From Burkholderia cepacia GG4 (GTDB lineage Bacteria; Pseudomonadota; Gammaproteobacteria; Burkholderiales; Burkholderiaceae), in contig NC_018514.1 of assembly GCF_000292915.1 (NCBI RefSeq), forward strand, positions 124,001 through 188,000: 64,000 nt of DNA. The letters run 5' to 3'. The translations under genes were made by a program, and so were the position numbers. Within the stretch, counting starts at the first letter, position 1, and each line of letters begins with the position of its first letter. Positions 1-64,000 of the stretch are shown here, piece after piece. A model generated the notes under the pieces. The model was not told the origin of the DNA, made no database searches, and saw nothing but the letters and a program-made list of their open reading frames with translations.

Positions 1-187
1 CGTGTGCGGACCCGCGCGCGTGACCGGAATCGATCGCCGCATGGTAGTTGTGTCATCTGATTGCGCGTACCGTCTGCTGGTCGCCCTTCACATCCGGTTC
101 GACGGAAATCGATTCGATCGCGTGTCCGTATGAGCGCGTCTGTTGGTCCCGGTGCCGAGATCGCGGGGGCAATCACGAGGGGAAAGC
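1..187. other. window edge, no supported gene
   Basis: Short open stretches run into stop codons at about 60 and 139, and I cannot tie any of them to a protein family. The end of an upstream gene could lie here, but nothing distinguishes it. The last bases (about 175-184, GAGGGGA) form the ribosome binding site of the hpnI gene. Confidence 0.4.
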
Positions 188-1357
188 ATGGTTTTGCTGC
201 ATGTGCTGCACGGGTTGGGCTGGGCAATGTCGATCGCCTGCGGGACGGGCGCGCTGCTGGGCATTGCCTACACTGTCGCGGCGAGTGTGTTGATCGGCAG
301 GTTTTTTTCCCGGGCGGCGGCAGCGCCGCGCGACTATCCGGGGGTCACCGTTGCGAAGCCGCTGCACGGCGACGAGTGGCATCTGGTAGAGCATCTCGAA
401 AGTTTCTTCGTGCAGGATTATCCTGGGCCGGTTCAGCACCTGTTCGGCGTGCACGATGCGAGCGACGCCGCGCTCGCGGCCGTCGACGCGCTGCGCGCAC
501 GCTATCCGCACGCGAACATCAAGGCTGTCGCGGACGCGCGGCTTTATGGGCCGAACCGCAAGATCGCCAATCTCGTCAACATGCTCGAACACGCGGAATA
601 TTCAGTGCTCTGTCTTGCCGACAGCGACGTGCTGGTCGAGCCCGATTATTTGCGCGCCGTCGTCGGCGCACTACAGCAGACGAATGTCGGGATCGTGACG
701 AGCGTGTATCGCGGCGTCGCATCGCCGGGCTTCTGGCCCGGCGTCGCGGCTGCGATGACGAATTTCCACTTCCTGCCCGGGGTCGTCACGGGGCTCTCGA
801 TCGGGCGCGCGCGGCCGTGTTTTGGCCAGACGATTGCGATCACGCGCGCGACGCTCGAGCGCATCGGCGGGCTCACGCGCTTCGCGCATCACCTGGCCGA
901 GGATCACGCGCTCGGCGAGGCGGTGCGGGAGCGGGGCGCTCATGTCGCGATCCCGCCGTTCGTCGTCGGGCATGCGTGCGTGGAGGAAACGTTCGCGTCG
1001 CTGTACGCGCATGAGTTGCGCTGGAGCCGCACCATCCGCGCGGCCGACCGGCCCGGTCACGCCGGCTCGGTGCTGATGCATCCGGTGCCGCTCGCGCTGC
1101 TGGCGGTGCTGCTGTCTGGCGGCGTGCCCGCCGCCTGCTGGCTGACGGCTGCGGCGCTCGCCGCGCGGGCGTGGCTGGTGCTCAGGACGAACCGTGCCAC
1201 CGGCACCGGCATGCGCGGCGCAATCTGGCTGCCGTTCGTGGATATCCTGCAGTTCGTGATCTTCGTGTCGAGCTTTTTTTCGTCGCATGTCGTCTGGCGC
1301 GGCACGCGCTTTCGCGTCGACCGCGCGGGCATGCTGTCGCCGGTGGGCGAATCATGA
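188..1357 (+). CDS. hpnI: HpnI-like hopanoid glycosyltransferase
   Basis: 389-residue membrane-anchored family 2 glycosyltransferase of the ceramide-glucosyltransferase type. HpnI is known to add N-acetylglucosamine to bacteriohopanetetrol on the way to composite hopanoids. An N-terminal membrane segment (about residues 5-35) precedes the GT core. The core has a DSD metal/nucleotide motif near residue 144, an ED acceptor motif near 237 (AEDHALGE) and an RWSRT motif near 277, the position of the QxxRW box. C-terminal hydrophobic helices follow after about residue 295. I start at 188 because a GAGGGGA ribosome binding site sits just upstream; an in-frame ATG at 143 has none. Its stop overlaps the next gene's start (ATGA), so the two are coupled. 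No hpnK deacetylase is in view, so the exact product is inferred from the family. Confidence 0.8.
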   Translation: MVLLHVLHGLGWAMSIACGTGALLGIAYTVAASVLIGRFFSRAAAAPRDYPGVTVAKPLHGDEWHLVEHLESFFVQDYPGPVQHLFGVHDASDAALAAVDALRARYPHANIKAVADARLYGPNRKIANLVNMLEHAEYSVLCLADSDVLVEPDYLRAVVGALQQTNVGIVTSVYRGVASPGFWPGVAAAMTNFHFLPGVVTGLSIGRARPCFGQTIAITRATLERIGGLTRFAHHLAEDHALGEAVRERGAHVAIPPFVVGHACVEETFASLYAHELRWSRTIRAADRPGHAGSVLMHPVPLALLAVLLSGGVPAACWLTAAALAARAWLVLRTNRATGTGMRGAIWLPFVDILQFVIFVSSFFSSHVVWRGTRFRVDRAGMLSPVGES

Positions 1358-2445
1358 CGCAACGGACCCCGAACCCGGGCGACACGCGCGCGGAGCAGCC
1401 GCCCGCGCGCGGGGATGCGCGGCTCCGGCATGCGGCGCGCGCGGCTGCGCTGATCGGGTTGGCCATTGCGGTATGGCTGATCTGGCGCGAGCATCCGCTG
1501 ACCGTCCTGCATCGCCTGCAGGCGGCCGGCGCCGGGCTGGTGATCGCCGCACTGGTTCATGTCCTGCCGATGCTCGCGAATGCATGGGACTGGCGGATGC
1601 TGATCCTCGGCCGGCGCCGGCCGTCCTTCGCCGCGATGCTGAAGCTCGTCTGGATTCGCGAGTCGATCAACGGGCTGTTGCCGGTCGCGCGGATCGGCGG
1701 CGAACTCGTGTCGTTCAGCTTGCTGCGGCAGGCGGGTGTGCGGCCGGCGACCATCGTGGCGAGCCTCGTCGCCGACATGCAGTTGACGCTGATCAGCCAG
1801 CTGGTATTCGCGTTGATCGCGATCGGCTATGTGCTCGAGCGGGTCTCGTCCGATGCCGCGCGGGTGGCCGCGCATCTCGCGATCGCCATGGCGGCGCTGG
1901 TGCCGGTGCTGCTGCTGTTCGCGCTGGTGCAGCATGCGCGGCCGTTCGAGCGGGCGATGCGTGCGCTCAACCGCATCACGAGCGGGAAGGTGGTGGCGCT
2001 GGTCGGCGAATCGGCGCGCACCGATCAGTCGATCCGGATGATCTGGCGGAAGACTGGTATCGTCGTGCGCTACCTGACGATCTGGCAGACGCTGCAGTTT
2101 GCCGGGCATGCGCTGGAAATCTGGTTCGCGCTGCGCTTCCTCGGCGCCGAGCCGACGTTCGCGCAGGCGCTCGCGATCGAGGCGCTGATCCAGCTCCTGA
2201 GCAGCATCGCGTTCCTGATGCCGGGCGGGCTCGGCGTGCAGGAGGGCGGATTCGTACTGATTGGCGGGCTGCTCGGGTTCGACGCGTCGACCTGCCTGGC
2301 GCTGGCCGGCGCGCGCCGGGTGCGCGACCTGCTGATCTATCTGCCGGGCCTGCTGGCGTGGCAATGGGCGGCCGGTTCGACACCGCGGCCGCGTGACACG
2401 AAGTGCGCGCCGCTGCACATCGGAAAATCCTCCGGGCCGCACTGA
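1354..2445 (+). CDS. hpnL: HpnL-like polytopic membrane protein
   Basis: 363-residue integral membrane protein of the lysylphosphatidylglycerol synthase transmembrane-region (MprF N-terminal) superfamily. This group includes HpnL, a hopanoid-locus membrane protein thought to move lipids. Many hydrophobic helices are visible. The segment LMPGGLGVQEGGFVLIGGLLG near residues 289-309 is the conserved glycine-rich GxxG..E loop of this superfamily. The ATG overlaps the hpnI stop by 4 bases, so translation is coupled. Transport of a hopanoid intermediate across the inner membrane fits the location but is inference. The next gene is convergent. Confidence 0.75.
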   Translation: MTQRTPNPGDTRAEQPPARGDARLRHAARAAALIGLAIAVWLIWREHPLTVLHRLQAAGAGLVIAALVHVLPMLANAWDWRMLILGRRRPSFAAMLKLVWIRESINGLLPVARIGGELVSFSLLRQAGVRPATIVASLVADMQLTLISQLVFALIAIGYVLERVSSDAARVAAHLAIAMAALVPVLLLFALVQHARPFERAMRALNRITSGKVVALVGESARTDQSIRMIWRKTGIVVRYLTIWQTLQFAGHALEIWFALRFLGAEPTFAQALAIEALIQLLSSIAFLMPGGLGVQEGGFVLIGGLLGFDASTCLALAGARRVRDLLIYLPGLLAWQWAAGSTPRPRDTKCAPLHIGKSSGPH

Positions 2446-2467
2446 TGCGGCCCCACACCGCGCGCCT

Positions 2468-2504
2468 GCCAAGCGGGTGCGGGGCAGCCCCATCCCCGCT
2501 TGGC
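2468..2504. terminator. bidirectional hairpin between convergent genes
   Basis: Arms GCCAAGCGGG (2468-2477) and CCCGCTTGGC (2495-2504) pair perfectly. A nested GGGG/CCCC stem lies in the 17-base loop. It sits between the stops of hpnL (plus) and denD (minus). No T-run follows on either strand, so terminator function is likely but not certain. Confidence 0.55.
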
Positions 2505-2512
2505 GGCGGCCA

Positions 2513-3493
2513 TCAACGCCGGTTGTCGGCGAGGTAGCTGCGGATCACGTCCGCGAACGACGTATCGCCCTTCAGGCCGAGCGCTTCCGCGCGCGTCGTG
2601 TCCCAGCGGCCCGGCCAGCTGCCGACGATCTGCTCGACCCGTTCGTCCGGCGCATGGCGGATCAGTTTCACGACGTCGTCGCCCGCGACTTCGCGCAGCG
2701 CCGCGATCATCTCGTCGACCGATACCGACAGGCCGGGCAGGTTGATCACGCGCTTGTTGCCGAGCTTCGCGCTGTCGAGCTCGCAGCCCGCGACGAGCGC
2801 TTCGATCGCGCCGCGCGGCGACAGCAGCCACAGCCGCGTCGAACCCGGCACCGGGCACACGCTTTCCTCGCCGTTCAGCGGCTCGCGGATGATGCCGCTC
2901 GCGAACGACGATGCGGCCGCGTTCGGGCGGCCCGGCCGCACGCTGATGGTCGGCAGCCGCAGCACGCGGCCGTCGACGAAGCCGCGCCGCGCGTAGTCGC
3001 ACAGCAGCAGCTCGGCGATCGCCTTTTCCGCGCCATACGACGATTGCGGATTCAGCGCGGTGTCGTCCTGGACGACATCGGGCAGCACGCCGCCGTAGAC
3101 GGCCACCGAGCTCGTGAACACGACGCGCGGACGATGGCCGCGCGCGCGACACACCTCGAGCAGCGTGCGCGACGCGTCGAGGTTGATCCGCATGCCGAGA
3201 TCGAAATCGGCTTCGGCCTGCCCGCTGACGATCGCCGCGAGGTGGAAGATCGCGCCCGTCTGCGTATCGATCGCGCTTTCGAGCACCGCGCGATCGGCGA
3301 TGTCGCCGACGATCGACGTCACGCGCGCGTCGTCGAAATCGCTGCCCTTGACGACGTCGAGCAGCACCAGCTCGTCGATCTTGCCGGTCCGGCCGTCGGG
3401 GCCGGTCAGTTCGCCGCGTTCGAGCAGCTTGCGCGCGAGACGCTGGCCGAGAAAGCCGGCGCCGCCGGTGATCAGTACTTTCATGTTCTTCAC
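2513..3493 (-). CDS. denD: D-erythronate dehydrogenase (SDR family)
   Basis: 326-residue NAD-dependent epimerase/dehydratase-type SDR. DenD oxidises D-erythronate at C2 to 2-oxo-tetronate, the entry step of erythronate catabolism. A Rossmann glycine motif GGAGFLG lies at residues 10-16, the catalytic Ser near 128-129, and the Tyr153-x3-Lys157 pair in SSYGAEK. ATG codons exist at 3493 and three codons later (3484); either could be used. It is the last gene of the operon ltnD-otnK-otnC-MFS-otnI-denD, 19 bases after otnI. Identification rests on the fold plus the otn neighbours; the fold alone would fit many sugar-acid dehydrogenases. Confidence 0.8.
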   Translation of the reverse strand: MKNMKVLITGGAGFLGQRLARKLLERGELTGPDGRTGKIDELVLLDVVKGSDFDDARVTSIVGDIADRAVLESAIDTQTGAIFHLAAIVSGQAEADFDLGMRINLDASRTLLEVCRARGHRPRVVFTSSVAVYGGVLPDVVQDDTALNPQSSYGAEKAIAELLLCDYARRGFVDGRVLRLPTISVRPGRPNAAASSFASGIIREPLNGEESVCPVPGSTRLWLLSPRGAIEALVAGCELDSAKLGNKRVINLPGLSVSVDEMIAALREVAGDDVVKLIRHAPDERVEQIVGSWPGRWDTTRAEALGLKGDTSFADVIRSYLADNRR

Positions 3494-3512
3494 CCTCTCA
3501 GGAAAACGGGAA

Positions 3513-4289
3513 TTACAGGTAAGGCTTGAGCCAGCCGAGGCCTTCGGACGTGCCGGCCTTCGGGCGATACTCGCAGCCGATCCAGCCGTCGTAGCCGAGC
3601 GCGTCGATCAGCTCGAACAGATACGGGTAGTTGAGTTCGCCGATGTCCGGCTCGTGGCGCTCGGGCACGCCGGCGATCTGGATGTGGCCGATGCCCGCGA
3701 AATCGCGCTTGAGCTTCATCGCGAGGTCGCCCTCGACGATCTGGCAGTGATAGCAGTCGAACTGCGCCTTCAGGTTCGGCGCGCCGACTTCCGCGCGGAT
3801 GTCATGCGCGTCGTCCTGACGGCTCAGGAAATAGCCGGGCATGTCGCGCTGGTTGATCGGCTCGATCAGGACCGTGATGCCGTGCGCGGCGGCGGCCTGC
3901 GCCGCATGCCGCAGGTTCGCCACGTAGGTGTCGCGATGACGCGCGCGGTCGGCGCCCGGCGGGACTATCCCGGCCATCACGTGCAGCTTCTTGTTGCCGA
4001 GCACGCGCGCATAGTCGAGCGCCTCGTCGATGCCGCGCCGGAACTCGTCCTCGCGACCCGGCAGCGACGCGATCCCGCGTTCGCCGGCGGCCCAGTCGCC
4101 GGGCGGCGCGTTGAACAGGGCGTGTTCGAGGCCGTGCGCGGTGAGGCGTGCGCGGATGTCCTCGGCGGCGAAGTCGTACGGGAACAGGTATTCGACGGCC
4201 TTGAAGCCGTCATACGAGGCAGCGGCGAAGCGTTCGAGGAACGCATGCTCGGTGTACATCATCGAGAGGTTGGCGGCGAAGCGGGGCAT
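3513..4289 (-). CDS. otnI: 2-oxo-tetronate isomerase (hydroxypyruvate isomerase family)
   Basis: 258-residue TIM-barrel protein of the AP-endonuclease-2 / hydroxypyruvate isomerase family. OtnI interconverts 2-oxo- and 3-oxo-tetronate, which lets the dehydrogenase product enter the kinase step. Visible family landmarks are the N-terminal [12 protein letters not shown] strand, the [12 protein letters not shown] segment carrying the catalytic Glu near residue 150, and [14 protein letters not shown], which supplies metal-binding Asp/His residues. Length is normal. The first ATG (4289) is used. A GGGGCGC/GCGCCCC hairpin lies just upstream, between this gene and the transporter gene. Confidence 0.82.
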
Positions 4290-4317
4290 GGCAGCGGATC
4301 CTGTGAATGAATGGGGT

Positions 4318-4334
4318 GGGGCGCATGGCGCCCC
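4318..4334 (-). other. intercistronic hairpin after the transporter gene
   Basis: GGGGCGC (4318-4324), loop ATG, GCGCCCC (4328-4334). It lies between the MFS stop (4354) and the otnI start (4289). No T-run follows. It could be an mRNA stability or processing element that separates transporter expression from the downstream enzymes. Confidence 0.4.
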
Positions 4335-4353
4335 GCGTCGAAGGTCGGCAGGC

Positions 4354-5679
4354 TCAGCGGTTCACGAGTTTCGCGGGCGTGAGCCACACGGCGAGCGCGC
4401 CGATCACGAGCATCGCGGCGAGCACGTACATGCCGGACGACGTGCTGTGCGTGACGTCCTTCAGGTAGCCGATCACGTACGGGCTCGCGAACCCGGCGAG
4501 GTTGCCGACCGAGTTGATGATCGCGATCCCTGCGGCTGCGGCGGAGCCGGCGAGGAACGCGGTCGGCAGCGACCAGAACAGCGGGGCGCAGGTCAGCACG
4601 CCGCCCGCCGCGAGCGACAGGAACACGATCGACACCGCTGTATTGTGCGAGTACGACGCGGCGACCGCAAACCCGACCGCGCCCATCAGCGCCGGCACGA
4701 TCAGGTGCCAGCGACGTTCGCGGCGCTTGTCCGCGCTATGGCCGAACAGGTTCATCACGACGATCGCGACGAGGAACGGAATCGCCGACAGCAGGCCGAT
4801 CTGGAACGTATCGGTGATGCCGGTGGATTTGACGAGCGTCGGCATCCAGAACGTGAGGCCGTACTGGCCGGTGACGAATGCGAAGTAGATCAGTGACATC
4901 CACCACATCCGCGGGTCGGAGAACACGGCCTTCAGCGAATGGCCGTGCTGCTGCTGTTCCTGCGGCTGCGCGGCGATTTCTTCCTCCAGCAGCTGCTTCT
5001 CGCGTTCGTCGAGCCACTTCGCGCTGCGGATGCCGTTGTCGAGATACAGGATCGTCGCGATGCCGACGAGCAGGGCCGGCACGGCTTCGATCACGAACAT
5101 CCATTGCCAGCCATGGAAGCCCGAACCGCCGTGAAAGCGCGCCATGATCCAGCCCGACAGCGGATTGCCGAAGATGCCCGACACCGGAATCGCGGACATG
5201 AACACCGCGATGATCTTCGCGCGGCGATGCGACGGGAACCAGTACGTGAGGTACAGGATCACGCCGGGATAGAAGCCGGCTTCCGCGAGACCGAGCAGGA
5301 AGCGCAGCACGTAGAACTGCGTCGGCGTCTTCACGAACGCGAACACCGCGGACAGCAGGCCCCACGTGATCATGATCCGCGCGATCCAGATGCGCGCGCC
5401 GATGCGGTGCATCAGCATGTTGCTCGGCAGTTCGAACAGGAAGTAGCCGAGGAAGAAGATGCCCGCGCCGAGGCCGAACACGGTTTCGCTGAACGCGAGA
5501 TCCTGCGACATCTGCAGCTTCGCGAAACCCACGTTGACGCGGTCGAGATACGCGACCACGTAGCAGAGCATCAGGAACGGCACGATGCGCCAGAACACTT
5601 TCTTGTAGGTGCGGTCGAGCTCGCCCGATTGGGCGGGCGCGGCGGGCGAGCGGCTTGCGGCCGCGTCGAGAGCAGTCAT
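4354..5679 (-). CDS. MFS anion:cation symporter, probable tetronate importer
   Basis: 441-residue major facilitator of the ACS family (the group of hexuronate, galactonate and tartrate transporters). Twelve hydrophobic segments are apparent. The N-terminal helix contains [19 protein letters not shown], with the D-R-x-N pattern typical of ACS carriers. The start at 5679 is chosen because GGAGACGAC precedes it; an in-frame upstream start at 5760 has no ribosome binding site. It lies inside the tetronate operon, so import of L-threonate and/or D-erythronate is the natural inference. Hairpins flank it on both sides. Confidence 0.8.
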
Positions 5680-5703
5680 CGTCGTCTCCAGGAATATCGT
5701 GTG

Positions 5704-5725
5704 CCGGCGGCGCGTACGCCGCCGG
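5704..5725 (-). other. intercistronic GC hairpin before the transporter gene
   Basis: Arms CCGGCGGCG (5704-5712) and CGCCGCCGG (5717-5725) with loop CGTA form a perfect 9-bp stem. It lies between the otnC stop and the MFS ribosome binding site. No T-run. It may act as a stability, processing or partial-termination element. Confidence 0.45.
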
Positions 5726-5817
5726 ATCGTGTGTGTGTGCTGACGGAAGGGCCCGCGCACACGGCGGGCATGGGAATCGGTGTGTAGTCCTGCGTGATAT
5801 GCGCGCGACGCGTTGCG

Positions 5818-6459
5818 TTACCAGCGCGCGCCGAAGGTCTGGCGCAGTTCGTCGAGCGCGGCGTCCGACAGCGGCTCGGGCTTCGGGTTCGTCATCAGCC
5901 ACAGTCGCGCGGTTTCCTCGAGCTCCTCGAGCGCATACGACGCATGCGACACCGACGGCCCCCACATCACCGGACCGAGGCGCTCGAGCAGCACGCCGCG
6001 CACCTGGCCGGCGAGTGCCGCGACTTCGGCCGCGACGGCCGGGTCGCCGGGGCGGCGATAGCGGATCAGCGGAACGTGGCCGACCTTCATCACGTAGTAC
6101 GGTGTGATCGGCGGCAGCACGTCGGTGTCGCGCCATACGCCCGCGAGCGTCAGCGCGACGAGGTGCGTCGAATGCGTGTGGACGACGCCGTTCGCTGCCG
6201 CGTTGCGCGCGTAGATGCCCCGATGCAACGCGAGCGTCTTCGACGGCTTGCCGCCGGATACCGGCTGGCCGTCGAGGCCGACCTTCGCGATGTCGTTCGG
6301 GTCGAGGCGGCCGAGGCACGCGTCGGTCGGCGTGATCAGCCAGCCGTCGGCGAGGCGCGCGCTGATGTTGCCGGCGCTGCCGACCGCATGGCCGCGCGCA
6401 TACAGGCTCGCGCCGACGACGCAGATCTCTTCGCGCAGTTTCGCTTCGTCGCTCATCAT
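5818..6459 (-). CDS. otnC: 3-oxo-tetronate 4-phosphate decarboxylase (class II aldolase)
   Basis: 213-residue class II aldolase/adducin family enzyme. OtnC decarboxylates 3-oxo-tetronate 4-phosphate to dihydroxyacetone phosphate. Family features are GSAGNISAR near residues 23-31, VVHTHSTHLVAL (zinc-binding HxH), and a later His in the SHASYALEELEE region. The ATG at 6459 overlaps the stop of otnK (ATGA), so translation is coupled; a second ATG follows at once. This is the third step of the common tetronate route. Confidence 0.85.
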   Translation of the reverse strand: MMSDEAKLREEICVVGASLYARGHAVGSAGNISARLADGWLITPTDACLGRLDPNDIAKVGLDGQPVSGGKPSKTLALHRGIYARNAAANGVVHTHSTHLVALTLAGVWRDTDVLPPITPYYVMKVGHVPLIRYRRPGDPAVAAEVAALAGQVRGVLLERLGPVMWGPSVSHASYALEELEETARLWLMTNPKPEPLSDAALDELRQTFGARW

Positions 6460-7742
6460 GCCGCTCCGTCGAGCGCGCGCAGCGCCTTGTCGAAAAAGTC
6501 CACCGTGCCGAAGTTGCCGGACTTCAGCGCGAGGCCGAGCGGCTGTGCGTCGATGGTGGCGGTGGCCGGCACGCCCGGATCGATCTGCGCGCCGATCTGC
6601 AGCGACTTCACGTCGAGCGCCTGCACGACCGCGCCGGACGTCTCGCCGCCGGCGACGACGAACTTGCGCACGCCGAGTTCGCGCAGGCCGCGGGCGATCG
6701 CCGCGAGCGTGCTCTCGACCAGATGGCCGGCCGCTTCGACGCCGAGCGCCTGCTGGACAGCCTTCACTTCGTCGGGCGTCGCGGTTGCGTAGATCAGCAC
6801 GGGCTGCGGCAGGTGCGTGCGCGCGAAGACGAGCGCTGCGTCGACGACGGGCTCGCCGCGCGCTGCCGCGAGCGGATCGATCCGAAAGCTCGGCCGGCTG
6901 TCGTGCCACGCGGCGACCTGTGCGTTGGTCGCCTTCGACGCGCTGCCGGCGAGCACGGCGGACAACCCGTCGATGCGCGGCAGCGATGCCGCGTTGTCGC
7001 GCTGGGGCAGCAGCCCCGCGCGCCGGAAATTCTCCGGCAGGCCGAGCGCGACGCCCGAGCCGCCGGTGACGAGCGGCAGGCTTGCGCAGGCTTCGCCGAG
7101 TACGTGGAGGTCATGATCCGACAGCGCGTCGGCGATCGCGAAGCGCGCGCCTTCCGCGCGCAGTGCGTCGATGCGTGCACGCACGGCGACCGCGCCCTGC
7201 GCGATCGTGTCGTAGCGGATCAGGCCGACCTGCGATCGGGTCTGCCGCTGCAGCACGCGCACGAGGTTCGCGTCCTTCATCGGCGTAAGCGGGTGGTTCT
7301 CCATCCCCGATTCGTTCAGCAGCGCGTCGCCGACGAACAGGTGGCCGCGGAAGATCGTGCGGCCGTTCTCGGGAAACGCCGGGCAGGCGATCGCGAAGCC
7401 GCCGCCGGTCGCATCGAGCAGCGCGTCGGCCACCGGCCCGAGGTTGCCTGCGTCGGTCGAGTCGAACGTCGAGCAATACTTGAAGAAGAACTGGCGGCAC
7501 CCTTGCGCGCGCAACCATGCGTAGGCGGCAAGCGATTGCGCGACGGCATCGGCGGCAGGAATCGTGCGCGACTTCAGCGCGACGACGATCGCGTCGGCAT
7601 CGATCGGTGCGCCGCCGGCGGGCACGCCGATCGTCTGCACGGTACGCATGCCGCTCTTGACGAGCATGTTCGCGAGATCGGTCGCGCCGGTGAAATCGTC
7701 GGCGATGCAGCCGAGCAGGGGACGGGAAGCGGAAGCGGTCAT
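6456..7742 (-). CDS. otnK: 3-oxo-tetronate kinase (four-carbon acid sugar kinase)
   Basis: 428-residue four-carbon acid sugar kinase (formerly DUF1537). OtnK phosphorylates 3-oxo-tetronate at C4 with ATP. The N-terminal substrate domain opens with GCIADDFTGATDLAN, the diagnostic DDFTGATD motif. The C-terminal nucleotide domain contains VVAGGETSGAVVQAL (about residues 362-376), the glycine-rich ATP loop. Length is full. The gene overlaps otnC by 4 bases and follows ltnD after 19 bases. Confidence 0.87.
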   Translation of the reverse strand: MTASASRPLLGCIADDFTGATDLANMLVKSGMRTVQTIGVPAGGAPIDADAIVVALKSRTIPAADAVAQSLAAYAWLRAQGCRQFFFKYCSTFDSTDAGNLGPVADALLDATGGGFAIACPAFPENGRTIFRGHLFVGDALLNESGMENHPLTPMKDANLVRVLQRQTRSQVGLIRYDTIAQGAVAVRARIDALRAEGARFAIADALSDHDLHVLGEACASLPLVTGGSGVALGLPENFRRAGLLPQRDNAASLPRIDGLSAVLAGSASKATNAQVAAWHDSRPSFRIDPLAAARGEPVVDAALVFARTHLPQPVLIYATATPDEVKAVQQALGVEAAGHLVESTLAAIARGLRELGVRKFVVAGGETSGAVVQALDVKSLQIGAQIDPGVPATATIDAQPLGLALKSGNFGTVDFFDKALRALDGAA

Positions 7743-7761
7743 GTCGGGTGCGTGGTTCGAA

Positions 7762-8652
7762 TCAGCGGGCGGGCGGCAACGTGATGCCGGGGAAAGTCTT
7801 GATCACGGCGGAATCGTCCTCGCCGCCGTGGCCGGCACTCGACGCGCTCATGAACATCTGGTGCGCGGTGGCCGACAGCGGCAGCGGGAACTTGCTGCGG
7901 CGCGCGGTATCGAGCACGAGGCCGAGATCCTTCACGAAGATGTCGACGGCCGACAGCGGCGTGTAGTCGCCGTTCAGGATGTGCGGCACGCGGTTCTCGA
8001 ACATCCACGAATTGCCGGCGCTGTGCGTGATCACGTCGTACAGCGCGTCGGCATCGACGCCTTCGCGCAGGCCGAGCGCCATCGCCTCGGCGGCCGCCGC
8101 GATATGCACGCCGGCCAGCAGCTGGTTGATGATCTTCACCTTCGAGCCGATGCCGTGCGTGTCGCCGAGGCGATACACCTTGCCGGCGATTGCGGCGAGC
8201 ACGTCGTCGCAGGCCGCATACGCGGCCGCGGGGCCCGACGTCATCATCGTCATCTCGCCCGAGGCCGCGCGCGCGGCGCCGCCGGACACCGGCGCATCGA
8301 GCATCTGCAGGCCCGCGGCCTCGATGCGCGCGCCGAGCGCGACCGCGAAGTCGGGCGCGACGGTCGCGCTCGCGATCACGACGCCGCCCGGCTTCATCGC
8401 CGGGACCGCGCCGTGCTCGCCGAACAGCACCGTTTCAGTCTGTGCGGCATTGACGACGAGCGTGACGACGACGTCGCACCGCGCGCCGAGTTCGGCCGGG
8501 CTCGCGCAGGGCACGCCGCCTTCGGCCGCGAACGCCTGCACCACGGTGTCGCGCACGTCGCAGGCGTGCACGCGGAATCCTGCGCGCAGCAGTGAGCGGG
8601 CGACGCCGAGGCCCATCGCGCCGAGGCCGATGACTCCAATATTTCGTGACAT
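7762..8652 (-). CDS. ltnD: L-threonate dehydrogenase (beta-hydroxyacid dehydrogenase family)
   Basis: 296-residue beta-hydroxyacid dehydrogenase. LtnD oxidises L-threonate to 2-oxo-tetronate. It has the N-terminal NAD motif GVIGLGAMGLGVARSLL, the substrate motif DAPVSGGAARAASGEM (about 120-135), and the catalytic Lys in GSKVKIINQLLAG (about 170-175). I start at the ATG 8652, preceded by AAGG; a TTG two codons upstream is less likely. First structural gene of the operon, so with denD at the far end the operon can feed both stereoisomers into one pathway. Confidence 0.85.
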   Translation of the reverse strand: MSRNIGVIGLGAMGLGVARSLLRAGFRVHACDVRDTVVQAFAAEGGVPCASPAELGARCDVVVTLVVNAAQTETVLFGEHGAVPAMKPGGVVIASATVAPDFAVALGARIEAAGLQMLDAPVSGGAARAASGEMTMMTSGPAAAYAACDDVLAAIAGKVYRLGDTHGIGSKVKIINQLLAGVHIAAAAEAMALGLREGVDADALYDVITHSAGNSWMFENRVPHILNGDYTPLSAVDIFVKDLGLVLDTARRSKFPLPLSATAHQMFMSASSAGHGGEDDSAVIKTFPGITLPPAR

Positions 8653-8732
8653 GGTCAACCTTGATCGATTCGGGAGGGGTTCGGGACAGCGACGGCGGGC
8701 GCGCTTTCAGCTCAGGCCGCCGCACTCGGCAT

Positions 8733-9437
8733 TCAGCAGATGCCGGCTTCCGCGAGACGGCGGGCGGCGTTGTACATGTGCGTGCGCGCCGCGTTGCGCG
8801 CCGCCATCGGGTCGCGCGCACGGATCGCGTCGGCGATCGCCGCGTGTTCCTCGCGCACCTGCCGCGAGAAATCCTCGCGCGTCGCTTCGTTGCGCCGCGT
8901 GACCTTCACGCCGGCCTCGAGGTACTGGTTCAGGAACTGCAGCGTCTTCAGGAAATACGGGTTGCCGGTGACGGCCGCGATCGTGCGGTGGAACGCGACG
9001 TCTTCCGCGACGCCGTCGCGCCCTTCGGCCACGGCATCGTCGATCTTGCGCAGCGCGTCGTCGATGTCGGCCATGTCGTCGGCGGTGTGGTGCAGCGCGG
9101 CTTCGGCCGCGACTTCAGCCTCGATCGCGCGACGCACCGCGAGCAGGTGCGGCAGCGAGCTCGCCTCGACGGCTTCCGCGTAGTCGATCCGCAGCGGCCG
9201 GATCGCGCCGTGCTGGTTTACGTACACGCCGCTGCCCTGGCGCGGCTCGACCACGCCTTCGTTCTTCAGCCGCGAGATCGCCTCGCGGATCACGGTGCGG
9301 CTCACGCCGAATTCCTGCGCGAGCACGGCTTCCGTCGGCAGCTTGCCGCTGGCCGAGAAACTGCCGGCTTCGATCTGCTTCAGCAGTTGCTGCGCGACGT
9401 GGTCGCTCATCGCACGGGCGGGAATTTTCTCGAACAT
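8733..9437 (-). CDS. FadR-subfamily GntR regulator of the tetronate operon
   Basis: 234-residue GntR-family regulator. The N-terminal winged helix (about residues 10-75) contains GKLPTEAVLAQEFGVSRTVIREAISRL, the classic GntR recognition element. The C-terminal all-helical FCD ligand domain carries the metal/ligand His residues typical of FadR-type proteins. It is the promoter-proximal gene on the same strand as ltnD (80-base gap) and is probably transcribed with the operon, so it is likely autoregulatory. The ligand is presumably a tetronate or pathway intermediate; that is inferred from position only. Confidence 0.82.
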   Translation of the reverse strand: MFEKIPARAMSDHVAQQLLKQIEAGSFSASGKLPTEAVLAQEFGVSRTVIREAISRLKNEGVVEPRQGSGVYVNQHGAIRPLRIDYAEAVEASSLPHLLAVRRAIEAEVAAEAALHHTADDMADIDDALRKIDDAVAEGRDGVAEDVAFHRTIAAVTGNPYFLKTLQFLNQYLEAGVKVTRRNEATREDFSRQVREEHAAIADAIRARDPMAARNAARTHMYNAARRLAEAGIC

Positions 9438-9447
9438 GGCGCTCAGG

Positions 9448-9476
9448 TTTGTAAGGTGATGTGGTCATCATACAAA
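9448..9476 (-). promoter_or_regulatory. candidate FadR-type operator
   Basis: Nested dyads lie 11-39 bases upstream of the regulator start: TGATG-TGGT-CATCA (9457-9470) inside TTTGTA (9448-9453) and TACAAA (9471-9476). The outer spacing is asymmetric by 3 bases. The short half-sites and TGGT centre fit FadR-subfamily operators, and the position allows autorepression of the whole operon. Confidence 0.5.
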
Positions 9477-9538
9477 TTTGAACGTGCGCCAGCATCCGGG
9501 ATAACCCTCGCTCAACGGCTCGCAACATCGGTCAATTT

Positions 9539-9558
9539 GATTGGAACCGGTTCCAATC
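9539..9558. promoter_or_regulatory. perfect 20-bp palindrome, LacI-type operator
   Basis: GATTGGAACC / GGTTCCAATC reads identically on both strands with no spacer. The central AACCGGTT with CG at the dyad is the classic LacI/GalR-family half-site arrangement. It lies about 100 bases upstream of the tetronate regulator and 80 bases downstream of the GlxA-type gene. No LacI-family gene is in the window, so the binding protein, if any, is encoded elsewhere. Confidence 0.55.
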
Positions 9559-9637
9559 GGTGTGAATATGCAGTGATCGTGCGCGGTTCGGCGCTCGGTC
9601 TGGAACGGGAGGGTGCGCGCGGGGCCGCGCGCGATCG

Positions 9638-10705
9638 TCAGTCGGCGATGTCTTCGACGGGATCGGCCACCATCGGCGCGCCGGCTTCCGCCGCGTCCCC
9701 GCCACGCTCGCGATAGGTCGCCGGCGGCACGCCGAACTGCTTGCGGAACTCGCGACCGAGGTGCGACGCGTCGGCGAACCCGCAGCTCGACGCGATATCG
9801 GCGACGGTGCGGTCGGAGCTGGTCAGCAGCCACGCGGCCGTGCGCAGCCGCACCTGCTTCGCGAACGCCTGCGGGCTCTTGCCCGTCTCGGCCTTGAACA
9901 GCCGCTCGAGCTGGCGCGTCGACATGTCGAGCTTGCACGCGAGCTCCTCGAGCGGCAGCGCGCGCCCGACGTGCTGTTCCATCAGGAGAATCGCGCGCTT
10001 GACCTTCGGGTGCGTGGCTGGCTCGAGGCCCGGCGGATGCGGCTGCGGCGCATTGCCTTTCTGCATCTCGCCGACGAGCAGGATGCGCAGCGCCTTCTGC
10101 ACGGTCGCATGGTCGAAATGGCGCAGCAGGATCGCGGCGGCGACGTCGATCGACGCGCGCCCGCCCGAGCAGGTGATCCGGCGCCGGTCGATCACGAACA
10201 GGCGATCGGCGATCAGCAGGTCGGGATCGGCGCTCGGGAAGCGCTCGATGAAATCCCAGTAGTGGAACCAGCTCACGCAGGTGCGGTAGCCGTCGAGTAC
10301 GTTCGCGCGCATCAGCGTAAACACGCCCGTGCAGATCCCGACCACCGTCGCGCCGCCCGCCGCCGCGCGGCGGATGAACTCGAGCGTTTCGGGGCCGGCT
10401 TGCGGCCCCGAATGCAGCAACCCGCCGACCACGACCACGTAGTCGAACGGCTCGGCCCCGTCGAAGGTTTCCCACGGCGTGATCTGGATCCCGCAACTCG
10501 CGCGCACCGGCGCGAGCGTTTCGCCGATCACGCTCCACGCGCAGCGCACGGGCTTGCTGTAGTCGCCGTCGTCGGCCGACAGCCGCAGCATGTCGACGAA
10601 ACCCGAGAAGGCCGTCAGCGTGAAGTTCGGCAGCAGCACGATGCCGAAACGGATGCGCTGCGGCGCGGGTTCGGCGAGGGGGGAGGCGGGTACGTCGGGT
10701 GTCAT
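9638..10705 (-). CDS. GlxA-family AraC-type regulator (GbdR/SouR-like)
   Basis: 355-residue regulator with an N-terminal DJ-1/PfpI-like ligand domain (about residues 17-190: [21 protein letters not shown] and VVGICTGVF) and a C-terminal AraC HTH domain (about 230-330, with [25 protein letters not shown]). Regulators of this architecture (GbdR, SouR) control glycine betaine, dimethylglycine and sarcosine catabolism in pseudomonads. It is divergent from sdaA-soxBDAG, which supports the same job here, but I cannot tell GbdR from SouR by reading. The start at 10705 is the ATG beginning MTPDVPAS; further upstream codons are not supported. Confidence 0.75.
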
Positions 10706-10966
10706 CACGGTCAATCTCGTCACGCCGGGAAGGCGGGTCTCACTCGTTTCACTCTGTTTGCGGGCAGGTCTGCCGGGCGCTGCCAACGCCGGTCGACTTG
10801 TGCTTTTGCGTCGCGAACCATCGCCAAAACGCACTTTCGGACCGTCCTGCACGGGGCTTGGCGGCGCTATCCCACGCCGATGCCGTTTTTGTTCTATCGG
10901 CCAATTTTACGCTTTGATGTACTGATGCCAACGACATTTCACGTACGCCTACCCAGAGGAAGCCAG
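10706..10966. other. divergent control region, regulator / sdaA-sox
   Basis: 261 bases between the GlxA-type regulator and sdaA. It must carry the sdaA-sox promoter. I found no clear dyad, riboswitch or sigma-70 pair. The only certain element is the AGAGGAAG ribosome binding site of sdaA (10954-10961). Confidence 0.4.
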
Positions 10967-12352
<1,386 letters not shown>

Positions 12353-12368
12353 ACGAAGGATCACTAAC

Positions 12369-13613
12369 ATGAGCCGCTACTCGATATTCAGCCTGTTCCG
12401 CAACGGCCTCTCGTATCACGAGAACTGGGAGAAGCAGTGGAAGAGCCCGGAACCGAAGAAGGAATACGACGTCGTGATCGTCGGCGGCGGCGGCCACGGC
12501 CTCGCGACCGCGTACTACCTCGCGAAGGAGCACGGGATCACGAACGTCGCGATCCTCGAGAAGGGCTGGATCGGCGGCGGCAACACCGCGCGCAACACGA
12601 CGATCGTGCGCTCGAACTACCTGTGGGACGAATCGGCTGCGCTGTACGAGAAGGCGATGAAGCTGTGGGAAGGGCTGTCGCAGGACCTGAACTACAACGT
12701 GATGTTCAGCCAGCGCGGCGTGATGAACCTCGCGCACACGCTGCAGGACGTGCGTGACACCGAGCGCCGCGTGAACGCGAACCGGCTGAACGGCGTCGAT
12801 GCCGAATTCCTGACACCCGCGCAGATCAAGGAAATCGAGCCGACGATCAACCTGAACAGCCGCTACCCGGTGCTCGGCGCATCGATCCAGCGCCGTGCGG
12901 GCGTCGCGCGTCACGACGCGGTGGCCTGGGGCTTCGCGCGCGGCGCGGACCGCGCCGGTGTCGACATCATCCAGAACTGCCAGGTGACGGGCATTCGCCG
13001 CGAAGGCGGCGCGGTGGTCGGCGTCGACACGGTGAAGGGCTTCATCAAGGCGAAGAAGGTCGCGGTGGTCGCAGCCGGCAACACGACGACGCTCGCCGAC
13101 ATGGCCGGCGTGCGTTTGCCGATCGAGAGCCACCCGCTGCAGGCGCTGGTGTCCGAGCCGATCAAGCCGGTGGTCAACTCGGTGATCATGTCGAACGCGG
13201 TGCACGCGTACATCAGCCAGTCCGACAAGGGCGACCTCGTGATCGGCGCGGGTATCGACCAGTACACGGGCTTCGGCCAGCGCGGCAGCTTCCACATCAT
13301 CGAAAGCACGCTCCAGGCGATCGTCGAGATGTTCCCGGTGTTCTCGCGCGTGCGAATGAACCGTCAGTGGGGCGGCATCGTCGACGTGTCGCCGGACGCG
13401 TGCCCGATCATCACCAAGACCGACGTGAAGGGCCTCTATTTCAACTGCGGCTGGGGTACCGGCGGCTTCAAGGCGACGCCGGGCTCGGGCTGGGTGTTCG
13501 CACACACGATCGCCCGCGACGAACCGCATCCGCTGAACGCGCCGTTCGCGCTCGACCGCTTCTACACGGGCCACCTGATCGACGAGCACGGCGCCGCTGC
13601 CGTTGCGCACTAA
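12369..13613 (+). CDS. soxB: sarcosine oxidase beta subunit
   Basis: 414-residue flavoprotein subunit of heterotetrameric sarcosine oxidase, which oxidatively demethylates sarcosine to glycine. It has the dinucleotide motif [18 protein letters not shown] (about 36-53). The motif [14 protein letters not shown] around His182 corresponds to the histidine that binds FMN covalently in characterised SoxB proteins. The C-terminal [15 protein letters not shown] flavin-contact motif is intact. Normal length; 16 bases after sdaA and 26 before soxD. Confidence 0.95.
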
Positions 13614-13639
13614 ACCCGACGACCATTGGAGAAAGAAAC

Positions 13640-13954
13640 ATGTTGCTGATCGAATGTCCGTGGTGCGGGCCGCGCGCCGAATCCGAGTTCACGTGCGGCG
13701 GTGAAGCCGACATCGCGCGCCCGGTTGCCAGCGAGAACATGACCGACCGCGAATGGGGCGAATACGTGTTCATGCGCGAGAACAAGCGCGGGCTGCACCG
13801 CGAGCAGTGGCTGCACACGCAGGGCTGCCGCCGCTGGTTCAAGGTCACGCGCGACACGGTGACCTACGATATCAAGGGTTACGAAAAGTTCGGCGGGGCT
13901 GCCATCAGTGGCGCAGCTGCCGGCAACGCACACGAAGAGGGCACGAGCAAATGA
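13640..13954 (+). CDS. soxD: sarcosine oxidase delta subunit
   Basis: 104-residue zinc-binding subunit of heterotetrameric sarcosine oxidase. The four ligands are all present at the expected places: Cys6 and Cys9 (IECPWCGPR), His59 and Cys63 (WLHTQGCRRW). The start ATG at 13640 follows a TTGGAGAAAG ribosome binding site; longer in-frame upstream readings overlap soxB and are shadows. The stop overlaps the soxA start (ATGA). Confidence 0.94.
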   Translation: MLLIECPWCGPRAESEFTCGGEADIARPVASENMTDREWGEYVFMRENKRGLHREQWLHTQGCRRWFKVTRDTVTYDIKGYEKFGGAAISGAAAGNAHEEGTSK

Positions 13955-16900
13955 GCCAGAAAGACCGCCTCGGCACCGGTGGCCGCATCAATCGCGCGAT
14001 TCCGCTGACGTTCACGTTCAACGGCCGCACGTATCAGGGCTTCCAGGGCGACACGCTCGCGTCCGCGCTGCTCGCGAACGGCGTGCACTTCGTCGCGCGC
14101 AGCTTCAAGTACCACCGTCCGCGCGGGATCGTGACGGCGGACGTCGCGGAACCGAATGCCGTCGTGCAGCTCGAGTCCGGCCCGTACACGGTGCCGAACG
14201 CGCGTGCGACCGAAATCGAGCTGTACCAGGGCCTCGTCGCGACGAGCGTGAACGCCGAGCCGTCGCTCGAGAACGACAAGTACGCGATCAACCAGAAGTT
14301 CTCGCGCTTCATGCCGGCCGGGTTCTACTACAAGACCTTCATGTGGCCGCGCAACATGTGGCCGAAGTACGAAGAGAAGATCCGCGAGGCCGCCGGCCTC
14401 GGCAAGGCGCCCGAGGTGCTCGACGCCGATCGCTACGACAAATGCTACGCGCACTGCGACGTGCTCGTGGTCGGCGGTGGCCCGTCGGGCCTCGCCGCCG
14501 CGCATGCGGCCGCAACGGCCGGTGCACGTGTGATCCTCGTCGACGACCAGCGCGAACTCGGCGGCAGCCTGCTGTCGTGCCGCGCCGAGATCGACGCGAA
14601 GCCGGCGCTGCAGTGGGTCGAGAAGATCGAGGCCGAACTGCGCAAGCTGCCCGACGTGACGATCCTGTCGCGCAGCACCGCGTTCGGCTACCAGGACCAC
14701 AACCTCGTGACGGTCACGCAGCGCCTGACCGATCACCAGCCGGTGTCGATGCGCAAGGGCACCCGCGAGCTGCTGTGGAAGGTCCGCGCGAAGCGCGTGA
14801 TCCTTGCGACCGGCGCACACGAGCGTCCGATCGTGTTCGGCAACAACGACCTGCCGGGCGTGATGCTCGCCGGCGCGGTGTCCACCTACGTGCATCGCTA
14901 CGGCGTGCTGCCGGGCCGCAACGTGGTCGTGTTCACGAACAACGACCGTGCGTACCAGACCGCGCTCGACCTGAAGGCATGCGGCGCGAAGGTGACGATC
15001 GTCGATTCGCGCGCATCGTCGAACGGTGCGCTGCCCGCGGCCGCGAAGCGGCAGGGCGTGACGGTGATGAGCGGTGCGGTCGTGACGGCCGCTTCGGGCA
15101 AGTGGCGCGTATCGTCGGTCGACGTCGCGTCCTACTCGAACGGCCAGACCGGCGGCAAGCTGCAGTCGCTGCCGTGCGACCTCGTCGCGATGTCGGGCGG
15201 CTTCAGCCCGGTGCTGCACCTGTTCGCGCAGTCGGGCGGCAAGGCGTGCTGGAACGACGAGAAGGCGTGCTTCCTGCCGGGCAAGCCCGTCCAGGCCGAG
15301 GCGAGCATCGGTGCGGCCGCGGGCGAGTTCGGTCTCGCCCGTGCGCTGCGGCTCGCGGTCGATGCGGGCGCCGAAGCGGCGAAGGCCGCAGGCTTCACGG
15401 CCGCGCAGCGCCCCGTCGCGCCGCAGGTTGCGGAAACCGTCGAAGGCGCGCTGCAGCCGTTGTGGCTCGTCGGCAGCCGCGAGGCCGCCGCACGCGGGCC
15501 GAAGCAGTTTGTCGACTTCCAGAACGACGTGGCGGCCGCCGACATCCTGCTGGCTGCGCGCGAAGGCTTCGAGTCGGTCGAGCACGTGAAGCGCTATACG
15601 GCGATGGGCTTCGGTACCGACCAGGGCAAGCTCGGCAACATCAACGGGATGGCGATCCTCGCGCAGGCGCTCGGCAAGACGATTCCGGAAACGGGCACGA
15701 CGACGTTCCGCCCGAACTACACGCCCGTGTCGTTCGGTACGTTCGCGGGCCGCGAGACGGGCGACTTCCTCGACCCGATCCGCAAGACGGCCGTGCATGA
15801 ATGGCACGTCGAGCACGGCGCGATGTTCGAAGACGTCGGCAACTGGAAGCGGCCGTGGTACTTCCCGAAGAACGGCGAGGACCTGCATGCGGCCGTGAAG
15901 CGCGAATGCCTCGCGGTGCGCAACAGCGTCGGCATCCTCGACGCGTCGACGCTCGGCAAGATCGACATCCAGGGTCCGGACGCGGTGAAGCTGCTGAACT
16001 GGATGTACACGAACCCGTGGAACAAGCTCGAAATCGGCAAGTGCCGCTACGGGCTGATGCTCGACGAGAACGGGATGGTGTTCGACGACGGCGTGACGGT
16101 GCGCCTCGCCGACCAGCATTTCATGATGACGACCACCACCGGCGGCGCGGCGCGCGTGCTGACGTGGCTCGAGCGCTGGCTGCAGACCGAATGGCCCGAC
16201 ATGAAGGTGCGGCTCGCGTCCGTCACCGATCACTGGGCGACGTTCGCGGTGGTCGGCCCGAAGAGCCGCAAGGTCGTGCAGAAGGTGTGCCAGGACATCG
16301 ACTTCGGCAACGAGGCGTTCCCGTTCATGAGCTACCGGAACGGCACGGTCGCGGGCGCGAAGGCGCGCGTGATGCGGATCAGCTTCTCCGGCGAACTCGC
16401 CTATGAAGTGAACGTGCCGGCCAATGCGGGCCGCGCCGTGTGGGAAGCGCTGATGGCGGCGGGTGCCGAGTTCGACATCACGCCGTACGGCACCGAGACG
16501 ATGCACGTGCTGCGCGCGGAGAAGGGCTACATCATCGTCGGCCAGGACACCGACGGCTCGATCACGCCGTACGACCTCGGGATGGGCGGCGTAGTCGCGA
16601 AGTCGAAGGACTTCCTCGGCAAGCGTTCGCTGACGCGCTCGGATACCGCGAAGGAGGGCCGCAAGCAGTTCGTCGGCCTGCTGACCGAGGACGAACAGTT
16701 CGTGCTGCCGGAAGGCGCGCAGATCATCGCGAAGGACACGCAGGTGTCGGCGGTCGATCCGACGCCGATGATCGGCCACGTGACGTCGAGTTATTACAGC
16801 CCGATCCTCAAGCGCTCGATCGCGCTGGCGGTGGTGAAGGGCGGCCTGAACAAGATGGGCGAGAGCGTCGTGATTCCGCTGGCCAACGGCAAGCGCATCA

Positions 16901-16962
16901 CCGCGAAGATCTCGAGCCCGGTTTTCTACGATACCGAAGGGGTGCGCCAGCATGTGGAATGA
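13951..16962 (+). CDS. soxA: sarcosine oxidase alpha subunit
   Basis: 1003-residue large subunit. The N-terminal 2Fe-2S-like fold (about 15-110, lacking a cluster in the family) is followed by an NAD+/FAD domain with VLVVGGGPSGLAAAHAA near residues 170-187. The C-terminal aminomethyltransferase-like (GcvT) domain from about residue 590 binds tetrahydrofolate and captures the methyl group as 5,10-methylene-THF. Length matches the family. Translation is coupled to soxD by a 4-base overlap, and the 3' end overlaps soxG by 11 bases. Confidence 0.95.
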   Translation: MSQKDRLGTGGRINRAIPLTFTFNGRTYQGFQGDTLASALLANGVHFVARSFKYHRPRGIVTADVAEPNAVVQLESGPYTVPNARATEIELYQGLVATSVNAEPSLENDKYAINQKFSRFMPAGFYYKTFMWPRNMWPKYEEKIREAAGLGKAPEVLDADRYDKCYAHCDVLVVGGGPSGLAAAHAAATAGARVILVDDQRELGGSLLSCRAEIDAKPALQWVEKIEAELRKLPDVTILSRSTAFGYQDHNLVTVTQRLTDHQPVSMRKGTRELLWKVRAKRVILATGAHERPIVFGNNDLPGVMLAGAVSTYVHRYGVLPGRNVVVFTNNDRAYQTALDLKACGAKVTIVDSRASSNGALPAAAKRQGVTVMSGAVVTAASGKWRVSSVDVASYSNGQTGGKLQSLPCDLVAMSGGFSPVLHLFAQSGGKACWNDEKACFLPGKPVQAEASIGAAAGEFGLARALRLAVDAGAEAAKAAGFTAAQRPVAPQVAETVEGALQPLWLVGSREAAARGPKQFVDFQNDVAAADILLAAREGFESVEHVKRYTAMGFGTDQGKLGNINGMAILAQALGKTIPETGTTTFRPNYTPVSFGTFAGRETGDFLDPIRKTAVHEWHVEHGAMFEDVGNWKRPWYFPKNGEDLHAAVKRECLAVRNSVGILDASTLGKIDIQGPDAVKLLNWMYTNPWNKLEIGKCRYGLMLDENGMVFDDGVTVRLADQHFMMTTTTGGAARVLTWLERWLQTEWPDMKVRLASVTDHWATFAVVGPKSRKVVQKVCQDIDFGNEAFPFMSYRNGTVAGAKARVMRISFSGELAYEVNVPANAGRAVWEALMAAGAEFDITPYGTETMHVLRAEKGYIIVGQDTDGSITPYDLGMGGVVAKSKDFLGKRSLTRSDTAKEGRKQFVGLLTEDEQFVLPEGAQIIAKDTQVSAVDPTPMIGHVTSSYYSPILKRSIALAVVKGGLNKMGESVVIPLANGKRITAKISSPVFYDTEGVRQHVE

Positions 16963-17581
16963 AACGAGAAACCAGACGCCGGTGGCGGGTGCGGGCGTGA
17001 CGCTTGAATCGCCGTTCGTCGGTGCGGCCGATGTGCTGAAGCCGCACCAGGCGCGCGCATCGAAGAAGTTCATGCTGCGCGAGCGGCCGTTCCTCGATCT
17101 CGTGAACGTGCGCGGCGAGTTGAGCGACCCGGCATTCGTCAGCGCGTTCGAGCGCGTGGTCGGCTGCCGGCCGCCGTCGGCACCGAACACGGTGGCGCGC
17201 GGTGCCGAGTACGACGTGCTGTGGCTCGGTCCCGACGAGTGGCTCGTGCGCTCGAACGGGCCGGTGCAGGCGGGCGTGCTCGAGGCGCAACTCGCGGAGG
17301 CCGTGCAGGGTTCGTATGCGGCGGCCGTCGACGTCGGCAGCGGCTACACGGTCGTCGAGGTCAGCGGCGAACGCGTGCGTGACGTGATCGCGCGCGGCTG
17401 CCCGCTGGACCTGCATCCGCGCGTGCTCAAGCTGGGCCAATGCGCGCAGTCGCACTACTTCAAGTCGCCGATCACGCTGATCCCCACCGGCGACGATACG
17501 TTCGAGATCGTTCTGCGTCGCAGCTTCGCCGACTATTTCGTGCGCATCATGCTCGACGCCGCGGCGCCGCTCGCATCATGA
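16952..17581 (+). CDS. soxG: sarcosine oxidase gamma subunit
   Basis: 209-residue gamma subunit, a GcvT-like small partner that completes the SoxBDAG tetramer. It shows LGPDEWLVRS and the C-terminal SFADYFVRIMLDAA segment typical of the family. It overlaps soxA by 11 bases and the following folB-like gene by 4 (ATGA), so all subunits are translationally coupled. Confidence 0.92.
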   Translation: MWNETRNQTPVAGAGVTLESPFVGAADVLKPHQARASKKFMLRERPFLDLVNVRGELSDPAFVSAFERVVGCRPPSAPNTVARGAEYDVLWLGPDEWLVRSNGPVQAGVLEAQLAEAVQGSYAAAVDVGSGYTVVEVSGERVRDVIARGCPLDLHPRVLKLGQCAQSHYFKSPITLIPTGDDTFEIVLRRSFADYFVRIMLDAAAPLAS

Positions 17582-18018
17582 AGCCGTTCGACGAACCGTT
17601 CGTGGCGATCGACGCGCCGCGCCTGCGCGGGCGCGGCTGGAGCGTGTTCGTCGACGAATTGAAGGTGCCCGCGCGGATCGGCATCCACGCGCACGAACAC
17701 GAGGCGCCGCAGCCGATCGTGATCGATGCGCGGCTCGGGTATCGCTGCGAACCGAGCGAGCAGGGCGAGTGGATCGACTACGACGGCTACTGCGCACGCG
17801 TCGCGTCGTTCCTGGCGCACAAGCCGCATACGCGGCTGCTCGAAACGCTCGTCGCCGATCTTGCGGTGCTGTCGTTCCGCGAATGGCCCGCGCTGGAGTC
17901 GCTGACGCTGTCGATGTACAAGCCGAAGATCCGGCCGGGCACGAAGCGTGTCGGCGTGTCGCTCGACTGGACGCGTGGCGATTACCTGCGGTGGACGGGG
18001 GCGGCGGGGCAGCTGTGA
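17578..18018 (+). CDS. dihydroneopterin aldolase-like protein (FolB/FolX fold)
   Basis: 146-residue protein of the dihydroneopterin aldolase/epimerase (T-fold) family. The segment FVDELKVPARIGIHAHEHEAPQPIVID carries the Glu and strand pattern of FolB. The segment LSMYKPKIRPGTKRVGVSLD carries the conserved Lys of the active site. It overlaps soxG by 4 bases and closes the operon. The housekeeping folB is normally elsewhere, so this looks like a dedicated copy, perhaps supporting the folate cofactor that sarcosine oxidase needs; that role is inference. Confidence 0.78.
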   Translation: MKPFDEPFVAIDAPRLRGRGWSVFVDELKVPARIGIHAHEHEAPQPIVIDARLGYRCEPSEQGEWIDYDGYCARVASFLAHKPHTRLLETLVADLAVLSFREWPALESLTLSMYKPKIRPGTKRVGVSLDWTRGDYLRWTGAAGQL

Positions 18019-18099
18019 ACAGGCGGGGCCGGATCGGGAGGGGAGGCGATCCGGTCAACGCGACGCGGCGGCGCGGATGCGTCGCCGTGTTGCTTTCAG

Positions 18100-18170
18100 T
18101 TCCTGAAATATCAGAACGATGGCCGGTCACGAACCATTGCCGTCTGTATTCCTGAAATATCAGAACGATG
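18100..18170. repeat. pair of 22-bp direct repeats
   Basis: The same 22 bases occur at 18100-18121 and 18149-18170, 49 bases apart start to start. Each copy contains the dyad CTGA-AATA-TCAG. They lie in the gap between the folB-like gene and the convergent old yellow enzyme gene. They could be regulator sites, mRNA hairpins or remnants of a small mobile repeat. Confidence 0.6.
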
Positions 18171-18264
18171 CGTCATTCAGTCGTTCGACTGATGGCACGC
18201 AGCTCGCCGGCAATCGCCACGACACCGATCCATCATGTCGCAGCGATTGCCCCAGGCGACTACC

Positions 18265-19377
18265 TCACACCGCGGCCGCGCCGCTCAACGCCGGATAGTC
18301 GACATACCCGCGCGCATCGCCGCCGAAGAACGTATCGCGCTGCGCGTCGTTCATCGGTGCGCCAGTCTTCACCCGCGTCACGAAATCCGGATTGGCGAGC
18401 ACCATCTGGCCGTAGGCTTCGAGGTCGGCGAGGCCCGACGTCACATCCGCGCCGATCGCGTCGCGCGCGCGGCCCGGGCGGTTCAGGATCAACGTACCGC
18501 GCCAGCCTGCACGGAGGTCCGCGAGTAGCGACTCGTCGCCCTGATGCATCACGTGCAGGTAAGCGAGGCCGAGCGGGTCGAGCTGCGTCGCCAGATGGCG
18601 GTACAGGTCGGCGCTTTCCGGACCTTCGTTGATCCCCCACAGCGTGGTGCCGGGCGACAGGCGGATGGCGGTGCGATCCGCGCCGATCTCGTCGGTGATC
18701 GCGGTGGCCACTTCGACCGCGAAACGCGCACGATTCTCGATCGAGCCGCCGTATTCATCGGTGCGCGTATTGGCGTTCGGCGCGAAGAACTGCTGGACCA
18801 GATACCCGTTCGCACCGTGAATCTCGACGCCGTCGGCGCCAGCTTCGATCGCGCGCCGCGCGGCGACGCGGAAGTCGTTCACCGTGTCGCGCACCTCGGC
18901 CGTCGTCAGCGCGCGCGGCGCCGGGATGTCCTGCATGCCCGTCGCGGTGAACATCGGCACGCCCGGCGCGATCGCCGACGGCGCGACGCCCTGGCGGTGA
19001 TGCGGCGTGTTGTCGGGGTGCGACATGCGTCCCACGTGCATCAGCTGGATGAACAGCCGGCCGCCGCGTGCATGCACGGCGTCGCTGATCGCCTTCCAGC
19101 CGGCGACGTGCGCATCGGTGTAGATGCCGGGCGTCATCAGGTAACCCTGGCCGTCGTCCGACGGCTGTGTGCCTTCGGTGACGATCAGGCCGAGGCCCGC
19201 GCGCTGCGCGTAGTACTCGGCGGTCCATGCGCCGGGCGTGCCGTCGAACGCGGCACGGCTGCGCGTCATCGGCGCCATCACGAGGCGGTTGTGCAGCGTG
19301 TACCGGCCAACACGGACCGGAGCGAAGAGTTGCGGCGTGTCCTGGCCGGCGCGGGCGGGAACGAACAGTTGTTTCAT
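18265..19377 (-). CDS. alkene reductase, old yellow enzyme family
   Basis: 370-residue FMN-dependent NAD(P)H ene-reductase (NemA / N-ethylmaleimide reductase type). It reduces activated C=C bonds of enones, maleimides or nitro compounds. Active-site residues are His187 and Asn190 in HGANGYLVQQFF, with Tyr192 as proton donor. FMN contacts lie at MAPMTRSRA near residue 35. The start at 19377 has a GAGGAAA ribosome binding site; upstream in-frame ATGs lack one. It is divergent from a LysR gene that probably controls it, and its 5' leader carries a strong palindrome. Confidence 0.88.
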   Translation of the reverse strand: MKQLFVPARAGQDTPQLFAPVRVGRYTLHNRLVMAPMTRSRAAFDGTPGAWTAEYYAQRAGLGLIVTEGTQPSDDGQGYLMTPGIYTDAHVAGWKAISDAVHARGGRLFIQLMHVGRMSHPDNTPHHRQGVAPSAIAPGVPMFTATGMQDIPAPRALTTAEVRDTVNDFRVAARRAIEAGADGVEIHGANGYLVQQFFAPNANTRTDEYGGSIENRARFAVEVATAITDEIGADRTAIRLSPGTTLWGINEGPESADLYRHLATQLDPLGLAYLHVMHQGDESLLADLRAGWRGTLILNRPGRARDAIGADVTSGLADLEAYGQMVLANPDFVTRVKTGAPMNDAQRDTFFGGDARGYVDYPALSGAAAV

Positions 19378-19402
19378 CGCGGATTTCCTCGTCGAAGTTC
19401 GG

Positions 19403-19429
19403 GATCCGGCATCGGGGCGATGCCGGATC
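19403..19429. promoter_or_regulatory. 12-bp-arm palindrome in the ene-reductase leader
   Basis: GATCCGGCATCG (19403-19414), spacer GGG, CGATGCCGGATC (19418-19429). It is 26 bases upstream of the ene-reductase ATG. It could be an operator for a dimeric repressor or a leader hairpin on the mRNA. Confidence 0.5.
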
Positions 19430-19497
19430 GGGCGGCGGCCGTGCGCGGTGCGCGGACCTCGCGTCCATATCGGCATCATCCATTGCTTCCTTTTCGA

Positions 19498-19512
19498 GAT
19501 AAACTGGGTATC
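19498..19512. promoter_or_regulatory. candidate LysR binding site
   Basis: Interrupted dyad GATA-N7-TATC, 35 bases upstream of the lysR start in the divergent intergenic region. The 15-base interrupted dyad fits the LysR-family activator site, which would be used for autoregulation and ene-reductase control. Confidence 0.35.
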
Positions 19513-19547
19513 GTGGAGCACATTGATCCAATGATGGAGCAGTCAGC

Positions 19548-20423
19548 ATGGAACTGCTGAACGACATGGCGCTGTTCGTGGAGGTCGTGAAGGCGCACGG
19601 CTTTCGCAGTGCCGCACAGGCGCTGGGCATGCCGAACTCGACGTTGTCGCGGCGGATCGGCGCGCTGGAAAAGGCGATCGGGCTGCGGCTGCTGCATCGC
19701 ACGACGCGCCGGATCGAGCTTACGGAGGCCGGCCAGCTGTACTTCGAGCGCTGCAAGCGCATCGTCGACGAGGCGCGGCTCGCGCACGAGCAGCTTGGCG
19801 GGCTGCTGGCCGAACCCGCGGGCGTGTTGCGCGCGTCGTTTCCGGTCGATTTCGCGGTGATCTACCTGACGCCGTTGCTCGTCGAATTCGCGAACCGTTA
19901 CCCGAAGCTGACCTTCGATTTCGAGCTGACGTCACGCCGCGTCGACCTGGTGAGCGAGCCGTTCGACGTCGCGATCCGCATCGGCGAATCGGCGGACTCG
20001 CAACTCGTCGCGCGGCGGCTCGCGACGTTCCGCAATTACCTGTATGCGTCGCCACGCTATCTCGAACGCTCGGGCGAGCCGCTCGAACCGGACGACCTGA
20101 CGCGGCACCAGTGCCTGAGCGTGCAACGCCTCACCGCGTGGACGCTGCGTCGCGGCGAGCGCGCGGTCGAGGTGCCGGTGGGCGGCCGGTTCGTCGTGAA
20201 CAGCGTCGGCATGAACCGGCAACTGGCCGTGAACGACGCGGGGATCATCCAGTTGCCGGAGGAAGTGGTGGCCGACGACCTCGCCGCCGGCCGGCTGCGC
20301 CGCGTGCTGCCCGAATGGGAGGGGGCGCCGGTGCCGGTCTACGCGATGACGGAAACGCGCCTGCTGCCCGCGAAGACGCAGCATTTCATCGAGTTTCTGC
20401 GCGCGCATTTCGCGCGCGAGTGA
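19548..20423 (+). CDS. LysR-family regulator
   Basis: 291-residue LysR-type transcriptional regulator. The N-terminal winged HTH (residues 1-60) includes GFRSAAQALGMPNSTLSRRIGALEKAIGLRLLHRTTRRIELTEAG-type sequence. The C-terminal periplasmic-binding-like effector domain is complete. It is divergent from the old yellow enzyme gene with a 170-base gap, so that gene is the probable target. The effector is unknown. Confidence 0.88.
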   Translation: MELLNDMALFVEVVKAHGFRSAAQALGMPNSTLSRRIGALEKAIGLRLLHRTTRRIELTEAGQLYFERCKRIVDEARLAHEQLGGLLAEPAGVLRASFPVDFAVIYLTPLLVEFANRYPKLTFDFELTSRRVDLVSEPFDVAIRIGESADSQLVARRLATFRNYLYASPRYLERSGEPLEPDDLTRHQCLSVQRLTAWTLRRGERAVEVPVGGRFVVNSVGMNRQLAVNDAGIIQLPEEVVADDLAAGRLRRVLPEWEGAPVPVYAMTETRLLPAKTQHFIEFLRAHFARE

Positions 20424-20448
20424 TGGACGGCGTGTGACGTGCCGCTGC

Positions 20449-20835
20449 TCAGTGCGGCGCGTCCGCCTGCGCTGCCCACTTCTTCAGGATGCGCACGCGC
20501 GCCTGGCTGAAGTCGATCCAGCAGTTCATCCACGCGTCGCCCGGCATCATCTGCTGCGGATTGGCGGCCTTCACGTAGTCGCAGGTATCGCCGGCGAAGC
20601 GGGCCCAGCTCGCCTGCGATTTCGCGAGCCGGCTCGCCGCGTCGGGGTTGCGTTGTGCGAGCTTGCGCTCGAGCGACCGGTACGCGTTGTCGACCTGCTG
20701 TTGGTGGTCGTCGAGCACGCAGCGCCGCACGGCTTCCATCGTCGGTCCCTGCTGTTCGCAGTCGACGGCGGCGCATGCCGGTAGAGGGCCGGCCGACAGT
20801 GCGGCGACGGCGAGCAGGCCGGCAGCATGGCGCAT
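20449..20835 (-). CDS. LprI-like secreted protein
   Basis: 128-residue secreted protein with a signal peptide (MRHAAGLLAVAALSAGPLPACAA) and an LprI domain (formerly DUF1311). The domain is a helical, Cys-containing module known from lysozyme-inhibitor-like proteins. Visible pattern: Q..M..C, Y..LERKL, SQASWARFAGDTCDY and a final CWIDFSQARV. Start 20835 is chosen because the signal peptide begins there. The upstream same-strand neighbour is a lytic transglycosylase 42 bases away, so both may act on peptidoglycan in the periplasm. Confidence 0.75.
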   Translation of the reverse strand: MRHAAGLLAVAALSAGPLPACAAVDCEQQGPTMEAVRRCVLDDHQQQVDNAYRSLERKLAQRNPDAASRLAKSQASWARFAGDTCDYVKAANPQQMMPGDAWMNCWIDFSQARVRILKKWAAQADAPH

Positions 20836-20877
20836 GCGCGGGGCGGTCCGAAAGCGGTCGCGGGGGGCCGGTAACAC

Positions 20878-21543
20878 TTACTTCGTGTTGCGGTTTGCAG
20901 ACGGAGCCGGGGACGGATCGCTGACCGGCATCATGTGCGCCTTCCCGTCGTTCACGGCATGCGCGTCGTCGTCGGGTTCCAGCACGAAGCGGAACGTGTC
21001 GACCCGCTGCATCACCTTCGCCGCGTACGCATTCGACCCGCCGTAGTTCCTCAGCCCGGCCTGCACGTTGCCGCCGGCCGCGCGCACGTAACCCGACAGG
21101 ATCCTGGAACCGGCCTCGACGTTCGCATTCGGCTCGGTCAGATCCTTCACGTCGCGCAGCATGCCGCGGTGTGCGGCCGGCACGACCTGCATCAGCCCGG
21201 TCGCGCCATGCTGGCCGCGGGCCTTTTCCTGGAAGCGCGATTCGATCGAGATAATGGCGTAAACGAGTGCCGGAGGCAGCGAATATTTCGTGGCAGTGAT
21301 GCTCACGATATCGGCGAGCTTCGCGGCCCGCTCTTTCGCGACGCCGAATTTCTTCGTCAGGTAGGACGTGATGCGACGGTTTGCTTCGTTCGGCTGATCG
21401 TTCGCGAGCGGTGCGGACGCCTCGCTCGGCGCGGATGCGATCGCTTCGGGCGCGGATGCAGGCAGCGCGGGCGCTTGCTGCGCCGATGCCTGTTGCGCAA
21501 TGCCGAGCGAAAGCACGATCAGCCAGAAAAACCGTCGTCGCAT
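20878..21543 (-). CDS. lytic transglycosylase, SLT domain
   Basis: 221-residue secreted family 1 lytic transglycosylase. The signal peptide is RRRFFWLIVLSLGIAQQASA. A low-complexity Ala/Pro/Ser linker (about 23-50) precedes the SLT lysozyme-like domain. The catalytic Glu101 is in YAIISIESRFQ, and GATGLMQVVP follows at about 113-122. It cleaves glycan strands to 1,6-anhydromuropeptides in the periplasm. The C-terminal tail is polar and disordered. The start is at the signal peptide; further upstream in-frame codons are not supported. Confidence 0.85.
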   Translation of the reverse strand: MRRRFFWLIVLSLGIAQQASAQQAPALPASAPEAIASAPSEASAPLANDQPNEANRRITSYLTKKFGVAKERAAKLADIVSITATKYSLPPALVYAIISIESRFQEKARGQHGATGLMQVVPAAHRGMLRDVKDLTEPNANVEAGSRILSGYVRAAGGNVQAGLRNYGGSNAYAAKVMQRVDTFRFVLEPDDDAHAVNDGKAHMMPVSDPSPAPSANRNTK

Positions 21544-21790
21544 GGTGGAGTGCGGGGTATGGGGAGGCGCATAGTATATCGGCCAATCGCCGCGTGCGTT
21601 CGAGCGCAGGCTCGAGTGAAAGCGCGGTGTAGGCTTGTGTCGATGCGCCGTTCGATCGCAGCCGGTGCCGGATCGTTGCATGAGCACGCATCGGAGTCCG
21701 GATGAACCCGGCCGGATTGTTCCTCGCGTTCCCCCCTTTTTCATGCATGGCGCCGCGGCAGGAGATGATCCGCGCCGTCGCCCGGTGGGC

Positions 21791-22558
21791 CTACACGCGC
21801 CGCGCGCTCGCCACCCGCGCAAGCGCGCCGATCGCATCGCTGACCAGCACCGCGAGCAGCCCGACGATCACGCCGCCCTGCAGCACGAACGCGGTGTTCG
21901 ACGTCTGCAGGCCCGCGATGATCACGTCGCCGAGCCCGCGCGCGGCTACCGTCGAACCGATCGTCGCGGTGCCGAGATTGATCACGACCGCGAGCCGGAT
22001 GCCATTCACGATCACCGGCAACGCGAGCGGCAGTTCGACCGACACCAGTTGCTGCCAGCCGCTCATCCCCATCCCGCGCGCGGCTTCGACGACGTCGCGC
22101 GGCACGTCCTCGAGCCCCGCGATGGTGCTCTCGAAAATCGGCAGGAGACCGTACAGCACGAGCGCGATCAGCACGGGCTTCAGCCCGAAGCCGACGGCCG
22201 GCACCGCCAGCGCGAGCACCGCGACGGGCGGAAAGGTCTGGCCGATGTCGACGACGCTGCGCGCGACCGGCAGGAAATCCGCGCCGGCCGGCCGCGTGAC
22301 CGCGATGCCGGCCGCGACCGCGACCAGCGTGCCGATCAGGCTCGACAGCGCAACGGTGCCGAGGTGCGCGAGCGTGAGATCGAGCAGGCTCGCGCGATCG
22401 TAGATGACCGGCGCGCCGTTGTCCGCGAATGGCGCGAACACGTCCTGCAGCCATGCGGGACGCAGCAGCAAGACCAGCAGCAGCGCGAGCGCGGCGGTGC
22501 GCGCCGCATACGCGGGCAGCCGCCGCGACCGGGTCGAACGCGCGGGCCGCTTCGTCAT
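21791..22558 (-). CDS. yehW: osmoprotectant ABC importer permease (YehW-like)
   Basis: 255-residue BPD-type permease with about five or six membrane helices. The EAA loop is EAARGMGMSGWQQLVSVELPLALPVIVNGIRL (about 145-176). Size and gene order match E. coli yehZ-yehY-yehX-yehW, an importer of betaine-like solutes expressed under stress. The start overlaps the ATPase stop (ATGA). Last gene of a four-gene operon. Confidence 0.8.
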   Translation of the reverse strand: MTKRPARSTRSRRLPAYAARTAALALLLVLLLRPAWLQDVFAPFADNGAPVIYDRASLLDLTLAHLGTVALSSLIGTLVAVAAGIAVTRPAGADFLPVARSVVDIGQTFPPVAVLALAVPAVGFGLKPVLIALVLYGLLPIFESTIAGLEDVPRDVVEAARGMGMSGWQQLVSVELPLALPVIVNGIRLAVVINLGTATIGSTVAARGLGDVIIAGLQTSNTAFVLQGGVIVGLLAVLVSDAIGALARVASARRV

Positions 22559-23499
22559 GCGGGCTTCCTCGCGTGCGCGCGGATCGCGTCGAGCGTGATG
22601 CGGCGCGGCCCGCGCCCGCGCCCGTTGCCGTCGTCGACCGGCAGCGCATCCGCGCCGCGCCACAGCAGCTCCGACACCGCGTCGCGCAGCGTGCGCGTCG
22701 CCGCGATTGGTTCGCCGTCGGCATGGCCGGGCTCGGCCACCGCGTCGATCGGCGTCAGCGCGAGCAGCCGCAGCGGCCGGTCGACGCCTGCGACGAGCTG
22801 CTCTACGACGCCCGCCGCCGGCTTGCCGAGAATCTCGGCAGGGGACGCGACCTGCAGCAGCCGGCCGCCATCCATCACCGCGATCGTGTCGCCGAGCTTC
22901 AGTGCTTCCTCGATATCGTGCGTGACGATCACGACCGTGATGCCGAGGCGGCGCTGCAGCGCGTACAGATCGTCCTGCGCCTTGTTGCGGATGATCGGAT
23001 CGAGCGCGCCGAACGGCTCGTCCATCAGCAGCATCGCGGGCTCGGCCGCGAGCGCGCGCGCGACGCCGACACGCTGCTGCTGGCCGCCCGACAGTTCGTG
23101 CGGCAGCTTGTCCGCGAATTCGGACGGTGCGAGATGAAACAGTTCCAGCAGTTCGCGCACGCGCGCGTCGATGCGCGCGGCCGGCCAGCCGAGCAGGCGC
23201 GGCACGGTCGCGATATTGCGTGCGACGCTCCAGTGCGGAAACAGGCCGTGCCCCTGGATCACGTAGCCGATGCGCCGCCGCAGCTGCTCGGGCGGCACGC
23301 TCGCGGTGTCGACGCCGTCGATGCGGATCGTGCCGCTGGTCGGCGCGATCAGCCGGTTGATCATCCGCAGCAAGGTCGACTTGCCGCTGCCCGATGCGCC
23401 GACGAGCGCGGTGATCGTGCCTTGCTGCATCGTCAGCGAGACGTCGTCGACGGCGGCGATGTCGCCGAAGCGTTTGCCGATGCGTTCGATCTCGATCAT
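22555..23499 (-). CDS. yehX: osmoprotectant ABC importer ATPase (YehX-like)
   Basis: 314-residue ATPase. It has Walker A GASGSGKST (about 35-43), a Q-loop, the signature LSGGQQQRVGVARAL, Walker B LLMDEP and H-loop VTHD. The C-terminal extension of about 75 residues resembles the CBS-type regulatory region of OpuA/ProV-like ATPases, shortened. It overlaps neighbours by 4 bases on both sides, so translation is coupled. Confidence 0.85.
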   Translation of the reverse strand: MIEIERIGKRFGDIAAVDDVSLTMQQGTITALVGASGSGKSTLLRMINRLIAPTSGTIRIDGVDTASVPPEQLRRRIGYVIQGHGLFPHWSVARNIATVPRLLGWPAARIDARVRELLELFHLAPSEFADKLPHELSGGQQQRVGVARALAAEPAMLLMDEPFGALDPIIRNKAQDDLYALQRRLGITVVIVTHDIEEALKLGDTIAVMDGGRLLQVASPAEILGKPAAGVVEQLVAGVDRPLRLLALTPIDAVAEPGHADGEPIAATRTLRDAVSELLWRGADALPVDDGNGRGRGPRRITLDAIRAHARKPA

Positions 23500-24674
23500 G
23501 CTGCAGGCCCCTTCGCGAGCGAGGTCGCGGCTTCGAACACGACGGCGGCCGCCAGCGCGAGCGCGATCGTCGGGATCGCGCCGAGCAGCACGAGATCGGC
23601 GGCCGATTGCCCGATCCCCTGGAAGATGAAGGTGCCGAACCCGCCGCCGCCGATCAGCGCGGCGACCGCGGTCAGGCCGATGTTCTGCACGAGCACGATG
23701 CGCACGCCGCTCAGGATCACCGGGAGCGCGAGCACGAGGTCGACGCGCAGCAGCCGCTGCGCGCGCGTCATGCCCATCGCACGGGCCGCCTCGGTCACGT
23801 GCGGCGGCACCTGCGCGAGCCCGACCACGACGCTCGACGCGATCGGCAGCAGCGAATACAGGAACAGCGCAAGCACGGCCGGCGCGACGCCAATGCCGCG
23901 GATGCCGAGCGCGGCCGCGAGCGGCACGTGCGCGGCGAGCAGGCCGAGCGGCGCCATCATCAGCCCGTACATCGCGATGCTCGGGATCGTCTGCACGATA
24001 TTGAGCACCGGCATCACGACGGTTCGCACCGGCGCGACCCGCGCGCACGCGATGCCGAGCGGCAGGCCGGCAACGAGCGCGGCCGCGACCGAGCCGCCCG
24101 CGAGCGACACGTGCCGGATCGCTTCGCGCCAGAAGTCGTCGCTGCGCACCGCGTATTCGCGCATCACGGAGAGGCCGTCCCACCAGCCGCCGGCGAGCGG
24201 CATCGAAATCGCTGCGATAGCGACGACGAGCGCGACGAGGCGTCGCCACGGGCCGAATGCGAGCCGCGCAAGCGCGTCCGCGACGAGCACAGCCCACGCG
24301 AACAACAGCAGCCAGATGCCCGCCGCGGGCGACACGCGCGCGAGCATGTCGTCGGGCGCGACGACGTGCGTCGCGGCCGCGCCGACCGCATAGGCCAGCG
24401 TCGCGAGCCATGCACAGCCGGCCGCGAGCCGCCAGGCGGGGCGGCTCGCCGTCATCGCCCACAGCGCGCCGACGATCCATAGCGCGGCGAGCGCGGCCCC
24501 CTGCGCGGCGGGCAGCGCGGCGAACACCGACAGCCCGGTGCCGGCCGCGATGCGGTTCGGCCGCAGCACCATGAACGGCAGGCCGAACACCGCAACGATC
24601 GTCAGTATGCCGATCAGGATGCCGACCTTGTCGAGCGTCATGCGCCGCGCGGACGCCGCCGCGCGACCCGTCAT
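23496..24674 (-). CDS. yehY: osmoprotectant ABC importer permease (YehY-like)
   Basis: 392-residue permease, much longer than YehW because about 180 N-terminal residues add several extra membrane helices, as in E. coli YehY. The conserved EAA loop is EAARAMGMTRAQRLLRVDLVLALPVILSGVRI (about 293-324). The start overlaps the substrate-binding-protein stop by 4 bases; a second ATG 11 codons later is possible. Confidence 0.82.
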   Translation of the reverse strand: MTGRAAASARRMTLDKVGILIGILTIVAVFGLPFMVLRPNRIAAGTGLSVFAALPAAQGAALAALWIVGALWAMTASRPAWRLAAGCAWLATLAYAVGAAATHVVAPDDMLARVSPAAGIWLLLFAWAVLVADALARLAFGPWRRLVALVVAIAAISMPLAGGWWDGLSVMREYAVRSDDFWREAIRHVSLAGGSVAAALVAGLPLGIACARVAPVRTVVMPVLNIVQTIPSIAMYGLMMAPLGLLAAHVPLAAALGIRGIGVAPAVLALFLYSLLPIASSVVVGLAQVPPHVTEAARAMGMTRAQRLLRVDLVLALPVILSGVRIVLVQNIGLTAVAALIGGGGFGTFIFQGIGQSAADLVLLGAIPTIALALAAAVVFEAATSLAKGPAA

Positions 24675-25594
24675 TTAACGAAGCCCTTCGACTTCAGGTA
24701 GCTCGTTGCCACGCCGGCCGCCGGCTCGCCGTTGATCTGGATGCGCGCGTTCAGCGTCTGCAGCGTCTTCAGGTCGAGGCTCGCGAACACCGGCTTCAGA
24801 TAGTCGGCGATTTGCGGATGCGCTTTCAGCACGGCTTCGCGAATCACCGGCGTCGGCGCATAGACGGGCTGCACGTGCTTGTCGTCGTCGAGCACGGCCA
24901 GGCCGCTCGATGCGATGCCGCCGTCGGTGCCGTACACCATCGCCGCGTTCACGCCGTCGGTCTGGTTCGCGGCGGCCTTGATCGTCGCGGCCGTGTCGCC
25001 GCCCGACAGCACGACGAGTTGCTCGGGTTTCAGCTTGAAGCCGTACGCCTTCTCGAACGACGGCAGCGCGGAGGCGCTGTTCACGAATTCGGCCGACGCC
25101 GCGAGCTTCAGCTTGCCGCCGCCCGCGACCCACTTGCCGAAATCGGAGAAGGTCTTCAGGTGTTGCGCTTGCGCGACGGGCGCGAGCACGGCGACGCCCC
25201 ACGTGTTGTTCGCGGGCGCGGGCGCGAGCCAGACGAGATGGTTCGCCGCGTAGTCGAGCTTCTTCGCGGTGTCGTAGCCCTGGCTCGCGTTCTTCCAAAC
25301 GGGATCGTCGGCCTTGTTGAAGAAGAACGCGGCGTTGCCCGTGTATTCGGGGTAGATGTCGATCTCGCCGCTCGTGAGCGCCTTGCGCACGATCGGTGTC
25401 GTGCCGAGCGCGATCTTTTCAGTGACGGGGATGCCGTGGGCCTTCAGCACCTGCGCGATGACGTTGCCGAGCAGGTTGCCTTCGGTGTCGATCTTCGACG
25501 ACACCACGACGGGCGTGTCGGCGTGCGCGCCGGGGGCGACGACGACGGCGGCGAGCGCGAGGCCCAGGATCCGGGCGGGCAGGGCGAGCTTCAT
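24671..25594 (-). CDS. osmF: osmoprotectant-binding periplasmic protein (OsmF/YehZ-like)
   Basis: 307-residue periplasmic substrate-binding protein of the OpuAC/OsmF type, with signal peptide MKLALPARILGLALAAVVVAPGAHA. The mature part begins TPVVVSSKIDTEGNLLGNVIAQVL, close to OsmF-type proteins, and has DIYPEYTGNA (about 97-106) of the QbsF/OsmX family. Start 25594 is chosen for the signal peptide, with GGAG 11 bases upstream. It heads the operon. The ligand (glycine betaine, choline or similar) is inferred from the family. Confidence 0.83.
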   Translation of the reverse strand: MKLALPARILGLALAAVVVAPGAHADTPVVVSSKIDTEGNLLGNVIAQVLKAHGIPVTEKIALGTTPIVRKALTSGEIDIYPEYTGNAAFFFNKADDPVWKNASQGYDTAKKLDYAANHLVWLAPAPANNTWGVAVLAPVAQAQHLKTFSDFGKWVAGGGKLKLAASAEFVNSASALPSFEKAYGFKLKPEQLVVLSGGDTAATIKAAANQTDGVNAAMVYGTDGGIASSGLAVLDDDKHVQPVYAPTPVIREAVLKAHPQIADYLKPVFASLDLKTLQTLNARIQINGEPAAGVATSYLKSKGFVK

Positions 25595-25761
25595 CAGGGG
25601 ACAATCTCCAGAACGGGGACGTACGCCGAAAGTTACTTGACTGAGTCGGCTTTGGCAAACCGCGCGCGGCGGCACGTCCACAGCATGCGTGGGGGTAACC
25701 CGCACGCATCACGCACCGTTGTTACACTGGAACGCATTCTCGCCTGCGGACAATTGCTGAC

Positions 25762-26691
25762 ATGAAGCCTGAGTTGCTGGTCCTTATCGCGCTGCGCGGC
25801 GACGCGCACCACCAGATCGCCGCGTCATACGACGTGCACTATGCGCCGACTGCCGAGGAGCGTGTGCGCGCGATCGCCGAACACGGCCGCACGATTCGCG
25901 CGGTGCTGACCAACGGCAGCACGGGCCTCACCGCTGCCGAGATCGATCACCTTCCGCAGCTCACGTTCGTCAGCGCGCTCGGCGCCGGCTACGAGCACAT
26001 CGACGTCGCACATGCGCAGGCGCGCGGCATCACCGTCGTCACGGGCGCGGGCACCAACGACGATTGCGTTGCCGATCACGCGTTCGCGCTGCTGCTGGCG
26101 GCGGTGCGCAACGTCGTGCAACTCGATGCCAAGACCCGCGCTGGCGTGTGGCGCGACGCGCTGCAGATGCCGCCGAATGTATCGGGCAAGAAGCTCGGCA
26201 TCGTCGGGCTCGGCAAGATCGGCGAGAAATGCGCGCGTCGCGCGGCTGGCTTCGACATCGAGACGGGTTATCACAACCGTGCTGCGAAGGATGTTCCGTA
26301 TCGCTATTTCGAGCGCGTCGACGCGCTCGCGCACTGGGCCGATTTCCTGATCGTCGCGACGCCGGGCGGCGCGGGCACGCGCCACCTGATCGACCGCACG
26401 GTGCTCGATGCGCTCGGCCCCGGCGGGTTTCTCGTCAACGTGTCGCGCGGCAGCGTTGTCGATACCGCTGCGTTGGCGGACGCGTTGCGCGAACGGCGCA
26501 TCGCGGGCGCGGCGCTTGACGTGTATGAAGGCGAGCCGGAGCCGCCGCGCGCGCTGACCGCGCTCGACAACGTCGTGTTGACGCCGCACATGGGTGGCTG
26601 GTCGCCGGAGGCGCTCGATCGTTCGGTGCAGCAGTTCCTCGACAATGCCGCGCGGCATTTCGCCGGGGAGCCGGTGCTGACACCGGTGTGA
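25762..26691 (+). CDS. D-2-hydroxyacid dehydrogenase (glyoxylate/hydroxypyruvate reductase-like)
   Basis: 309-residue NAD(P)-dependent D-2-hydroxyacid dehydrogenase. The NAD motif is GIVGLGKIGEKCARRAAG (about 148-165). The catalytic triad Arg (NVSRGSVVD), Glu (EGEPEPP) and His (TPHMGG) is complete. The family reduces glyoxylate, hydroxypyruvate or 2-ketogluconate; the substrate cannot be read from the sequence. It is divergent from osmF with a 167-base gap. The next gene is a permease fragment. Confidence 0.82.
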   Translation: MKPELLVLIALRGDAHHQIAASYDVHYAPTAEERVRAIAEHGRTIRAVLTNGSTGLTAAEIDHLPQLTFVSALGAGYEHIDVAHAQARGITVVTGAGTNDDCVADHAFALLLAAVRNVVQLDAKTRAGVWRDALQMPPNVSGKKLGIVGLGKIGEKCARRAAGFDIETGYHNRAAKDVPYRYFERVDALAHWADFLIVATPGGAGTRHLIDRTVLDALGPGGFLVNVSRGSVVDTAALADALRERRIAGAALDVYEGEPEPPRALTALDNVVLTPHMGGWSPEALDRSVQQFLDNAARHFAGEPVLTPV

Positions 26692-26739
26692 GCGGCGGCC
26701 GGGGGCGGCGCGTGCGTCGGGTGTGAAAGGCGCGCGGCG

Positions 26740-27330
26740 ATGTGGTTCAACCTCGGCGTGTCGTTCGTGTTCATGTTCTTCTTCCGCGGCTGGGGCACGC
26801 TGGCCGCCGTGATTTCGGTCGCGACGGTCATCTCGTTTCTGACCGGGCCGGTCAGCGTGATGGCGCTGCGCACGCACGCGGCCGATCTGCCGCGCCCGCT
26901 GCGGATCGCGGGCATGCCGATCGTCGCGCCGTTCGCGTTCGTCTGTGCGTCGCTGGTGCTGTACTGGGCATGCTGGCCGTTGACGGGGCAAATCATCCTG
27001 CTGATCGTCGCGGCGCTGCCGATCTACCTGTATTACCAGTCGAAGAGCGGGTGGGCCGACTTCCGCGCGGAGTTGCGCTCGGCGTGGTGGCTGCTGGCCT
27101 ACCTGCCGGTGATGGCGCTGCTGTCGCTGTGCGGCGAGCAGGCGTTCGGCGGGTACGGGATCATCCCGGACGGATGGGACTTGTTCGCGGTGGTGATCGT
27201 GGCGCTGGCGTTCTATCGCCGGGGTGTCGCCAGCGGGCGGCGCACGACTTATCTGCGTGAATACGCGACGGTGCAGCGGGCGGGTTCGGCGGAGGACGAC
27301 ACGCCCTTGCCCGTGACGCACGCCGGCTGA
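26740..27330 (+). pseudogene. 5'-truncated APC-family amino acid permease
   Basis: 196 residues that correspond to the C-terminal half of an amino acid-polyamine-organocation permease of the AspP/YveA type, normally about 500 residues. The visible part starts inside a membrane segment (WFNLGVSFVFMFFFRGWG), then carries three or four more helices and a polar tail. No N-terminal half precedes it: only 48 bases separate it from the hydroxyacid dehydrogenase stop, and no ribosome binding site is evident. The first helices that bind substrate are missing, so transport is unlikely. It is probably a deletion remnant, though a helper role cannot be excluded. Confidence 0.65.
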
Positions 27331-27397
27331 CGCTCGGGGGCGGCGACGCGGTGTAGTGCGCGTGCGGTCGTTCACCACCACACGCGCATCACTCGGA

Positions 27398-27413
27398 CAA
27401 CCGCGCGCGGTTG
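27398..27413. repeat. perfect 16-bp GC palindrome
   Basis: CAACCGCG/CGCGGTTG, 12 bases past the stop of the S15 lipoprotein gene and between convergent genes. No loop or T-run. It may contribute to termination or be chance in GC-rich DNA. Confidence 0.35.
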
Positions 27414-27424
27414 CGCAGTCCGGG

Positions 27425-29356
27425 TCAGGACGAAACCAGCGGCACCGTGACCGACGTGCCTGCCGGATCGAGCGCGAGCCCCGTGCCCGGGGTCGGCCGC
27501 AGCGTCGCCTCGCTGTCGCTCGACAGCACGACGAGGCCGAGCGTGTGACCGGCTTCGAGCTTGTAGTCGCGCGGCATGAACGTCAGCTTCAGGTCATACG
27601 GCATGCCCGGCAGCACGGGTGCCGACAGCCAGTCCGACACCCGGTTGCGCGGGTCGGTCCAGGCACGCGTGACGATCGTTGCCGTGCCGTCCGGTGCGCG
27701 ATCGACGAGCAGCGCCGTCACGTTCGCCACGCCGGTGAAGGTCAGCCGCACGCGCGCGATCGCGGTGCCGGACAGGCGCGTCGCGGCCGTGAACGGGGCG
27801 GTCTCGAAGCGACTGCGGTTTGCACCGGTCGGCGTGTTGGCCAGCGTGAGCGCGGGAATCCGTGCATCGTCGGTGAAGCGCGCGAGCGGGCCGCCACCCG
27901 GCGTCCGCAGCAGCGTGCCGGTGCCCGCGCCGTCGCCGCCCGCGAAATACACGACCGGCGTGACCTGGCGGGCGGCCCAGTCCGCTTCCTTCAGCAGCGT
28001 GCCGTCGGCCTGCTCGATCACCGCGCGCGGATCGCGTTCGACGCCGTTGTCGAAGCCGATCAGGTAGCGCGTGAACCAGCGGTTCACCTCCGCGGTCCAT
28101 GCAGCACCCATCGCCGGCACGCGGGTCGGGTCGGTGTGCTTCAGGCGATGCAGCCACAGCTGGGTCGGCACGCCCTGGCGCCGCATCGCGAGATACCACG
28201 ACGTCGACTGGTCGGTGCGGACGTTGTCGTCGGTCAGCCCCTGCGCGACGAGGGCCGGCGCGACCGCGTGCGCGGTCGGAATGTCGCGCGCGGCCCAGAA
28301 CGACGAATAGTCGCCCGTCGTGCGGTCCTCCTGCTGCAACGCTTCGTCGATCAGGTGCGTGCAGCGCTCCGGATGCGCGTTCGTCAGCAGCGCCTTGATA
28401 TAGACATCGACGTCCTCGCCCTGATAGCCCTCCGGCGCGCGCACCAGGCCGCCCGAGCGGTAGTAGCCGTACATGTTCGACAGCCCGGCGATCGGCACGA
28501 TCGCGTCGAGCCCGCGCGTGCGCAGGCTCGCGACCATCTTCGGCAGCGTGCCGTCGTACGACACGCCGTACATGCCGACGTGGCCCGTCGACCAGTTCGC
28601 GACCACCGGCTTGCCGGTCGCATCCTGCGCGGTCGCGTCGCGGCCGAGCCAGCGGATCACCGACGCCATCGCGACGGATTCGTCGCGCGTGAGGATCGTC
28701 GGGCAGCCGTCGGAACCGGCGGTGCCGAGCGAATCCGCATAGACGATCGTGAAGCCGCGCTGCACGAAGTAGCCTTCGATCCATGAGCGGCCGGCAGCGG
28801 CCGCTTCGAGTTGCTGCAGCATCCTCGGTTGCGGCGCCGCGGCCATGATGCGCGTGGATACGGTGGCGGATGCCGCCGCCGCGGGATGCGGCGTGCCGTC
28901 GAGTTCGACGTCGACGTTGTGATCCGGGCTGTCGGCGAGGCCCGCGTAGTACGGGCTTGCGAGCACGATGACGGGCGTGCGCGCGCCGTTCGCGGTTTCG
29001 GACGGGCGCACGATCCGCACGTGAATGCGATCGCGTTTGCCGTCGCCGTCGGAATCGACCTGCGTGTCGACCCACGCGTTTTCCTCGATCGTGCCGCCCG
29101 ACAACGACGGCTGTACCTGGCCGTTGCTGATCACCGGCTGATAGCGTCCGCCGCTGGCCGGATTCGCGTACGGGACGCCGGACGGCGACACGCGTCCTTG
29201 CGCGTTGTCGTCCTGTCCCTGTTGACCTTGACCTTGCGCGAGCGCGGACACGCCCGCCACGCTGCCGCCATCGTCACCGCCGCATGCGGCGAGCGTCGCG
29301 GCTGCCACGAGCGCGGGAAGCCATGCGCGCCGGGATCCTCTGAGATGAAATTGCAT
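27425..29356 (-). CDS. X-Pro dipeptidyl-peptidase-type lipoprotein (S15, CocE/NonD)
   Basis: 643-residue S15-family alpha/beta hydrolase. It has a lipoprotein signal with lipobox LAAC at about residues 22-25 followed by GGDDGG, then a low-complexity Gln/Gly/Asp linker. The hydrolase domain has the nucleophile Ser in GMYGVSYDGTLP (GxSYxG), and a C-terminal jelly-roll domain typical of X-Pro dipeptidyl-peptidases and cocaine esterase follows. It is probably outer-membrane or periplasm attached and active on proline peptides or esters. It ends at a region of palindromes and is convergent with the permease fragment. Confidence 0.83.
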   Translation of the reverse strand: MQFHLRGSRRAWLPALVAAATLAACGGDDGGSVAGVSALAQGQGQQGQDDNAQGRVSPSGVPYANPASGGRYQPVISNGQVQPSLSGGTIEENAWVDTQVDSDGDGKRDRIHVRIVRPSETANGARTPVIVLASPYYAGLADSPDHNVDVELDGTPHPAAAASATVSTRIMAAAPQPRMLQQLEAAAAGRSWIEGYFVQRGFTIVYADSLGTAGSDGCPTILTRDESVAMASVIRWLGRDATAQDATGKPVVANWSTGHVGMYGVSYDGTLPKMVASLRTRGLDAIVPIAGLSNMYGYYRSGGLVRAPEGYQGEDVDVYIKALLTNAHPERCTHLIDEALQQEDRTTGDYSSFWAARDIPTAHAVAPALVAQGLTDDNVRTDQSTSWYLAMRRQGVPTQLWLHRLKHTDPTRVPAMGAAWTAEVNRWFTRYLIGFDNGVERDPRAVIEQADGTLLKEADWAARQVTPVVYFAGGDGAGTGTLLRTPGGGPLARFTDDARIPALTLANTPTGANRSRFETAPFTAATRLSGTAIARVRLTFTGVANVTALLVDRAPDGTATIVTRAWTDPRNRVSDWLSAPVLPGMPYDLKLTFMPRDYKLEAGHTLGLVVLSSDSEATLRPTPGTGLALDPAGTSVTVPLVSS

Positions 29357-29920
29357 TGCCGACCTCGTTCTTTTGATTGTGTGGGTACGACCGGTCCGCG
29401 ATACGCCCCCTGCGGGCCGGGCCGATTGCTACGTCCGACGAAGACGAAACTGCAGCATCGGGAAAGCGCCGGGCGAAACGCCCGGGTGTAACGGCCGGTG
29501 TCGACGCGCGCGATGCGGCGCAACGCCGTCATGAACGCAGGAGTACGAATCAAATTCGTGCATGTCTGACGTCCTTCCGGATGCAACGGAACGACCTGAT
29601 TCGATGAGGCGGGGATGTTGCGAGCTGCGGTGCTGCGCTGCGAAAAACACGACACGACGCGCGTGCGGCGACGGAATGAAACGGATCGGCGGTTTCTGCC
29701 GCGCCGCGCGTCGTGGTGGCTTGCCGGTTCGCGTTTGCTTTCCGGAAGCTTGCGCAAACGTTATCTCAGTGAAAACGCCGTGTCAAACTTTTTTAGCTGT
29801 GACTAAATAAAGTTTTATCGAGTCGCCGGTGCGGGGCGTGCGGGACGTGCGCCGCGATGGCATTGCGCGTGTTCGGCGACGCGCAGGTCAAGGCTTCATG
29901 TCGCATCGCCCAATGCAAAG
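29357..29920. other. long non-coding stretch
   Basis: About 560 bases upstream of the S15 lipoprotein gene. Open readings here are short and show no family features. An AT-rich patch (about 29765-29820) may hold a promoter, but I cannot assign one. Nothing else recognised. Confidence 0.4.
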
Positions 29921-29953
29921 CGGGCGGTGACGAAACGTGTTCGTCACCGCCCG
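29921..29953 (-). terminator. strong hairpin after the HTH gene
   Basis: Arms CGGGCGGTGACGAA (29921-29934) and TTCGTCACCGCCCG (29940-29953) with loop ACGTG form a perfect 14-bp stem, 43 bases past the stop of the minus-strand HTH gene. On that strand it is followed by CTTTGCATTG, a poor T-run. Probable terminator. Confidence 0.6.
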
Positions 29954-29996
29954 CTCGCGTCGTACTGTCTCCCATCCCCGAACGCCGGCGCGGCCG

Positions 29997-30335
29997 TCAT
30001 CCGTCGTCGGCCTTCGCCTGCAGATCCTTCAAACCCTGAATCACGACCAGCAGCGCGCGCCCGTGCTCGTCGGAGCCGTCCCATGCGTCGACGATCGCGT
30101 CGCGCAGCAGATCGTTGTAGCGGCGGCGTGCCGGGCGGGTATCGACGCCGTAGAAACTGCATAGCTTGTTGAATGGCGCGCTGCGCCGCAGCCGATGCCC
30201 GTTAGACAGCCGCAGGCGCGACACGGTCGGCTGGCTGACCCCGGAAAGGCGCGCGATTTCACTGGACGAGCGCGTGTCCGCCATCAGACGGCGTAACAGG
30301 TCTTGTACAGGAAAATCGTGGTCCGGGGCTTCCAT
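29997..30335 (-). CDS. small HTH (XRE-like) DNA-binding protein
   Basis: 112-residue protein. A helix-turn-helix lies at about residues 20-45 (SSSEIARLSGVSQPTVSRLRL), of the Cro/CI type, and the helical C-terminal part is rich in Arg and Asp. I prefer the ATG at 30335. The ATG three codons upstream (30344) lies inside the TATAAT box of the gene's own promoter, so it is unlikely to be transcribed. It is divergent from the 301-residue gene and probably controls both. Whether it represses phage-like or chromosomal functions is unknown. Confidence 0.7.
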   Translation of the reverse strand: MEAPDHDFPVQDLLRRLMADTRSSSEIARLSGVSQPTVSRLRLSNGHRLRRSAPFNKLCSFYGVDTRPARRRYNDLLRDAIVDAWDGSDEHGRALLVVIQGLKDLQAKADDG

Positions 30336-30342
30336 GCGATGC

Positions 30343-30371
30343 ATTATACCTATACAGTTACGGTTGTTGAA
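30343..30371 (-). promoter_or_regulatory. sigma-70 promoter, probably leaderless
   Basis: On the minus strand TTCAAC (30371-30366), a 17-base spacer, then a perfect TATAAT (30348-30343). A start about seven bases downstream falls at or next to the ATG at 30335, so the HTH mRNA would have little or no 5' leader. No Shine-Dalgarno is visible, which agrees. Confidence 0.6.
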
Positions 30372-30413
30372 TGGGCTTGCTGTCACCAGCGAGGCTGTAT
30401 CCCGAGAAAGTTG

Positions 30414-31319
30414 ATGACACTGAAACACCTCCCTCCCACGTTCTGCTGGACGAAGATCGGTACCGAGTCCGGCGAGGAACTGCCGACCGTCGTGCTCCGC
30501 AAGGAATGGGAGCGCCGGCTTGGGGGCGGGCGTTTTCTGTGGGGCATCAACCAGCCGCTCGGCAGCAGCGCGCAAGTCGCCGCGCATCGCACGGGCTCGT
30601 TGCTCGCGCTGTTTTCGCCGGTCGCGTCGCGTACGCGGCCGGGCGAACGCAAGCGTGAGGACGCGCTGCTGTGGAATGCATGGGTCGACGCAAGCGGTCA
30701 GGTGCGGCCGCTGCCGCCGCACACGTTCATCGCGAGCCGCTCGACGCTGCCGTCGGGCCGGCGTCGCGAACAGCACTACGCACTCGTATGCGCATCGTCC
30801 ACCGCGCTGACGGTCGGCACGCAATTGCGCGTGTTCCCCGATCACCTGCGCAGCGTGAGCACGGGCAAGCCGCTCGGCGTCGCGCAGGGCGCGGCCGTGG
30901 TCGACTGCATCGGGCGGGCGAAAGAACAAACCGGCAAGAGCTATCCGCTCGCGTTGTCGGTCGAACTCGAAGCGCCGTATTTCGTGCGGCTCGCGCAGCC
31001 GTGCGTGCTGAAGGCGCGCGATCTCGCCGACGTGAACAAGGCCACGCGCGCCGGCGATTTCGATCGCTTCGTCGAACTGGTCGCGCGCCTGCGCGGCATG
31101 TCGCCGACGGATGCCGTGCGCGGTGTCACGCGCGACCTGTTCGACGTGCCGCCGATCGAAACGGCGGCCGCCTATGTCGCGCCCGCGCATGTCGCGCGGT
31201 TGCGCAGCCGGCCCGCGGCCGAGCATCCGCGCGAGCCCACCGGCGATCTGTTCGACCTGTCGCCGGCCGAAGCGGCCGCGTTTGGCGGTCTCGCGCATCC
31301 GCGCATCGGGCGCGCATGA
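30414..31319 (+). CDS. unrecognised 301-residue protein paired with HTH gene
   Basis: I do not recognise this protein. It starts MTLKHLPPTFCWTKIGTESG. Features are a conserved-looking core with GGGRFLWGINQPLG (about 38-51), SLLALFSPVASR, LPPHTFIASRSTLP and HYALVCASS, suggesting a compact alpha/beta domain. The Ala/Arg/Pro-rich tail has two similar DLFD elements (RDLFDVPP about 242, GDLFDLSP about 281). No signal peptide or membrane helix. Start 30414 is chosen for the CGAGAAAG ribosome binding site. It is divergent from the HTH gene and followed by a GC hairpin. The DLF elements resemble the last three residues of beta-clamp-binding pentapeptides, a weak hint only. Confidence 0.6.
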   Translation: MTLKHLPPTFCWTKIGTESGEELPTVVLRKEWERRLGGGRFLWGINQPLGSSAQVAAHRTGSLLALFSPVASRTRPGERKREDALLWNAWVDASGQVRPLPPHTFIASRSTLPSGRRREQHYALVCASSTALTVGTQLRVFPDHLRSVSTGKPLGVAQGAAVVDCIGRAKEQTGKSYPLALSVELEAPYFVRLAQPCVLKARDLADVNKATRAGDFDRFVELVARLRGMSPTDAVRGVTRDLFDVPPIETAAAYVAPAHVARLRSRPAAEHPREPTGDLFDLSPAEAAAFGGLAHPRIGRA

Positions 31320-31323
31320 GGTT

Positions 31324-31345
31324 CGCGCCGCCGAGGTGCGGCGCG
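31324..31345 (+). terminator. GC hairpin after the 301-residue gene
   Basis: CGCGCCGC (31324-31331), loop CGAGGT, GCGGCGCG (31338-31345), directly after the stop. No T-run. Possible terminator or mRNA 3' stabiliser. Confidence 0.4.
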
Positions 31346-31599
31346 TGACACACAACCGGGACGCTGAATGCGCGTGCAACGACACGCGCCGGTGCGGCTG
31401 CCGTATCGGCGCGCGCAAGAATTTGTTGCAATCTCGTCGTAGCGGATCGGCGAATGCGGAGCGACAATCGCCAGGAAGCGCGCCGCGCGGTGGCCGATGT
31501 ATCGACAGGCAGTTGGCAATCGTTCATGCCGCCGACATGCGCACCACGCACACTGAGCGTCGGCTTGCTTCACACAGCAACCCTGAGGGGGAAGTGTCG

Positions 31600-31830
31600 A
31601 TGTCGACCCACATCTGTTCGCGGGAAGCCCGGGCCGCGCAACGCTTCGTCGAAGCGACGCGCAACGTCGATCAGGCGTTTCGCGCCGTGCGCGGCGAAAG
31701 CGACGACGACATCTCGTCGGCCGAATATGCACGCGCGATGTCGCGCCTCGATCGCGCGCTCGACGAACTGGCGCGCGCGCAGGAATGCTTCGATCGTGTG
31801 GTGAGCGCCGACGCGGCGGGCGGCAACTGA
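31600..31830 (+). CDS. small helical hypothetical protein
   Basis: 76-residue soluble protein of unknown function. It starts at 31600 behind a strong GAGGGGGAAG ribosome binding site. The sequence is mostly helical with heptad-like spacing (AAQRFVEATRNVDQAFRAV; MSRLDRALDELARAQECFDRVV), so a short coiled coil is likely. Two Cys residues occur, at 6 and 62. It stands alone, followed by an intrinsic terminator. Confidence 0.6.
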   Translation: MSTHICSREARAAQRFVEATRNVDQAFRAVRGESDDDISSAEYARAMSRLDRALDELARAQECFDRVVSADAAGGN

Positions 31831-31834
31831 GTTC

Positions 31835-31866
31835 GCGGCGCCGGCTTTCGCCTCCGCCGCCGTTTT
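31835..31866 (+). terminator. intrinsic terminator
   Basis: GCGGCG (31835-31840) pairs with CGCCGC (31855-31860) around an inner GGC/GCC stem. CGTTTTTCG follows. It lies just after the stop of the 76-residue gene. Confidence 0.55.
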
Positions 31867-32022
31867 TCGTTTTCGTTGTTCGCCGCGTCGCTCGACGCTC
31901 GGCGCGCCAGCTTGCCGGACGATGCCGTCCGGCCTGTCAGTCGTTCCGCCTCCACCCGCCCGCCATCGCAATCGTCGGATCATGACGGCGGGCAGCGTGC
32001 ATCGCGCTTCAGCATCCGGACA

Positions 32023-33030
32023 TCAAACCATGCGCCCTTCGACCGGATAGCCGGGATCGGTATAACCGTGCGTCGACGCATGTCCGGGCGGCACCAGCGA
32101 ATCGACGAAGCGCTCGTCGTCGGGACCGAGCTCGAGCGTCAGCGCATCGATGTAGCTGTCCCAGTGCGCTTCGGTGCGCGGCCCCGCGATCGTCGAGCTG
32201 ACGACGCGATTCTTCATCACCCACGCGAGTGCGAACGCGACCGAGGTCGTGCCGCGCGCGGCCGCATGTGCGGCCACCTGCTGCGCGATATGCAGCGACT
32301 CGGGGCGCCATTCCGTCTGCTGGATGCGCCGGTCGCCGCGGCCGGCACGCGAATCGGCGGGCGGCTGCCCGCCCAGCGCATATTTGCCGGTCAGCACGCC
32401 GCGTGCGAGCGGGCTGTACGGCACGACGCCGATGCCGTAATGCGCGGCCGCCGGCAGCTGTTCGACTTCGGCCGTGCGATCGACGAGGTTGTACAGCGGT
32501 TCGCTCGCAACCGGCCGGTCGATGCCGAGCTGGTCGGCCAGGCGCACGATCTCGGCGATGCGCCAGCCCTTGAAGTTCGACAGCCCGACGTAGCGCACCT
32601 TGCCTTGCCGGATCAGGTCGGCCACCGCGCGCATCCCTTCGTCGAGCGGCGCGTCGGTCAGCGAGCGATGAAAATAGAGGATGTCGATGTAATCGGTGCC
32701 GAGCCGCTTCAGGCTGGCATTGACCGATTCGACGATCCATTTGCGCGACTGGCCTTGCCGGTTCGGCCCCGCGTCCGGTCCGGCCGGAAAGCCGAACTTC
32801 GTCGCGACGACCCAGCTGTCGCGCTGCCGCGCGATTGCACGGCCGACGATTTCCTCCGAGCGTCCGGCGTGATATACGTCGGCCGTATCGATGAAGTTGA
32901 TGCCCTGGTCGAGCGCCTTGTCGATGATGCGCGCCGACGTCGCTTCGTCGGTTTCGCCGCCGAACATCATCGCGCCGAGACACAACGGCGACACTTTCAG
33001 CGCGCTGCGTCCGAGATAGCGGTAATCCAT
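32023..33030 (-). CDS. aldo/keto reductase
   Basis: 335-residue NADPH-dependent aldo/keto reductase. It starts MDYRYLGRSALKVSPLCLGAMMFGG, a family signature. The catalytic tetrad is visible as Asp and Tyr in FIDTADVYHAGRSE, a Lys in VVATKFG, and a His in YFHRS. The C-terminal cofactor segment IAGPRTEAHWD is intact. It is 82 bases after a carboxymuconolactone-decarboxylase-like gene on the same strand. Substrate unknown. Confidence 0.87.
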   Translation of the reverse strand: MDYRYLGRSALKVSPLCLGAMMFGGETDEATSARIIDKALDQGINFIDTADVYHAGRSEEIVGRAIARQRDSWVVATKFGFPAGPDAGPNRQGQSRKWIVESVNASLKRLGTDYIDILYFHRSLTDAPLDEGMRAVADLIRQGKVRYVGLSNFKGWRIAEIVRLADQLGIDRPVASEPLYNLVDRTAEVEQLPAAAHYGIGVVPYSPLARGVLTGKYALGGQPPADSRAGRGDRRIQQTEWRPESLHIAQQVAAHAAARGTTSVAFALAWVMKNRVVSSTIAGPRTEAHWDSYIDALTLELGPDDERFVDSLVPPGHASTHGYTDPGYPVEGRMV

Positions 33031-33112
33031 GTAGAGGCTCCCTGCGGGTGAGCACCCGCGTCGGTTGAAGTCGGTTGAGTGAACCGGCGAACGTGCCGAA
33101 CGAGCGTGCCGC

Positions 33113-33439
33113 TCACACGCCCGCTTCGTCGAAGATACGTTTCGCGATCGGCAGCGCCGAGCTGGCGGTCGGCCAGCCCGAATAGAACGCGAGGTGGGTG
33201 ATTGCTTCGATCAGCTCGTCGCGCGTGATGCCATTGTCGAGCGCTTTCTTCAGGTGGAACGGCAGTTCGTTCACGCGATACAGCGACACGAGGCTCGCAA
33301 CCGTGATCAGGCTGCGGTCGCGCGGCGACAGGCCGGGGCGCTGCCATACGTCGCCGAACAGCACGTTGTCGGTGTAGTCGGCGAGGGCGGGTGCGATCGC
33401 ACCGAAGGCCTGGCGCGCGGCGGAAGTCGGTTCGGACAT
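33113..33439 (-). CDS. carboxymuconolactone decarboxylase family protein
   Basis: 108-residue single-domain protein of the gamma-carboxymuconolactone decarboxylase superfamily. It has SLITVASLVSLYRVNELPFHLKKALDNG and HLAFYSGWPTASSALPIA, close to true CMD-like proteins. The CxxC pair of AhpD-type peroxidase members is absent, so redox activity is unlikely. It probably shares a transcript with the aldo/keto reductase. A pair of direct repeats lies upstream. Confidence 0.8.
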   Translation of the reverse strand: MSEPTSAARQAFGAIAPALADYTDNVLFGDVWQRPGLSPRDRSLITVASLVSLYRVNELPFHLKKALDNGITRDELIEAITHLAFYSGWPTASSALPIAKRIFDEAGV

Positions 33440-33485
33440 CGATGGCTCCGGGTGACATTGAAGATGCCGACGATGGTAGCCACCG

Positions 33486-33530
33486 ATGCGCTTATCGATA
33501 ATCCCCAGGAATTCGCATGCACTTATCGAT
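33486..33530. promoter_or_regulatory. direct repeats ATGCRCTTATCGAT upstream of CMD gene
   Basis: Copies at 33486-33499 and 33517-33530, 31 bases apart (three helical turns), each ending in the small dyad ATCGAT. They lie between the LysR stop and the CMD start, where the LysR protein or another regulator could bind side by side. Confidence 0.45.
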
Positions 33531-33535
33531 CCGGT

Positions 33536-34435
33536 TCATGAATGGCCGGAGTGGCGCAGTGCGTCGACGATCAGCGCGAACGCGCGCGACGACTGCCGCC
33601 GGCTCGCGTAGTACAGGTGATGGCCCGGGAAGGTCGGGCACCAGTCGTCGAGCACGCTGACGAGGCGGCCGGCGGCGACGTGCGGCGCGGCGAGTTCGGC
33701 CGGCACGTACGCGAGGCCGTAGCCGGCGAGCGCCGCGTCGAGCATTTCATAGGTGCCGTTGAACGTGACCTGGCCGTCGACGCGCACCTGCAGCGCAGCG
33801 TCGCCGCGCGCGAGTTCCCACGCATACAGCGCGCCGTGCGTCGGCAGGCGCAGGTTGATGCAGTCGTGCGTGACGAGATCCTGCGGCGTCGCGGGCCGCG
33901 CACGCTCCGCGAAATACACGGGCGCGCCGACGATCGCCATTTTCAGGTCGGGCGAGATGCGTACCGCGATCATGTCCTTCGCGACCTGGTCGCCGAGTCG
34001 CACGCCGATGTCGAAGCGTTCCGCGACGATGTCGGACAGCCCGTAGTCGGTCACGAACTCGACCTTCAGGTCGCGGTAGTCGCGCAGTATCGGCGACAGC
34101 TTCGGCCACAGCAGCGTGCGGATCACGTAGTCGGTCGCGTTGATGCGCACGGTGCCGGCCGGCTTGTCGCGCAGTTCGGCGAGCGCCGACAATTCGGCCT
34201 CGATCTCGTCGAAGCGCGGCGCGAGGTTATGCAGCAAGCGCTCGCCGGCTTCGGTCGGCGCCACGCTGCGCGTCGTGCGCGTGAGCAGCCGCACGCCGAG
34301 GCGGGTCTCGAGCGAGCGGATCGTATGGCTGAGTGCGGACTGCGACACGCCGAGCCGGGCGGCTGCGCGCGTGAAACTGCGCTCGCGCGCGACGGCGATG
34401 AAGGCGAGCAGGTCCGCGAAGTTGTCGCGCGGCAT
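33536..34435 (-). CDS. LysR-family regulator
   Basis: 299-residue LysR-type regulator. The HTH at residues 1-62 includes SFTRAAARLGVSQSALSHTIRSLETRLGVRLLTRTTRSV-type sequence. The effector domain is complete. It lies upstream of the CMD-like and aldo/keto reductase genes on the same strand, an arrangement common for LysR regulators that control short redox operons. The effector is unknown. Confidence 0.88.
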   Translation of the reverse strand: MPRDNFADLLAFIAVARERSFTRAAARLGVSQSALSHTIRSLETRLGVRLLTRTTRSVAPTEAGERLLHNLAPRFDEIEAELSALAELRDKPAGTVRINATDYVIRTLLWPKLSPILRDYRDLKVEFVTDYGLSDIVAERFDIGVRLGDQVAKDMIAVRISPDLKMAIVGAPVYFAERARPATPQDLVTHDCINLRLPTHGALYAWELARGDAALQVRVDGQVTFNGTYEMLDAALAGYGLAYVPAELAAPHVAAGRLVSVLDDWCPTFPGHHLYYASRRQSSRAFALIVDALRHSGHS

Positions 34436-34505
34436 GGCGGAAGTCGGGTGGTCGATGCCTGCGCATCGTACCGTACCCCCGGGCTTCGTGGCGACGCGGC
34501 GTGCG

Positions 34506-35408
34506 TCAGCCGGCCTGCGTCACGCCGGCCGCATGGCTCGCGATGCGGGTGTGGGGATCGTACGCGTAGCCGCCGTGCTGGAACGACGTCGCGAAGAACT
34601 GCATCTGGTAGCGGATCGCATGCGCCCAGTAGTCCCACGTATGGCCGCCCGGCCGCTCCGCATAGTCGTGCGGCACGCCGAGCGCGACGAGCCGTTCGTG
34701 CAGCGTGCGGTTCGAGCCGACGAACGAGTCGTCGCGGCCGCAGTCGATCGTCATGTCGAGATGCGCGCGGACGAACGCGCGCGCGCTTGCGACGATCGCG
34801 CTGCGATTCCAGAACGACGGATGGCGGCCGGGGTCGCCGAACACGTGGGCGATGCCCGGCTCGTCCTCGCAGCAGCGCGGATCGACCGCGCCGCTGATGC
34901 TGCCGACCGCGCCGAACGTGTCGGGCCGGTCGAGCGCGATGCGCAGCGCGCCGAAGCCGCCCATGCTGAGCCCGGTGATCGCGCGTGCGCCCTTGGCCGC
35001 GATCGTCCTGAAGTGCATGTCGACATAGGACACGACTTCGTCGCCGACGAAGGTTTCGTAACGGCTGCCGGAGTCGAACGGGCTGTCGATGTACCAGCTT
35101 TCGTGTCCGCCGTCGGGCATCACGAGGATCACGTGATAGCGATCGGCCAGCGCGGCGATCCGCGTGTTCGCGGTCCAGTCGGTGTGGTCGCCGCCCGAGC
35201 CGTGCAGCAGGTAGACGACCGGAAAGCGTTCGACGCCGCGTTCAGGGCCGTGGTGCAGGCGCGCGTAGTCGTCCGGCAGCACGACGGTCGCCTTGAGCGT
35301 CTCGTTCATCGCCGCGCTCGGGATCGCGACGACCCGCGCCTGAAAGGCGAGGGCCGGGCCCGCGACAGCGAGCAGCAGAAGTAGCCAGAACGCGCGTACC
35401 AGGTTCAT
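34506..35408 (-). CDS. secreted esterase (D/tributyrin-esterase family)
   Basis: 300-residue secreted alpha/beta hydrolase of the putative-esterase / S-formylglutathione-hydrolase-like group. The signal peptide is NLVRAFWLLLLLAVAGPALA. The oxyanion region is VYLLHGSGGDHTDW, the nucleophile Ser is in GLSMGGFG (about 144-151), and a C-terminal His is in PGGHTWDYW. It resembles mycolyl-transferase/esterase D-like enzymes. The start at 35408 has GAGG upstream. It stands alone between the LysR gene and an alpha/beta hydrolase. Confidence 0.8.
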   Translation of the reverse strand: MNLVRAFWLLLLLAVAGPALAFQARVVAIPSAAMNETLKATVVLPDDYARLHHGPERGVERFPVVYLLHGSGGDHTDWTANTRIAALADRYHVILVMPDGGHESWYIDSPFDSGSRYETFVGDEVVSYVDMHFRTIAAKGARAITGLSMGGFGALRIALDRPDTFGAVGSISGAVDPRCCEDEPGIAHVFGDPGRHPSFWNRSAIVASARAFVRAHLDMTIDCGRDDSFVGSNRTLHERLVALGVPHDYAERPGGHTWDYWAHAIRYQMQFFATSFQHGGYAYDPHTRIASHAAGVTQAG

Positions 35409-35552
35409 GGAGCCTCGCATGGGTCGTTTCCGTTCGGCAGTCGGGCATCGGGAAAACCCTGTTTGGAGACTCTAGCAACCGCGCCTTTCAGCCAAATTTC
35501 GGCGAAACATACGAGTTGTCAGGTGGCCGGCGCGGCGGGGCTGCCGCGCGCG

Positions 35553-36281
35553 TCAGCCGAGACAGCGCGCGAGCGTGTCGCGAAACGCGGCGGGCCGCTC
35601 GGCCGGCACCAGGTGCCCGCAGCCGCCGATCGTTTCGAAACCGGCGCAGCGCGCGAGCGCCCAGTCCGGCACATGCCAGCCCGCGCGCGAGCGTTCACCG
35701 GCGACGAGCCACACCGGATGGCGCGCGACGACTTCCGAGAGTGTCTGCAGATAGCCGGGTTCGCCGGTCGTCGCGACGACCGAGCGGCCCATCGCGCGCA
35801 GCGTCGACGCCGGCTGATGCGCGAGCCAGCGGCGCGCGTCGTCGAGCTGGCGCGGCGTCGGGGCGTCGATCGCGCCGCGCAGCCAGCCCGGCGGATCGGC
35901 GCGCAGGCCGGCGAGCATCGCATCGGCCTGCGCGGGCGTCATGCGGCCGACCGACGCCGACCAGAACGCGTCGTCGAGCGTGAAGTTGCCTTCGACGTTG
36001 ACGATCCGGCGCACGCGCGCCGGGTGCGCGTGCGCGAACAGCATCGCGATCGCGCCGCCGAGCGAGTGACCGACGAGATCGACCGGCTGCGCGCCGAACT
36101 GCCGCTCGACGGCCTGCCGCACATGCTCGACCTGCGCGGCGAGCGTGATCGCGTCGACCGGCGCGGCGCGATGGATGCCGTAGCCGAGCAGGTCGGGGGC
36201 AAGCTGCGGGCCGGGCCATGCGGGCACGTCGAGCGTGCCGATGAAGCCGTGAACGAAGACGACAGGCGTGGGCAGGTTCAT
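35553..36281 (-). CDS. alpha/beta hydrolase
   Basis: 242-residue cytosolic alpha/beta hydrolase. The oxyanion strand VVFVHGFIGTLD, nucleophile Ser in LVGHSLGGAIAM (about 86-97), acid in LVAGERSRAG, and His in GGCGHLVPAERP give a complete triad. The ATG at 36281 overlaps the stop of the DinB-like gene (ATGA), so the two are coupled. Substrate unknown; C-C hydrolases, lipases and esterases are all possible. Confidence 0.82.
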   Translation of the reverse strand: MNLPTPVVFVHGFIGTLDVPAWPGPQLAPDLLGYGIHRAAPVDAITLAAQVEHVRQAVERQFGAQPVDLVGHSLGGAIAMLFAHAHPARVRRIVNVEGNFTLDDAFWSASVGRMTPAQADAMLAGLRADPPGWLRGAIDAPTPRQLDDARRWLAHQPASTLRAMGRSVVATTGEPGYLQTLSEVVARHPVWLVAGERSRAGWHVPDWALARCAGFETIGGCGHLVPAERPAAFRDTLARCLG

Positions 36282-37084
36282 GCGGTGGGTGATGACGGTA
36301 GGGGCGGCAACTCGAGTTCGGCGAGCAGTTCGTCGAGCTCGAGCACGTGGGTGCGGTCGTGGTCGAGCAGTTCGCGCACGAGTTCGTCGAGCGACATCCG
36401 GCGGATGCCGTCGCGCAACCCGCAGCGCGCGAGTTCCGGCGGTTGAAGCGCGCCGGCCGTCGCGCACAGCGCGGCACGGCCGGTGCGGAACGCGGCGAGC
36501 GCGTCATCGAGCGGCTGTGCGAGATAGTCGCGCTGCGCGGCAAGCGCGGTGCCGTCGACCGATGCGATCACGGGCAATTCGTGCGTGCGCACGGTGTCGA
36601 TGCGTTCGGCGAACACTGCGTCGAGGTCGCGCAGGTGGCACGCATGTTCGACGAACGAAAAGCCGGTGCCGGCCGGGCGGCGTGTGACGAGCATGGCGGG
36701 CAGGTGCGCGGCATACGAGGCGATCCGCGCAGGCATCGCGGCCAGCTCGACGACGACGTCGGCGAACGGCAGTACCCGCGGAAATGCGCTGAACACCGCG
36801 CCGTAGCTGAACAGCGCGCCGCCGATCCGGCCGCGCGCCTGCACGACGTCATGCCCGTGGCGGCGCATCACGTCGGCGACCATCGCGCCGCAGAACTGCC
36901 GGGCCGTCGTATCGGCTTCGATTTCGGGGAATTTGTGCGCGATTTCGTGCTGGATCGCGCCGATCGCGGCGACGCCGACACGCGACAGCGCCGCGAATTC
37001 GACATAGTGCCCAGGCTGCGCGATCAGCGCTTCGAGTTGCGTGCCGAGCGGCGTCGCGCGGAAACGGTCGAAACGGGAATGCAT
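36278..37084 (-). CDS. DinB-like protein
   Basis: 268-residue protein with a DinB-type four-helix fold in its C-terminal part. The metal-binding His pattern appears in FVEHACHLRDLDA (about 143-155) and HDRTHVLELDELL (about 242-254). The N-terminal half (about 1-120) is an alpha/beta region I do not recognise. DinB-like proteins are metal-binding, often thiol-transferase-related or stress linked; no reaction can be assigned. It is coupled to the alpha/beta hydrolase. A long perfect palindrome sits just upstream of its start. Confidence 0.7.
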   Translation of the reverse strand: MHSRFDRFRATPLGTQLEALIAQPGHYVEFAALSRVGVAAIGAIQHEIAHKFPEIEADTTARQFCGAMVADVMRRHGHDVVQARGRIGGALFSYGAVFSAFPRVLPFADVVVELAAMPARIASYAAHLPAMLVTRRPAGTGFSFVEHACHLRDLDAVFAERIDTVRTHELPVIASVDGTALAAQRDYLAQPLDDALAAFRTGRAALCATAGALQPPELARCGLRDGIRRMSLDELVRELLDHDRTHVLELDELLAELELPPLPSSPTA

Positions 37085-37097
37085 GATGGAAAGCGTT

Positions 37098-37132
37098 TGT
37101 CCAGTAACGTATCAAAACGATACGTTACTGGA
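37098..37132. promoter_or_regulatory. 15-bp-arm palindrome before the DinB-like gene
   Basis: GTCCAGTAACGTATC (37098-37112), spacer AAAAC, GATACGTTACTGGAC (37118-37132), a perfect dyad 14 bases upstream of the ATG. The core GTATC-N5-GATAC looks like a TetR-family operator. No T-run, and the position suits a repressor site rather than a terminator. Confidence 0.6.
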
Positions 37133-37172
37133 CCGATAGCGTCAACCGGGGCGCTTCGGGCAATGCACTGCA

Positions 37173-37943
37173 TTACTCCTTGCCGGTGCTCCTGGCTGCC
37201 TGTTCGATCAGCTTCGCGACTTCAGCGGGATGCGAGATGTAGGCGACGTGGCTCGACTTGAGTTCGATCGTCTTGCTGCCGGCGCGTTGCGTCATGAAGC
37301 GTTCGAGCTCGGGGTTGATCGCGCGGTCCGCGGTGGCGACCACCGCCCAGCTCGGTTTCGTCCGCCACGCGGCGTGCGTGATCGGCACACCGAACGACTG
37401 CGCGGCCGGCGTGACTTGCGAGATCGCCATGAATTTCGCTTCGGCGGCCGGCACGTCGGCCGCGAAGTCGGCATGGAACGACGCTTCGTCGAAATACAGA
37501 TGGCCGTCGTCGGTAGCCTTGATCGCCTTTGTCGCGGGCGGCGTCCTCCTGGTCAGTTCGAGCGGGCTTTCGCCGGTGTCGGGCTGGAATGCGGCCACGT
37601 AGACGAGGCCCGCTACCTTGTCGTCGTTGCCGGCTTCGGTGATCACCGCGCCGCCGTAGCTATGGCCGACGAGGATGCTCGGGCCGTCCTGCGCGTCGAC
37701 GACGCGCCGGGTTGCCTTCACGTCGTCGTCGAACGACGTTTCCGGCTGCTGCACGACGGAAACCTTGTAGCCGTCACGTGTCAGGATGTTCGAGACGGCT
37801 TGCCAGCCCGAGCCGTCGGCGAAGTAGCCATGAACCAGCACGACGTTCTTGACGGGGGCGGCGACGGCCGCATGCGAGCCGAGTGCGGCGGCGGTCAGGG
37901 CGAGTGCCGCGGCGATCTGGCGGACTTGGGAAAAGCGCTTCAT
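37173..37943 (-). CDS. secreted alpha/beta hydrolase
   Basis: 256-residue periplasmic alpha/beta hydrolase with a signal peptide (KRFSQVRQIAAALALTAAALGSHAAVA). The HGYFADGSGW oxyanion region, nucleophile Ser in LVGHSYGGAVI (about 95-105) and a C-terminal His in SSHVAYISHP are visible. It resembles the salicylate-esterase/EstC-like hydrolases that often carry TetR regulators. I take the ATG at 37943 because GGAG sits seven bases upstream of it; another ATG two codons earlier is too close. It is divergent from tetR with shared operator-like dyads. Confidence 0.82.
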   Translation of the reverse strand: MKRFSQVRQIAAALALTAAALGSHAAVAAPVKNVVLVHGYFADGSGWQAVSNILTRDGYKVSVVQQPETSFDDDVKATRRVVDAQDGPSILVGHSYGGAVITEAGNDDKVAGLVYVAAFQPDTGESPLELTRRTPPATKAIKATDDGHLYFDEASFHADFAADVPAAEAKFMAISQVTPAAQSFGVPITHAAWRTKPSWAVVATADRAINPELERFMTQRAGSKTIELKSSHVAYISHPAEVAKLIEQAARSTGKE

Positions 37944-38015
37944 TTTCATTCTCCAGAAGGAAGACAGGGTAGGAACCGTCGGATATCGACAGGCGTCTTG
38001 TTCCGTCGATGAGCT

Positions 38016-38037
38016 CATCCTACTAGTAGGTAGGATG
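38016..38037. promoter_or_regulatory. TetR-type operator between divergent genes
   Basis: CATCCTAC-N6-GTAGGATG, with a second overlapping perfect dyad CCTACTAGTAGG (38019-38030). It lies about 73 bases upstream of the hydrolase start and 87-108 bases upstream of the tetR start. The overlapping dyads fit a dimer-of-dimers TetR-family site. Confidence 0.6.
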
Positions 38038-38100
38038 GCGTGCAAGGAGAGATCGCGGCTGGAAAAGAGTATCTCAACGAGGTAAACTATCCGTGTTTTT

Positions 38101-38122
38101 CATCCGACTAGATGGTAGGCAA
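38101..38122. promoter_or_regulatory. second, degenerate TetR-type site at the tetR start
   Basis: The bases from CATCCGACTAG to GGTAGG repeat the pattern of the site at 38016 with a few changes. It overlaps the ATG at 38112, which suggests autorepression and favours the later ATG (38124) as the real start. Confidence 0.4.
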
Positions 38123-38123
38123 G

Positions 38124-38720
38124 ATGACGGTATCGGGGGATAGTACGGCGGCCCGCATTCTCGAAGCCGGGCGGCAACTGATCATGCGGCGTGGCTACAG
38201 CGGGTTCAGTTATGCCGACATCGCCGACGCGATCGACATCAGGAAGGCGAGCATTCACCACCACTTTCCGACGAAGGCGGATCTGGCGGTCGCCGTGCTG
38301 CAGCAGTCGCAGGCGAAATTCGATGCCGACATGGCGTTGCTCGACTCGAGTGGCGCCGACGCGCTGGTGCAGATGCGCGCATACATCGGCTACTGGGAGC
38401 GCTGCATCGCGGACGACAGCGCGCCGTTCTGCGTCGCCGGCATGCTCGGCGCGGAGTTGCCGGCGCTGCCCGACGAAGTCGCGCGGGCGGTGAAGGCGCA
38501 TTTCGACGACCTTGCGGCGTGGCTGGTGCGCGTGCTCGACACAGGGGTGAAAGACGGCGTCGTGCAGCCGGGCGTGTCGGTGCAGACCGAGGCCGCGACG
38601 TTCGTGTCGCTGGTCTATGGCGCGATGCTTGCCGCGCGGGCGTACGGCAATGCCGGGATGTTCAGGGACGTGACCGGTGGGGCGGTCGAGCGGCTCGCGG
38701 TGCCGCGCAACCGCGCGTGA
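38124..38720 (+). CDS. TetR-family regulator
   Basis: 198-residue TetR regulator. The N-terminal HTH is about residues 7-52 and contains MRRGYSGFSYADIADAIDIRKASIHHHFPTKADL-type sequence. The C-terminal ligand domain has AGMLGAELPALPDEV, typical of the AcrR/NemR-like branch with a Cys (APFCVAG) that could sense electrophiles. Start 38124 is supported by GGTAGG four bases upstream; 38112 is an alternative without a ribosome binding site. It probably represses itself and the divergent hydrolase gene. Confidence 0.85.
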   Translation: MTVSGDSTAARILEAGRQLIMRRGYSGFSYADIADAIDIRKASIHHHFPTKADLAVAVLQQSQAKFDADMALLDSSGADALVQMRAYIGYWERCIADDSAPFCVAGMLGAELPALPDEVARAVKAHFDDLAAWLVRVLDTGVKDGVVQPGVSVQTEAATFVSLVYGAMLAARAYGNAGMFRDVTGGAVERLAVPRNRA

Positions 38721-38788
38721 GCCGTGCACGCGTCGGCGGGTAGCGTAGGCGCCCGGCGGTCATGTGGGGTCGCCTGACGCCGCACGGC

Positions 38789-39220
38789 TTACGTGCGCTT
38801 CCCGGCCTCGGCTTGCGCGCTCAGTGTCGCTTTCAGCGCTTGCAGTTCGGCCGTGAATGCCGGCCTGAAGTCCTCGGCTTCGAACAGCGGGCGGATTTCG
38901 ATGTCGGAGTCGCCGGGCATCGGATTCGGGCAGCGCTTCACCCATTCGACCGCTTCGTCCAGCGAGTTCACCTGCCACAGCCAGAAGCCGGCGACGAGCT
39001 CCTTCGTTTCGGCGAACGGGCCGTCGATGACGGTGCGGTTCTTGCCGGCAAAGTGGACGCGCTTGCCGCGCATGCTCGGGTGCAACCCGTCGGCGGCCAG
39101 CAGGATGCCGGCCTGCGCCAGTTCCTCGTTGAAGCGGCCCATCGCGGCGATCATTTCAGGGTCCGGCATCCGGCCGGATTCGGAATCGGCGGTGGCCTTG
39201 ACGATTACCAGGACGCGCAT
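38789..39220 (-). CDS. YCII-related protein, copy 1
   Basis: 143-residue protein of the YCII-related (DGPF) family, a dimeric ferredoxin-like fold. It has MRVLVIVKATADSESG at the N-terminus, the DGPFAETKEL motif with the family Asp near residue 66, and WVKRCPNPMPGD. Such proteins often accompany ECF sigma factors, which are absent here. It is a close paralogue of the next gene, 240 bases upstream on the same strand. Confidence 0.82.
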   Translation of the reverse strand: MRVLVIVKATADSESGRMPDPEMIAAMGRFNEELAQAGILLAADGLHPSMRGKRVHFAGKNRTVIDGPFAETKELVAGFWLWQVNSLDEAVEWVKRCPNPMPGDSDIEIRPLFEAEDFRPAFTAELQALKATLSAQAEAGKRT

Positions 39221-39460
39221 GGTCGTATCTCCTTGGGGCGGGTGGTCGGATGTTCGTCCGCCGGAAGGCGAACGGGGCTTACGACATCAGGACGGCCGGC
39301 AAGCAGCGAACTCGACAACGGAGGTGAAAAAAAGCGCCGGGGGGTGGGCTGGAACGGCGGGTGGCGCGTTGCCGGAGCGTGATCGACCTGTGACTTTCCG
39401 GGCGGGCGGCTACGCATGGCTGCGAGGCGGCCCGCCCGGCGGGCAGGTCAGTACGATCCG

Positions 39461-39907
39461 TCAGTTCCCGGCCGGCGGCGCCTTCGGGCCGTCGCCGAGT
39501 TGCGCGCGCAGCCGCGCTTCCTGCTCCTGCAGCTCGGGCGTGAATTCCGCGCCGAAATCCTCGGGCGAGAACACCTGGCGGATCTCGATTTCCGATTCGC
39601 CGAGCATCGGGTTCGGGCAGCGCTTCACCCATTCGACGGCTTCGTCCAGGGAGTTCACCTGCCACAGCCAGAACCCGGCGATGAGTTCCTTGGTTTCGGC
39701 GAACGGGCCGTCGGTCACGGTCCGGTCCTTGCCGGCGAAGCGTACGCGCTTGCCGCGGGTGCTCGGGTGCAGCCCTTCGCCGGCCAGCATCACGCCCGCT
39801 TTCACGAGCGCCTCGTTGTACTGGCCCATCGCGGCCAGCAGTTCGGTGTCGGGCATCTTGCCGGCTTCGGAATCGGCGGTTGCCTTGACGATGACCATGA
39901 CGCGCAT
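39461..39907 (-). CDS. YCII-related protein, copy 2
   Basis: 148-residue paralogue of the preceding YCII protein, alignable almost end to end: MRVMVIVKATADSEAG, TDGPFAETKEL, WVKRCPNPMLGE. Differences gather in the C-terminal tail. The ATG at 39907 follows AGGAGAAAC. The pair reflects a tandem duplication. No reaction is known for the family. Confidence 0.82.
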   Translation of the reverse strand: MRVMVIVKATADSEAGKMPDTELLAAMGQYNEALVKAGVMLAGEGLHPSTRGKRVRFAGKDRTVTDGPFAETKELIAGFWLWQVNSLDEAVEWVKRCPNPMLGESEIEIRQVFSPEDFGAEFTPELQEQEARLRAQLGDGPKAPPAGN

Positions 39908-40113
39908 TGCAGTTTCTCCTCGGTTCGCAACGTGGGTGTGCGGGCCGGCCATGCGGGAAGGCCGGCCCGTGCTTGCAATGGTACGACGGGCGACGTAACG
40001 CGAAATCGACATCGGCGCGAAAAAAACGCCGTTGCGCCGCCGACGGGCATGCCGGCCGACCCCGTCGCCAAAACTGGTATGCTGATCCTCACGACGTTCA
40101 CGCGGAGGGTGCC

Positions 40114-40344
40114 ATGGCTGCTAAAGAAGTCTCGAAGAAGAAATACCTGAAGATTCTGAACAAGCGCTTGCGTGCCGAGCCGGCAGCGCCGGACGGCGCG
40201 TCGTTCGTGTTTTTCCCGCTGGGCGCGAAAGCGAAGCACGCGACGGGCGTCGTGTCCGGCGATACGCGCAGCAAGCGCGAACTCGCAGTGATGGCCGCGG
40301 TCCAGCGCAAGGCGGCCGAAGAGTTCGTCGTCACGGGCGTCTGA
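40114..40344 (+). CDS. small basic hypothetical protein
   Basis: 76-residue basic protein, MAAKEVSKKKYLKILNK at the start and then a short beta-rich stretch (SFVFFPLGAKAKHATGVVSGD). The CGGAGGG ribosome binding site at 40103-40109 sets the start. No family recognised. It lies between the YCII genes (divergent) and the MBL gene (convergent). Confidence 0.6.
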   Translation: MAAKEVSKKKYLKILNKRLRAEPAAPDGASFVFFPLGAKAKHATGVVSGDTRSKRELAVMAAVQRKAAEEFVVTGV

Positions 40345-40387
40345 CCGGCCCCCTTTCCACCACGGTTTGTGTCGCCGCCTGCGTACG

Positions 40388-41089
40388 TTACGCGGCGCCG
40401 GCCTCGCAATGAGCGATTACACCGGCGATTACGCGCGGGATATCGTGCGTGATCGCCGGGCCGTGCATCGGCAGGATGATGTCGAGATCGAGCGTCTGGA
40501 TGCGGCGCAACGCGCTTGCCAGGTGCACCAGCGACGGCAGGTAATCCGAGCCGGTGATCGAATCGAGGATCGCGGGCAGCGGATCGTTCGTTGGCTCGTT
40601 GCCGAAGCGCATCAGGATGTCCGACGACAGCAACGCCTTGTACGCCGGCAGATACACGACGAGCGCATCCCACTGATGCACGTGCTTCGTGAAGATCGGC
40701 ACGACCTCGATGCCGGACAGCTTCGTCGGCTCGCCGTCCTTCAGCGGAACCGCGCGCACGCCGAACACGTCGGCCAGTCCCCAGGTACACATCGGATGTC
40801 CGTACGCGACGAGCGCCGGATTGGCCGCGAGGAAGTCGGGCAGTGCGCCCATCTCGTCGGCCTCGAAGTGCGGGACGATCACGCTGCTGACCATCGACGG
40901 CGAGATGCCGACGGTATCGAGCGCTGCGCTCAGTTGCGTGAAATTGGCACGGGTGCCCGTTTCGATGCACAGTACGTCACCGTGCGGCGAGCGGACGAAG
41001 AACTGGCTGAAACTGAGGTTCAGTGACTCGACGTAGGTCGTCGCGCGAAACAGGCCGTGGCGAACAGCGACGATTCGGGAGGCGCTCAT
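40388..41089 (-). CDS. flavodiiron-like MBL-fold protein
   Basis: 233-residue metallo-beta-lactamase-fold protein of the flavodiiron (oxygen-binding di-iron) type without a flavodoxin domain. The usual HxExDH metal motif reads H-F-E-A-D-E at PHFEADEMG (about 73-81). Further ligands are GHPMCTWG, KHVHQWDALVVY, SSDILM (Asp) and MHGPA (His). The last His of the first motif is replaced by Glu, which should alter one metal site. It could bind oxygen or NO; activity is not certain. Confidence 0.75.
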   Translation of the reverse strand: MSASRIVAVRHGLFRATTYVESLNLSFSQFFVRSPHGDVLCIETGTRANFTQLSAALDTVGISPSMVSSVIVPHFEADEMGALPDFLAANPALVAYGHPMCTWGLADVFGVRAVPLKDGEPTKLSGIEVVPIFTKHVHQWDALVVYLPAYKALLSSDILMRFGNEPTNDPLPAILDSITGSDYLPSLVHLASALRRIQTLDLDIILPMHGPAITHDIPRVIAGVIAHCEAGAA

Positions 41090-41239
41090 CGGGGATCCTC
41101 GCGCAGGGATTGTAGCGGGAGCCGCGCGGCCCGCGCACCGCGGGTTGCGGTGCGACAGGCGGCAGCGGTCGATCTTCCGATGCAGTCTAGCAGCGCCGCT
41201 GCGGATGCGCGAACCGGCCGATGCAGTGTTCGCGCCGCG

Positions 41240-42010
41240 TCAGTTCTTCAGCTTGTACCCGGTACGGAACATCCACGCGACGATCGCGAGCAGGATCGCG
41301 AGGAACAGCGACGTCGCGGCAAGGCTGATCCAGACGTGCACGTCGGCCAGGCCGTAGAACGACCAGCGGAAGCCGCTGATCAGGTAGACGATCGGGTTGA
41401 ACAGCGTGACGATCCGCCATGCGGGCGGCAGCATGTCGACCGAGTAGAAGCTGCCGCCGAGGAACGTGAGCGGCGTGATGATCAGGAGCGGCACGAGCTG
41501 CAGCTTCTCGAAGCTGTCGGCCCAGATGCCGATCACGAAGCCGAACAGGCTGAAGGTGATCGACGTCAGTACGAGGAACAGTACCATCCAGAACGGATGC
41601 AGGATGTGCAGCGGCACGAACAGGCCGGCCGTCGCGAGGATGATCACACCGAGCAGCAGCGACTTCGACGCCGCCGCGCCGACATACGCGATCACGATCT
41701 CCCAGTACGACACGGGCGCGGACAAGATCTCGTAGATCGTGCCCGTGAAGCGCGGGAAGTAAATGCCGAACGACGCGTTCGAGATGCTCTGCGACAGCAG
41801 CGACAACATCACGAGGCCCGGCACGATGAACGACCCGTAGCCGATGCCGTTCACGTCGCTGATGCGCGAGCCGATCGCCGAGCCGAACACGACGAAGTAC
41901 AGCGACGTCGAGATCACCGGCGCGATGATGCTCTGCATCAGCGTGCGGCGCGTGCGGGCCATTTCGGCGCGGTAGATCGCGCGGATTCCATGGAAATTCC
42001 AGTGCGCCAT
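41240..42010 (-). CDS. yadH: ABC-2 type exporter permease (YadH-like)
   Basis: 256-residue ABC-2 permease with six hydrophobic segments, the same length as E. coli YadH. The ABC-2 signature lies around [24 protein letters not shown]. The start ATG 42010 follows the ATPase stop by 5 bases. With the ATPase it forms a half-size exporter pair of unknown substrate. Confidence 0.82.
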
Positions 42011-42015
42011 GTGCG

Positions 42016-42960
42016 TTACGCCCCTTGTGCGCCGTTGCGGCGGTTGTCGATCAGGCTGACGAAAATGTCCTCGAGCGAGCTCTGCGTCGTATGCAGGTCG
42101 CGAAAGCCGATGCCGGCCGTGCCGAGCGCGTTGATCAGCTTCGCGATGCTCGCGTCGTCGCGGTGCGAGTCGTACGTATAGACCAGCGCCGCGCCGTCGT
42201 CTGCGCGTTCGAGCCTGAACGGCGCGAGTTCGGCCGGCACGTTCGTGAGCGGATGCTCGAGCTGCACGGTCAGCTGCTTCTTGCCGAGCTTGCGCATCAG
42301 CTCGCGCTTTTCCTCGACGAGCACGAGTTCGCCGCCGAGGATGATGCCGATCCGGTCGGCCATTTCCTCCGCTTCCTCGATGTAGTGCGTGGTCAGCAGG
42401 ATCGTCACGCCGCTTTCGCGCAGCGAGTCGACCAGCTTCCACATGTCGCGGCGCAGCTCGACGTCGACGCCGGCCGTCGGCTCGTCGAGGAACAGGATGC
42501 GCGGTTCGTGCGACAGCGCCTTCGCGATCATCACGCGGCGCTTCATCCCGCCCGACAGCGTCATCAGCTTGTTGTCGCGCTTGTCCCACAGCGACAGTGC
42601 CTTCAGCGTCTTCTCGATGTGTGCGGGATCGGGCGCCTTGCCGAACAGGCCGCGGCTGAACGACACCGTCGCCCAGACGGTTTCGAACGCATCGGTCGTC
42701 AGTTCCTGCGGCACGAGGCCGATCATTTCGCGGGCGGCGCGGTATTGATCGCGGATGTCGTGGCCGCCGACCGTCACGCGGCCTTCGGTCGGCGTGACGA
42801 TGCCGCAGATCGAGCCGATCAGCGTGGTCTTGCCCGCGCCGTTCGGCCCGAGCAGCGCGAAGATCTCGCCGGGGCGGATGTCGAGGGTCACGTGCTTCAG
42901 CGCCTGGAAGCCGGACGCGTAAGTCTTGGAGAGGTCTGAGACGGAAAGGATCGGTTGCAT
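42016..42960 (-). CDS. yadG: ABC-2 type exporter ATPase (YadG-like)
   Basis: 314-residue ATPase, the size of E. coli YadG. Walker A is GPNGAGKTT (about 35-43), the signature is [16 protein letters not shown], Walker B is ILFLDEP, and the H-loop is [10 protein letters not shown]. The C-terminal domain of about 90 residues is of the DUF4162 type found in these exporters. The start at 42960 begins the domain; an in-frame GTG at 42975 is possible. Confidence 0.85.
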
Positions 42961-43390
42961 GCTCACGGATGGCACGGCCGGTCGGGCCGACCCCGTGCGC
43001 CGCGCGTGCCCGGTGCCGCCGCTGCGAAGCGGCCGGTGTCGGGTGCGGCATGGCGAACGGGCGTCATGTCGAACGGCGTTGTGGTGCGGGATCGCAGGAC
43101 CGCCATATTAGCAATCGGAAGATGGAATTGCATTCTGGTGGAAAGGGCGTGCGATACCGGTGCCGGATTTGCGTCAAATTCACGCGCGCCATTCAACAAC
43201 GCGACACTTTATTTAAATTGAACGAACAATTCGCAGCGTTTTCGGCAAAACCGGCGGTACTCGCGTCGGCGTGCGGCGGCGGAGCGTCCGGGCGGCCGAC
43301 TGTGCTGCCCGAACGCCGCCGCGCCGTACCGGGACGACAGGCGCGGCGCTCGCGATAATGCGTTCCTTTCATGTTCCGGGAGCGCTGCGG
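42961..43390. other. intergenic region, ABC exporter / cupin
   Basis: About 430 bases between divergent genes. An AT-rich patch at about 43195-43225 (ACACTTTATTTAAATTGAAC) could hold promoters, but I see no clear -35/-10 pair, operator or ORF with family features. Confidence 0.35.
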
Positions 43391-43687
43391 ATGTCTCTGA
43401 TCGATTTCAAGTCTGTTGCGGCCGCCCAGGCCGTCGCGTGGAAATCCACGATCGTGGGCGAGGTCGGGCCCGCCAGGATCAAGGTGCTGCGCATGGATGC
43501 GCAGCCGTACGAAGCGGAAGTGCACGACTACAACGAGGGGCTGCTGGTGCTCGACGGCAGGCTGATGCTCGAGGTCGACGCGCAGACGATCGTGGTCGAG
43601 GCCGGGCAGATGTATCTCGCGCACGCCGGCACGCGCCACGCGGTGCTGCCGGGCAGTCACGGCACGCTGGCGATCATCGACGTGTGA
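43391..43687 (+). CDS. small cupin-domain protein
   Basis: 98-residue cupin-fold protein. Strands HDYNEGLLVLDGRLMLEVD and GQMYLAHAGTRHAVLPG carry a minimal cupin motif with His residues, though the usual HxH pair is reduced. The ATG at 43391 follows GGGAGCG. Likely a metal-binding or sensor-type small cupin. Function unknown. Confidence 0.75.
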   Translation: MSLIDFKSVAAAQAVAWKSTIVGEVGPARIKVLRMDAQPYEAEVHDYNEGLLVLDGRLMLEVDAQTIVVEAGQMYLAHAGTRHAVLPGSHGTLAIIDV

Positions 43688-44241
43688 GCGTGCACCGGTG
43701 CGATCCGGCGCGGGCGGCCGGAGCGGCCTGCCGCACGGTCATCTATTTGTCTGAGCAAATAAATTGAAGGCTGTTTGAAAAATTGTCAAATTGCCTGCAC
43801 GCACTAGGGTCGCGCGGTTCGGCTCGTTTGGAACTCTGCATCCATTTACTTGTGCGTATCGTCCGATCATAGTCTCGACCAACGACGCATCACGATAACG
43901 AATCAAGCGTACGTACGGAGACCAATACATGACACGCCTATCCGAGGGGCTGGCCGGACTGCCGTTTACCTGCTTTTCGCCGGATGCGGGCGCGACGCGA
44001 GTCGCCTGCCTGCGCCATCACATCGCGTCGTCGCTGTAGCGACGCGTCACATTCCAATTCGATTCCCCCGACGGCGCCGCCGGAGCGCGCTTGCCTGCCG
44101 CGGCGGCTTTGATCGCATTTGCCTGTCCGGCAACGCGGCGCGCATCGTCATGCGCCGCACGCCTTCGCGGCGGCGCGATACCAACCGGCGGGCCACGCAG
44201 CCCGTCCGGACGAGACCTGTCGTACTTGAAAGGAGGGGTTG
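43688..44241. other. upstream region of the envelope cluster
   Basis: About 550 bases. It holds an AT-rich patch (43740-43800) with a small dyad ATTTG-N6-CAAAT (about 43745-43760) and a short ORF with a good ribosome binding site at 43929. The main promoter of the downstream cluster must be here but cannot be placed with confidence. Confidence 0.4.
43929..44039 (+). CDS. possible 36-residue short ORF
   Basis: Reads MTRLSEGLAGLPFTCFSPDA and on to a TAG. It is preceded by CGGAGA at normal spacing. There are two Cys and an RHHIASSL end. It could be a leader or small protein, or the start of a lost gene. Only the Shine-Dalgarno supports it. Confidence 0.3.
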   Translation: MTRLSEGLAGLPFTCFSPDAGATRVACLRHHIASSL

Positions 44242-45855
44242 ATGATTTGCATTCCTGAATTCCGGAAGGTGATCCTGTCGTGCGCCGTGCTGGCGCTGCC
44301 GTTCGTCGCCGGGTGCGGCGGCGGCGACGATCCGGGCCCGATCAACGTGCCGCAGTGCTCGGGCAGCGCCTGCGGGCCGAGCGGCGCCGAAACGACGCCG
44401 CCCGTCGTGACGAAGCTGTGTCCGGATTCGCTCGACTACACGACGACCTACACGGGCGGCTCCGGCAGCGGCGAATACGCGAAGGTCAAGTTCGATACGA
44501 CCAAACGCACCTACCAGATGCAGTTCATCGAATCGTCGGTGCCGACGTCGGCGGGGCAGGTCAACAACACGCGCGCGGGCCTGACGATCAGCGGCGCGTT
44601 CCACCATCCGACCAATCTGCCGACCGCCGAGCAGAACCGCTGCGCGTTCGTGCTCGATAGCGGCGCGACGAGCGACGGCGCGTATGCGGTGACGATCAAT
44701 CGTGCGGACCCGCCGATGCTGTTCGTCGGCAATGGCGTCGTTGGCGGCGGGATTCCCGGCGCGACAATTGCGTTCGCCGGTCTCGAGCCGTTCCCGGGCA
44801 TCGTGCTCGGCACCGTGCCGTCACGCACCTTCGATTTCTATCCGTTCATCGGCTTCACCGACACCGAAACCGACTTCACGAAAGTCGCGGGCAACTACAG
44901 CGAACTCGGCATCCACTTGTCGCCGGTCGGCGGCAGCGCGCAGAGCAGCACGGGGGCCGTCGGCTGGCAACCCGATGTCGTCAACTGGAACCAGACGTTC
45001 AATGCCGACGGCTCGTGCACCATCACGACAGGCAGCGACTACTCGTGTCAGACCACCGGGACGCCGTGGGCGTTGCGCAAGAACGCTGACGGTTCGTCCG
45101 ACAACGTGTTCGTGAGCAACGCGGTGGCGAGCGCGGGCGGCAACCTCGTGTATCCATTCGCCGGGCAGGGCTCGGCGATCGTGATTGCCGCGCCGAGCCA
45201 GGCGAAGGGCATCATGATCGTCGGCAAGCTGAACGGCGTGCTGGTGCCGGTCGTGATTCGGGTGGGCTACACGCATATCGACGCGGGCAACCTTCTGGCG
45301 TCGGTCGCCGATGCGGAGGTGGGGATCTCGATGCTGTCGCGGACCAGGGCCGTCGGGGCCAATTCGCTGAAGGGCGGCTTCATCGGCGCAACGAGCGCGT
45401 CCGCGTGCGGTGTCGTGGCACCCAGCACCGCGACGTTCGCGATCGCGACGTCGGGGCCGAGCTTCAACAACAATATCCCGCATCCGGATCTGCCCGGCAC
45501 GTTCGACGGTACCTTCTTCCTGGCACAGGCGGGCAACTGCAACGACGGCACCGCCGTGTCGACGATGGCCGCGAACTACACGTCGACGCTGTTCCAGGGC
45601 GCCACCGCGGCGTTCATCGATCCGCAGACGTCGTCGGTCAGCTCGCAGTTCGCACTCGACTACACGCAGGCCACGCCCGGCAAGATCAAGGTCACGGCCA
45701 CGCAGGACTTCAACGCGAAGAACGCAAACGGCAACGTGGCGATCTTCAGCAAGGGCGATACGGGCTGGCTCGTGACGGCCGGAAACGTCTACGCGATGGT
45801 CGTCAACAACAGCAAGGTCAACCCGTTCTTCACGGTCGGCGCGTTCGTCCAGTAA
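44242..45855 (+). CDS. DUF2957-like lipoprotein, copy 1
   Basis: 537-residue secreted lipoprotein. The signal peptide ends in lipobox VAGC (about residue 25), followed by GGGDDPGP. The body is beta-rich, with LCPDSLDYTTTYTGGSGSGEYAKVKFDTTKRTYQMQFI near the start. It ends with NPFFTVGAFVQ, the same ending as the next gene. I match it from memory to the Burkholderia DUF2957 family, whose function is unknown. The ATG at 44242 sits behind AGGAGGGG; the TTG just before it is not needed. First gene of an envelope cluster. Confidence 0.75.
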   Translation: MICIPEFRKVILSCAVLALPFVAGCGGGDDPGPINVPQCSGSACGPSGAETTPPVVTKLCPDSLDYTTTYTGGSGSGEYAKVKFDTTKRTYQMQFIESSVPTSAGQVNNTRAGLTISGAFHHPTNLPTAEQNRCAFVLDSGATSDGAYAVTINRADPPMLFVGNGVVGGGIPGATIAFAGLEPFPGIVLGTVPSRTFDFYPFIGFTDTETDFTKVAGNYSELGIHLSPVGGSAQSSTGAVGWQPDVVNWNQTFNADGSCTITTGSDYSCQTTGTPWALRKNADGSSDNVFVSNAVASAGGNLVYPFAGQGSAIVIAAPSQAKGIMIVGKLNGVLVPVVIRVGYTHIDAGNLLASVADAEVGISMLSRTRAVGANSLKGGFIGATSASACGVVAPSTATFAIATSGPSFNNNIPHPDLPGTFDGTFFLAQAGNCNDGTAVSTMAANYTSTLFQGATAAFIDPQTSSVSSQFALDYTQATPGKIKVTATQDFNAKNANGNVAIFSKGDTGWLVTAGNVYAMVVNNSKVNPFFTVGAFVQ

Positions 45856-45926
45856 CGGCGTACTGAACACGGAACACCGGCGGCGCACGCGTCGCCGCTG
45901 TCGAATCGACATTAAAGAGGATTCCT

Positions 45927-47180
45927 ATGAATGTGAAGCATTGGATGGCCGCGGCATCGCTTGCGCCGGTGCTGGCTGCCTGCGGTGGAGACGGCGACCC
46001 GCCGCCCGCGCCGGTGGTCCGGCTGTGCCCGCAGGCCATCGACTACAACACGGTATTCATCGGCGGGTCCGGCTCGGGCGAACTCGTGAAGGTGCAGCTC
46101 GACACGACGAAGATGACGTACCGGATGACCTACCTCGCGTCGCCGGTGCCGACCACCACGGGCACCGTGCAGCCGACGCGCGACACGGCGCCCGCCAACG
46201 TCGTCGACGGCACGCTGGCCGACGAAACGGGCCTGCCGACCGTGAAGCTGAACCAGTGCACGTTCCGGATGCAGAACGCGAGCCTCGACCCGAACCGGCC
46301 GGCACGGCTGTTCCTCGGCGAAGGCGTGCTGGGCGGCGCGATTCCCGGCGCGACGATCCAGTTCGACGGCGTGATCGGCGTCGGCAGGATTCCGAAGACG
46401 ACGTTCCCGTACTACCCGTTCATCAGCTTCTCGTCGCTGGAAACCGACCTGACGAAGATCGCCGGCAGCTACAACCAGCTCGGCTATCACCAGGTGCCGT
46501 CGCAGACCTTCCAGCCGGTGGCGCTCGACCAGCAGGTGACGATCAACGCGGACGGCAGCTACGTCGAGACCGACAACTTCGGCAAGAAGAACGGCGGGCA
46601 GCCGCTCGCGTCGAGCGCGACCGTGAACCAGCCGTTCACGCTGCGTCCCGATGCGCCGGCGTTCCAGTCGCTGAACTACCAGCCGCAGATTCCGCCGACG
46701 CTCGCCGCGCTCGATCCGGCGAAGGCCGGCAAGGGGATCCTGATCGTCGGCAAGCTGCGCAACCAGCTCGTGCCGGTCTTCATCCGCACCGGTGCCGCGA
46801 ACGCGGACCTCACGCAAGGCCCGCCGAGCGCGGACGACGAATCGGGCATCTCGTTCCTGAGCCCGCGGGCGGCGGTCGCAGCGGGTTCGCAGAACGGCGA
46901 GTACACCGGCGTCGACAGCGCGTTCAACTATCGCGCGACCGCGCTCGTCGGCGCGCAGGCGACGCTGCTCGATCCGTTCAACGCATCGCAGGCCGCGCTC
47001 ACGCGCGCCCTGAACCTCGACTACACGCAGAAGGTGCCGGGCGTCGTCACGACCGTGCACGCGGACGCGGCGTCGGGGCCGGCGACCGGCAAGTTCGTGT
47101 TCACGGGCGGCGTGTTCGGGTTTCTCGACATGAACGATGCGAGCAACCCGTACTTCACGGTCGGCGCGTTCGTGCAGTGA
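45927..47180 (+). CDS. DUF2957-like lipoprotein, copy 2
   Basis: 417-residue paralogue of the preceding lipoprotein, shorter by about 120 residues. Lipobox LAAC (about residue 19) is followed by GGDGDPPPAP. The motifs LCPQAIDYNTVFIGGSGSGE and NPYFTVGAFVQ repeat those of copy 1. The two genes arose by duplication. 71 bases separate them. Probably surface or periplasm exposed. Confidence 0.75.
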   Translation: MNVKHWMAAASLAPVLAACGGDGDPPPAPVVRLCPQAIDYNTVFIGGSGSGELVKVQLDTTKMTYRMTYLASPVPTTTGTVQPTRDTAPANVVDGTLADETGLPTVKLNQCTFRMQNASLDPNRPARLFLGEGVLGGAIPGATIQFDGVIGVGRIPKTTFPYYPFISFSSLETDLTKIAGSYNQLGYHQVPSQTFQPVALDQQVTINADGSYVETDNFGKKNGGQPLASSATVNQPFTLRPDAPAFQSLNYQPQIPPTLAALDPAKAGKGILIVGKLRNQLVPVFIRTGAANADLTQGPPSADDESGISFLSPRAAVAAGSQNGEYTGVDSAFNYRATALVGAQATLLDPFNASQAALTRALNLDYTQKVPGVVTTVHADAASGPATGKFVFTGGVFGFLDMNDASNPYFTVGAFVQ

Positions 47181-47253
47181 CCACGCGTGGATGGAGACAC
47201 GGTGGCGCCGCGCGCAACTGCGCGGCGCCCGGACAGAATGAAGGGGAGACTCG

Positions 47254-48078
47254 ATGAAGAAGCTGATTGTCGCGGGAGTCGTCGCAGGCGTGTCGACGCT
47301 CGCATCGGCCCAGCAGGCGGGCGACAACGTCGCGACGCTGGGCTGGTTGCACATCATGCCGCAGGATTCGACCAACGGGCTGACGACGAATCTCGCGAAC
47401 ATGCCGATCAACGGGCCGCTGCGGCTGCCCGGTTCGTTCACGTCGCCGGGCACGAGCCTGACGGTCAACAACGCCGATACGGTCGGCCTCACGCTCACGC
47501 ACTTCTTCACCGACCACATCGCGGTGACGTCGGTGCTCGGCGTGCCGCCCGAGTTCACGCTGACCGGGCACGGCGTGATCCGGCCGCCGGGCCCGGCCGA
47601 CGCGCTCGGCATCGTCGACATGGACAAGACGGCGAATCAGCCGGCCGTGAAGAACGCGCGGCAGTGGAGTCCGACGATCATTCTGCAGTACTACTTCAAT
47701 GCGCCGACCGCGAAGTTCCGTCCGTTCGTCGGGATCGGCGTGGCCTATAGCTGGTTCAGCAACATCGAGCTGAACGGCAACTTCGCGAAGGACATCAACG
47801 AGAACCTCGGCAGCGTGCTCGCGGCCGGCGCCGGCAAGCCGGGGCCGACGTCGGTGGAGGGCAAGGCGTCGTCGTCGTTCACGCCGGTCTACAACGTCGG
47901 CGCGAGCTACGCGATCGACAAGCACTGGGGGCTCACGGCGACGCTGACCTACATGCCGCTGAAGACCTACTCGTCGCTCGTGATCCGGGCCGCCGACGGT
48001 TCGACGCTCGCGACCACGCGCACGCGGCTGAAGGCCGATCCGCTGATCACGTTCGTCGGGATTTCCTACAAGTTTTGA
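47254..48078 (+). CDS. OmpW-family outer membrane protein
   Basis: 274-residue outer-membrane barrel of the OmpW family. The signal peptide is KKLIVAGVVAGVSTLASA. It has PTIILQYYFNAPTAKFRPFVGIGVAYSWFSN, typical of the OmpW barrel, and ends in aromatic Phe (GISYKF), the Bam recognition signal. OmpW forms an eight-strand channel for small hydrophobic molecules. It follows the lipoprotein genes with a 73-base gap and precedes the PraB-like gene, suggesting joint expression. Confidence 0.85.
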   Translation: MKKLIVAGVVAGVSTLASAQQAGDNVATLGWLHIMPQDSTNGLTTNLANMPINGPLRLPGSFTSPGTSLTVNNADTVGLTLTHFFTDHIAVTSVLGVPPEFTLTGHGVIRPPGPADALGIVDMDKTANQPAVKNARQWSPTIILQYYFNAPTAKFRPFVGIGVAYSWFSNIELNGNFAKDINENLGSVLAAGAGKPGPTSVEGKASSSFTPVYNVGASYAIDKHWGLTATLTYMPLKTYSSLVIRAADGSTLATTRTRLKADPLITFVGISYKF

Positions 48079-48199
48079 GCCGTCCGGCGTGCATCACGCG
48101 TGCCGGCGGTTTCCTGCGACCGGGCGGCCGGGGCAATCCGGCCGGGACGTCGCGTTCCTGGCGGCATGCCGCCATTTGTGAAGAGAGGGGGCAGTTCAG

Positions 48200-48703
48200 A
48201 TGAGCATTCGTCGAATCGTATCGCTTGTTGCTGCAGTGGCATTCACCGCGGTCTCGGCCGCGCCCGCGTTCGCCGTCACCGTGTCGCGCGTCGACGGTCA
48301 GGCCATGAATCCGAACGGGGAACCGTTCTCCGCAACAGGGCTCACGGTCCTGGCCAAGGGGGCGATCAACGCGAGTTGCAACGCGACGTTCAACGGCACG
48401 ATCTCCGCGACGGGCATCGTCAACATCACGTCGACGACGTTCGCGGGCGGCGCCACGTGCGGCCTGATCAACGGCAGCGCGAGCAGCGCATCGCCGTGGA
48501 CGGGGCAGGCCGACAGCACGACGCAACTGTCGATCAACAACGCGAAGGTGACCGTCACGCTGCTCGGCACCTGCGGGCCGAGCAAGGTCGTGACGACGTG
48601 GAGCGATCCGAACTCGTCGCTGACGTTCAACAACGCGGTGCTGACGCCGGACTGTACGGTCAGCGGCACGGTCGTCACGTCGCCGAAGTTCCGCGTGCAG
48701 TAA
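48200..48703 (+). CDS. PraB-like secreted protein
   Basis: 167-residue secreted protein with signal peptide SIRRIVSLVAAVAFTAVSAAPAFA and a beta-rich mature region with four Cys. I place it in the PraB (activator of alkane oxidation) family from the overall pattern (GQAMNPNGEPFSATG, ATCGLINGSASS). In pseudomonads PraB is secreted and biofilm associated. Adjacent OmpW, also linked to hydrocarbon uptake, fits. Confidence in the family name is moderate. Confidence 0.6.
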   Translation: MSIRRIVSLVAAVAFTAVSAAPAFAVTVSRVDGQAMNPNGEPFSATGLTVLAKGAINASCNATFNGTISATGIVNITSTTFAGGATCGLINGSASSASPWTGQADSTTQLSINNAKVTVTLLGTCGPSKVVTTWSDPNSSLTFNNAVLTPDCTVSGTVVTSPKFRVQ

Positions 48704-48946
48704 GCGTCGCGCGATCGAGGCCGGGGCGCTCGCCATGGACGAGGGCCGTGCAACGATGCGCGGCGGGCGTTCCGGCTTCGAGAGGCGTTCGTGCCGTCGC
48801 GCGTATCGGCGCGACGGCCGGCTGGCCGCCTGCTTCGCGATCCGATGCGGGCGGCCATGCAGGAGGCCGGTGCGATGCACCGTGCCGCCTGCTTCGACTA
48901 AAACAACCCGATCACTCCGATTTGCCAGAACCATTCCGGACCACCC

Positions 48947-50068
48947 ATGCTCACCGACCCAGCGAAGTATGGCGATGCCCGCGGTGCGACGCCTGACCGG
49001 CTGCGCACGGCCGCGTGGCTGCAGTACCTGATCGAACATCTGAACGAAGCGGCTTGCGTGGCGACGGTCGACGTCGGCGCAACGGCCGCTCTGTCGTCGC
49101 GCGCTGCAAGCGTGCGTGCGGGCGTGAACCTGTCGCACGCAGCGCTCGCCGTCCTGCATGGACTCACGCCGCGGATCGCGATGGACGGCGGCGGTTGCGC
49201 GTGCGATGCGAGCGATCCACGCGGCGCATGCCTGCACGTGCCCGACGCGCAGCAGCTCGCGCATGCGGAGCGATGCTGCCCCGGATCGCGTGCGGTATTC
49301 GAAGCGGCGCACGGCTTCGTCGATGCGTGGGCATTCGACGATCCCGATGACGGCTGGGCCGCGCTCGGGCGAATTGCCGGCGGTGTCGCACCCGGCGGCC
49401 GCCACGGCGCCGACGAGCACGACGGGCGAGAACGCCACGCGAACGACGAAGCGCCGCCTGCGAAGAACCTGAGAGAACGACACGCGGCTGTCGTGGCCGC
49501 CTGCTTGGAGCCGTCGGCGCGGCCCGGTGCGATCATCGACGCGATCGTGCTGCGCGTGTGCGGGCCGCGCGACGATGCCGCGCGCCTCGACGAGATGGCC
49601 GCGCTCGCGATATTCTGCGCCGAGCACGCCGCCGGGAACGGGATTTCTGTTGCCGCGTATGGCGGTCAGCACAATCTCGTCGCACGCGCGATTCGCGAAC
49701 GGCGCACCGATCTCGCGTCGGTGGACGGGCTGCTCGCGGCGGTGTCCGTGTGCCGGCTCGACCGGCTCGTCGGTGCGGGCAGCTTCTGGGCGTATTACTT
49801 GCTGGCGGGAATCGTGATCGCCGCGCCGGACAGGGTGCGCGAGTTCGCGCGCCGCTTTCACGGCGACGCGTGGCAGACGTGGCTCGATGAAGCGCTCGCA
49901 TGGCCGGCGGTCGGCCGCTTTGCACAGAGGGAGGATGTCGCGTTCGAGCGTTTGAGCGGCGCGATGAGCCTGACGTCGCGCTCGAATCCGATCGTGCGCG
50001 CGAAGCGGGTGCGGCCGAGGGGGGCTGCGATCACGCGGTTCAGCACGGGCGGCGGAACCGTTCAATGA
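48947..50068 (+). CDS. orphan ORF, unknown function
   Basis: 373-residue reading frame without a family I can name. Features are a Cys-rich segment (GGGCACDASDPRGACLH to ERCCPGS, about 84-123), a Gly/Asp/Arg-rich insert (about 145-175), and a helical C-terminal half with AYYLLAGIVIAAPDRV that could pack against a membrane or domain core. No ribosome binding site is visible before the ATG. Third-position G/C bias is normal. It may be real but rapidly evolving; an overlapping minus-strand ORF is a shadow. Confidence 0.45.
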   Translation: MLTDPAKYGDARGATPDRLRTAAWLQYLIEHLNEAACVATVDVGATAALSSRAASVRAGVNLSHAALAVLHGLTPRIAMDGGGCACDASDPRGACLHVPDAQQLAHAERCCPGSRAVFEAAHGFVDAWAFDDPDDGWAALGRIAGGVAPGGRHGADEHDGRERHANDEAPPAKNLRERHAAVVAACLEPSARPGAIIDAIVLRVCGPRDDAARLDEMAALAIFCAEHAAGNGISVAAYGGQHNLVARAIRERRTDLASVDGLLAAVSVCRLDRLVGAGSFWAYYLLAGIVIAAPDRVREFARRFHGDAWQTWLDEALAWPAVGRFAQREDVAFERLSGAMSLTSRSNPIVRAKRVRPRGAAITRFSTGGGTVQ

Positions 50069-50072
50069 AAAA

Positions 50073-50100
50073 CGGCTCGCGGCGAGAACGCCGCGAGCCG
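50073..50100 (-). terminator. intrinsic terminator of bet operon
   Basis: CGGCTCGCGGCG (50073-50084), loop AGAA, CGCCGCGAGCCG (50089-50100). On the minus strand GTTTTTCA follows, so this terminates betA. The plus-strand orphan ORF ends just before it, with no T-run on that side. Confidence 0.85.
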
Positions 50101-50141
50101 CTTGAGACGTGCTGCTGCGCCCGGCGAGGGCGCTTGCCCGA

Positions 50142-51842
50142 CTACACCGTCTCCGGCTGCCGCACCGCCTTCGCGACATTCCGCGCCATCGCTCCGTTCG
50201 CGACGAAGTAAGGCACGTCCACGCGCGCAAGCGGCTTGCGGCCGCGGATCTTGTCCGCGATCTTCTCCGCGATCATGATCGTCGGCGCGTTCAGGTTGCC
50301 GGTCGTGATGATCGGCATGATCGACGCATCGACCACCCGCAGCCCTTCCAGGCCGTGCACGCGACCTTCTTCATCGACCACGGCCATGTCGTCATAGCCC
50401 ATCTTGCACGAGCACGACGGATGGAACGCGGTTTCCGCGCGAGCCCGCACGAATGCGTCGAGCTCCTTGTCGGACTTGCAGTCAGCACCCGGGTTCAGCT
50501 CGCGGCCGCGATAACGGTCGAGCGCGGGCTGCCGCATGATCTCGCGCGTCGCGCGGATCGCATCCCGGAACTCGCGCCAGTCGAGCGCTTCGGCCATGTA
50601 GTTGAACAGGATGCTCGGATGATCGTTCGGATCGCGCGAGCGCAGCTTTACGCGGCCGCGGCTCGGCGAGCGCATCGAACCGACGTGCGCCTGGAAGCCA
50701 TGCATCTCGATCGCGTTCGAGCCGTTGTAGTTGATCGCCACGGGCAGGAAGTGATACTGGATGTTCGGCCACAGATCGTCGTCGCGCGTGCGGATGAAGC
50801 CGCCCGCCTCGAAGTGGTTGCTGGCGCCGAGGCCGGTGCCGTTCAGCATCCATTCAAGGCCGATCTTCGGCTGGTTCCACCACTTGAGCGCCGGATACAG
50901 CGACACCGGTTCCTTGCACTCGTACTGGATGTACATCTCCAGGTGATCCTGCAGGTTCTGGCCGACACCGGGCAGGTCGAGCACGATCGGGATGTCGAGT
51001 TCCTTCAGCCACGCACCGGGGCCGACGCCCGAGCGCTGCAGCAGTTGCGGCGACGCGATCGCGCCGCTGCACACGAGCACTTCGCGGCGTGCGTGCGCGG
51101 TCGCGCGCTCGCTGCCGCGCAGGTAGGTGACCCCCGACGCGCGCTTGCCGTCGAACAGGATGCGGTCGGCGAGCGCGTGCGTGACGATCTCGAGGTTCGG
51201 CCGCACCTTCGCCTGGTCGAGGTAGCCGCGCGCGGTGCTGGCACGGCGGCCTTTCGGCGTGACCGTGCGGTCCATCGGACCGAAGCCTTCCTGCTGATAG
51301 CCGTTCAGGTCGTCAGTGCGCGGATAGCCGGCCTGCACGCCTGCATCGACCATCGCCTCGAACAACGGGTTCACGCCCGGCTTGCTGGTCGTGACCGACA
51401 CGGGGCCGTCGCCGCCGTGATAGTCGTTCGGGCCGACGTCGCGCGTCTCGGCTTTCTTGAAGTACGGCAGGCAGTCGAGATACGTCCAGTTCTCGAGCCC
51501 CTTGTGCGTCGACCAGTTGTCGTAGTCGAGCGCGTTGCCGCGGATGTAGCACATCCCGTTGATCAGCGACGAGCCGCCGAGCCCCTTGCCGCGACCGCAC
51601 TCCATCCGGCGGTTGTCCATGTGCGGTTCCGGGTCGGTCTCGTAGGCCCAGTTGTAGCGACGGCCCTGCAGCGGATAGGCGAGCGCCGCCGGCATCTGCG
51701 TACGGAAGTCGAAGCGGTAGTCGGGGCCGCCCGCTTCGAGCAGCAGCACCGTGACATTCGGATCTTCCGTCAGGCGCGTCGCGAGCACGTTGCCCGCGGA
51801 ACCGGCGCCGCAGATGATGTAGTCGTATTCGCGTGTCGTCAT
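50142..51842 (-). CDS. betA: choline dehydrogenase
   Basis: 566-residue GMC oxidoreductase that oxidises choline to betaine aldehyde and on to glycine betaine, membrane associated. It has the FAD motif [17 protein letters not shown] (about 7-23), GMC signatures ([30 protein letters not shown]) and the catalytic-region [11 protein letters not shown]. Length is exactly that of typical BetA. The start at 51842 has AGGAGAT upstream. Last gene of betI-betB-betA. Confidence 0.96.
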
Positions 51843-51864
51843 GACGGGGTATCTCCTATCGTTC

Positions 51865-53334
51865 TCAAAACACCGGGTTGTAGCGGCCGAGCTCGACCTG
51901 TACCGATTTGATTCGAGTGTAGTGTTCGAGCGTCGTGATGCCGTTCTCTCGTCCGACACCGGATTGCTTGTATCCGCCAACCGGCATCTCGGCCGGCGAT
52001 TCGCCCCACGTGTTGATCCAGCAGATGCCGGCTTCGAGGCGGTGGATCGTGCGATGCGCGCGCGACAGGTTCTCGGTCACGACGCCGGCCGCGAGGCCGT
52101 AGTGCGTATTGTTCGCGCGGGCAATCACTTCGTCCTCCGATTCGAAATCGAGGATGCTCATCACCGGCCCGAAGATTTCCTCGCGGACGATCTTCATGTC
52201 GTCGCGGCAGTCGCCGAACACGGTCGGCGCGACATACTGGCCGCTGCCGAAGTGACCGTCGGTCAGGCGCGTGCCGCCGGCGAGCAGCTTCGCGCCTTCG
52301 GCCTTGCCGCTGTCGATGAAACCGAGCACCTTGTCGAGCTGCGCGGCCGACACGAGCGGGCCGAAGTTGGTGTCGGCATCGGTCGGCTTGCCGACGCGGA
52401 TGCGCTTCACGCGTTCGAGCACCTTCTGCGTGAACGTGTCCTTGATCGAGCGGTGCACGAACACGCGGGTGCCGTTGGTGCAGACCTGGCCAGAGCTGAA
52501 GAAGTTGGCGGTCACCGCGATGTCGGCGGCGCGGTCGAGGTCGGCATCCTCGAACACGATCAGCGGCGACTTGCCGCCGAGTTCCATCGTCACTTCCTTC
52601 AGCGACGATGCGCCGGCCAGCGACATCACCTTCTTGCCGGTTTCGACGCCACCGGTGAACGACACCTTCGCGATGTCCGGGTGGCCGGTGAGCAGCGCGC
52701 CGACCGAGCCGTCGCCCTGGACGACGTTGAACACGCCGGCCGGCACGCCGGCTTCCGTATAGATTTCCGCGAGCTTCAGCGCGGTCAGCGGCGTGACTTC
52801 GCTCGGCTTGAACACCATCGCGTTGCCGGCCGCGAGCGCGGGCGCCGTCTTCCAGCATGCGATCTGGATCGGGTAGTTCCATGCACCGATGCCCGCGCAC
52901 ACGCCGAGCGGCTCGCGGCGCGTATAGACGAACGACTCGGCGCGCAGCGGCACCTGCAGCCCTTCGATCGCGGTCGCGAGGCCCGCGTAGTACTCGATCA
53001 CGTCCGCGCCGGTGACGATGTCGACCGCGAGCGTCTCGCCGATCGGCTTGCCGGTGTCGCGCGTCTCGATGGCTGCGAGTTCGTCGTTGCGTTCGCGCAG
53101 CAGCTCGACCGCGCGGCGCAGGATCCGCGAGCGCTGCATCGCGGTCATCGCGGCCCATTCGCGCTGGCCTTCCTGCGCCGAGGCGACCGCACGGTCGACA
53201 TCGGCCGCGCTCGCCTGCTGCACCTGCGCGAGCAGTTCGCCGGTGGCGGGATCGAAGGTGTCGAAAGTCTTGCCGCTGGTGGCGTCGACGTAACCGCCGC
53301 CGATGTAGAGGCGCTGCAAACCGTATACGGACAT
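51865..53334 (-). CDS. betB: betaine aldehyde dehydrogenase
   Basis: 489-residue NAD(P)-dependent aldehyde dehydrogenase for betaine aldehyde to glycine betaine. The catalytic Glu is in [13 protein letters not shown] (about 250-262) and the catalytic Cys in [12 protein letters not shown] (about 280-291). The start at 53334 gives [13 protein letters not shown]. It lies 22 bases before betA and 32 bases after betI. Confidence 0.96.
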
Positions 53335-53366
53335 GAGGATCTCCTTGAGGGCGACTGCGTGACGCG

Positions 53367-53951
53367 TCAGGCGGACGCGAGCAGCAGGTCGATGTAATCG
53401 TGGGCGAGCTTCAGTGCCGCCCGGGTGTCGATCGGGCCGCCGGCGAGTGCGCCGCGCAGCCACAGGCCGTCGATCAGCGCGGCGAGGCCGCTGGCGGCTT
53501 CCCGCGCCTTCGCGCGCGGCAGGGCCTTGGCGAATTCGGCGCACAGGTTCGAATGGAGGCGCCGCGTGTTGACGTGCTGCAGGCGCTTGAGCATCGCGTC
53601 GTGCATGCTCTGCGACCAGAACGCGAGCCAGGTCTTCATCACCGGCGCGCTGACCTGCGTGTCGTCGAAGTTCGCGGCAACGATCGCGCGCAGCCGCGAG
53701 CGCGGATCCTTGCGGGCCGCGACGCGACGGCGCGTCGTGGCCGTCCACAGATCGCGCAGCACGTGCCGCATCGTCGCTTCGAGCAGGCCGTCCTTGTCGC
53801 CGAAGTAATGGCTGACGATGCCCGTCGAGATCTTCGCGCGCTGGGCGACCGACGCGAGCGTCGTGCCGGGCAGGCCGGCCTCGTCGATCGAGCGCAGCGT
53901 GGCGTCGATCAACTGCGCACGACGGATCTCCCGCATTCCGACTTTCGGCAT
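53367..53951 (-). CDS. betI: choline-responsive repressor BetI
   Basis: 194-residue TetR-family repressor that binds choline and controls bet genes. It starts [22 protein letters not shown], and the HTH reads [30 protein letters not shown] (about 33-62), both close to BetI proteins. It is the first gene of the operon, with its operator about 53 bases upstream. Confidence 0.95.
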
Positions 53952-54003
53952 CGCGACTCCCTTCGCCCGGACGGGCCGTTCCTGGAAGTCGTGAGCTTAT
54001 CGG

Positions 54004-54033
54004 TTTTTTATTGATCGTTCAATCAATAAAAAA
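54004..54033. promoter_or_regulatory. BetI operator
   Basis: TTTTTTATTGAT (54004-54015), spacer CGTTCA, ATCAATAAAAAA (54022-54033), a perfect 12-bp-arm dyad upstream of betI. The AT-rich palindrome matches the type of site BetI binds in the bet promoter. Confidence 0.8.
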
Positions 54034-54294
54034 TCGGGGTCTGACGATGGATCGGGATGCCTGAAGACGGGATCCGGTGTGGTCGCGGCGATTGTGCAGG
54101 TGCGGAAAAACGAATTGAAAGAAGGTTAAATAATTTTAAGTTTGTTTAAAACGATTCGAGTAAAGGCGGCGCAATGGTTGTGAAAGTGACGGGATTTGAT
54201 TTATTACGAGACGAAAGAATGTCGAGCTATGTGAGATCACTCGATAAATGAAAATTGCGCTGCCTGTCGAGCGCATCGGTAATTTTGGGAAATC

Positions 54295-54318
54295 CGTTTC
54301 AATAGAATGATTGAAACG
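54295..54318. promoter_or_regulatory. 9-bp-arm dyad in the rhlA upstream region
   Basis: CGTTTCAAT (54295-54303), spacer AGAATG, ATTGAAACG (54310-54318). A perfect dyad of operator size in an AT-rich non-coding region. The binding protein is unknown. Confidence 0.55.
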
Positions 54319-54487
54319 TCATAAGTCATTGAATGTGCGTGGAAGTTTGCGAAATATTGGCCGCCAGTCGGCATGTTGGCAAACGATTGCGATCGCCTTT
54401 CATCCAATTCTGCTTACCATAAAAAATGCTGGAAAAATTTGAATCGAACGTATTTCCCGGTGAAGTAGAGGGGATCGTTGGAATGAC

Positions 54488-54517
54488 TTGAGTAAGTAAT
54501 ATCGACCGTATTAGTAT
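54488..54517 (+). promoter_or_regulatory. possible rhlA promoter
   Basis: TTGAGT (54488-54493), 18-base spacer, TAGTAT (54512-54517), about 157 bases before the rhlA ATG. Only moderate match to sigma-70 consensus. Confidence 0.3.
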
Positions 54518-54673
54518 GGCGCCGCACCAGAAGGAATGAATCGGCGCCGCGGGTATGGGTCGCGGTGCGCCGGCAATGGGCGCGGCCAACGAGCGCGAAC
54601 AGGGCCGGCGCCAGCCATTGCGCACCTGCAGCATGCCGCGACGCCGAGACGCCGCATTCACCGGAGAACGACG

Positions 54674-55576
54674 ATGCCGACCGAAAAATACGTGGTCCCG
54701 CTGCCGAATGGTCTGAAGGTCTACGTCGAACGGAACGTGTTCGATCCGTCGTTTGACACGGCGATGCTCGTCAACGGCGCGCTCGCGACCACCGCGTCGT
54801 TCGGGCAGACGGTCCAGTATCTCGGCGAGCGGTTGAACACGATCTGCTTCGACCTGCCGTATGCGGGGCAGTCGCGCCAGCACAATCCGGGCTGCTTCGT
54901 CCTGACGAAGGACGACGAGGCCGCGATCCTGCAGCATCTGGTCGAACGCTTCGCGCCCGCGTTCCTGGTGTCGGTGTCGTGGGGCGGCGTCGCGTCGCTG
55001 TTCGCACTCGCGCGCGGCTGTCCGAGCGTGCGGCGCGCGGCGATCTGTTCGTTCTCGCCGTTCCTGAACGACGCGATGGTCGACTACGTGACACGCGCCC
55101 GCGACCACATCGCAGCCGGCGAGAACCTGAAGGCCGCGCAGTTGCTCAACGATACGGTCGGCCGCTACCTGCCGCGCATCATGAAGCTGTACAACTACCG
55201 GTATCTGACGCGCCTGCCGCGCGACGAGCAGGACCAGGTCGCGTTCCACGTCGACCAGATCCTGTCGCTGCAGCCGGAGCGCTACCTGAGCGAGTTCTCG
55301 AACATCGGCTGCGAGCTGCTGTTCCTGAACGGCGAGCGCGACGACTACACGACGCCGGCCGACGTTCGCCAGCTGGCCGCGCACGTGCCGCGCGCGCGCT
55401 TCGCGACCATTCCCGATGCCGGCCATTTCCTCGACATCGAAGGCCGCGCGCAGCGCGAGACCACGCGTGCGGCGCTGCTCGGCTTCTTCTGCGACGCGCC
55501 ACCCGTTGCCGCGGGCATCGCGCGCGGCGCCACGCACGCCTACGTGTCCGCGCCGATGGCGGCACTGTCGTCGTGA
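54674..55576 (+). CDS. rhlA: HAA synthase RhlA
   Basis: 300-residue alpha/beta hydrolase-fold acyltransferase that joins two 3-hydroxyacyl units into 3-(3-hydroxyalkanoyloxy)alkanoate, the lipid half of rhamnolipids. Nucleophile Ser102 in VSVSWGGVA, an Asp in GERDDYTTP and a His in PDAGHFLDIE form the triad. The ATG at 54674 has GGAGA seven bases upstream. First gene of the rhamnolipid operon; Burkholderia RhlA enzymes usually favour C14 chains, which cannot be read here. Confidence 0.93.
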   Translation: MPTEKYVVPLPNGLKVYVERNVFDPSFDTAMLVNGALATTASFGQTVQYLGERLNTICFDLPYAGQSRQHNPGCFVLTKDDEAAILQHLVERFAPAFLVSVSWGGVASLFALARGCPSVRRAAICSFSPFLNDAMVDYVTRARDHIAAGENLKAAQLLNDTVGRYLPRIMKLYNYRYLTRLPRDEQDQVAFHVDQILSLQPERYLSEFSNIGCELLFLNGERDDYTTPADVRQLAAHVPRARFATIPDAGHFLDIEGRAQRETTRAALLGFFCDAPPVAAGIARGATHAYVSAPMAALSS

Positions 55577-55661
55577 CGCGGCACGGCGCGCATCCGGCGC
55601 ACTGGGCGCACCGGGTGCGCCGGGCATATCCGAATTCCCATCCAAACGAGGCAGGCCAGCC

Positions 55662-56231
55662 GTGAATATCGTTCAGACCATCGCCATCGTCGTTCCGTGG
55701 GCCGTGTGGCTCGCCTACTGGATCGCGACGTCGCAGGGCGTGAAGACGACCGTGCGCAAGGAGGCGTCGCGCTCGCGCACGTTGCAGTCGATTCCGCTGA
55801 TCGTCGGCGGCGCGCTGATCATCCTGCCCGCCCCGACGCTGCACGCGATCGTGCCCGACTGGCAGCGCTTCGGCCTGCAGGCGCAATGCGGGCTCGCGGT
55901 GCTGGTCGCGGGCCTGCTGTTCTCGGTGTGGGCGCGGCTGCATCTCGGCACGAACTGGAGCGTGTCCGTCACGCTGAAGGAAAACCACGAACTCGTGCGC
56001 ACCGGTCCGTACGGGCTCGTGCGTCATCCGATCTATACCGGCTGCCTGATCGCGCTGGTCGGCGCCGCGCTGATCGGCGGCGAGTGGCGCGGCGCGCTCG
56101 GCGTGGTGCTCGTGTTCGCGTCGCTCGCATACAAGGTGCGTGTCGAGGAGAGCTGGCTGAGCGGCCATTTCGGGCCGGCGTACACGCAGTACCGCCGCGA
56201 GGTCGCGGCGCTGATTCCCGGCTTCTACTGA
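55662..56231 (+). CDS. ICMT-family membrane methyltransferase in rhl operon
   Basis: 189-residue integral membrane protein of the isoprenylcysteine carboxyl methyltransferase / phospholipid methyltransferase superfamily. Four or five hydrophobic helices lead to the conserved SAM motif RTGPYGLVRHPIYTGCLIAL (about 113-132) and a terminal E-E-x-x (VRVEESWLSGHFG). The start is GTG at 55662 with GAGGCAGG upstream. It lies between rhlA (85-base gap) and rhlB (17-base gap). Family members methylate carboxyl or lipid groups, so O-methylation of HAA or rhamnolipid carboxylates is a reasonable inference. Confidence 0.8.
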   Translation: MNIVQTIAIVVPWAVWLAYWIATSQGVKTTVRKEASRSRTLQSIPLIVGGALIILPAPTLHAIVPDWQRFGLQAQCGLAVLVAGLLFSVWARLHLGTNWSVSVTLKENHELVRTGPYGLVRHPIYTGCLIALVGAALIGGEWRGALGVVLVFASLAYKVRVEESWLSGHFGPAYTQYRREVAALIPGFY

Positions 56232-56248
56232 TTCCCGCGAGGCGCGCG

Positions 56249-57532
56249 ATGGCGAAGGTGATCGTGACCGCGATCGGCTCGGCGGGCGACGTGCATCCGC
56301 TGCTCGGCGTCGCGCGTGCGCTCGCGATGCGCGGCCATGATGTCGTGTTCTGCACGCATCCGCCGTTCGAGGCGGCCGCGCGCCGCTGCGGCTTCGCGTT
56401 CGTGCCGGTCGGCACGGCAGCCGAGTACGAGGCCGCGATGGCGAATCCGGCGCTATGGGATCCGCGCACGTCGTTCCGCACGCTGTGGCAGGTGATCGCG
56501 CCGGTGCTGCGGCCGCATTACGACGTGCTGCGCGCGCTGACCGATCGCGATACCGTGCTGGTCGGCACGCTGTGGGCGTTTTCCGCGCGCTTCATGCAGG
56601 AGTTGCACGGCACGCCGTACGTATCGGTGCAGGTGTCGCCGTCGACGCTGCTGTCCGCGCACGTGCCGCCGACGCACCCGCGCCTGACGATCCCCGCGCG
56701 CTGGCCGCTGCCGGTGAAAGTGGCGTTGATGACGTTGATCGAGCGGCAGGTGCTCGACCGCGTGTGCGGCCCGGCGCTCAATACGGTGCGCCGCGAACTC
56801 GGGCTCGCGCCCGCGCGGCGCGTGCTCGGCCGCTGGCTGCATTCGACCGACGGCGTGCTGTGCCTGTTTCCCGACTGGTTCGCACCGGCGCAGCGCGACT
56901 GGCCGGCGCAGCATCTGCAAAGCGGCTTTCCGCTGTTCAACGACGTCGCGACGCCCGGCCACGACGCCGCGCTCGACGTGTTTCTCCCGGCCGGCGAGCC
57001 GCCCGTGGTGTTTACGGCCGGCTCGACGCTCGTCGATCACGCCGCGTATGCGCGCGCGGTGTCGGACGCGCTGCGCGCCACTGGCGCGCGCGGCATCCTG
57101 CTGACCCCGCACGATGCGGCATCGGACGGCAACCGCCTGCTCGTGCGCCGTTTCGTGCCGATGCGCACGTTGCTGCCGCGTTGCCGCGCGCTTGTGCATC
57201 ACGGCGGGATCGGCACCGCGGCGCTCGCGTTCGAAGCCGGAATCCCGCAAGTCGTGACGCCGTTCGCGCACGACCAGTTCGACAATGCGCAGCGTGTCGC
57301 GATGAGCGGCGCCGGTGTGCGCGTCGACGGTCCCGTCGACGGCGCGCGTCTCGGTGCGGCGCTCATGCGCGTACTGGATCAGCCTGACATCGCCGTGCAT
57401 GCGGAGCGCACGCGTGCGCTGATCAACGCGGCGCCGGACGGTTGCGAGGCGGCCGCCGATTTCATCGAGCGCTTCGCGCCGAAACGCGGACGTGCGCGCG
57501 CGCCGGCCGCCGTCGCGACGGCGGGCGCATGA
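56249..57532 (+). CDS. rhlB: rhamnosyltransferase 1 (RhlB)
   Basis: 427-residue GT1-family glycosyltransferase that adds L-rhamnose from dTDP-L-rhamnose to HAA, giving mono-rhamnolipid. The N-terminal GSAGDVHPLLGVARAL is the acceptor-domain opening. The C-terminal nucleotide-sugar motif is VHHGGIGTAALAFEAGIPQVVTPFAHDQFDNA (about 315-346). The start at 56249 has GAGG upstream. The stop overlaps the MFS gene start (ATGA). Confidence 0.92.
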   Translation: MAKVIVTAIGSAGDVHPLLGVARALAMRGHDVVFCTHPPFEAAARRCGFAFVPVGTAAEYEAAMANPALWDPRTSFRTLWQVIAPVLRPHYDVLRALTDRDTVLVGTLWAFSARFMQELHGTPYVSVQVSPSTLLSAHVPPTHPRLTIPARWPLPVKVALMTLIERQVLDRVCGPALNTVRRELGLAPARRVLGRWLHSTDGVLCLFPDWFAPAQRDWPAQHLQSGFPLFNDVATPGHDAALDVFLPAGEPPVVFTAGSTLVDHAAYARAVSDALRATGARGILLTPHDAASDGNRLLVRRFVPMRTLLPRCRALVHHGGIGTAALAFEAGIPQVVTPFAHDQFDNAQRVAMSGAGVRVDGPVDGARLGAALMRVLDQPDIAVHAERTRALINAAPDGCEAAADFIERFAPKRGRARAPAAVATAGA

Positions 57533-59124
57533 GCACGACGTCGCCGCAGCAGGACGCGCCCGCCGCGCCCGCCGCCTTCGATGCGGTCGCGCTCGCGCCG
57601 GGCGCGCCGCCGGTGCGCGGGGCCCGTCTCGCGCTGCTGACGTTCGCGCTGTCGCTCGCGACCTTCATCGAAGTGCTCGACTCGACCGTGACGAACGTCG
57701 CGGTACCGGCGATCTCGGGCAGTCTCGGCGTCTCGAACAGCCAGGGCACATGGGTGATCAGCTCGTACTCGGTCGCGGCCGCGATCGCGGTGCCGCTGAC
57801 CGGCTGGCTCGCGCGCCGCGTCGGCGAGCTGCGGCTGTTCGTCGGCGCGGTGCTGCTGTTCACGCTGACGTCGCTGCTGTGCGGGCTCGCACGCGACCTG
57901 CACGTGCTGGTCGTCTGCCGCGCGCTGCAGGGGCTGTGTTCGGGGCCGATGGTGCCGCTGTCGCAGACGATCCTGCTGCGCAGTTTCCCGCCGGACAAGC
58001 GCACCGTCGCGCTCGCGCTGTGGGCGATGACGGTGCTGCTCGCGCCGATCTTCGGGCCGGTGGTCGGCGGCTGGATCGTCGACAGCTTCTCGTGGCCGTG
58101 GATCTTCCTGATCAATTTGCCGATCGGGCTGTTCTCGTTCGCGGTCTGCACCGCGATGCTGCGCCCCGACGCGCAGCGCGGCGCGGCCGGCCCGATCGAC
58201 GTGCCGGGCATCGTGCTGCTCGTGATCGGCGTCGGCTCGCTGCAGGCGATGCTCGATCTCGGCCACGACAAGGGCTGGTTCGATTCGCCGCTGATCGTCA
58301 CGCTCGCGGTGGTCGCGGGGCTCGCGATCGTGTCGCTGCTGATCTGGGAGGCCGGCGAGGCTCATCCGGTCGTCGACCTGAGCCTGTTTCGCGACCGCAC
58401 GTTCTCGTTCTGTGTGCTGATCATCTCGCTCGGGATGATGAGCTTCTCGGTCGTGGGCGTCGTGTTTCCGCTGTGGATGCAGGCGGTGATGGGCTACAAC
58501 GCGTTCCACGCGGGACTGGCCACCGCGTCGCTCGGCGTGCTCGCGCTGGTGTTCTCGATCCTCGTCGGCCTGCATGCGCACCGTTTCGACGCGCGCGTGC
58601 TCGCGACCTTCGGCTTCCTGGTGTTCGCGGCCGTGCTCGCGTGGGACGCGCATTTCACGCTGACGATGACGTTCGCGCAGATCGCCGCGCCCGGGTTGAT
58701 CCAGGGGATCGGCCTGCCGTGCTTCTTCATTCCGCTGACCGCCGCGACGCTGTCGCGTATTCCGGACGACCGGCTCGCGGCCGCGTCGAGCCTGTCGAAT
58801 TTCCTGCGCACGCTGTCGGCCGCGTTCGGCACCGCGATGAGCGTGACGCTGTGGGACAACCGCGCGACCTATCACTACGACGTCGTGTCGCAATCGGTCA
58901 CGCACGCGTCGGCGAACACGCAGCGCTTCGTGCACACGCTGAACGCGATGGGCGTGGACGGCGTGCGCGAGCTGACGACGCTGCACCAGGTCGTGATGCA
59001 GCAGGCGTACATGATGGCGACGGGCGACATGTTCTGGATGGCGAGCATGACCTGTCTCGTGCTCGCCGCGATGATGTGGCTGACGCGGCCGAAGCGCGGC
59101 GCGGCAGCGTCGTTCGGACATTGA
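57529..59124 (+). CDS. DHA2-family MFS pump (EmrB-like), rhamnolipid export
   Basis: 531-residue 14-helix drug:H+ antiporter of the DHA2/EmrB type. Helix 1 shows the family motif FIEVLDSTVTNVAVPAISGSLGVS with motif D1 (LDxTxVNVALP-like). GWLARRVGELRLFV is motif A. Its position between rhlB and rhlC, with an outer-membrane factor and EmrA-like adaptor further on, points to a tripartite exporter for rhamnolipids. Confidence 0.9.
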   Translation: MSTTSPQQDAPAAPAAFDAVALAPGAPPVRGARLALLTFALSLATFIEVLDSTVTNVAVPAISGSLGVSNSQGTWVISSYSVAAAIAVPLTGWLARRVGELRLFVGAVLLFTLTSLLCGLARDLHVLVVCRALQGLCSGPMVPLSQTILLRSFPPDKRTVALALWAMTVLLAPIFGPVVGGWIVDSFSWPWIFLINLPIGLFSFAVCTAMLRPDAQRGAAGPIDVPGIVLLVIGVGSLQAMLDLGHDKGWFDSPLIVTLAVVAGLAIVSLLIWEAGEAHPVVDLSLFRDRTFSFCVLIISLGMMSFSVVGVVFPLWMQAVMGYNAFHAGLATASLGVLALVFSILVGLHAHRFDARVLATFGFLVFAAVLAWDAHFTLTMTFAQIAAPGLIQGIGLPCFFIPLTAATLSRIPDDRLAAASSLSNFLRTLSAAFGTAMSVTLWDNRATYHYDVVSQSVTHASANTQRFVHTLNAMGVDGVRELTTLHQVVMQQAYMMATGDMFWMASMTCLVLAAMMWLTRPKRGAAASFGH

Positions 59125-59134
59125 GGAGAGAGGC

Positions 59135-60073
59135 ATGACGACACTCGGCGCACTCGTGATCCTGTATCACCCGACCGACGCGCAGCTCGAGGCGCTCGGC
59201 GCGTGGCGGCACGCGTGCGACGCGCTGCTCGTCGTCGACAACACGCCGCATCCCGATGCGCGCGCGCGCGAACGGTGCGCGCGCGACGGCATCGCGCTGC
59301 TGCATCACGGCAATCGCGGCGGGATCGCGGGCGCGTACAACGCGGGGCTCGCGGCGCTGTTTCGCGACAACGTCGATGCGGTCGCGCTGTTCGACCAGGA
59401 TTCGTCGGTGCCGGCCGGCTACTTCGCCGCGATGCGCGAGATCTGCGCGGGCCTCGCGGGACGCGCGTTCCTGGCCGGCCCGCGCATCTTCGACGAGAAC
59501 GCGCGCAGCTTCCTGCCCGAGCTCGCGACCAACGGGATCGCGCTGCGCCGGCTGCGCCTCGAGCCCCACACGCCGCTGCAGCGCTGCGCGTTCCTGATCT
59601 CGTCGGGCTGCGTCGTGCCGCGCGCCGCGTTCGACGTGCTCGGCCGCTTCGACGAGACGCTGTTCATCGATCACGTCGACACCGAGTACAGCTTCCGCGC
59701 GCTCGCGCGCAACGTGCCGCTCTATATCGTGCCGTCGCTGGTGCTGCCGCACCGGATCGGCGCGAAGCAGCGTCACGCGTTCGGCCCTTTCGAAATGACG
59801 TCGATGAATCACTCGTGGCAACGGCGCTACTACAGCGCGCGCAATGCGGTGCAGCTCGGGATGCAGTACGGGTGGCGCTTTCCGGTGGCGATCGTGCCGA
59901 ACCTGCTGACCGTGTGGCAGGTCGTGCAGATCGCGCTCGTCGAGCGCGACAAGCGCGCGAAGCTCGCCGGCATCCTGTTCGGCATCACGGACGGCCTGTT
60001 CGGCCGGCTCGGTCCGCTCGAGCGCACGCGGCCGCGTCTGGCCGCGCGGGCGCAGCGCGTGCAGCAGGGATGA
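59135..60073 (+). CDS. rhlC: rhamnosyltransferase 2 (RhlC)
   Basis: 312-residue GT2 glycosyltransferase that adds the second rhamnose, giving di-rhamnolipid. The sequence opens TLGALVILYHPTDAQLEAL. It has VDNTPHPD, the DxD-like FDQDSSVPAGYF (about 88-99) and IDHVDTEYSFRA (about 176-187). Start 59135 follows GAGGAGAGAGGC. The 3' end meets the outer-membrane factor gene. Confidence 0.92.
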   Translation: MTTLGALVILYHPTDAQLEALGAWRHACDALLVVDNTPHPDARARERCARDGIALLHHGNRGGIAGAYNAGLAALFRDNVDAVALFDQDSSVPAGYFAAMREICAGLAGRAFLAGPRIFDENARSFLPELATNGIALRRLRLEPHTPLQRCAFLISSGCVVPRAAFDVLGRFDETLFIDHVDTEYSFRALARNVPLYIVPSLVLPHRIGAKQRHAFGPFEMTSMNHSWQRRYYSARNAVQLGMQYGWRFPVAIVPNLLTVWQVVQIALVERDKRAKLAGILFGITDGLFGRLGPLERTRPRLAARAQRVQQG

Positions 60074-60081
60074 GGGCAGCG

Positions 60082-61899
60082 ATGGAACGCATCACGAAAG
60101 CGGCGCGGCCGGCGCGCCGCGGGCAGGGCGGCTGGACGATCCTGGCGGTGGCCGCGCTGCTGACGCTGGGCGGCTGCGTGCCGTCGGGGTTCCTGCCGTC
60201 GCTGTCGCTGCGCGCGCCGGCCGGCGACGCGCTCGCGCACACCGCGGGCCCCGGCGCGGACGGCGCGTGGCCCGCGCCGGACTGGGTCAGGCAGTTGCAG
60301 GATCCGCAGCTCGACGCACTGGTGGCGGAGGCGTCGCAGAAAAATCCGGATCTGCAGGTCGCGCAGGCGCGGTTGCGGATCGCGCAGGCGCAGCTGCGGC
60401 AGTTCGATTCGCTGACCGGGCTGACCGGCACGGCCGGTGCGACGGTCAGCCGCGCGCGGATGCCGAAGCCGGGCGATATCGCCGACGTGACGGCCGGCGG
60501 CTATCGCGTGCCGGTCGAGATCTTCGGCGATCCGATCGTATCGCCGTCGTCGGTGTTCGTCGGGCTGAACTACCAGCTCGACCTGTGGGGCAAGAACCGC
60601 GCGGCGACCAGGAGCCTGATGTCGCTGCGCGATGCGGCGGGCGTCGAGGCCGAGCAGGTGCGGCTCACGCTCGCGGTGGCGATCGTCACCGTGTATTGCC
60701 AGCTCGACCAGGCGTACGCGGCGCGCGACCTGCTGCAGCAGAAGCTGAAGATCAGCCAGCGCGTGACGGCCGTGCTGCGCGAGCGCACCGCGCGCGGCCT
60801 CGACAACGCGTACGACGCGAGCGACGCGTCGATCAAGCGCAGCCGCCTGCTCGAACAGATCGCGCTGAACGACGAGCAGATCAAGCTCGCGCAACTGCAG
60901 CTCGGCGTGCTGTCGGGCCGCGGCCCCGAGCGCGGGCTTGCGCTGCAGCGGCCGCGCGTCGGCGCGTTCCCCGGCGGCGCGCTGCCGGCGCGGCTGCCGG
61001 CCGATCTGCTGGGCCGCCGGCCCGACATCGTCGCCGCGCGGCTGCGCGTCGAAGCCGCGTTCGCGAATGCCGATTCGACGCGCGCGCAGTTCTATCCGGA
61101 CGTGAACCTCGTCGCGCTCGGCGGCGTGTTCGCGCTGACGCCCGCATCGCTGTTCTCGCGCGACGCGCTCGCCGGCTCCGTCGGCCCCGCGATCTCGCTG
61201 CCGGTGTTCGATCGCGGCCGGTTGAAGGCGAAGCTCGGCGCGGACGTCGCGCAGGCCGACGTCGCGATCGGCTTGTACAACAAGACCGTCGACGACTCGC
61301 TCGGGCAGGTCGCGCAGATCGTCACGTCGCTGCAGACCGCGCAGACGCTCGTCGCGCAGCAGCAGGACGCAGTTGCCGCCGCGCAGAAGATCGTGCAGAT
61401 CGCGGCCGATCGCCACCGGCGCGGCGTGCTGATGCAGAAGGACGTCGATGTCGCGGATCTCACGCTGATCGACGAGCGCGCGCAGCTCATCGCGTTGCTC
61501 GGGCGGCAGCAAACGCTGCGCGTCGGGCTGGTCGGCGCGCTCGGCGGCGGGTTCGATGCGGGCGCAACGATGGCATCGGCTTCAGTATCGACACCTGCTG
61601 CGCGTACGGCTCAAGCCACACGGACGAAGCGCGGTGCGACGGCGAATGCCGCTGCCCGTAACCCGACGAACACTGGCACGGAAGCGCGTCGTGCGGCCGT
61701 TTCAGGGAATGCCGTGGCGCCGTATGCCGCGCGCATCGACCCGCCGGCGGCCGTCATGCCGCCGCGCAGTGCGGCGGCCGATATCGCGAGCGTGACCGCC
61801 GGCGTGCGCAGCCCGGCGTCGGCTGTCCCGTCCGACGCACGCCTGCCCGCGATACCCCAGTTCCAGCATGACCGCCTGATCGTTACGCAAAGCGACTGA
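60082..61899 (+). CDS. NodT-type outer membrane factor with long C-terminal tail
   Basis: 605-residue outer-membrane efflux lipoprotein of the NodT family. Lipobox LGGC lies at about residue 33. Two OEP (TolC-like) repeats span about 70-490, with LNYQLDLWGKNRAA and GRRPDIVAARLRVEAA. The last ~110 residues (from about GATMASASVSTP) are Ala/Thr/Pro/Arg-rich, low complexity, and not part of the usual ~490-residue family. An ATG at 60070, overlapping the rhlC stop, is an alternative start; 60082 has GAGGG upstream. The stop overlaps the next ATG by one base. Confidence 0.87.
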   Translation: MERITKAARPARRGQGGWTILAVAALLTLGGCVPSGFLPSLSLRAPAGDALAHTAGPGADGAWPAPDWVRQLQDPQLDALVAEASQKNPDLQVAQARLRIAQAQLRQFDSLTGLTGTAGATVSRARMPKPGDIADVTAGGYRVPVEIFGDPIVSPSSVFVGLNYQLDLWGKNRAATRSLMSLRDAAGVEAEQVRLTLAVAIVTVYCQLDQAYAARDLLQQKLKISQRVTAVLRERTARGLDNAYDASDASIKRSRLLEQIALNDEQIKLAQLQLGVLSGRGPERGLALQRPRVGAFPGGALPARLPADLLGRRPDIVAARLRVEAAFANADSTRAQFYPDVNLVALGGVFALTPASLFSRDALAGSVGPAISLPVFDRGRLKAKLGADVAQADVAIGLYNKTVDDSLGQVAQIVTSLQTAQTLVAQQQDAVAAAQKIVQIAADRHRRGVLMQKDVDVADLTLIDERAQLIALLGRQQTLRVGLVGALGGGFDAGATMASASVSTPAARTAQATRTKRGATANAAARNPTNTGTEARRAAVSGNAVAPYAARIDPPAAVMPPRSAAADIASVTAGVRSPASAVPSDARLPAIPQFQHDRLIVTQSD

Positions 61900-63089
61900 T
61901 GCACCACGACAACTTTCATACCGCCGCCCAGCCGGCCGCCCTGAACGACCCGGCACTCGACGCGCGCCGGGCGACGCGCCGCAAGCGCTTCACGCTGTTC
62001 TTCGCGGTCGTGCTGCTGGCCGCGCTCGTCTGGGGCGCGTTCTGGCTGCTGCGCGACCGCTATGATGAGGACACCGACGACGCGTACGTCGCGGGCAGCA
62101 TCGTGCAGGTCGCAGCGCAGATCCCGGGCGCCGTGACCGACGTGCTGGTCGCCGACACGCAGGCCGTGCGCGCCGGGCAGACGCTCGTGCGGCTTGATGA
62201 TACGGAAGCCTCCGTGGCGTTCGCGCAGGCGAAGGCGCAGCTCGTGCAGGCCGTGCGGCAGGTCGCGAACGCGAAGATCTCGAACACGATGTACGTCGAA
62301 GCCGTGAACGCGCGCCAGGCCGACCTGTCGCTCGCGCAGCGTGCGCTTGCCGCGCGCTCGGGCGCATCGGTCGAGATCGTCGCGCCGGAGGAACTGGCGC
62401 GCGCCCGCGCGGCGGTCGCCGGTGCCCAGGCGAACCTCGCGGCCGCGCAGGCGCAGCTCGAAGCGGCGCGCGCGCTCGGCAGCAAGCTGCCCGTCGACGA
62501 GAGCCCGGCGGTCGTGCAGGCGGCTGCGCAGTTCAAGCTCGCATACCGGAACCTTAAGCGCACGACGATCGTCGCGCCGGTCGACGGTACGATCGGCCAG
62601 CGTTCGGTGCAGGCCGGCCAGCAGGTCGGTCCGGGCGTGCCGCTGATGTCGATCGTGCAGCTGAACCGGCTGTGGATCGAGGCGAATTTCAAGGAAGGGC
62701 AGATTCGCCACATGCGCGTCGGCCAGCCGGTCGACGTCGTGTCCGACCTGTACGGGTCGCGCGTCATCTATCGCGGCCGCGTGCAAGGTTTCTCCGCGGG
62801 CACCGGCAGTGCGTTCTCGATGCTGCCGTCGCAGAACGCGGCCGGCAACTGGATCAAGGTGGTGCAGCGCGTGCCGGTCGTGATCGCGATCGATCCCCGC
62901 GATCTGGCCGCGCATCCGCTGCGGGTCGGGTTGTCGATGCGCGCGACGGTCGACACGCACAACCGCGACGGCCACGCGCTCGACAGCGAGCCGCCGACCC
63001 CGGCCGTCAGCACGCGCATGCATGATGGCGTCGCGAGCGACGCCGAGGCTGCCGCCGCCGCGATTGTCCGCGAGAATCAGGGCGGGTAA
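61899..63089 (+). CDS. EmrA-type membrane-fusion adaptor
   Basis: 396-residue HlyD/EmrA-family periplasmic adaptor. One N-terminal membrane helix (about 30-50), YDEDTDDAYVAGSIVQVAAQIPG biotinyl-lipoyl opening, a long coiled-coil hairpin (about 110-210) and a beta-barrel with APVDGTIGQRSVQAGQQV. It should link the DHA2 pump to the NodT factor. Last gene of the operon. Confidence 0.9.
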   Translation: MHHDNFHTAAQPAALNDPALDARRATRRKRFTLFFAVVLLAALVWGAFWLLRDRYDEDTDDAYVAGSIVQVAAQIPGAVTDVLVADTQAVRAGQTLVRLDDTEASVAFAQAKAQLVQAVRQVANAKISNTMYVEAVNARQADLSLAQRALAARSGASVEIVAPEELARARAAVAGAQANLAAAQAQLEAARALGSKLPVDESPAVVQAAAQFKLAYRNLKRTTIVAPVDGTIGQRSVQAGQQVGPGVPLMSIVQLNRLWIEANFKEGQIRHMRVGQPVDVVSDLYGSRVIYRGRVQGFSAGTGSAFSMLPSQNAAGNWIKVVQRVPVVIAIDPRDLAAHPLRVGLSMRATVDTHNRDGHALDSEPPTPAVSTRMHDGVASDAEAAAAAIVRENQGG

Positions 63090-63123
63090 CGGGGGGGCAA
63101 GCGGCCGGTCCAGGCGGCCGGAC

Positions 63124-63340
63124 CAAGCAGCGGGCTCAAGCAGCGGGCTCAAGCAGCGGGCTCAAGCAGCGGGCCCAAGCAGCGGGCCCAAGCAGCGGGC
63201 CCAAGCAGCGGGCCCAAGCAGCGGGCTCAAGCAGCAGGCCCAAGCAGCAAGCCCAAGCAGCGGGCCCAAGCAGCAGGCCCAAGCAGCAAGCCCAAGCAGC
63301 AGGCCCAAGCAGCAGGCCCAAGCAGCAGGCCCAAGCAGCG
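63124..63340. repeat. 13-bp tandem repeat, 16 copies
   Basis: Unit CAAGCAGCGGGCC and variants (GGGCT, AGGCC, AAGCC endings) repeated 16 times without interruption from 63124 to 63331, with a partial copy to 63340. It lies 34 bases after the adaptor stop. Because 13 is not a multiple of three, all frames stay open and give repetitive spurious ORFs on the minus strand. A typical variable-number repeat. Confidence 0.95.
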
Positions 63341-63588
63341 AGGCGGGCCGGTCGCGCCGATCGACCGTGCCCCGGGGCCGCGCGTCCCGCCTTCCATCTC
63401 GCGCGTATCGGCCGTCTACTGCCCCGACTTTCGTGTTTCCGCCATCGATGTCGGCACCGATCAAACGCATGTCGGGTTTGCGACATCGGCGCCCCCGCCT
63501 CCGGGACTACTCTCGAACAGCACGTTGCGAGTGCGCCGCATCCGCCGGCGCGCAGCGGCGCCATCCAACGAGACATGGAGACAATACG
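63341..63588. other. upstream region of fdhA
   Basis: Non-coding. It includes the fdhA ribosome binding site (CATGGAG, about 63574-63580). No dyad, riboswitch or clear promoter pair was seen. Confidence 0.4.
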
Positions 63589-64000
63589 ATGAGCAGCAAT
63601 CGAGGTGTCGTCTATCTTGGGCCGGGCCAGGTCGAAGTCCAGAAGATCGATTATCCGAAGATGGTCGATCCGACCGGCCGCGCGATCGGCCACGGCGTGA
63701 TCCTGAAAGTGGTCAGCACGAACATCTGCGGTTCCGACCAGCACATGGTGCGCGGCCGCACGACTGCCCCCGTCGGCCTCGTGCTCGGTCACGAGATCAC
63801 GGGCGAAGTGGTCGAAGTGGGCCGCGACGTCGAGACGCTGAAGATCGGCGATCTCGTGTCGGTGCCGTTCAACGTCGCGTGCGGTCGTTGCGCGATGTGC
63901 AAGGACACCCATACGGGCGTGTGCCTGAACGTGAACCCGTCGCGTGCCGGCGGCGCATACGGCTACGTCGACATGGGCGGCTGGATCGGCGGCCAGGCCG
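63589..64000 (+). CDS. fdhA: glutathione-independent formaldehyde dehydrogenase, 5' part
   Basis: First 137 codons of a zinc-dependent alcohol dehydrogenase-family enzyme that oxidises formaldehyde to formate without glutathione. It begins SSNRGVVYLGPGQVEVQKIDYPKM and carries ILKVVSTNICGSDQHMVRGRTT (catalytic zinc Cys), GHEITGEV and the structural zinc cysteines in CGRCAMCKDTHTGVC, all characteristic of the Pseudomonas putida-type FdhA. Cut off by the window end. It fits removal of formaldehyde from demethylation of betaine and sarcosine. Confidence 0.9.
   Translation, partial: MSSNRGVVYLGPGQVEVQKIDYPKMVDPTGRAIGHGVILKVVSTNICGSDQHMVRGRTTAPVGLVLGHEITGEVVEVGRDVETLKIGDLVSVPFNVACGRCAMCKDTHTGVCLNVNPSRAGGAYGYVDMGGWIGGQA

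Follow-up and report, generated by a model that had tools for sequence, protein, structure and literature searches.

A predicted rhamnolipid carboxyl methyltransferase gene, rhlM, in the rhl operon of Burkholderia cepacia GG4

What is the role of a gene for a small methyltransferase-like membrane protein that lies inside a rhamnolipid operon? The question is raised by a stretch of 64,000 nucleotides from Burkholderia cepacia GG4 (the window; C2:124001-188000 of a 6.47 Mb genome in two contigs), which carries on its + strand a complete rhl cluster in the order rhlA-rhlM-rhlB-MFS-rhlC-NodT-EmrA. The features are as follows.

54674..55576, + strand: rhlA, HAA synthase, 300 aa, alpha/beta hydrolase (Pfam Abhydrolase_6, 50 bits); orthologues lie directly upstream of rhlM in 66 places
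55647..55661, + strand: conserved 15-nt leader with a ribosome-binding-site-like GAGG, 5' of the rhlM start
55662..56231, + strand: rhlM, predicted integral-membrane SAM-dependent rhamnolipid carboxyl methyltransferase, 189 aa, GTG start
56249..57532, + strand: rhlB, first rhamnosyltransferase, 427 aa (Pfam EryCIII-like_C, 75.5 bits; Glyco_transf_28, 47.3 bits)
57529..59124, + strand: EmrB/DHA2-type MFS exporter (TIGR00711, 464.4 bits; cut-off 230.2)
59135..60073, + strand: rhlC, second rhamnosyltransferase, 312 aa (TIGR01556, 214.9 bits; cut-off 200.55)
60082..61899, + strand: NodT-family outer-membrane channel (TIGR01845, 307.9 bits; cut-off 210.05)
61899..63089, + strand: EmrA-type periplasmic adaptor (Pfam HlyD_D23/HlyD_3 over cut-off; TIGR00998, 321.4 bits, below its cut-off of 390.8)

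The earlier note had placed the gene between rhlA and rhlB on the same strand, and this holds to the nucleotide, with a GTG start at 55662 and a stop codon ending at 56231. The gene is separated by 85 nt from rhlA and by 17 nt from rhlB, and the start of the MFS exporter overlaps the rhlB stop by 4 nt. The name rhlA is taken from published rhl clusters (PMC11069360); no rhlA model matched the 54674..55576 product in an NCBIfam profile search. A promoter and terminator scan of 54200-57600 returned no site of either kind on the + strand; its two hits, one promoter-like and the other terminator-like, are on the - strand.

The gene is almost certainly rhlM. This name was given to an ICMT-family gene 3' of rhlA in Paraburkholderia kirstenboschensis F3 (locus RW095_02150) by Liu et al. 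2024 (ISME J, PMC11069360), the sole full-text literature match for rhlM with rhamnolipid; whether such a gene had been reported, a point previously left open, is thereby answered. As described in that paper, F3 produces rhamnolipid methyl esters, whose formation is abolished by deletion of rhlM and restored by a plasmid copy, and feeding with L-[D3]-methionine places three deuteriums in the product. Liu et al. proposed methylation as the final step, surveyed rhlM across Burkholderia sensu lato, noted RhlM homologues in distant taxa and grouped the rhl-linked homologues of Burkholderia, Paraburkholderia and Caballeronia as Cluster 14 of their network; an earlier bioinformatic survey is cited there (Magri 2022). 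By analogy with F3, it is very probable that the window gene is an rhlM orthologue whose product would methylate the carboxylate of finished rhamnolipids, and for this strain we infer both the same reaction and its place as the last step. The function of RhlM has been known since the 2024 publication and the finding is correct, not new; the earlier note had recovered, from raw sequence alone, a function published only in 2024.

Profile and structural comparisons define the family to which RhlM belongs. The protein matches Pfam PEMT at 53.7 bits (cut-off 25), a match that places it in the superfamily without bearing on whether a phospholipid is the substrate, and ICMT at 50.5 bits (cut-off 24). 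The cut-offs of three NCBIfam models were not reached: NF040696 (protein-S-isoprenylcysteine O-methyltransferase; 82.9 bits, equivalog cut-off 160), LmtA (30.4 bits, cut-off 325) and MddA (methanethiol S-methyltransferase; 26.3 bits, cut-off 270). The AlphaFold2 model contains many long helices and matches PDB 4a2n, a predicted fold that points to membrane insertion. The SAM motif quoted in the earlier note, TGPYGLVRHPIYTG, is present in the rhlM translation, and the SAM-contact residues H122 and E162 are invariant in the 37 sequences aligned; a SAM-site defect across homologues, named beforehand as grounds for giving up the methyltransferase reading, is not found among them.

An earlier candidate start for rhlM, at 55416, was rejected: it falls within rhlA, and the homology sets in at the first residue read from 55662. 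All 42 rhlA-adjacent loci compared (L064-L105) align with rhlM from residue 1 and begin with GTG (34/42) or ATG (8/42), which supports the start at 55662. The 15 nt directly before it are identical in the window and in the 11 Burkholderia gaps compared, the remainder of the rhlA-rhlM gap being variable, and this GAGG-bearing leader constitutes a putative ribosome-binding site. The window's gap is predicted to fold strongly, at -40.8 kcal/mol over 91 nt including the start codon, a value computed without a shuffled control. Since the gaps of the 11 relatives differ in both sequence and fold, we make no claim of a conserved RNA hairpin.

The association of rhlM with rhlA extends well beyond this strain. 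Among 398 genomes drawn from the window's family (thresholds of E 1e-20 for rhlM and E 1e-40 for rhlA), rhlM-like matches occupy 73 places in 72 genomes and rhlA matches 78 places in 74 genomes, one interrupted rhlA being counted as two pieces. Sixty-six of the 73 rhlM places lie directly 3' of rhlA on the same strand, and these are exactly the places with at least 60% identity; for the other seven, at 33-49% identity, the 1 kb upstream holds no same-strand rhlA match. The comparison of rhl clusters across Burkholderia that the earlier note had suggested finds rhlM directly after rhlA in 48 of the 54 rhlA-bearing genomes of the window's genus, where the gene is the rule and not the exception. 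The note's remark that textbook rhl operons lack such a gene fits the B. thailandensis and B. pseudomallei clusters as described by Dubeau 2009 (PMC2804600), but it does not describe the genus. An rhlA without adjacent rhlM was found at 11 places in eight of the 398 genomes, six of the eight belonging to the window's genus. At each of these 11 places rhlB follows as the next rhl gene, 47-292 nt past the rhlA match, and permissive tblastn detected no rhlM remnant in the rhlA-rhlB gap, the weak matches (E of at least 1.3) lying outside it.

The named loci, 48 in total, overlap with those of the 398 genomes in many genomes, and the two counts are not independent. The order rhlA-rhlM-rhlB occurs in 41 of them, from Burkholderia, Paraburkholderia, Caballeronia and one MAG labelled Ferrovum, with MFS and rhlC also present in 38 and the remaining three cut by contig ends. 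The other named loci comprise one with rhlA-rhlM followed by MFS (L105) and six with an rhlM relative only. Among named genomes the window is nearest to Burkholderia ambifaria in RhlA (96%) and to Burkholderia sp. Bp9142 in RhlM (95%) and, among the matches listed, in RhlB (92%). In the RhlM tree, built from sequences other than F3 RhlM and apart from the published network (Cluster 14), the window falls among Burkholderia rows.

Rough Nei-Gojobori estimates place rhlM under purifying selection, with dN/dS of 0.15-0.47 in 11 chosen pairs; rhlA, at 0.095-0.20 in six chosen pairs, is the more tightly constrained of the two. The rhlA-rhlB slot in 41/48 named loci and these ratios confirm rhlM as a real gene, far exceeding chance. 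A chance or misannotated ORF was rejected on the Pfam domains, the rhlA-linked relatives and the conserved SAM residues. In the RhlA tree, which is midpoint-rooted for drawing only, lacks resolution over much of its backbone and has flagged long branches, six rhlM-less rows (five genomes of the window's genus) are nested in a branch with support 95/91, the other members being rhlM-bearing Burkholderia and one Paraburkholderia. Because of this nesting, loss of rhlM in a subclade is weakly favoured over late gain. One rhlM-bearing row (L132, genome G126) joins four of the six at 87/78, under the starred threshold, and a label test for the rhlM-less rows on this tree gave 4 changes against a shuffled mean of 3.6, no better than the shuffles. 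Liu et al. 2024 describe two Burkholderia subclades, one without RhlM save for one exception (PMC11069360). In two genomes rhlA itself is broken, by either sequencing error or decay of the cluster: in L131 (G181:C33) it is interrupted, the match falling into two pieces that overlap in different frames and one of which contains a stop; in G360:C2 it has one in-frame stop. The adjoining rhlM match is without stops in both.

Could RhlM act instead on HAAs before rhamnosylation, so that HAA methyl esters are made and rhamnolipid methyl esters arise only through them? HAAs offer the same free carboxylate, and rhlM adjoins rhlA and precedes rhlB in gene order, but an rhlB mutant of F3 is reported with HAAs and with no methylated HAAs detected (PMC11069360). 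The earlier note had proposed methyl-ester HAAs or rhamnolipids; its HAA half is therefore disfavoured, as is HAA as the sole RhlM substrate, whereas the rhamnolipid half agrees with the F3 deletion, complementation and isotope labelling. We consider HAA methylation very improbable.

More improbable still is an enzyme of general ICMT/PEMT type whose substrate is a membrane phospholipid, isoprenoid or thiol and whose place in the operon is accidental. Such an enzyme would suit the Pfam score, slightly higher for PEMT than for ICMT, and there are related ICMTs whose fetched flanks lack an rhl gene (L106-L111), yet it would account poorly for the linkage to rhlA in 66/73 places, for scores under the NCBIfam cut-offs for isoprenylcysteine methyltransferase, LmtA and MddA, and for the published rhlM knockout that abolishes rhamnolipid methylation (PMC11069360). 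The least credible account makes rhlM a decaying or silent passenger in a strain that produces ordinary anionic rhamnolipids. The absence of rhlM beside rhlA in 6/54 same-genus rhlA-bearing genomes means that the gene is dispensable, but a full-length ORF, invariant SAM residues and the dN/dS range given above argue against decay.

In the favoured reading, methylation of finished rhamnolipids, RhlM would be small and polytopic, a membrane enzyme with the ICMT fold whose RHP(I/V)Y ... EE pocket (H122, E162) binds S-adenosylmethionine and which draws its amphiphilic substrate from the membrane. Acting last, after RhlA, RhlB and RhlC, it would methylate the free carboxylate of the rhamnolipid, chiefly di-rhamnolipid in the studied relative F3, and the resulting uncharged methyl esters would probably be exported by the pump that the EmrAB/NodT-type genes at the operon end appear to encode. 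Carboxylate methylation converts an anionic surfactant into a non-ionic one, and the methyl esters of F3 are credited with stronger antimicrobial and surfactant properties, an aid to motility and better aromatic hydrocarbon solubilisation (PMC11069360). Since rhlM is so common in the window's genus, methyl esters should be looked for in rhamnolipid extracts of its strains; they could escape an LC-MS method that is run in negative mode and designed for acids.

Relatives of rhlM also occur in other settings. The MAG labelled Ferrovum (L099), outside Burkholderiaceae by label, carries rhlA-rhlM-rhlB-MFS-rhlC at 48-64% identity. A MAG labelled Verrucomicrobiaceae (L105/L114, G398:C20 ~147467-154633, contig of 225 kb) has rhlA-rhlM-MFS-NodT-EmrA-glycosyltransferase; upstream of rhlA lie genes for a P450 and a PapA/condensation-like acyltransferase. 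Its rhlM shows 58% identity, and its EryCIII-like glycosyltransferase, which shares 36% identity with RhlB across 377 aligned columns, is the sole RhlB match in the genome (E 1e-8); no RhlC match was found at E 1e-8, an absence that is provisional, the completeness of the genome not being given. Provided that the bin is labelled correctly, methylation here travels together with another sugar-adding enzyme. From this one MAG contig we tentatively suggest, as a doubtful possibility, a portable rhlA-rhlM-exporter core with varied sugar-adding enzymes, which outside Burkholderiaceae might yield methyl esters of other, singly glycosylated lipids. The fetched flanks of the ICMT relatives at L106-L111 (34-61% identity) gave no match to another rhl gene; the L107 relative, for example, has genes for a short-chain dehydrogenase and for a soluble methyltransferase as neighbours. 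In L130 (G362:C3:2269000-2276000), from a genome with two rhlM-less rhl clusters, a 189-aa ICMT relative of 37% identity has no rhlA, rhlB or rhlC match in the surrounding 7 kb. The window's own genome holds two more PEMT-family matches (L002 and L003; G000:C2:2837618-2837914 and 2143376-2143603).

The closest known system is that of F3 (PMC11069360), in which RhlM is likewise an ICMT-family membrane protein encoded 3' of rhlA in an rhl cluster. H122 and E162 stand at the same numbers in both proteins, as compared by published residue numbers, and both predicted folds match 4a2n and eukaryotic ICMT. The two differ in genus and strain, and the product was measured in F3. The ICMT-like enzyme of Methanosarcina acetivorans (PDB 4a2n) is more distant, at ~20% identity, and its methyl acceptor is given as undetermined in PMC11069360; eukaryotic ICMT (protein-S-isoprenylcysteine O-methyltransferase, PDB 5v7p/5vg9) is longer, at ~280 residues, and acts on a protein substrate. 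In B. thailandensis and B. pseudomallei the rhl cluster, like that of the window, combines rhlA, rhlB and rhlC with EmrB-, NodT- and EmrA-type genes. Dubeau 2009 (PMC2804600) describes it in two identical copies and lists no methyltransferase, the remaining ORFs being a hypothetical protein and genes for transport; the main text of that paper does not contain the word 'methyl'. Methyl rhamnolipids were attributed to Pseudomonas aeruginosa in an older report (Hirayama and Kato 1982, cited in PMC11069360). Within the window's own genus, a methyl ester, described as a nonionic rhamnolipid, has been reported from Burkholderia lata (Gauthier et al. 2024, cited in PMC11069360), and B. lata R-18110 (L068) carries an rhlM at 93% identity to that of the window.
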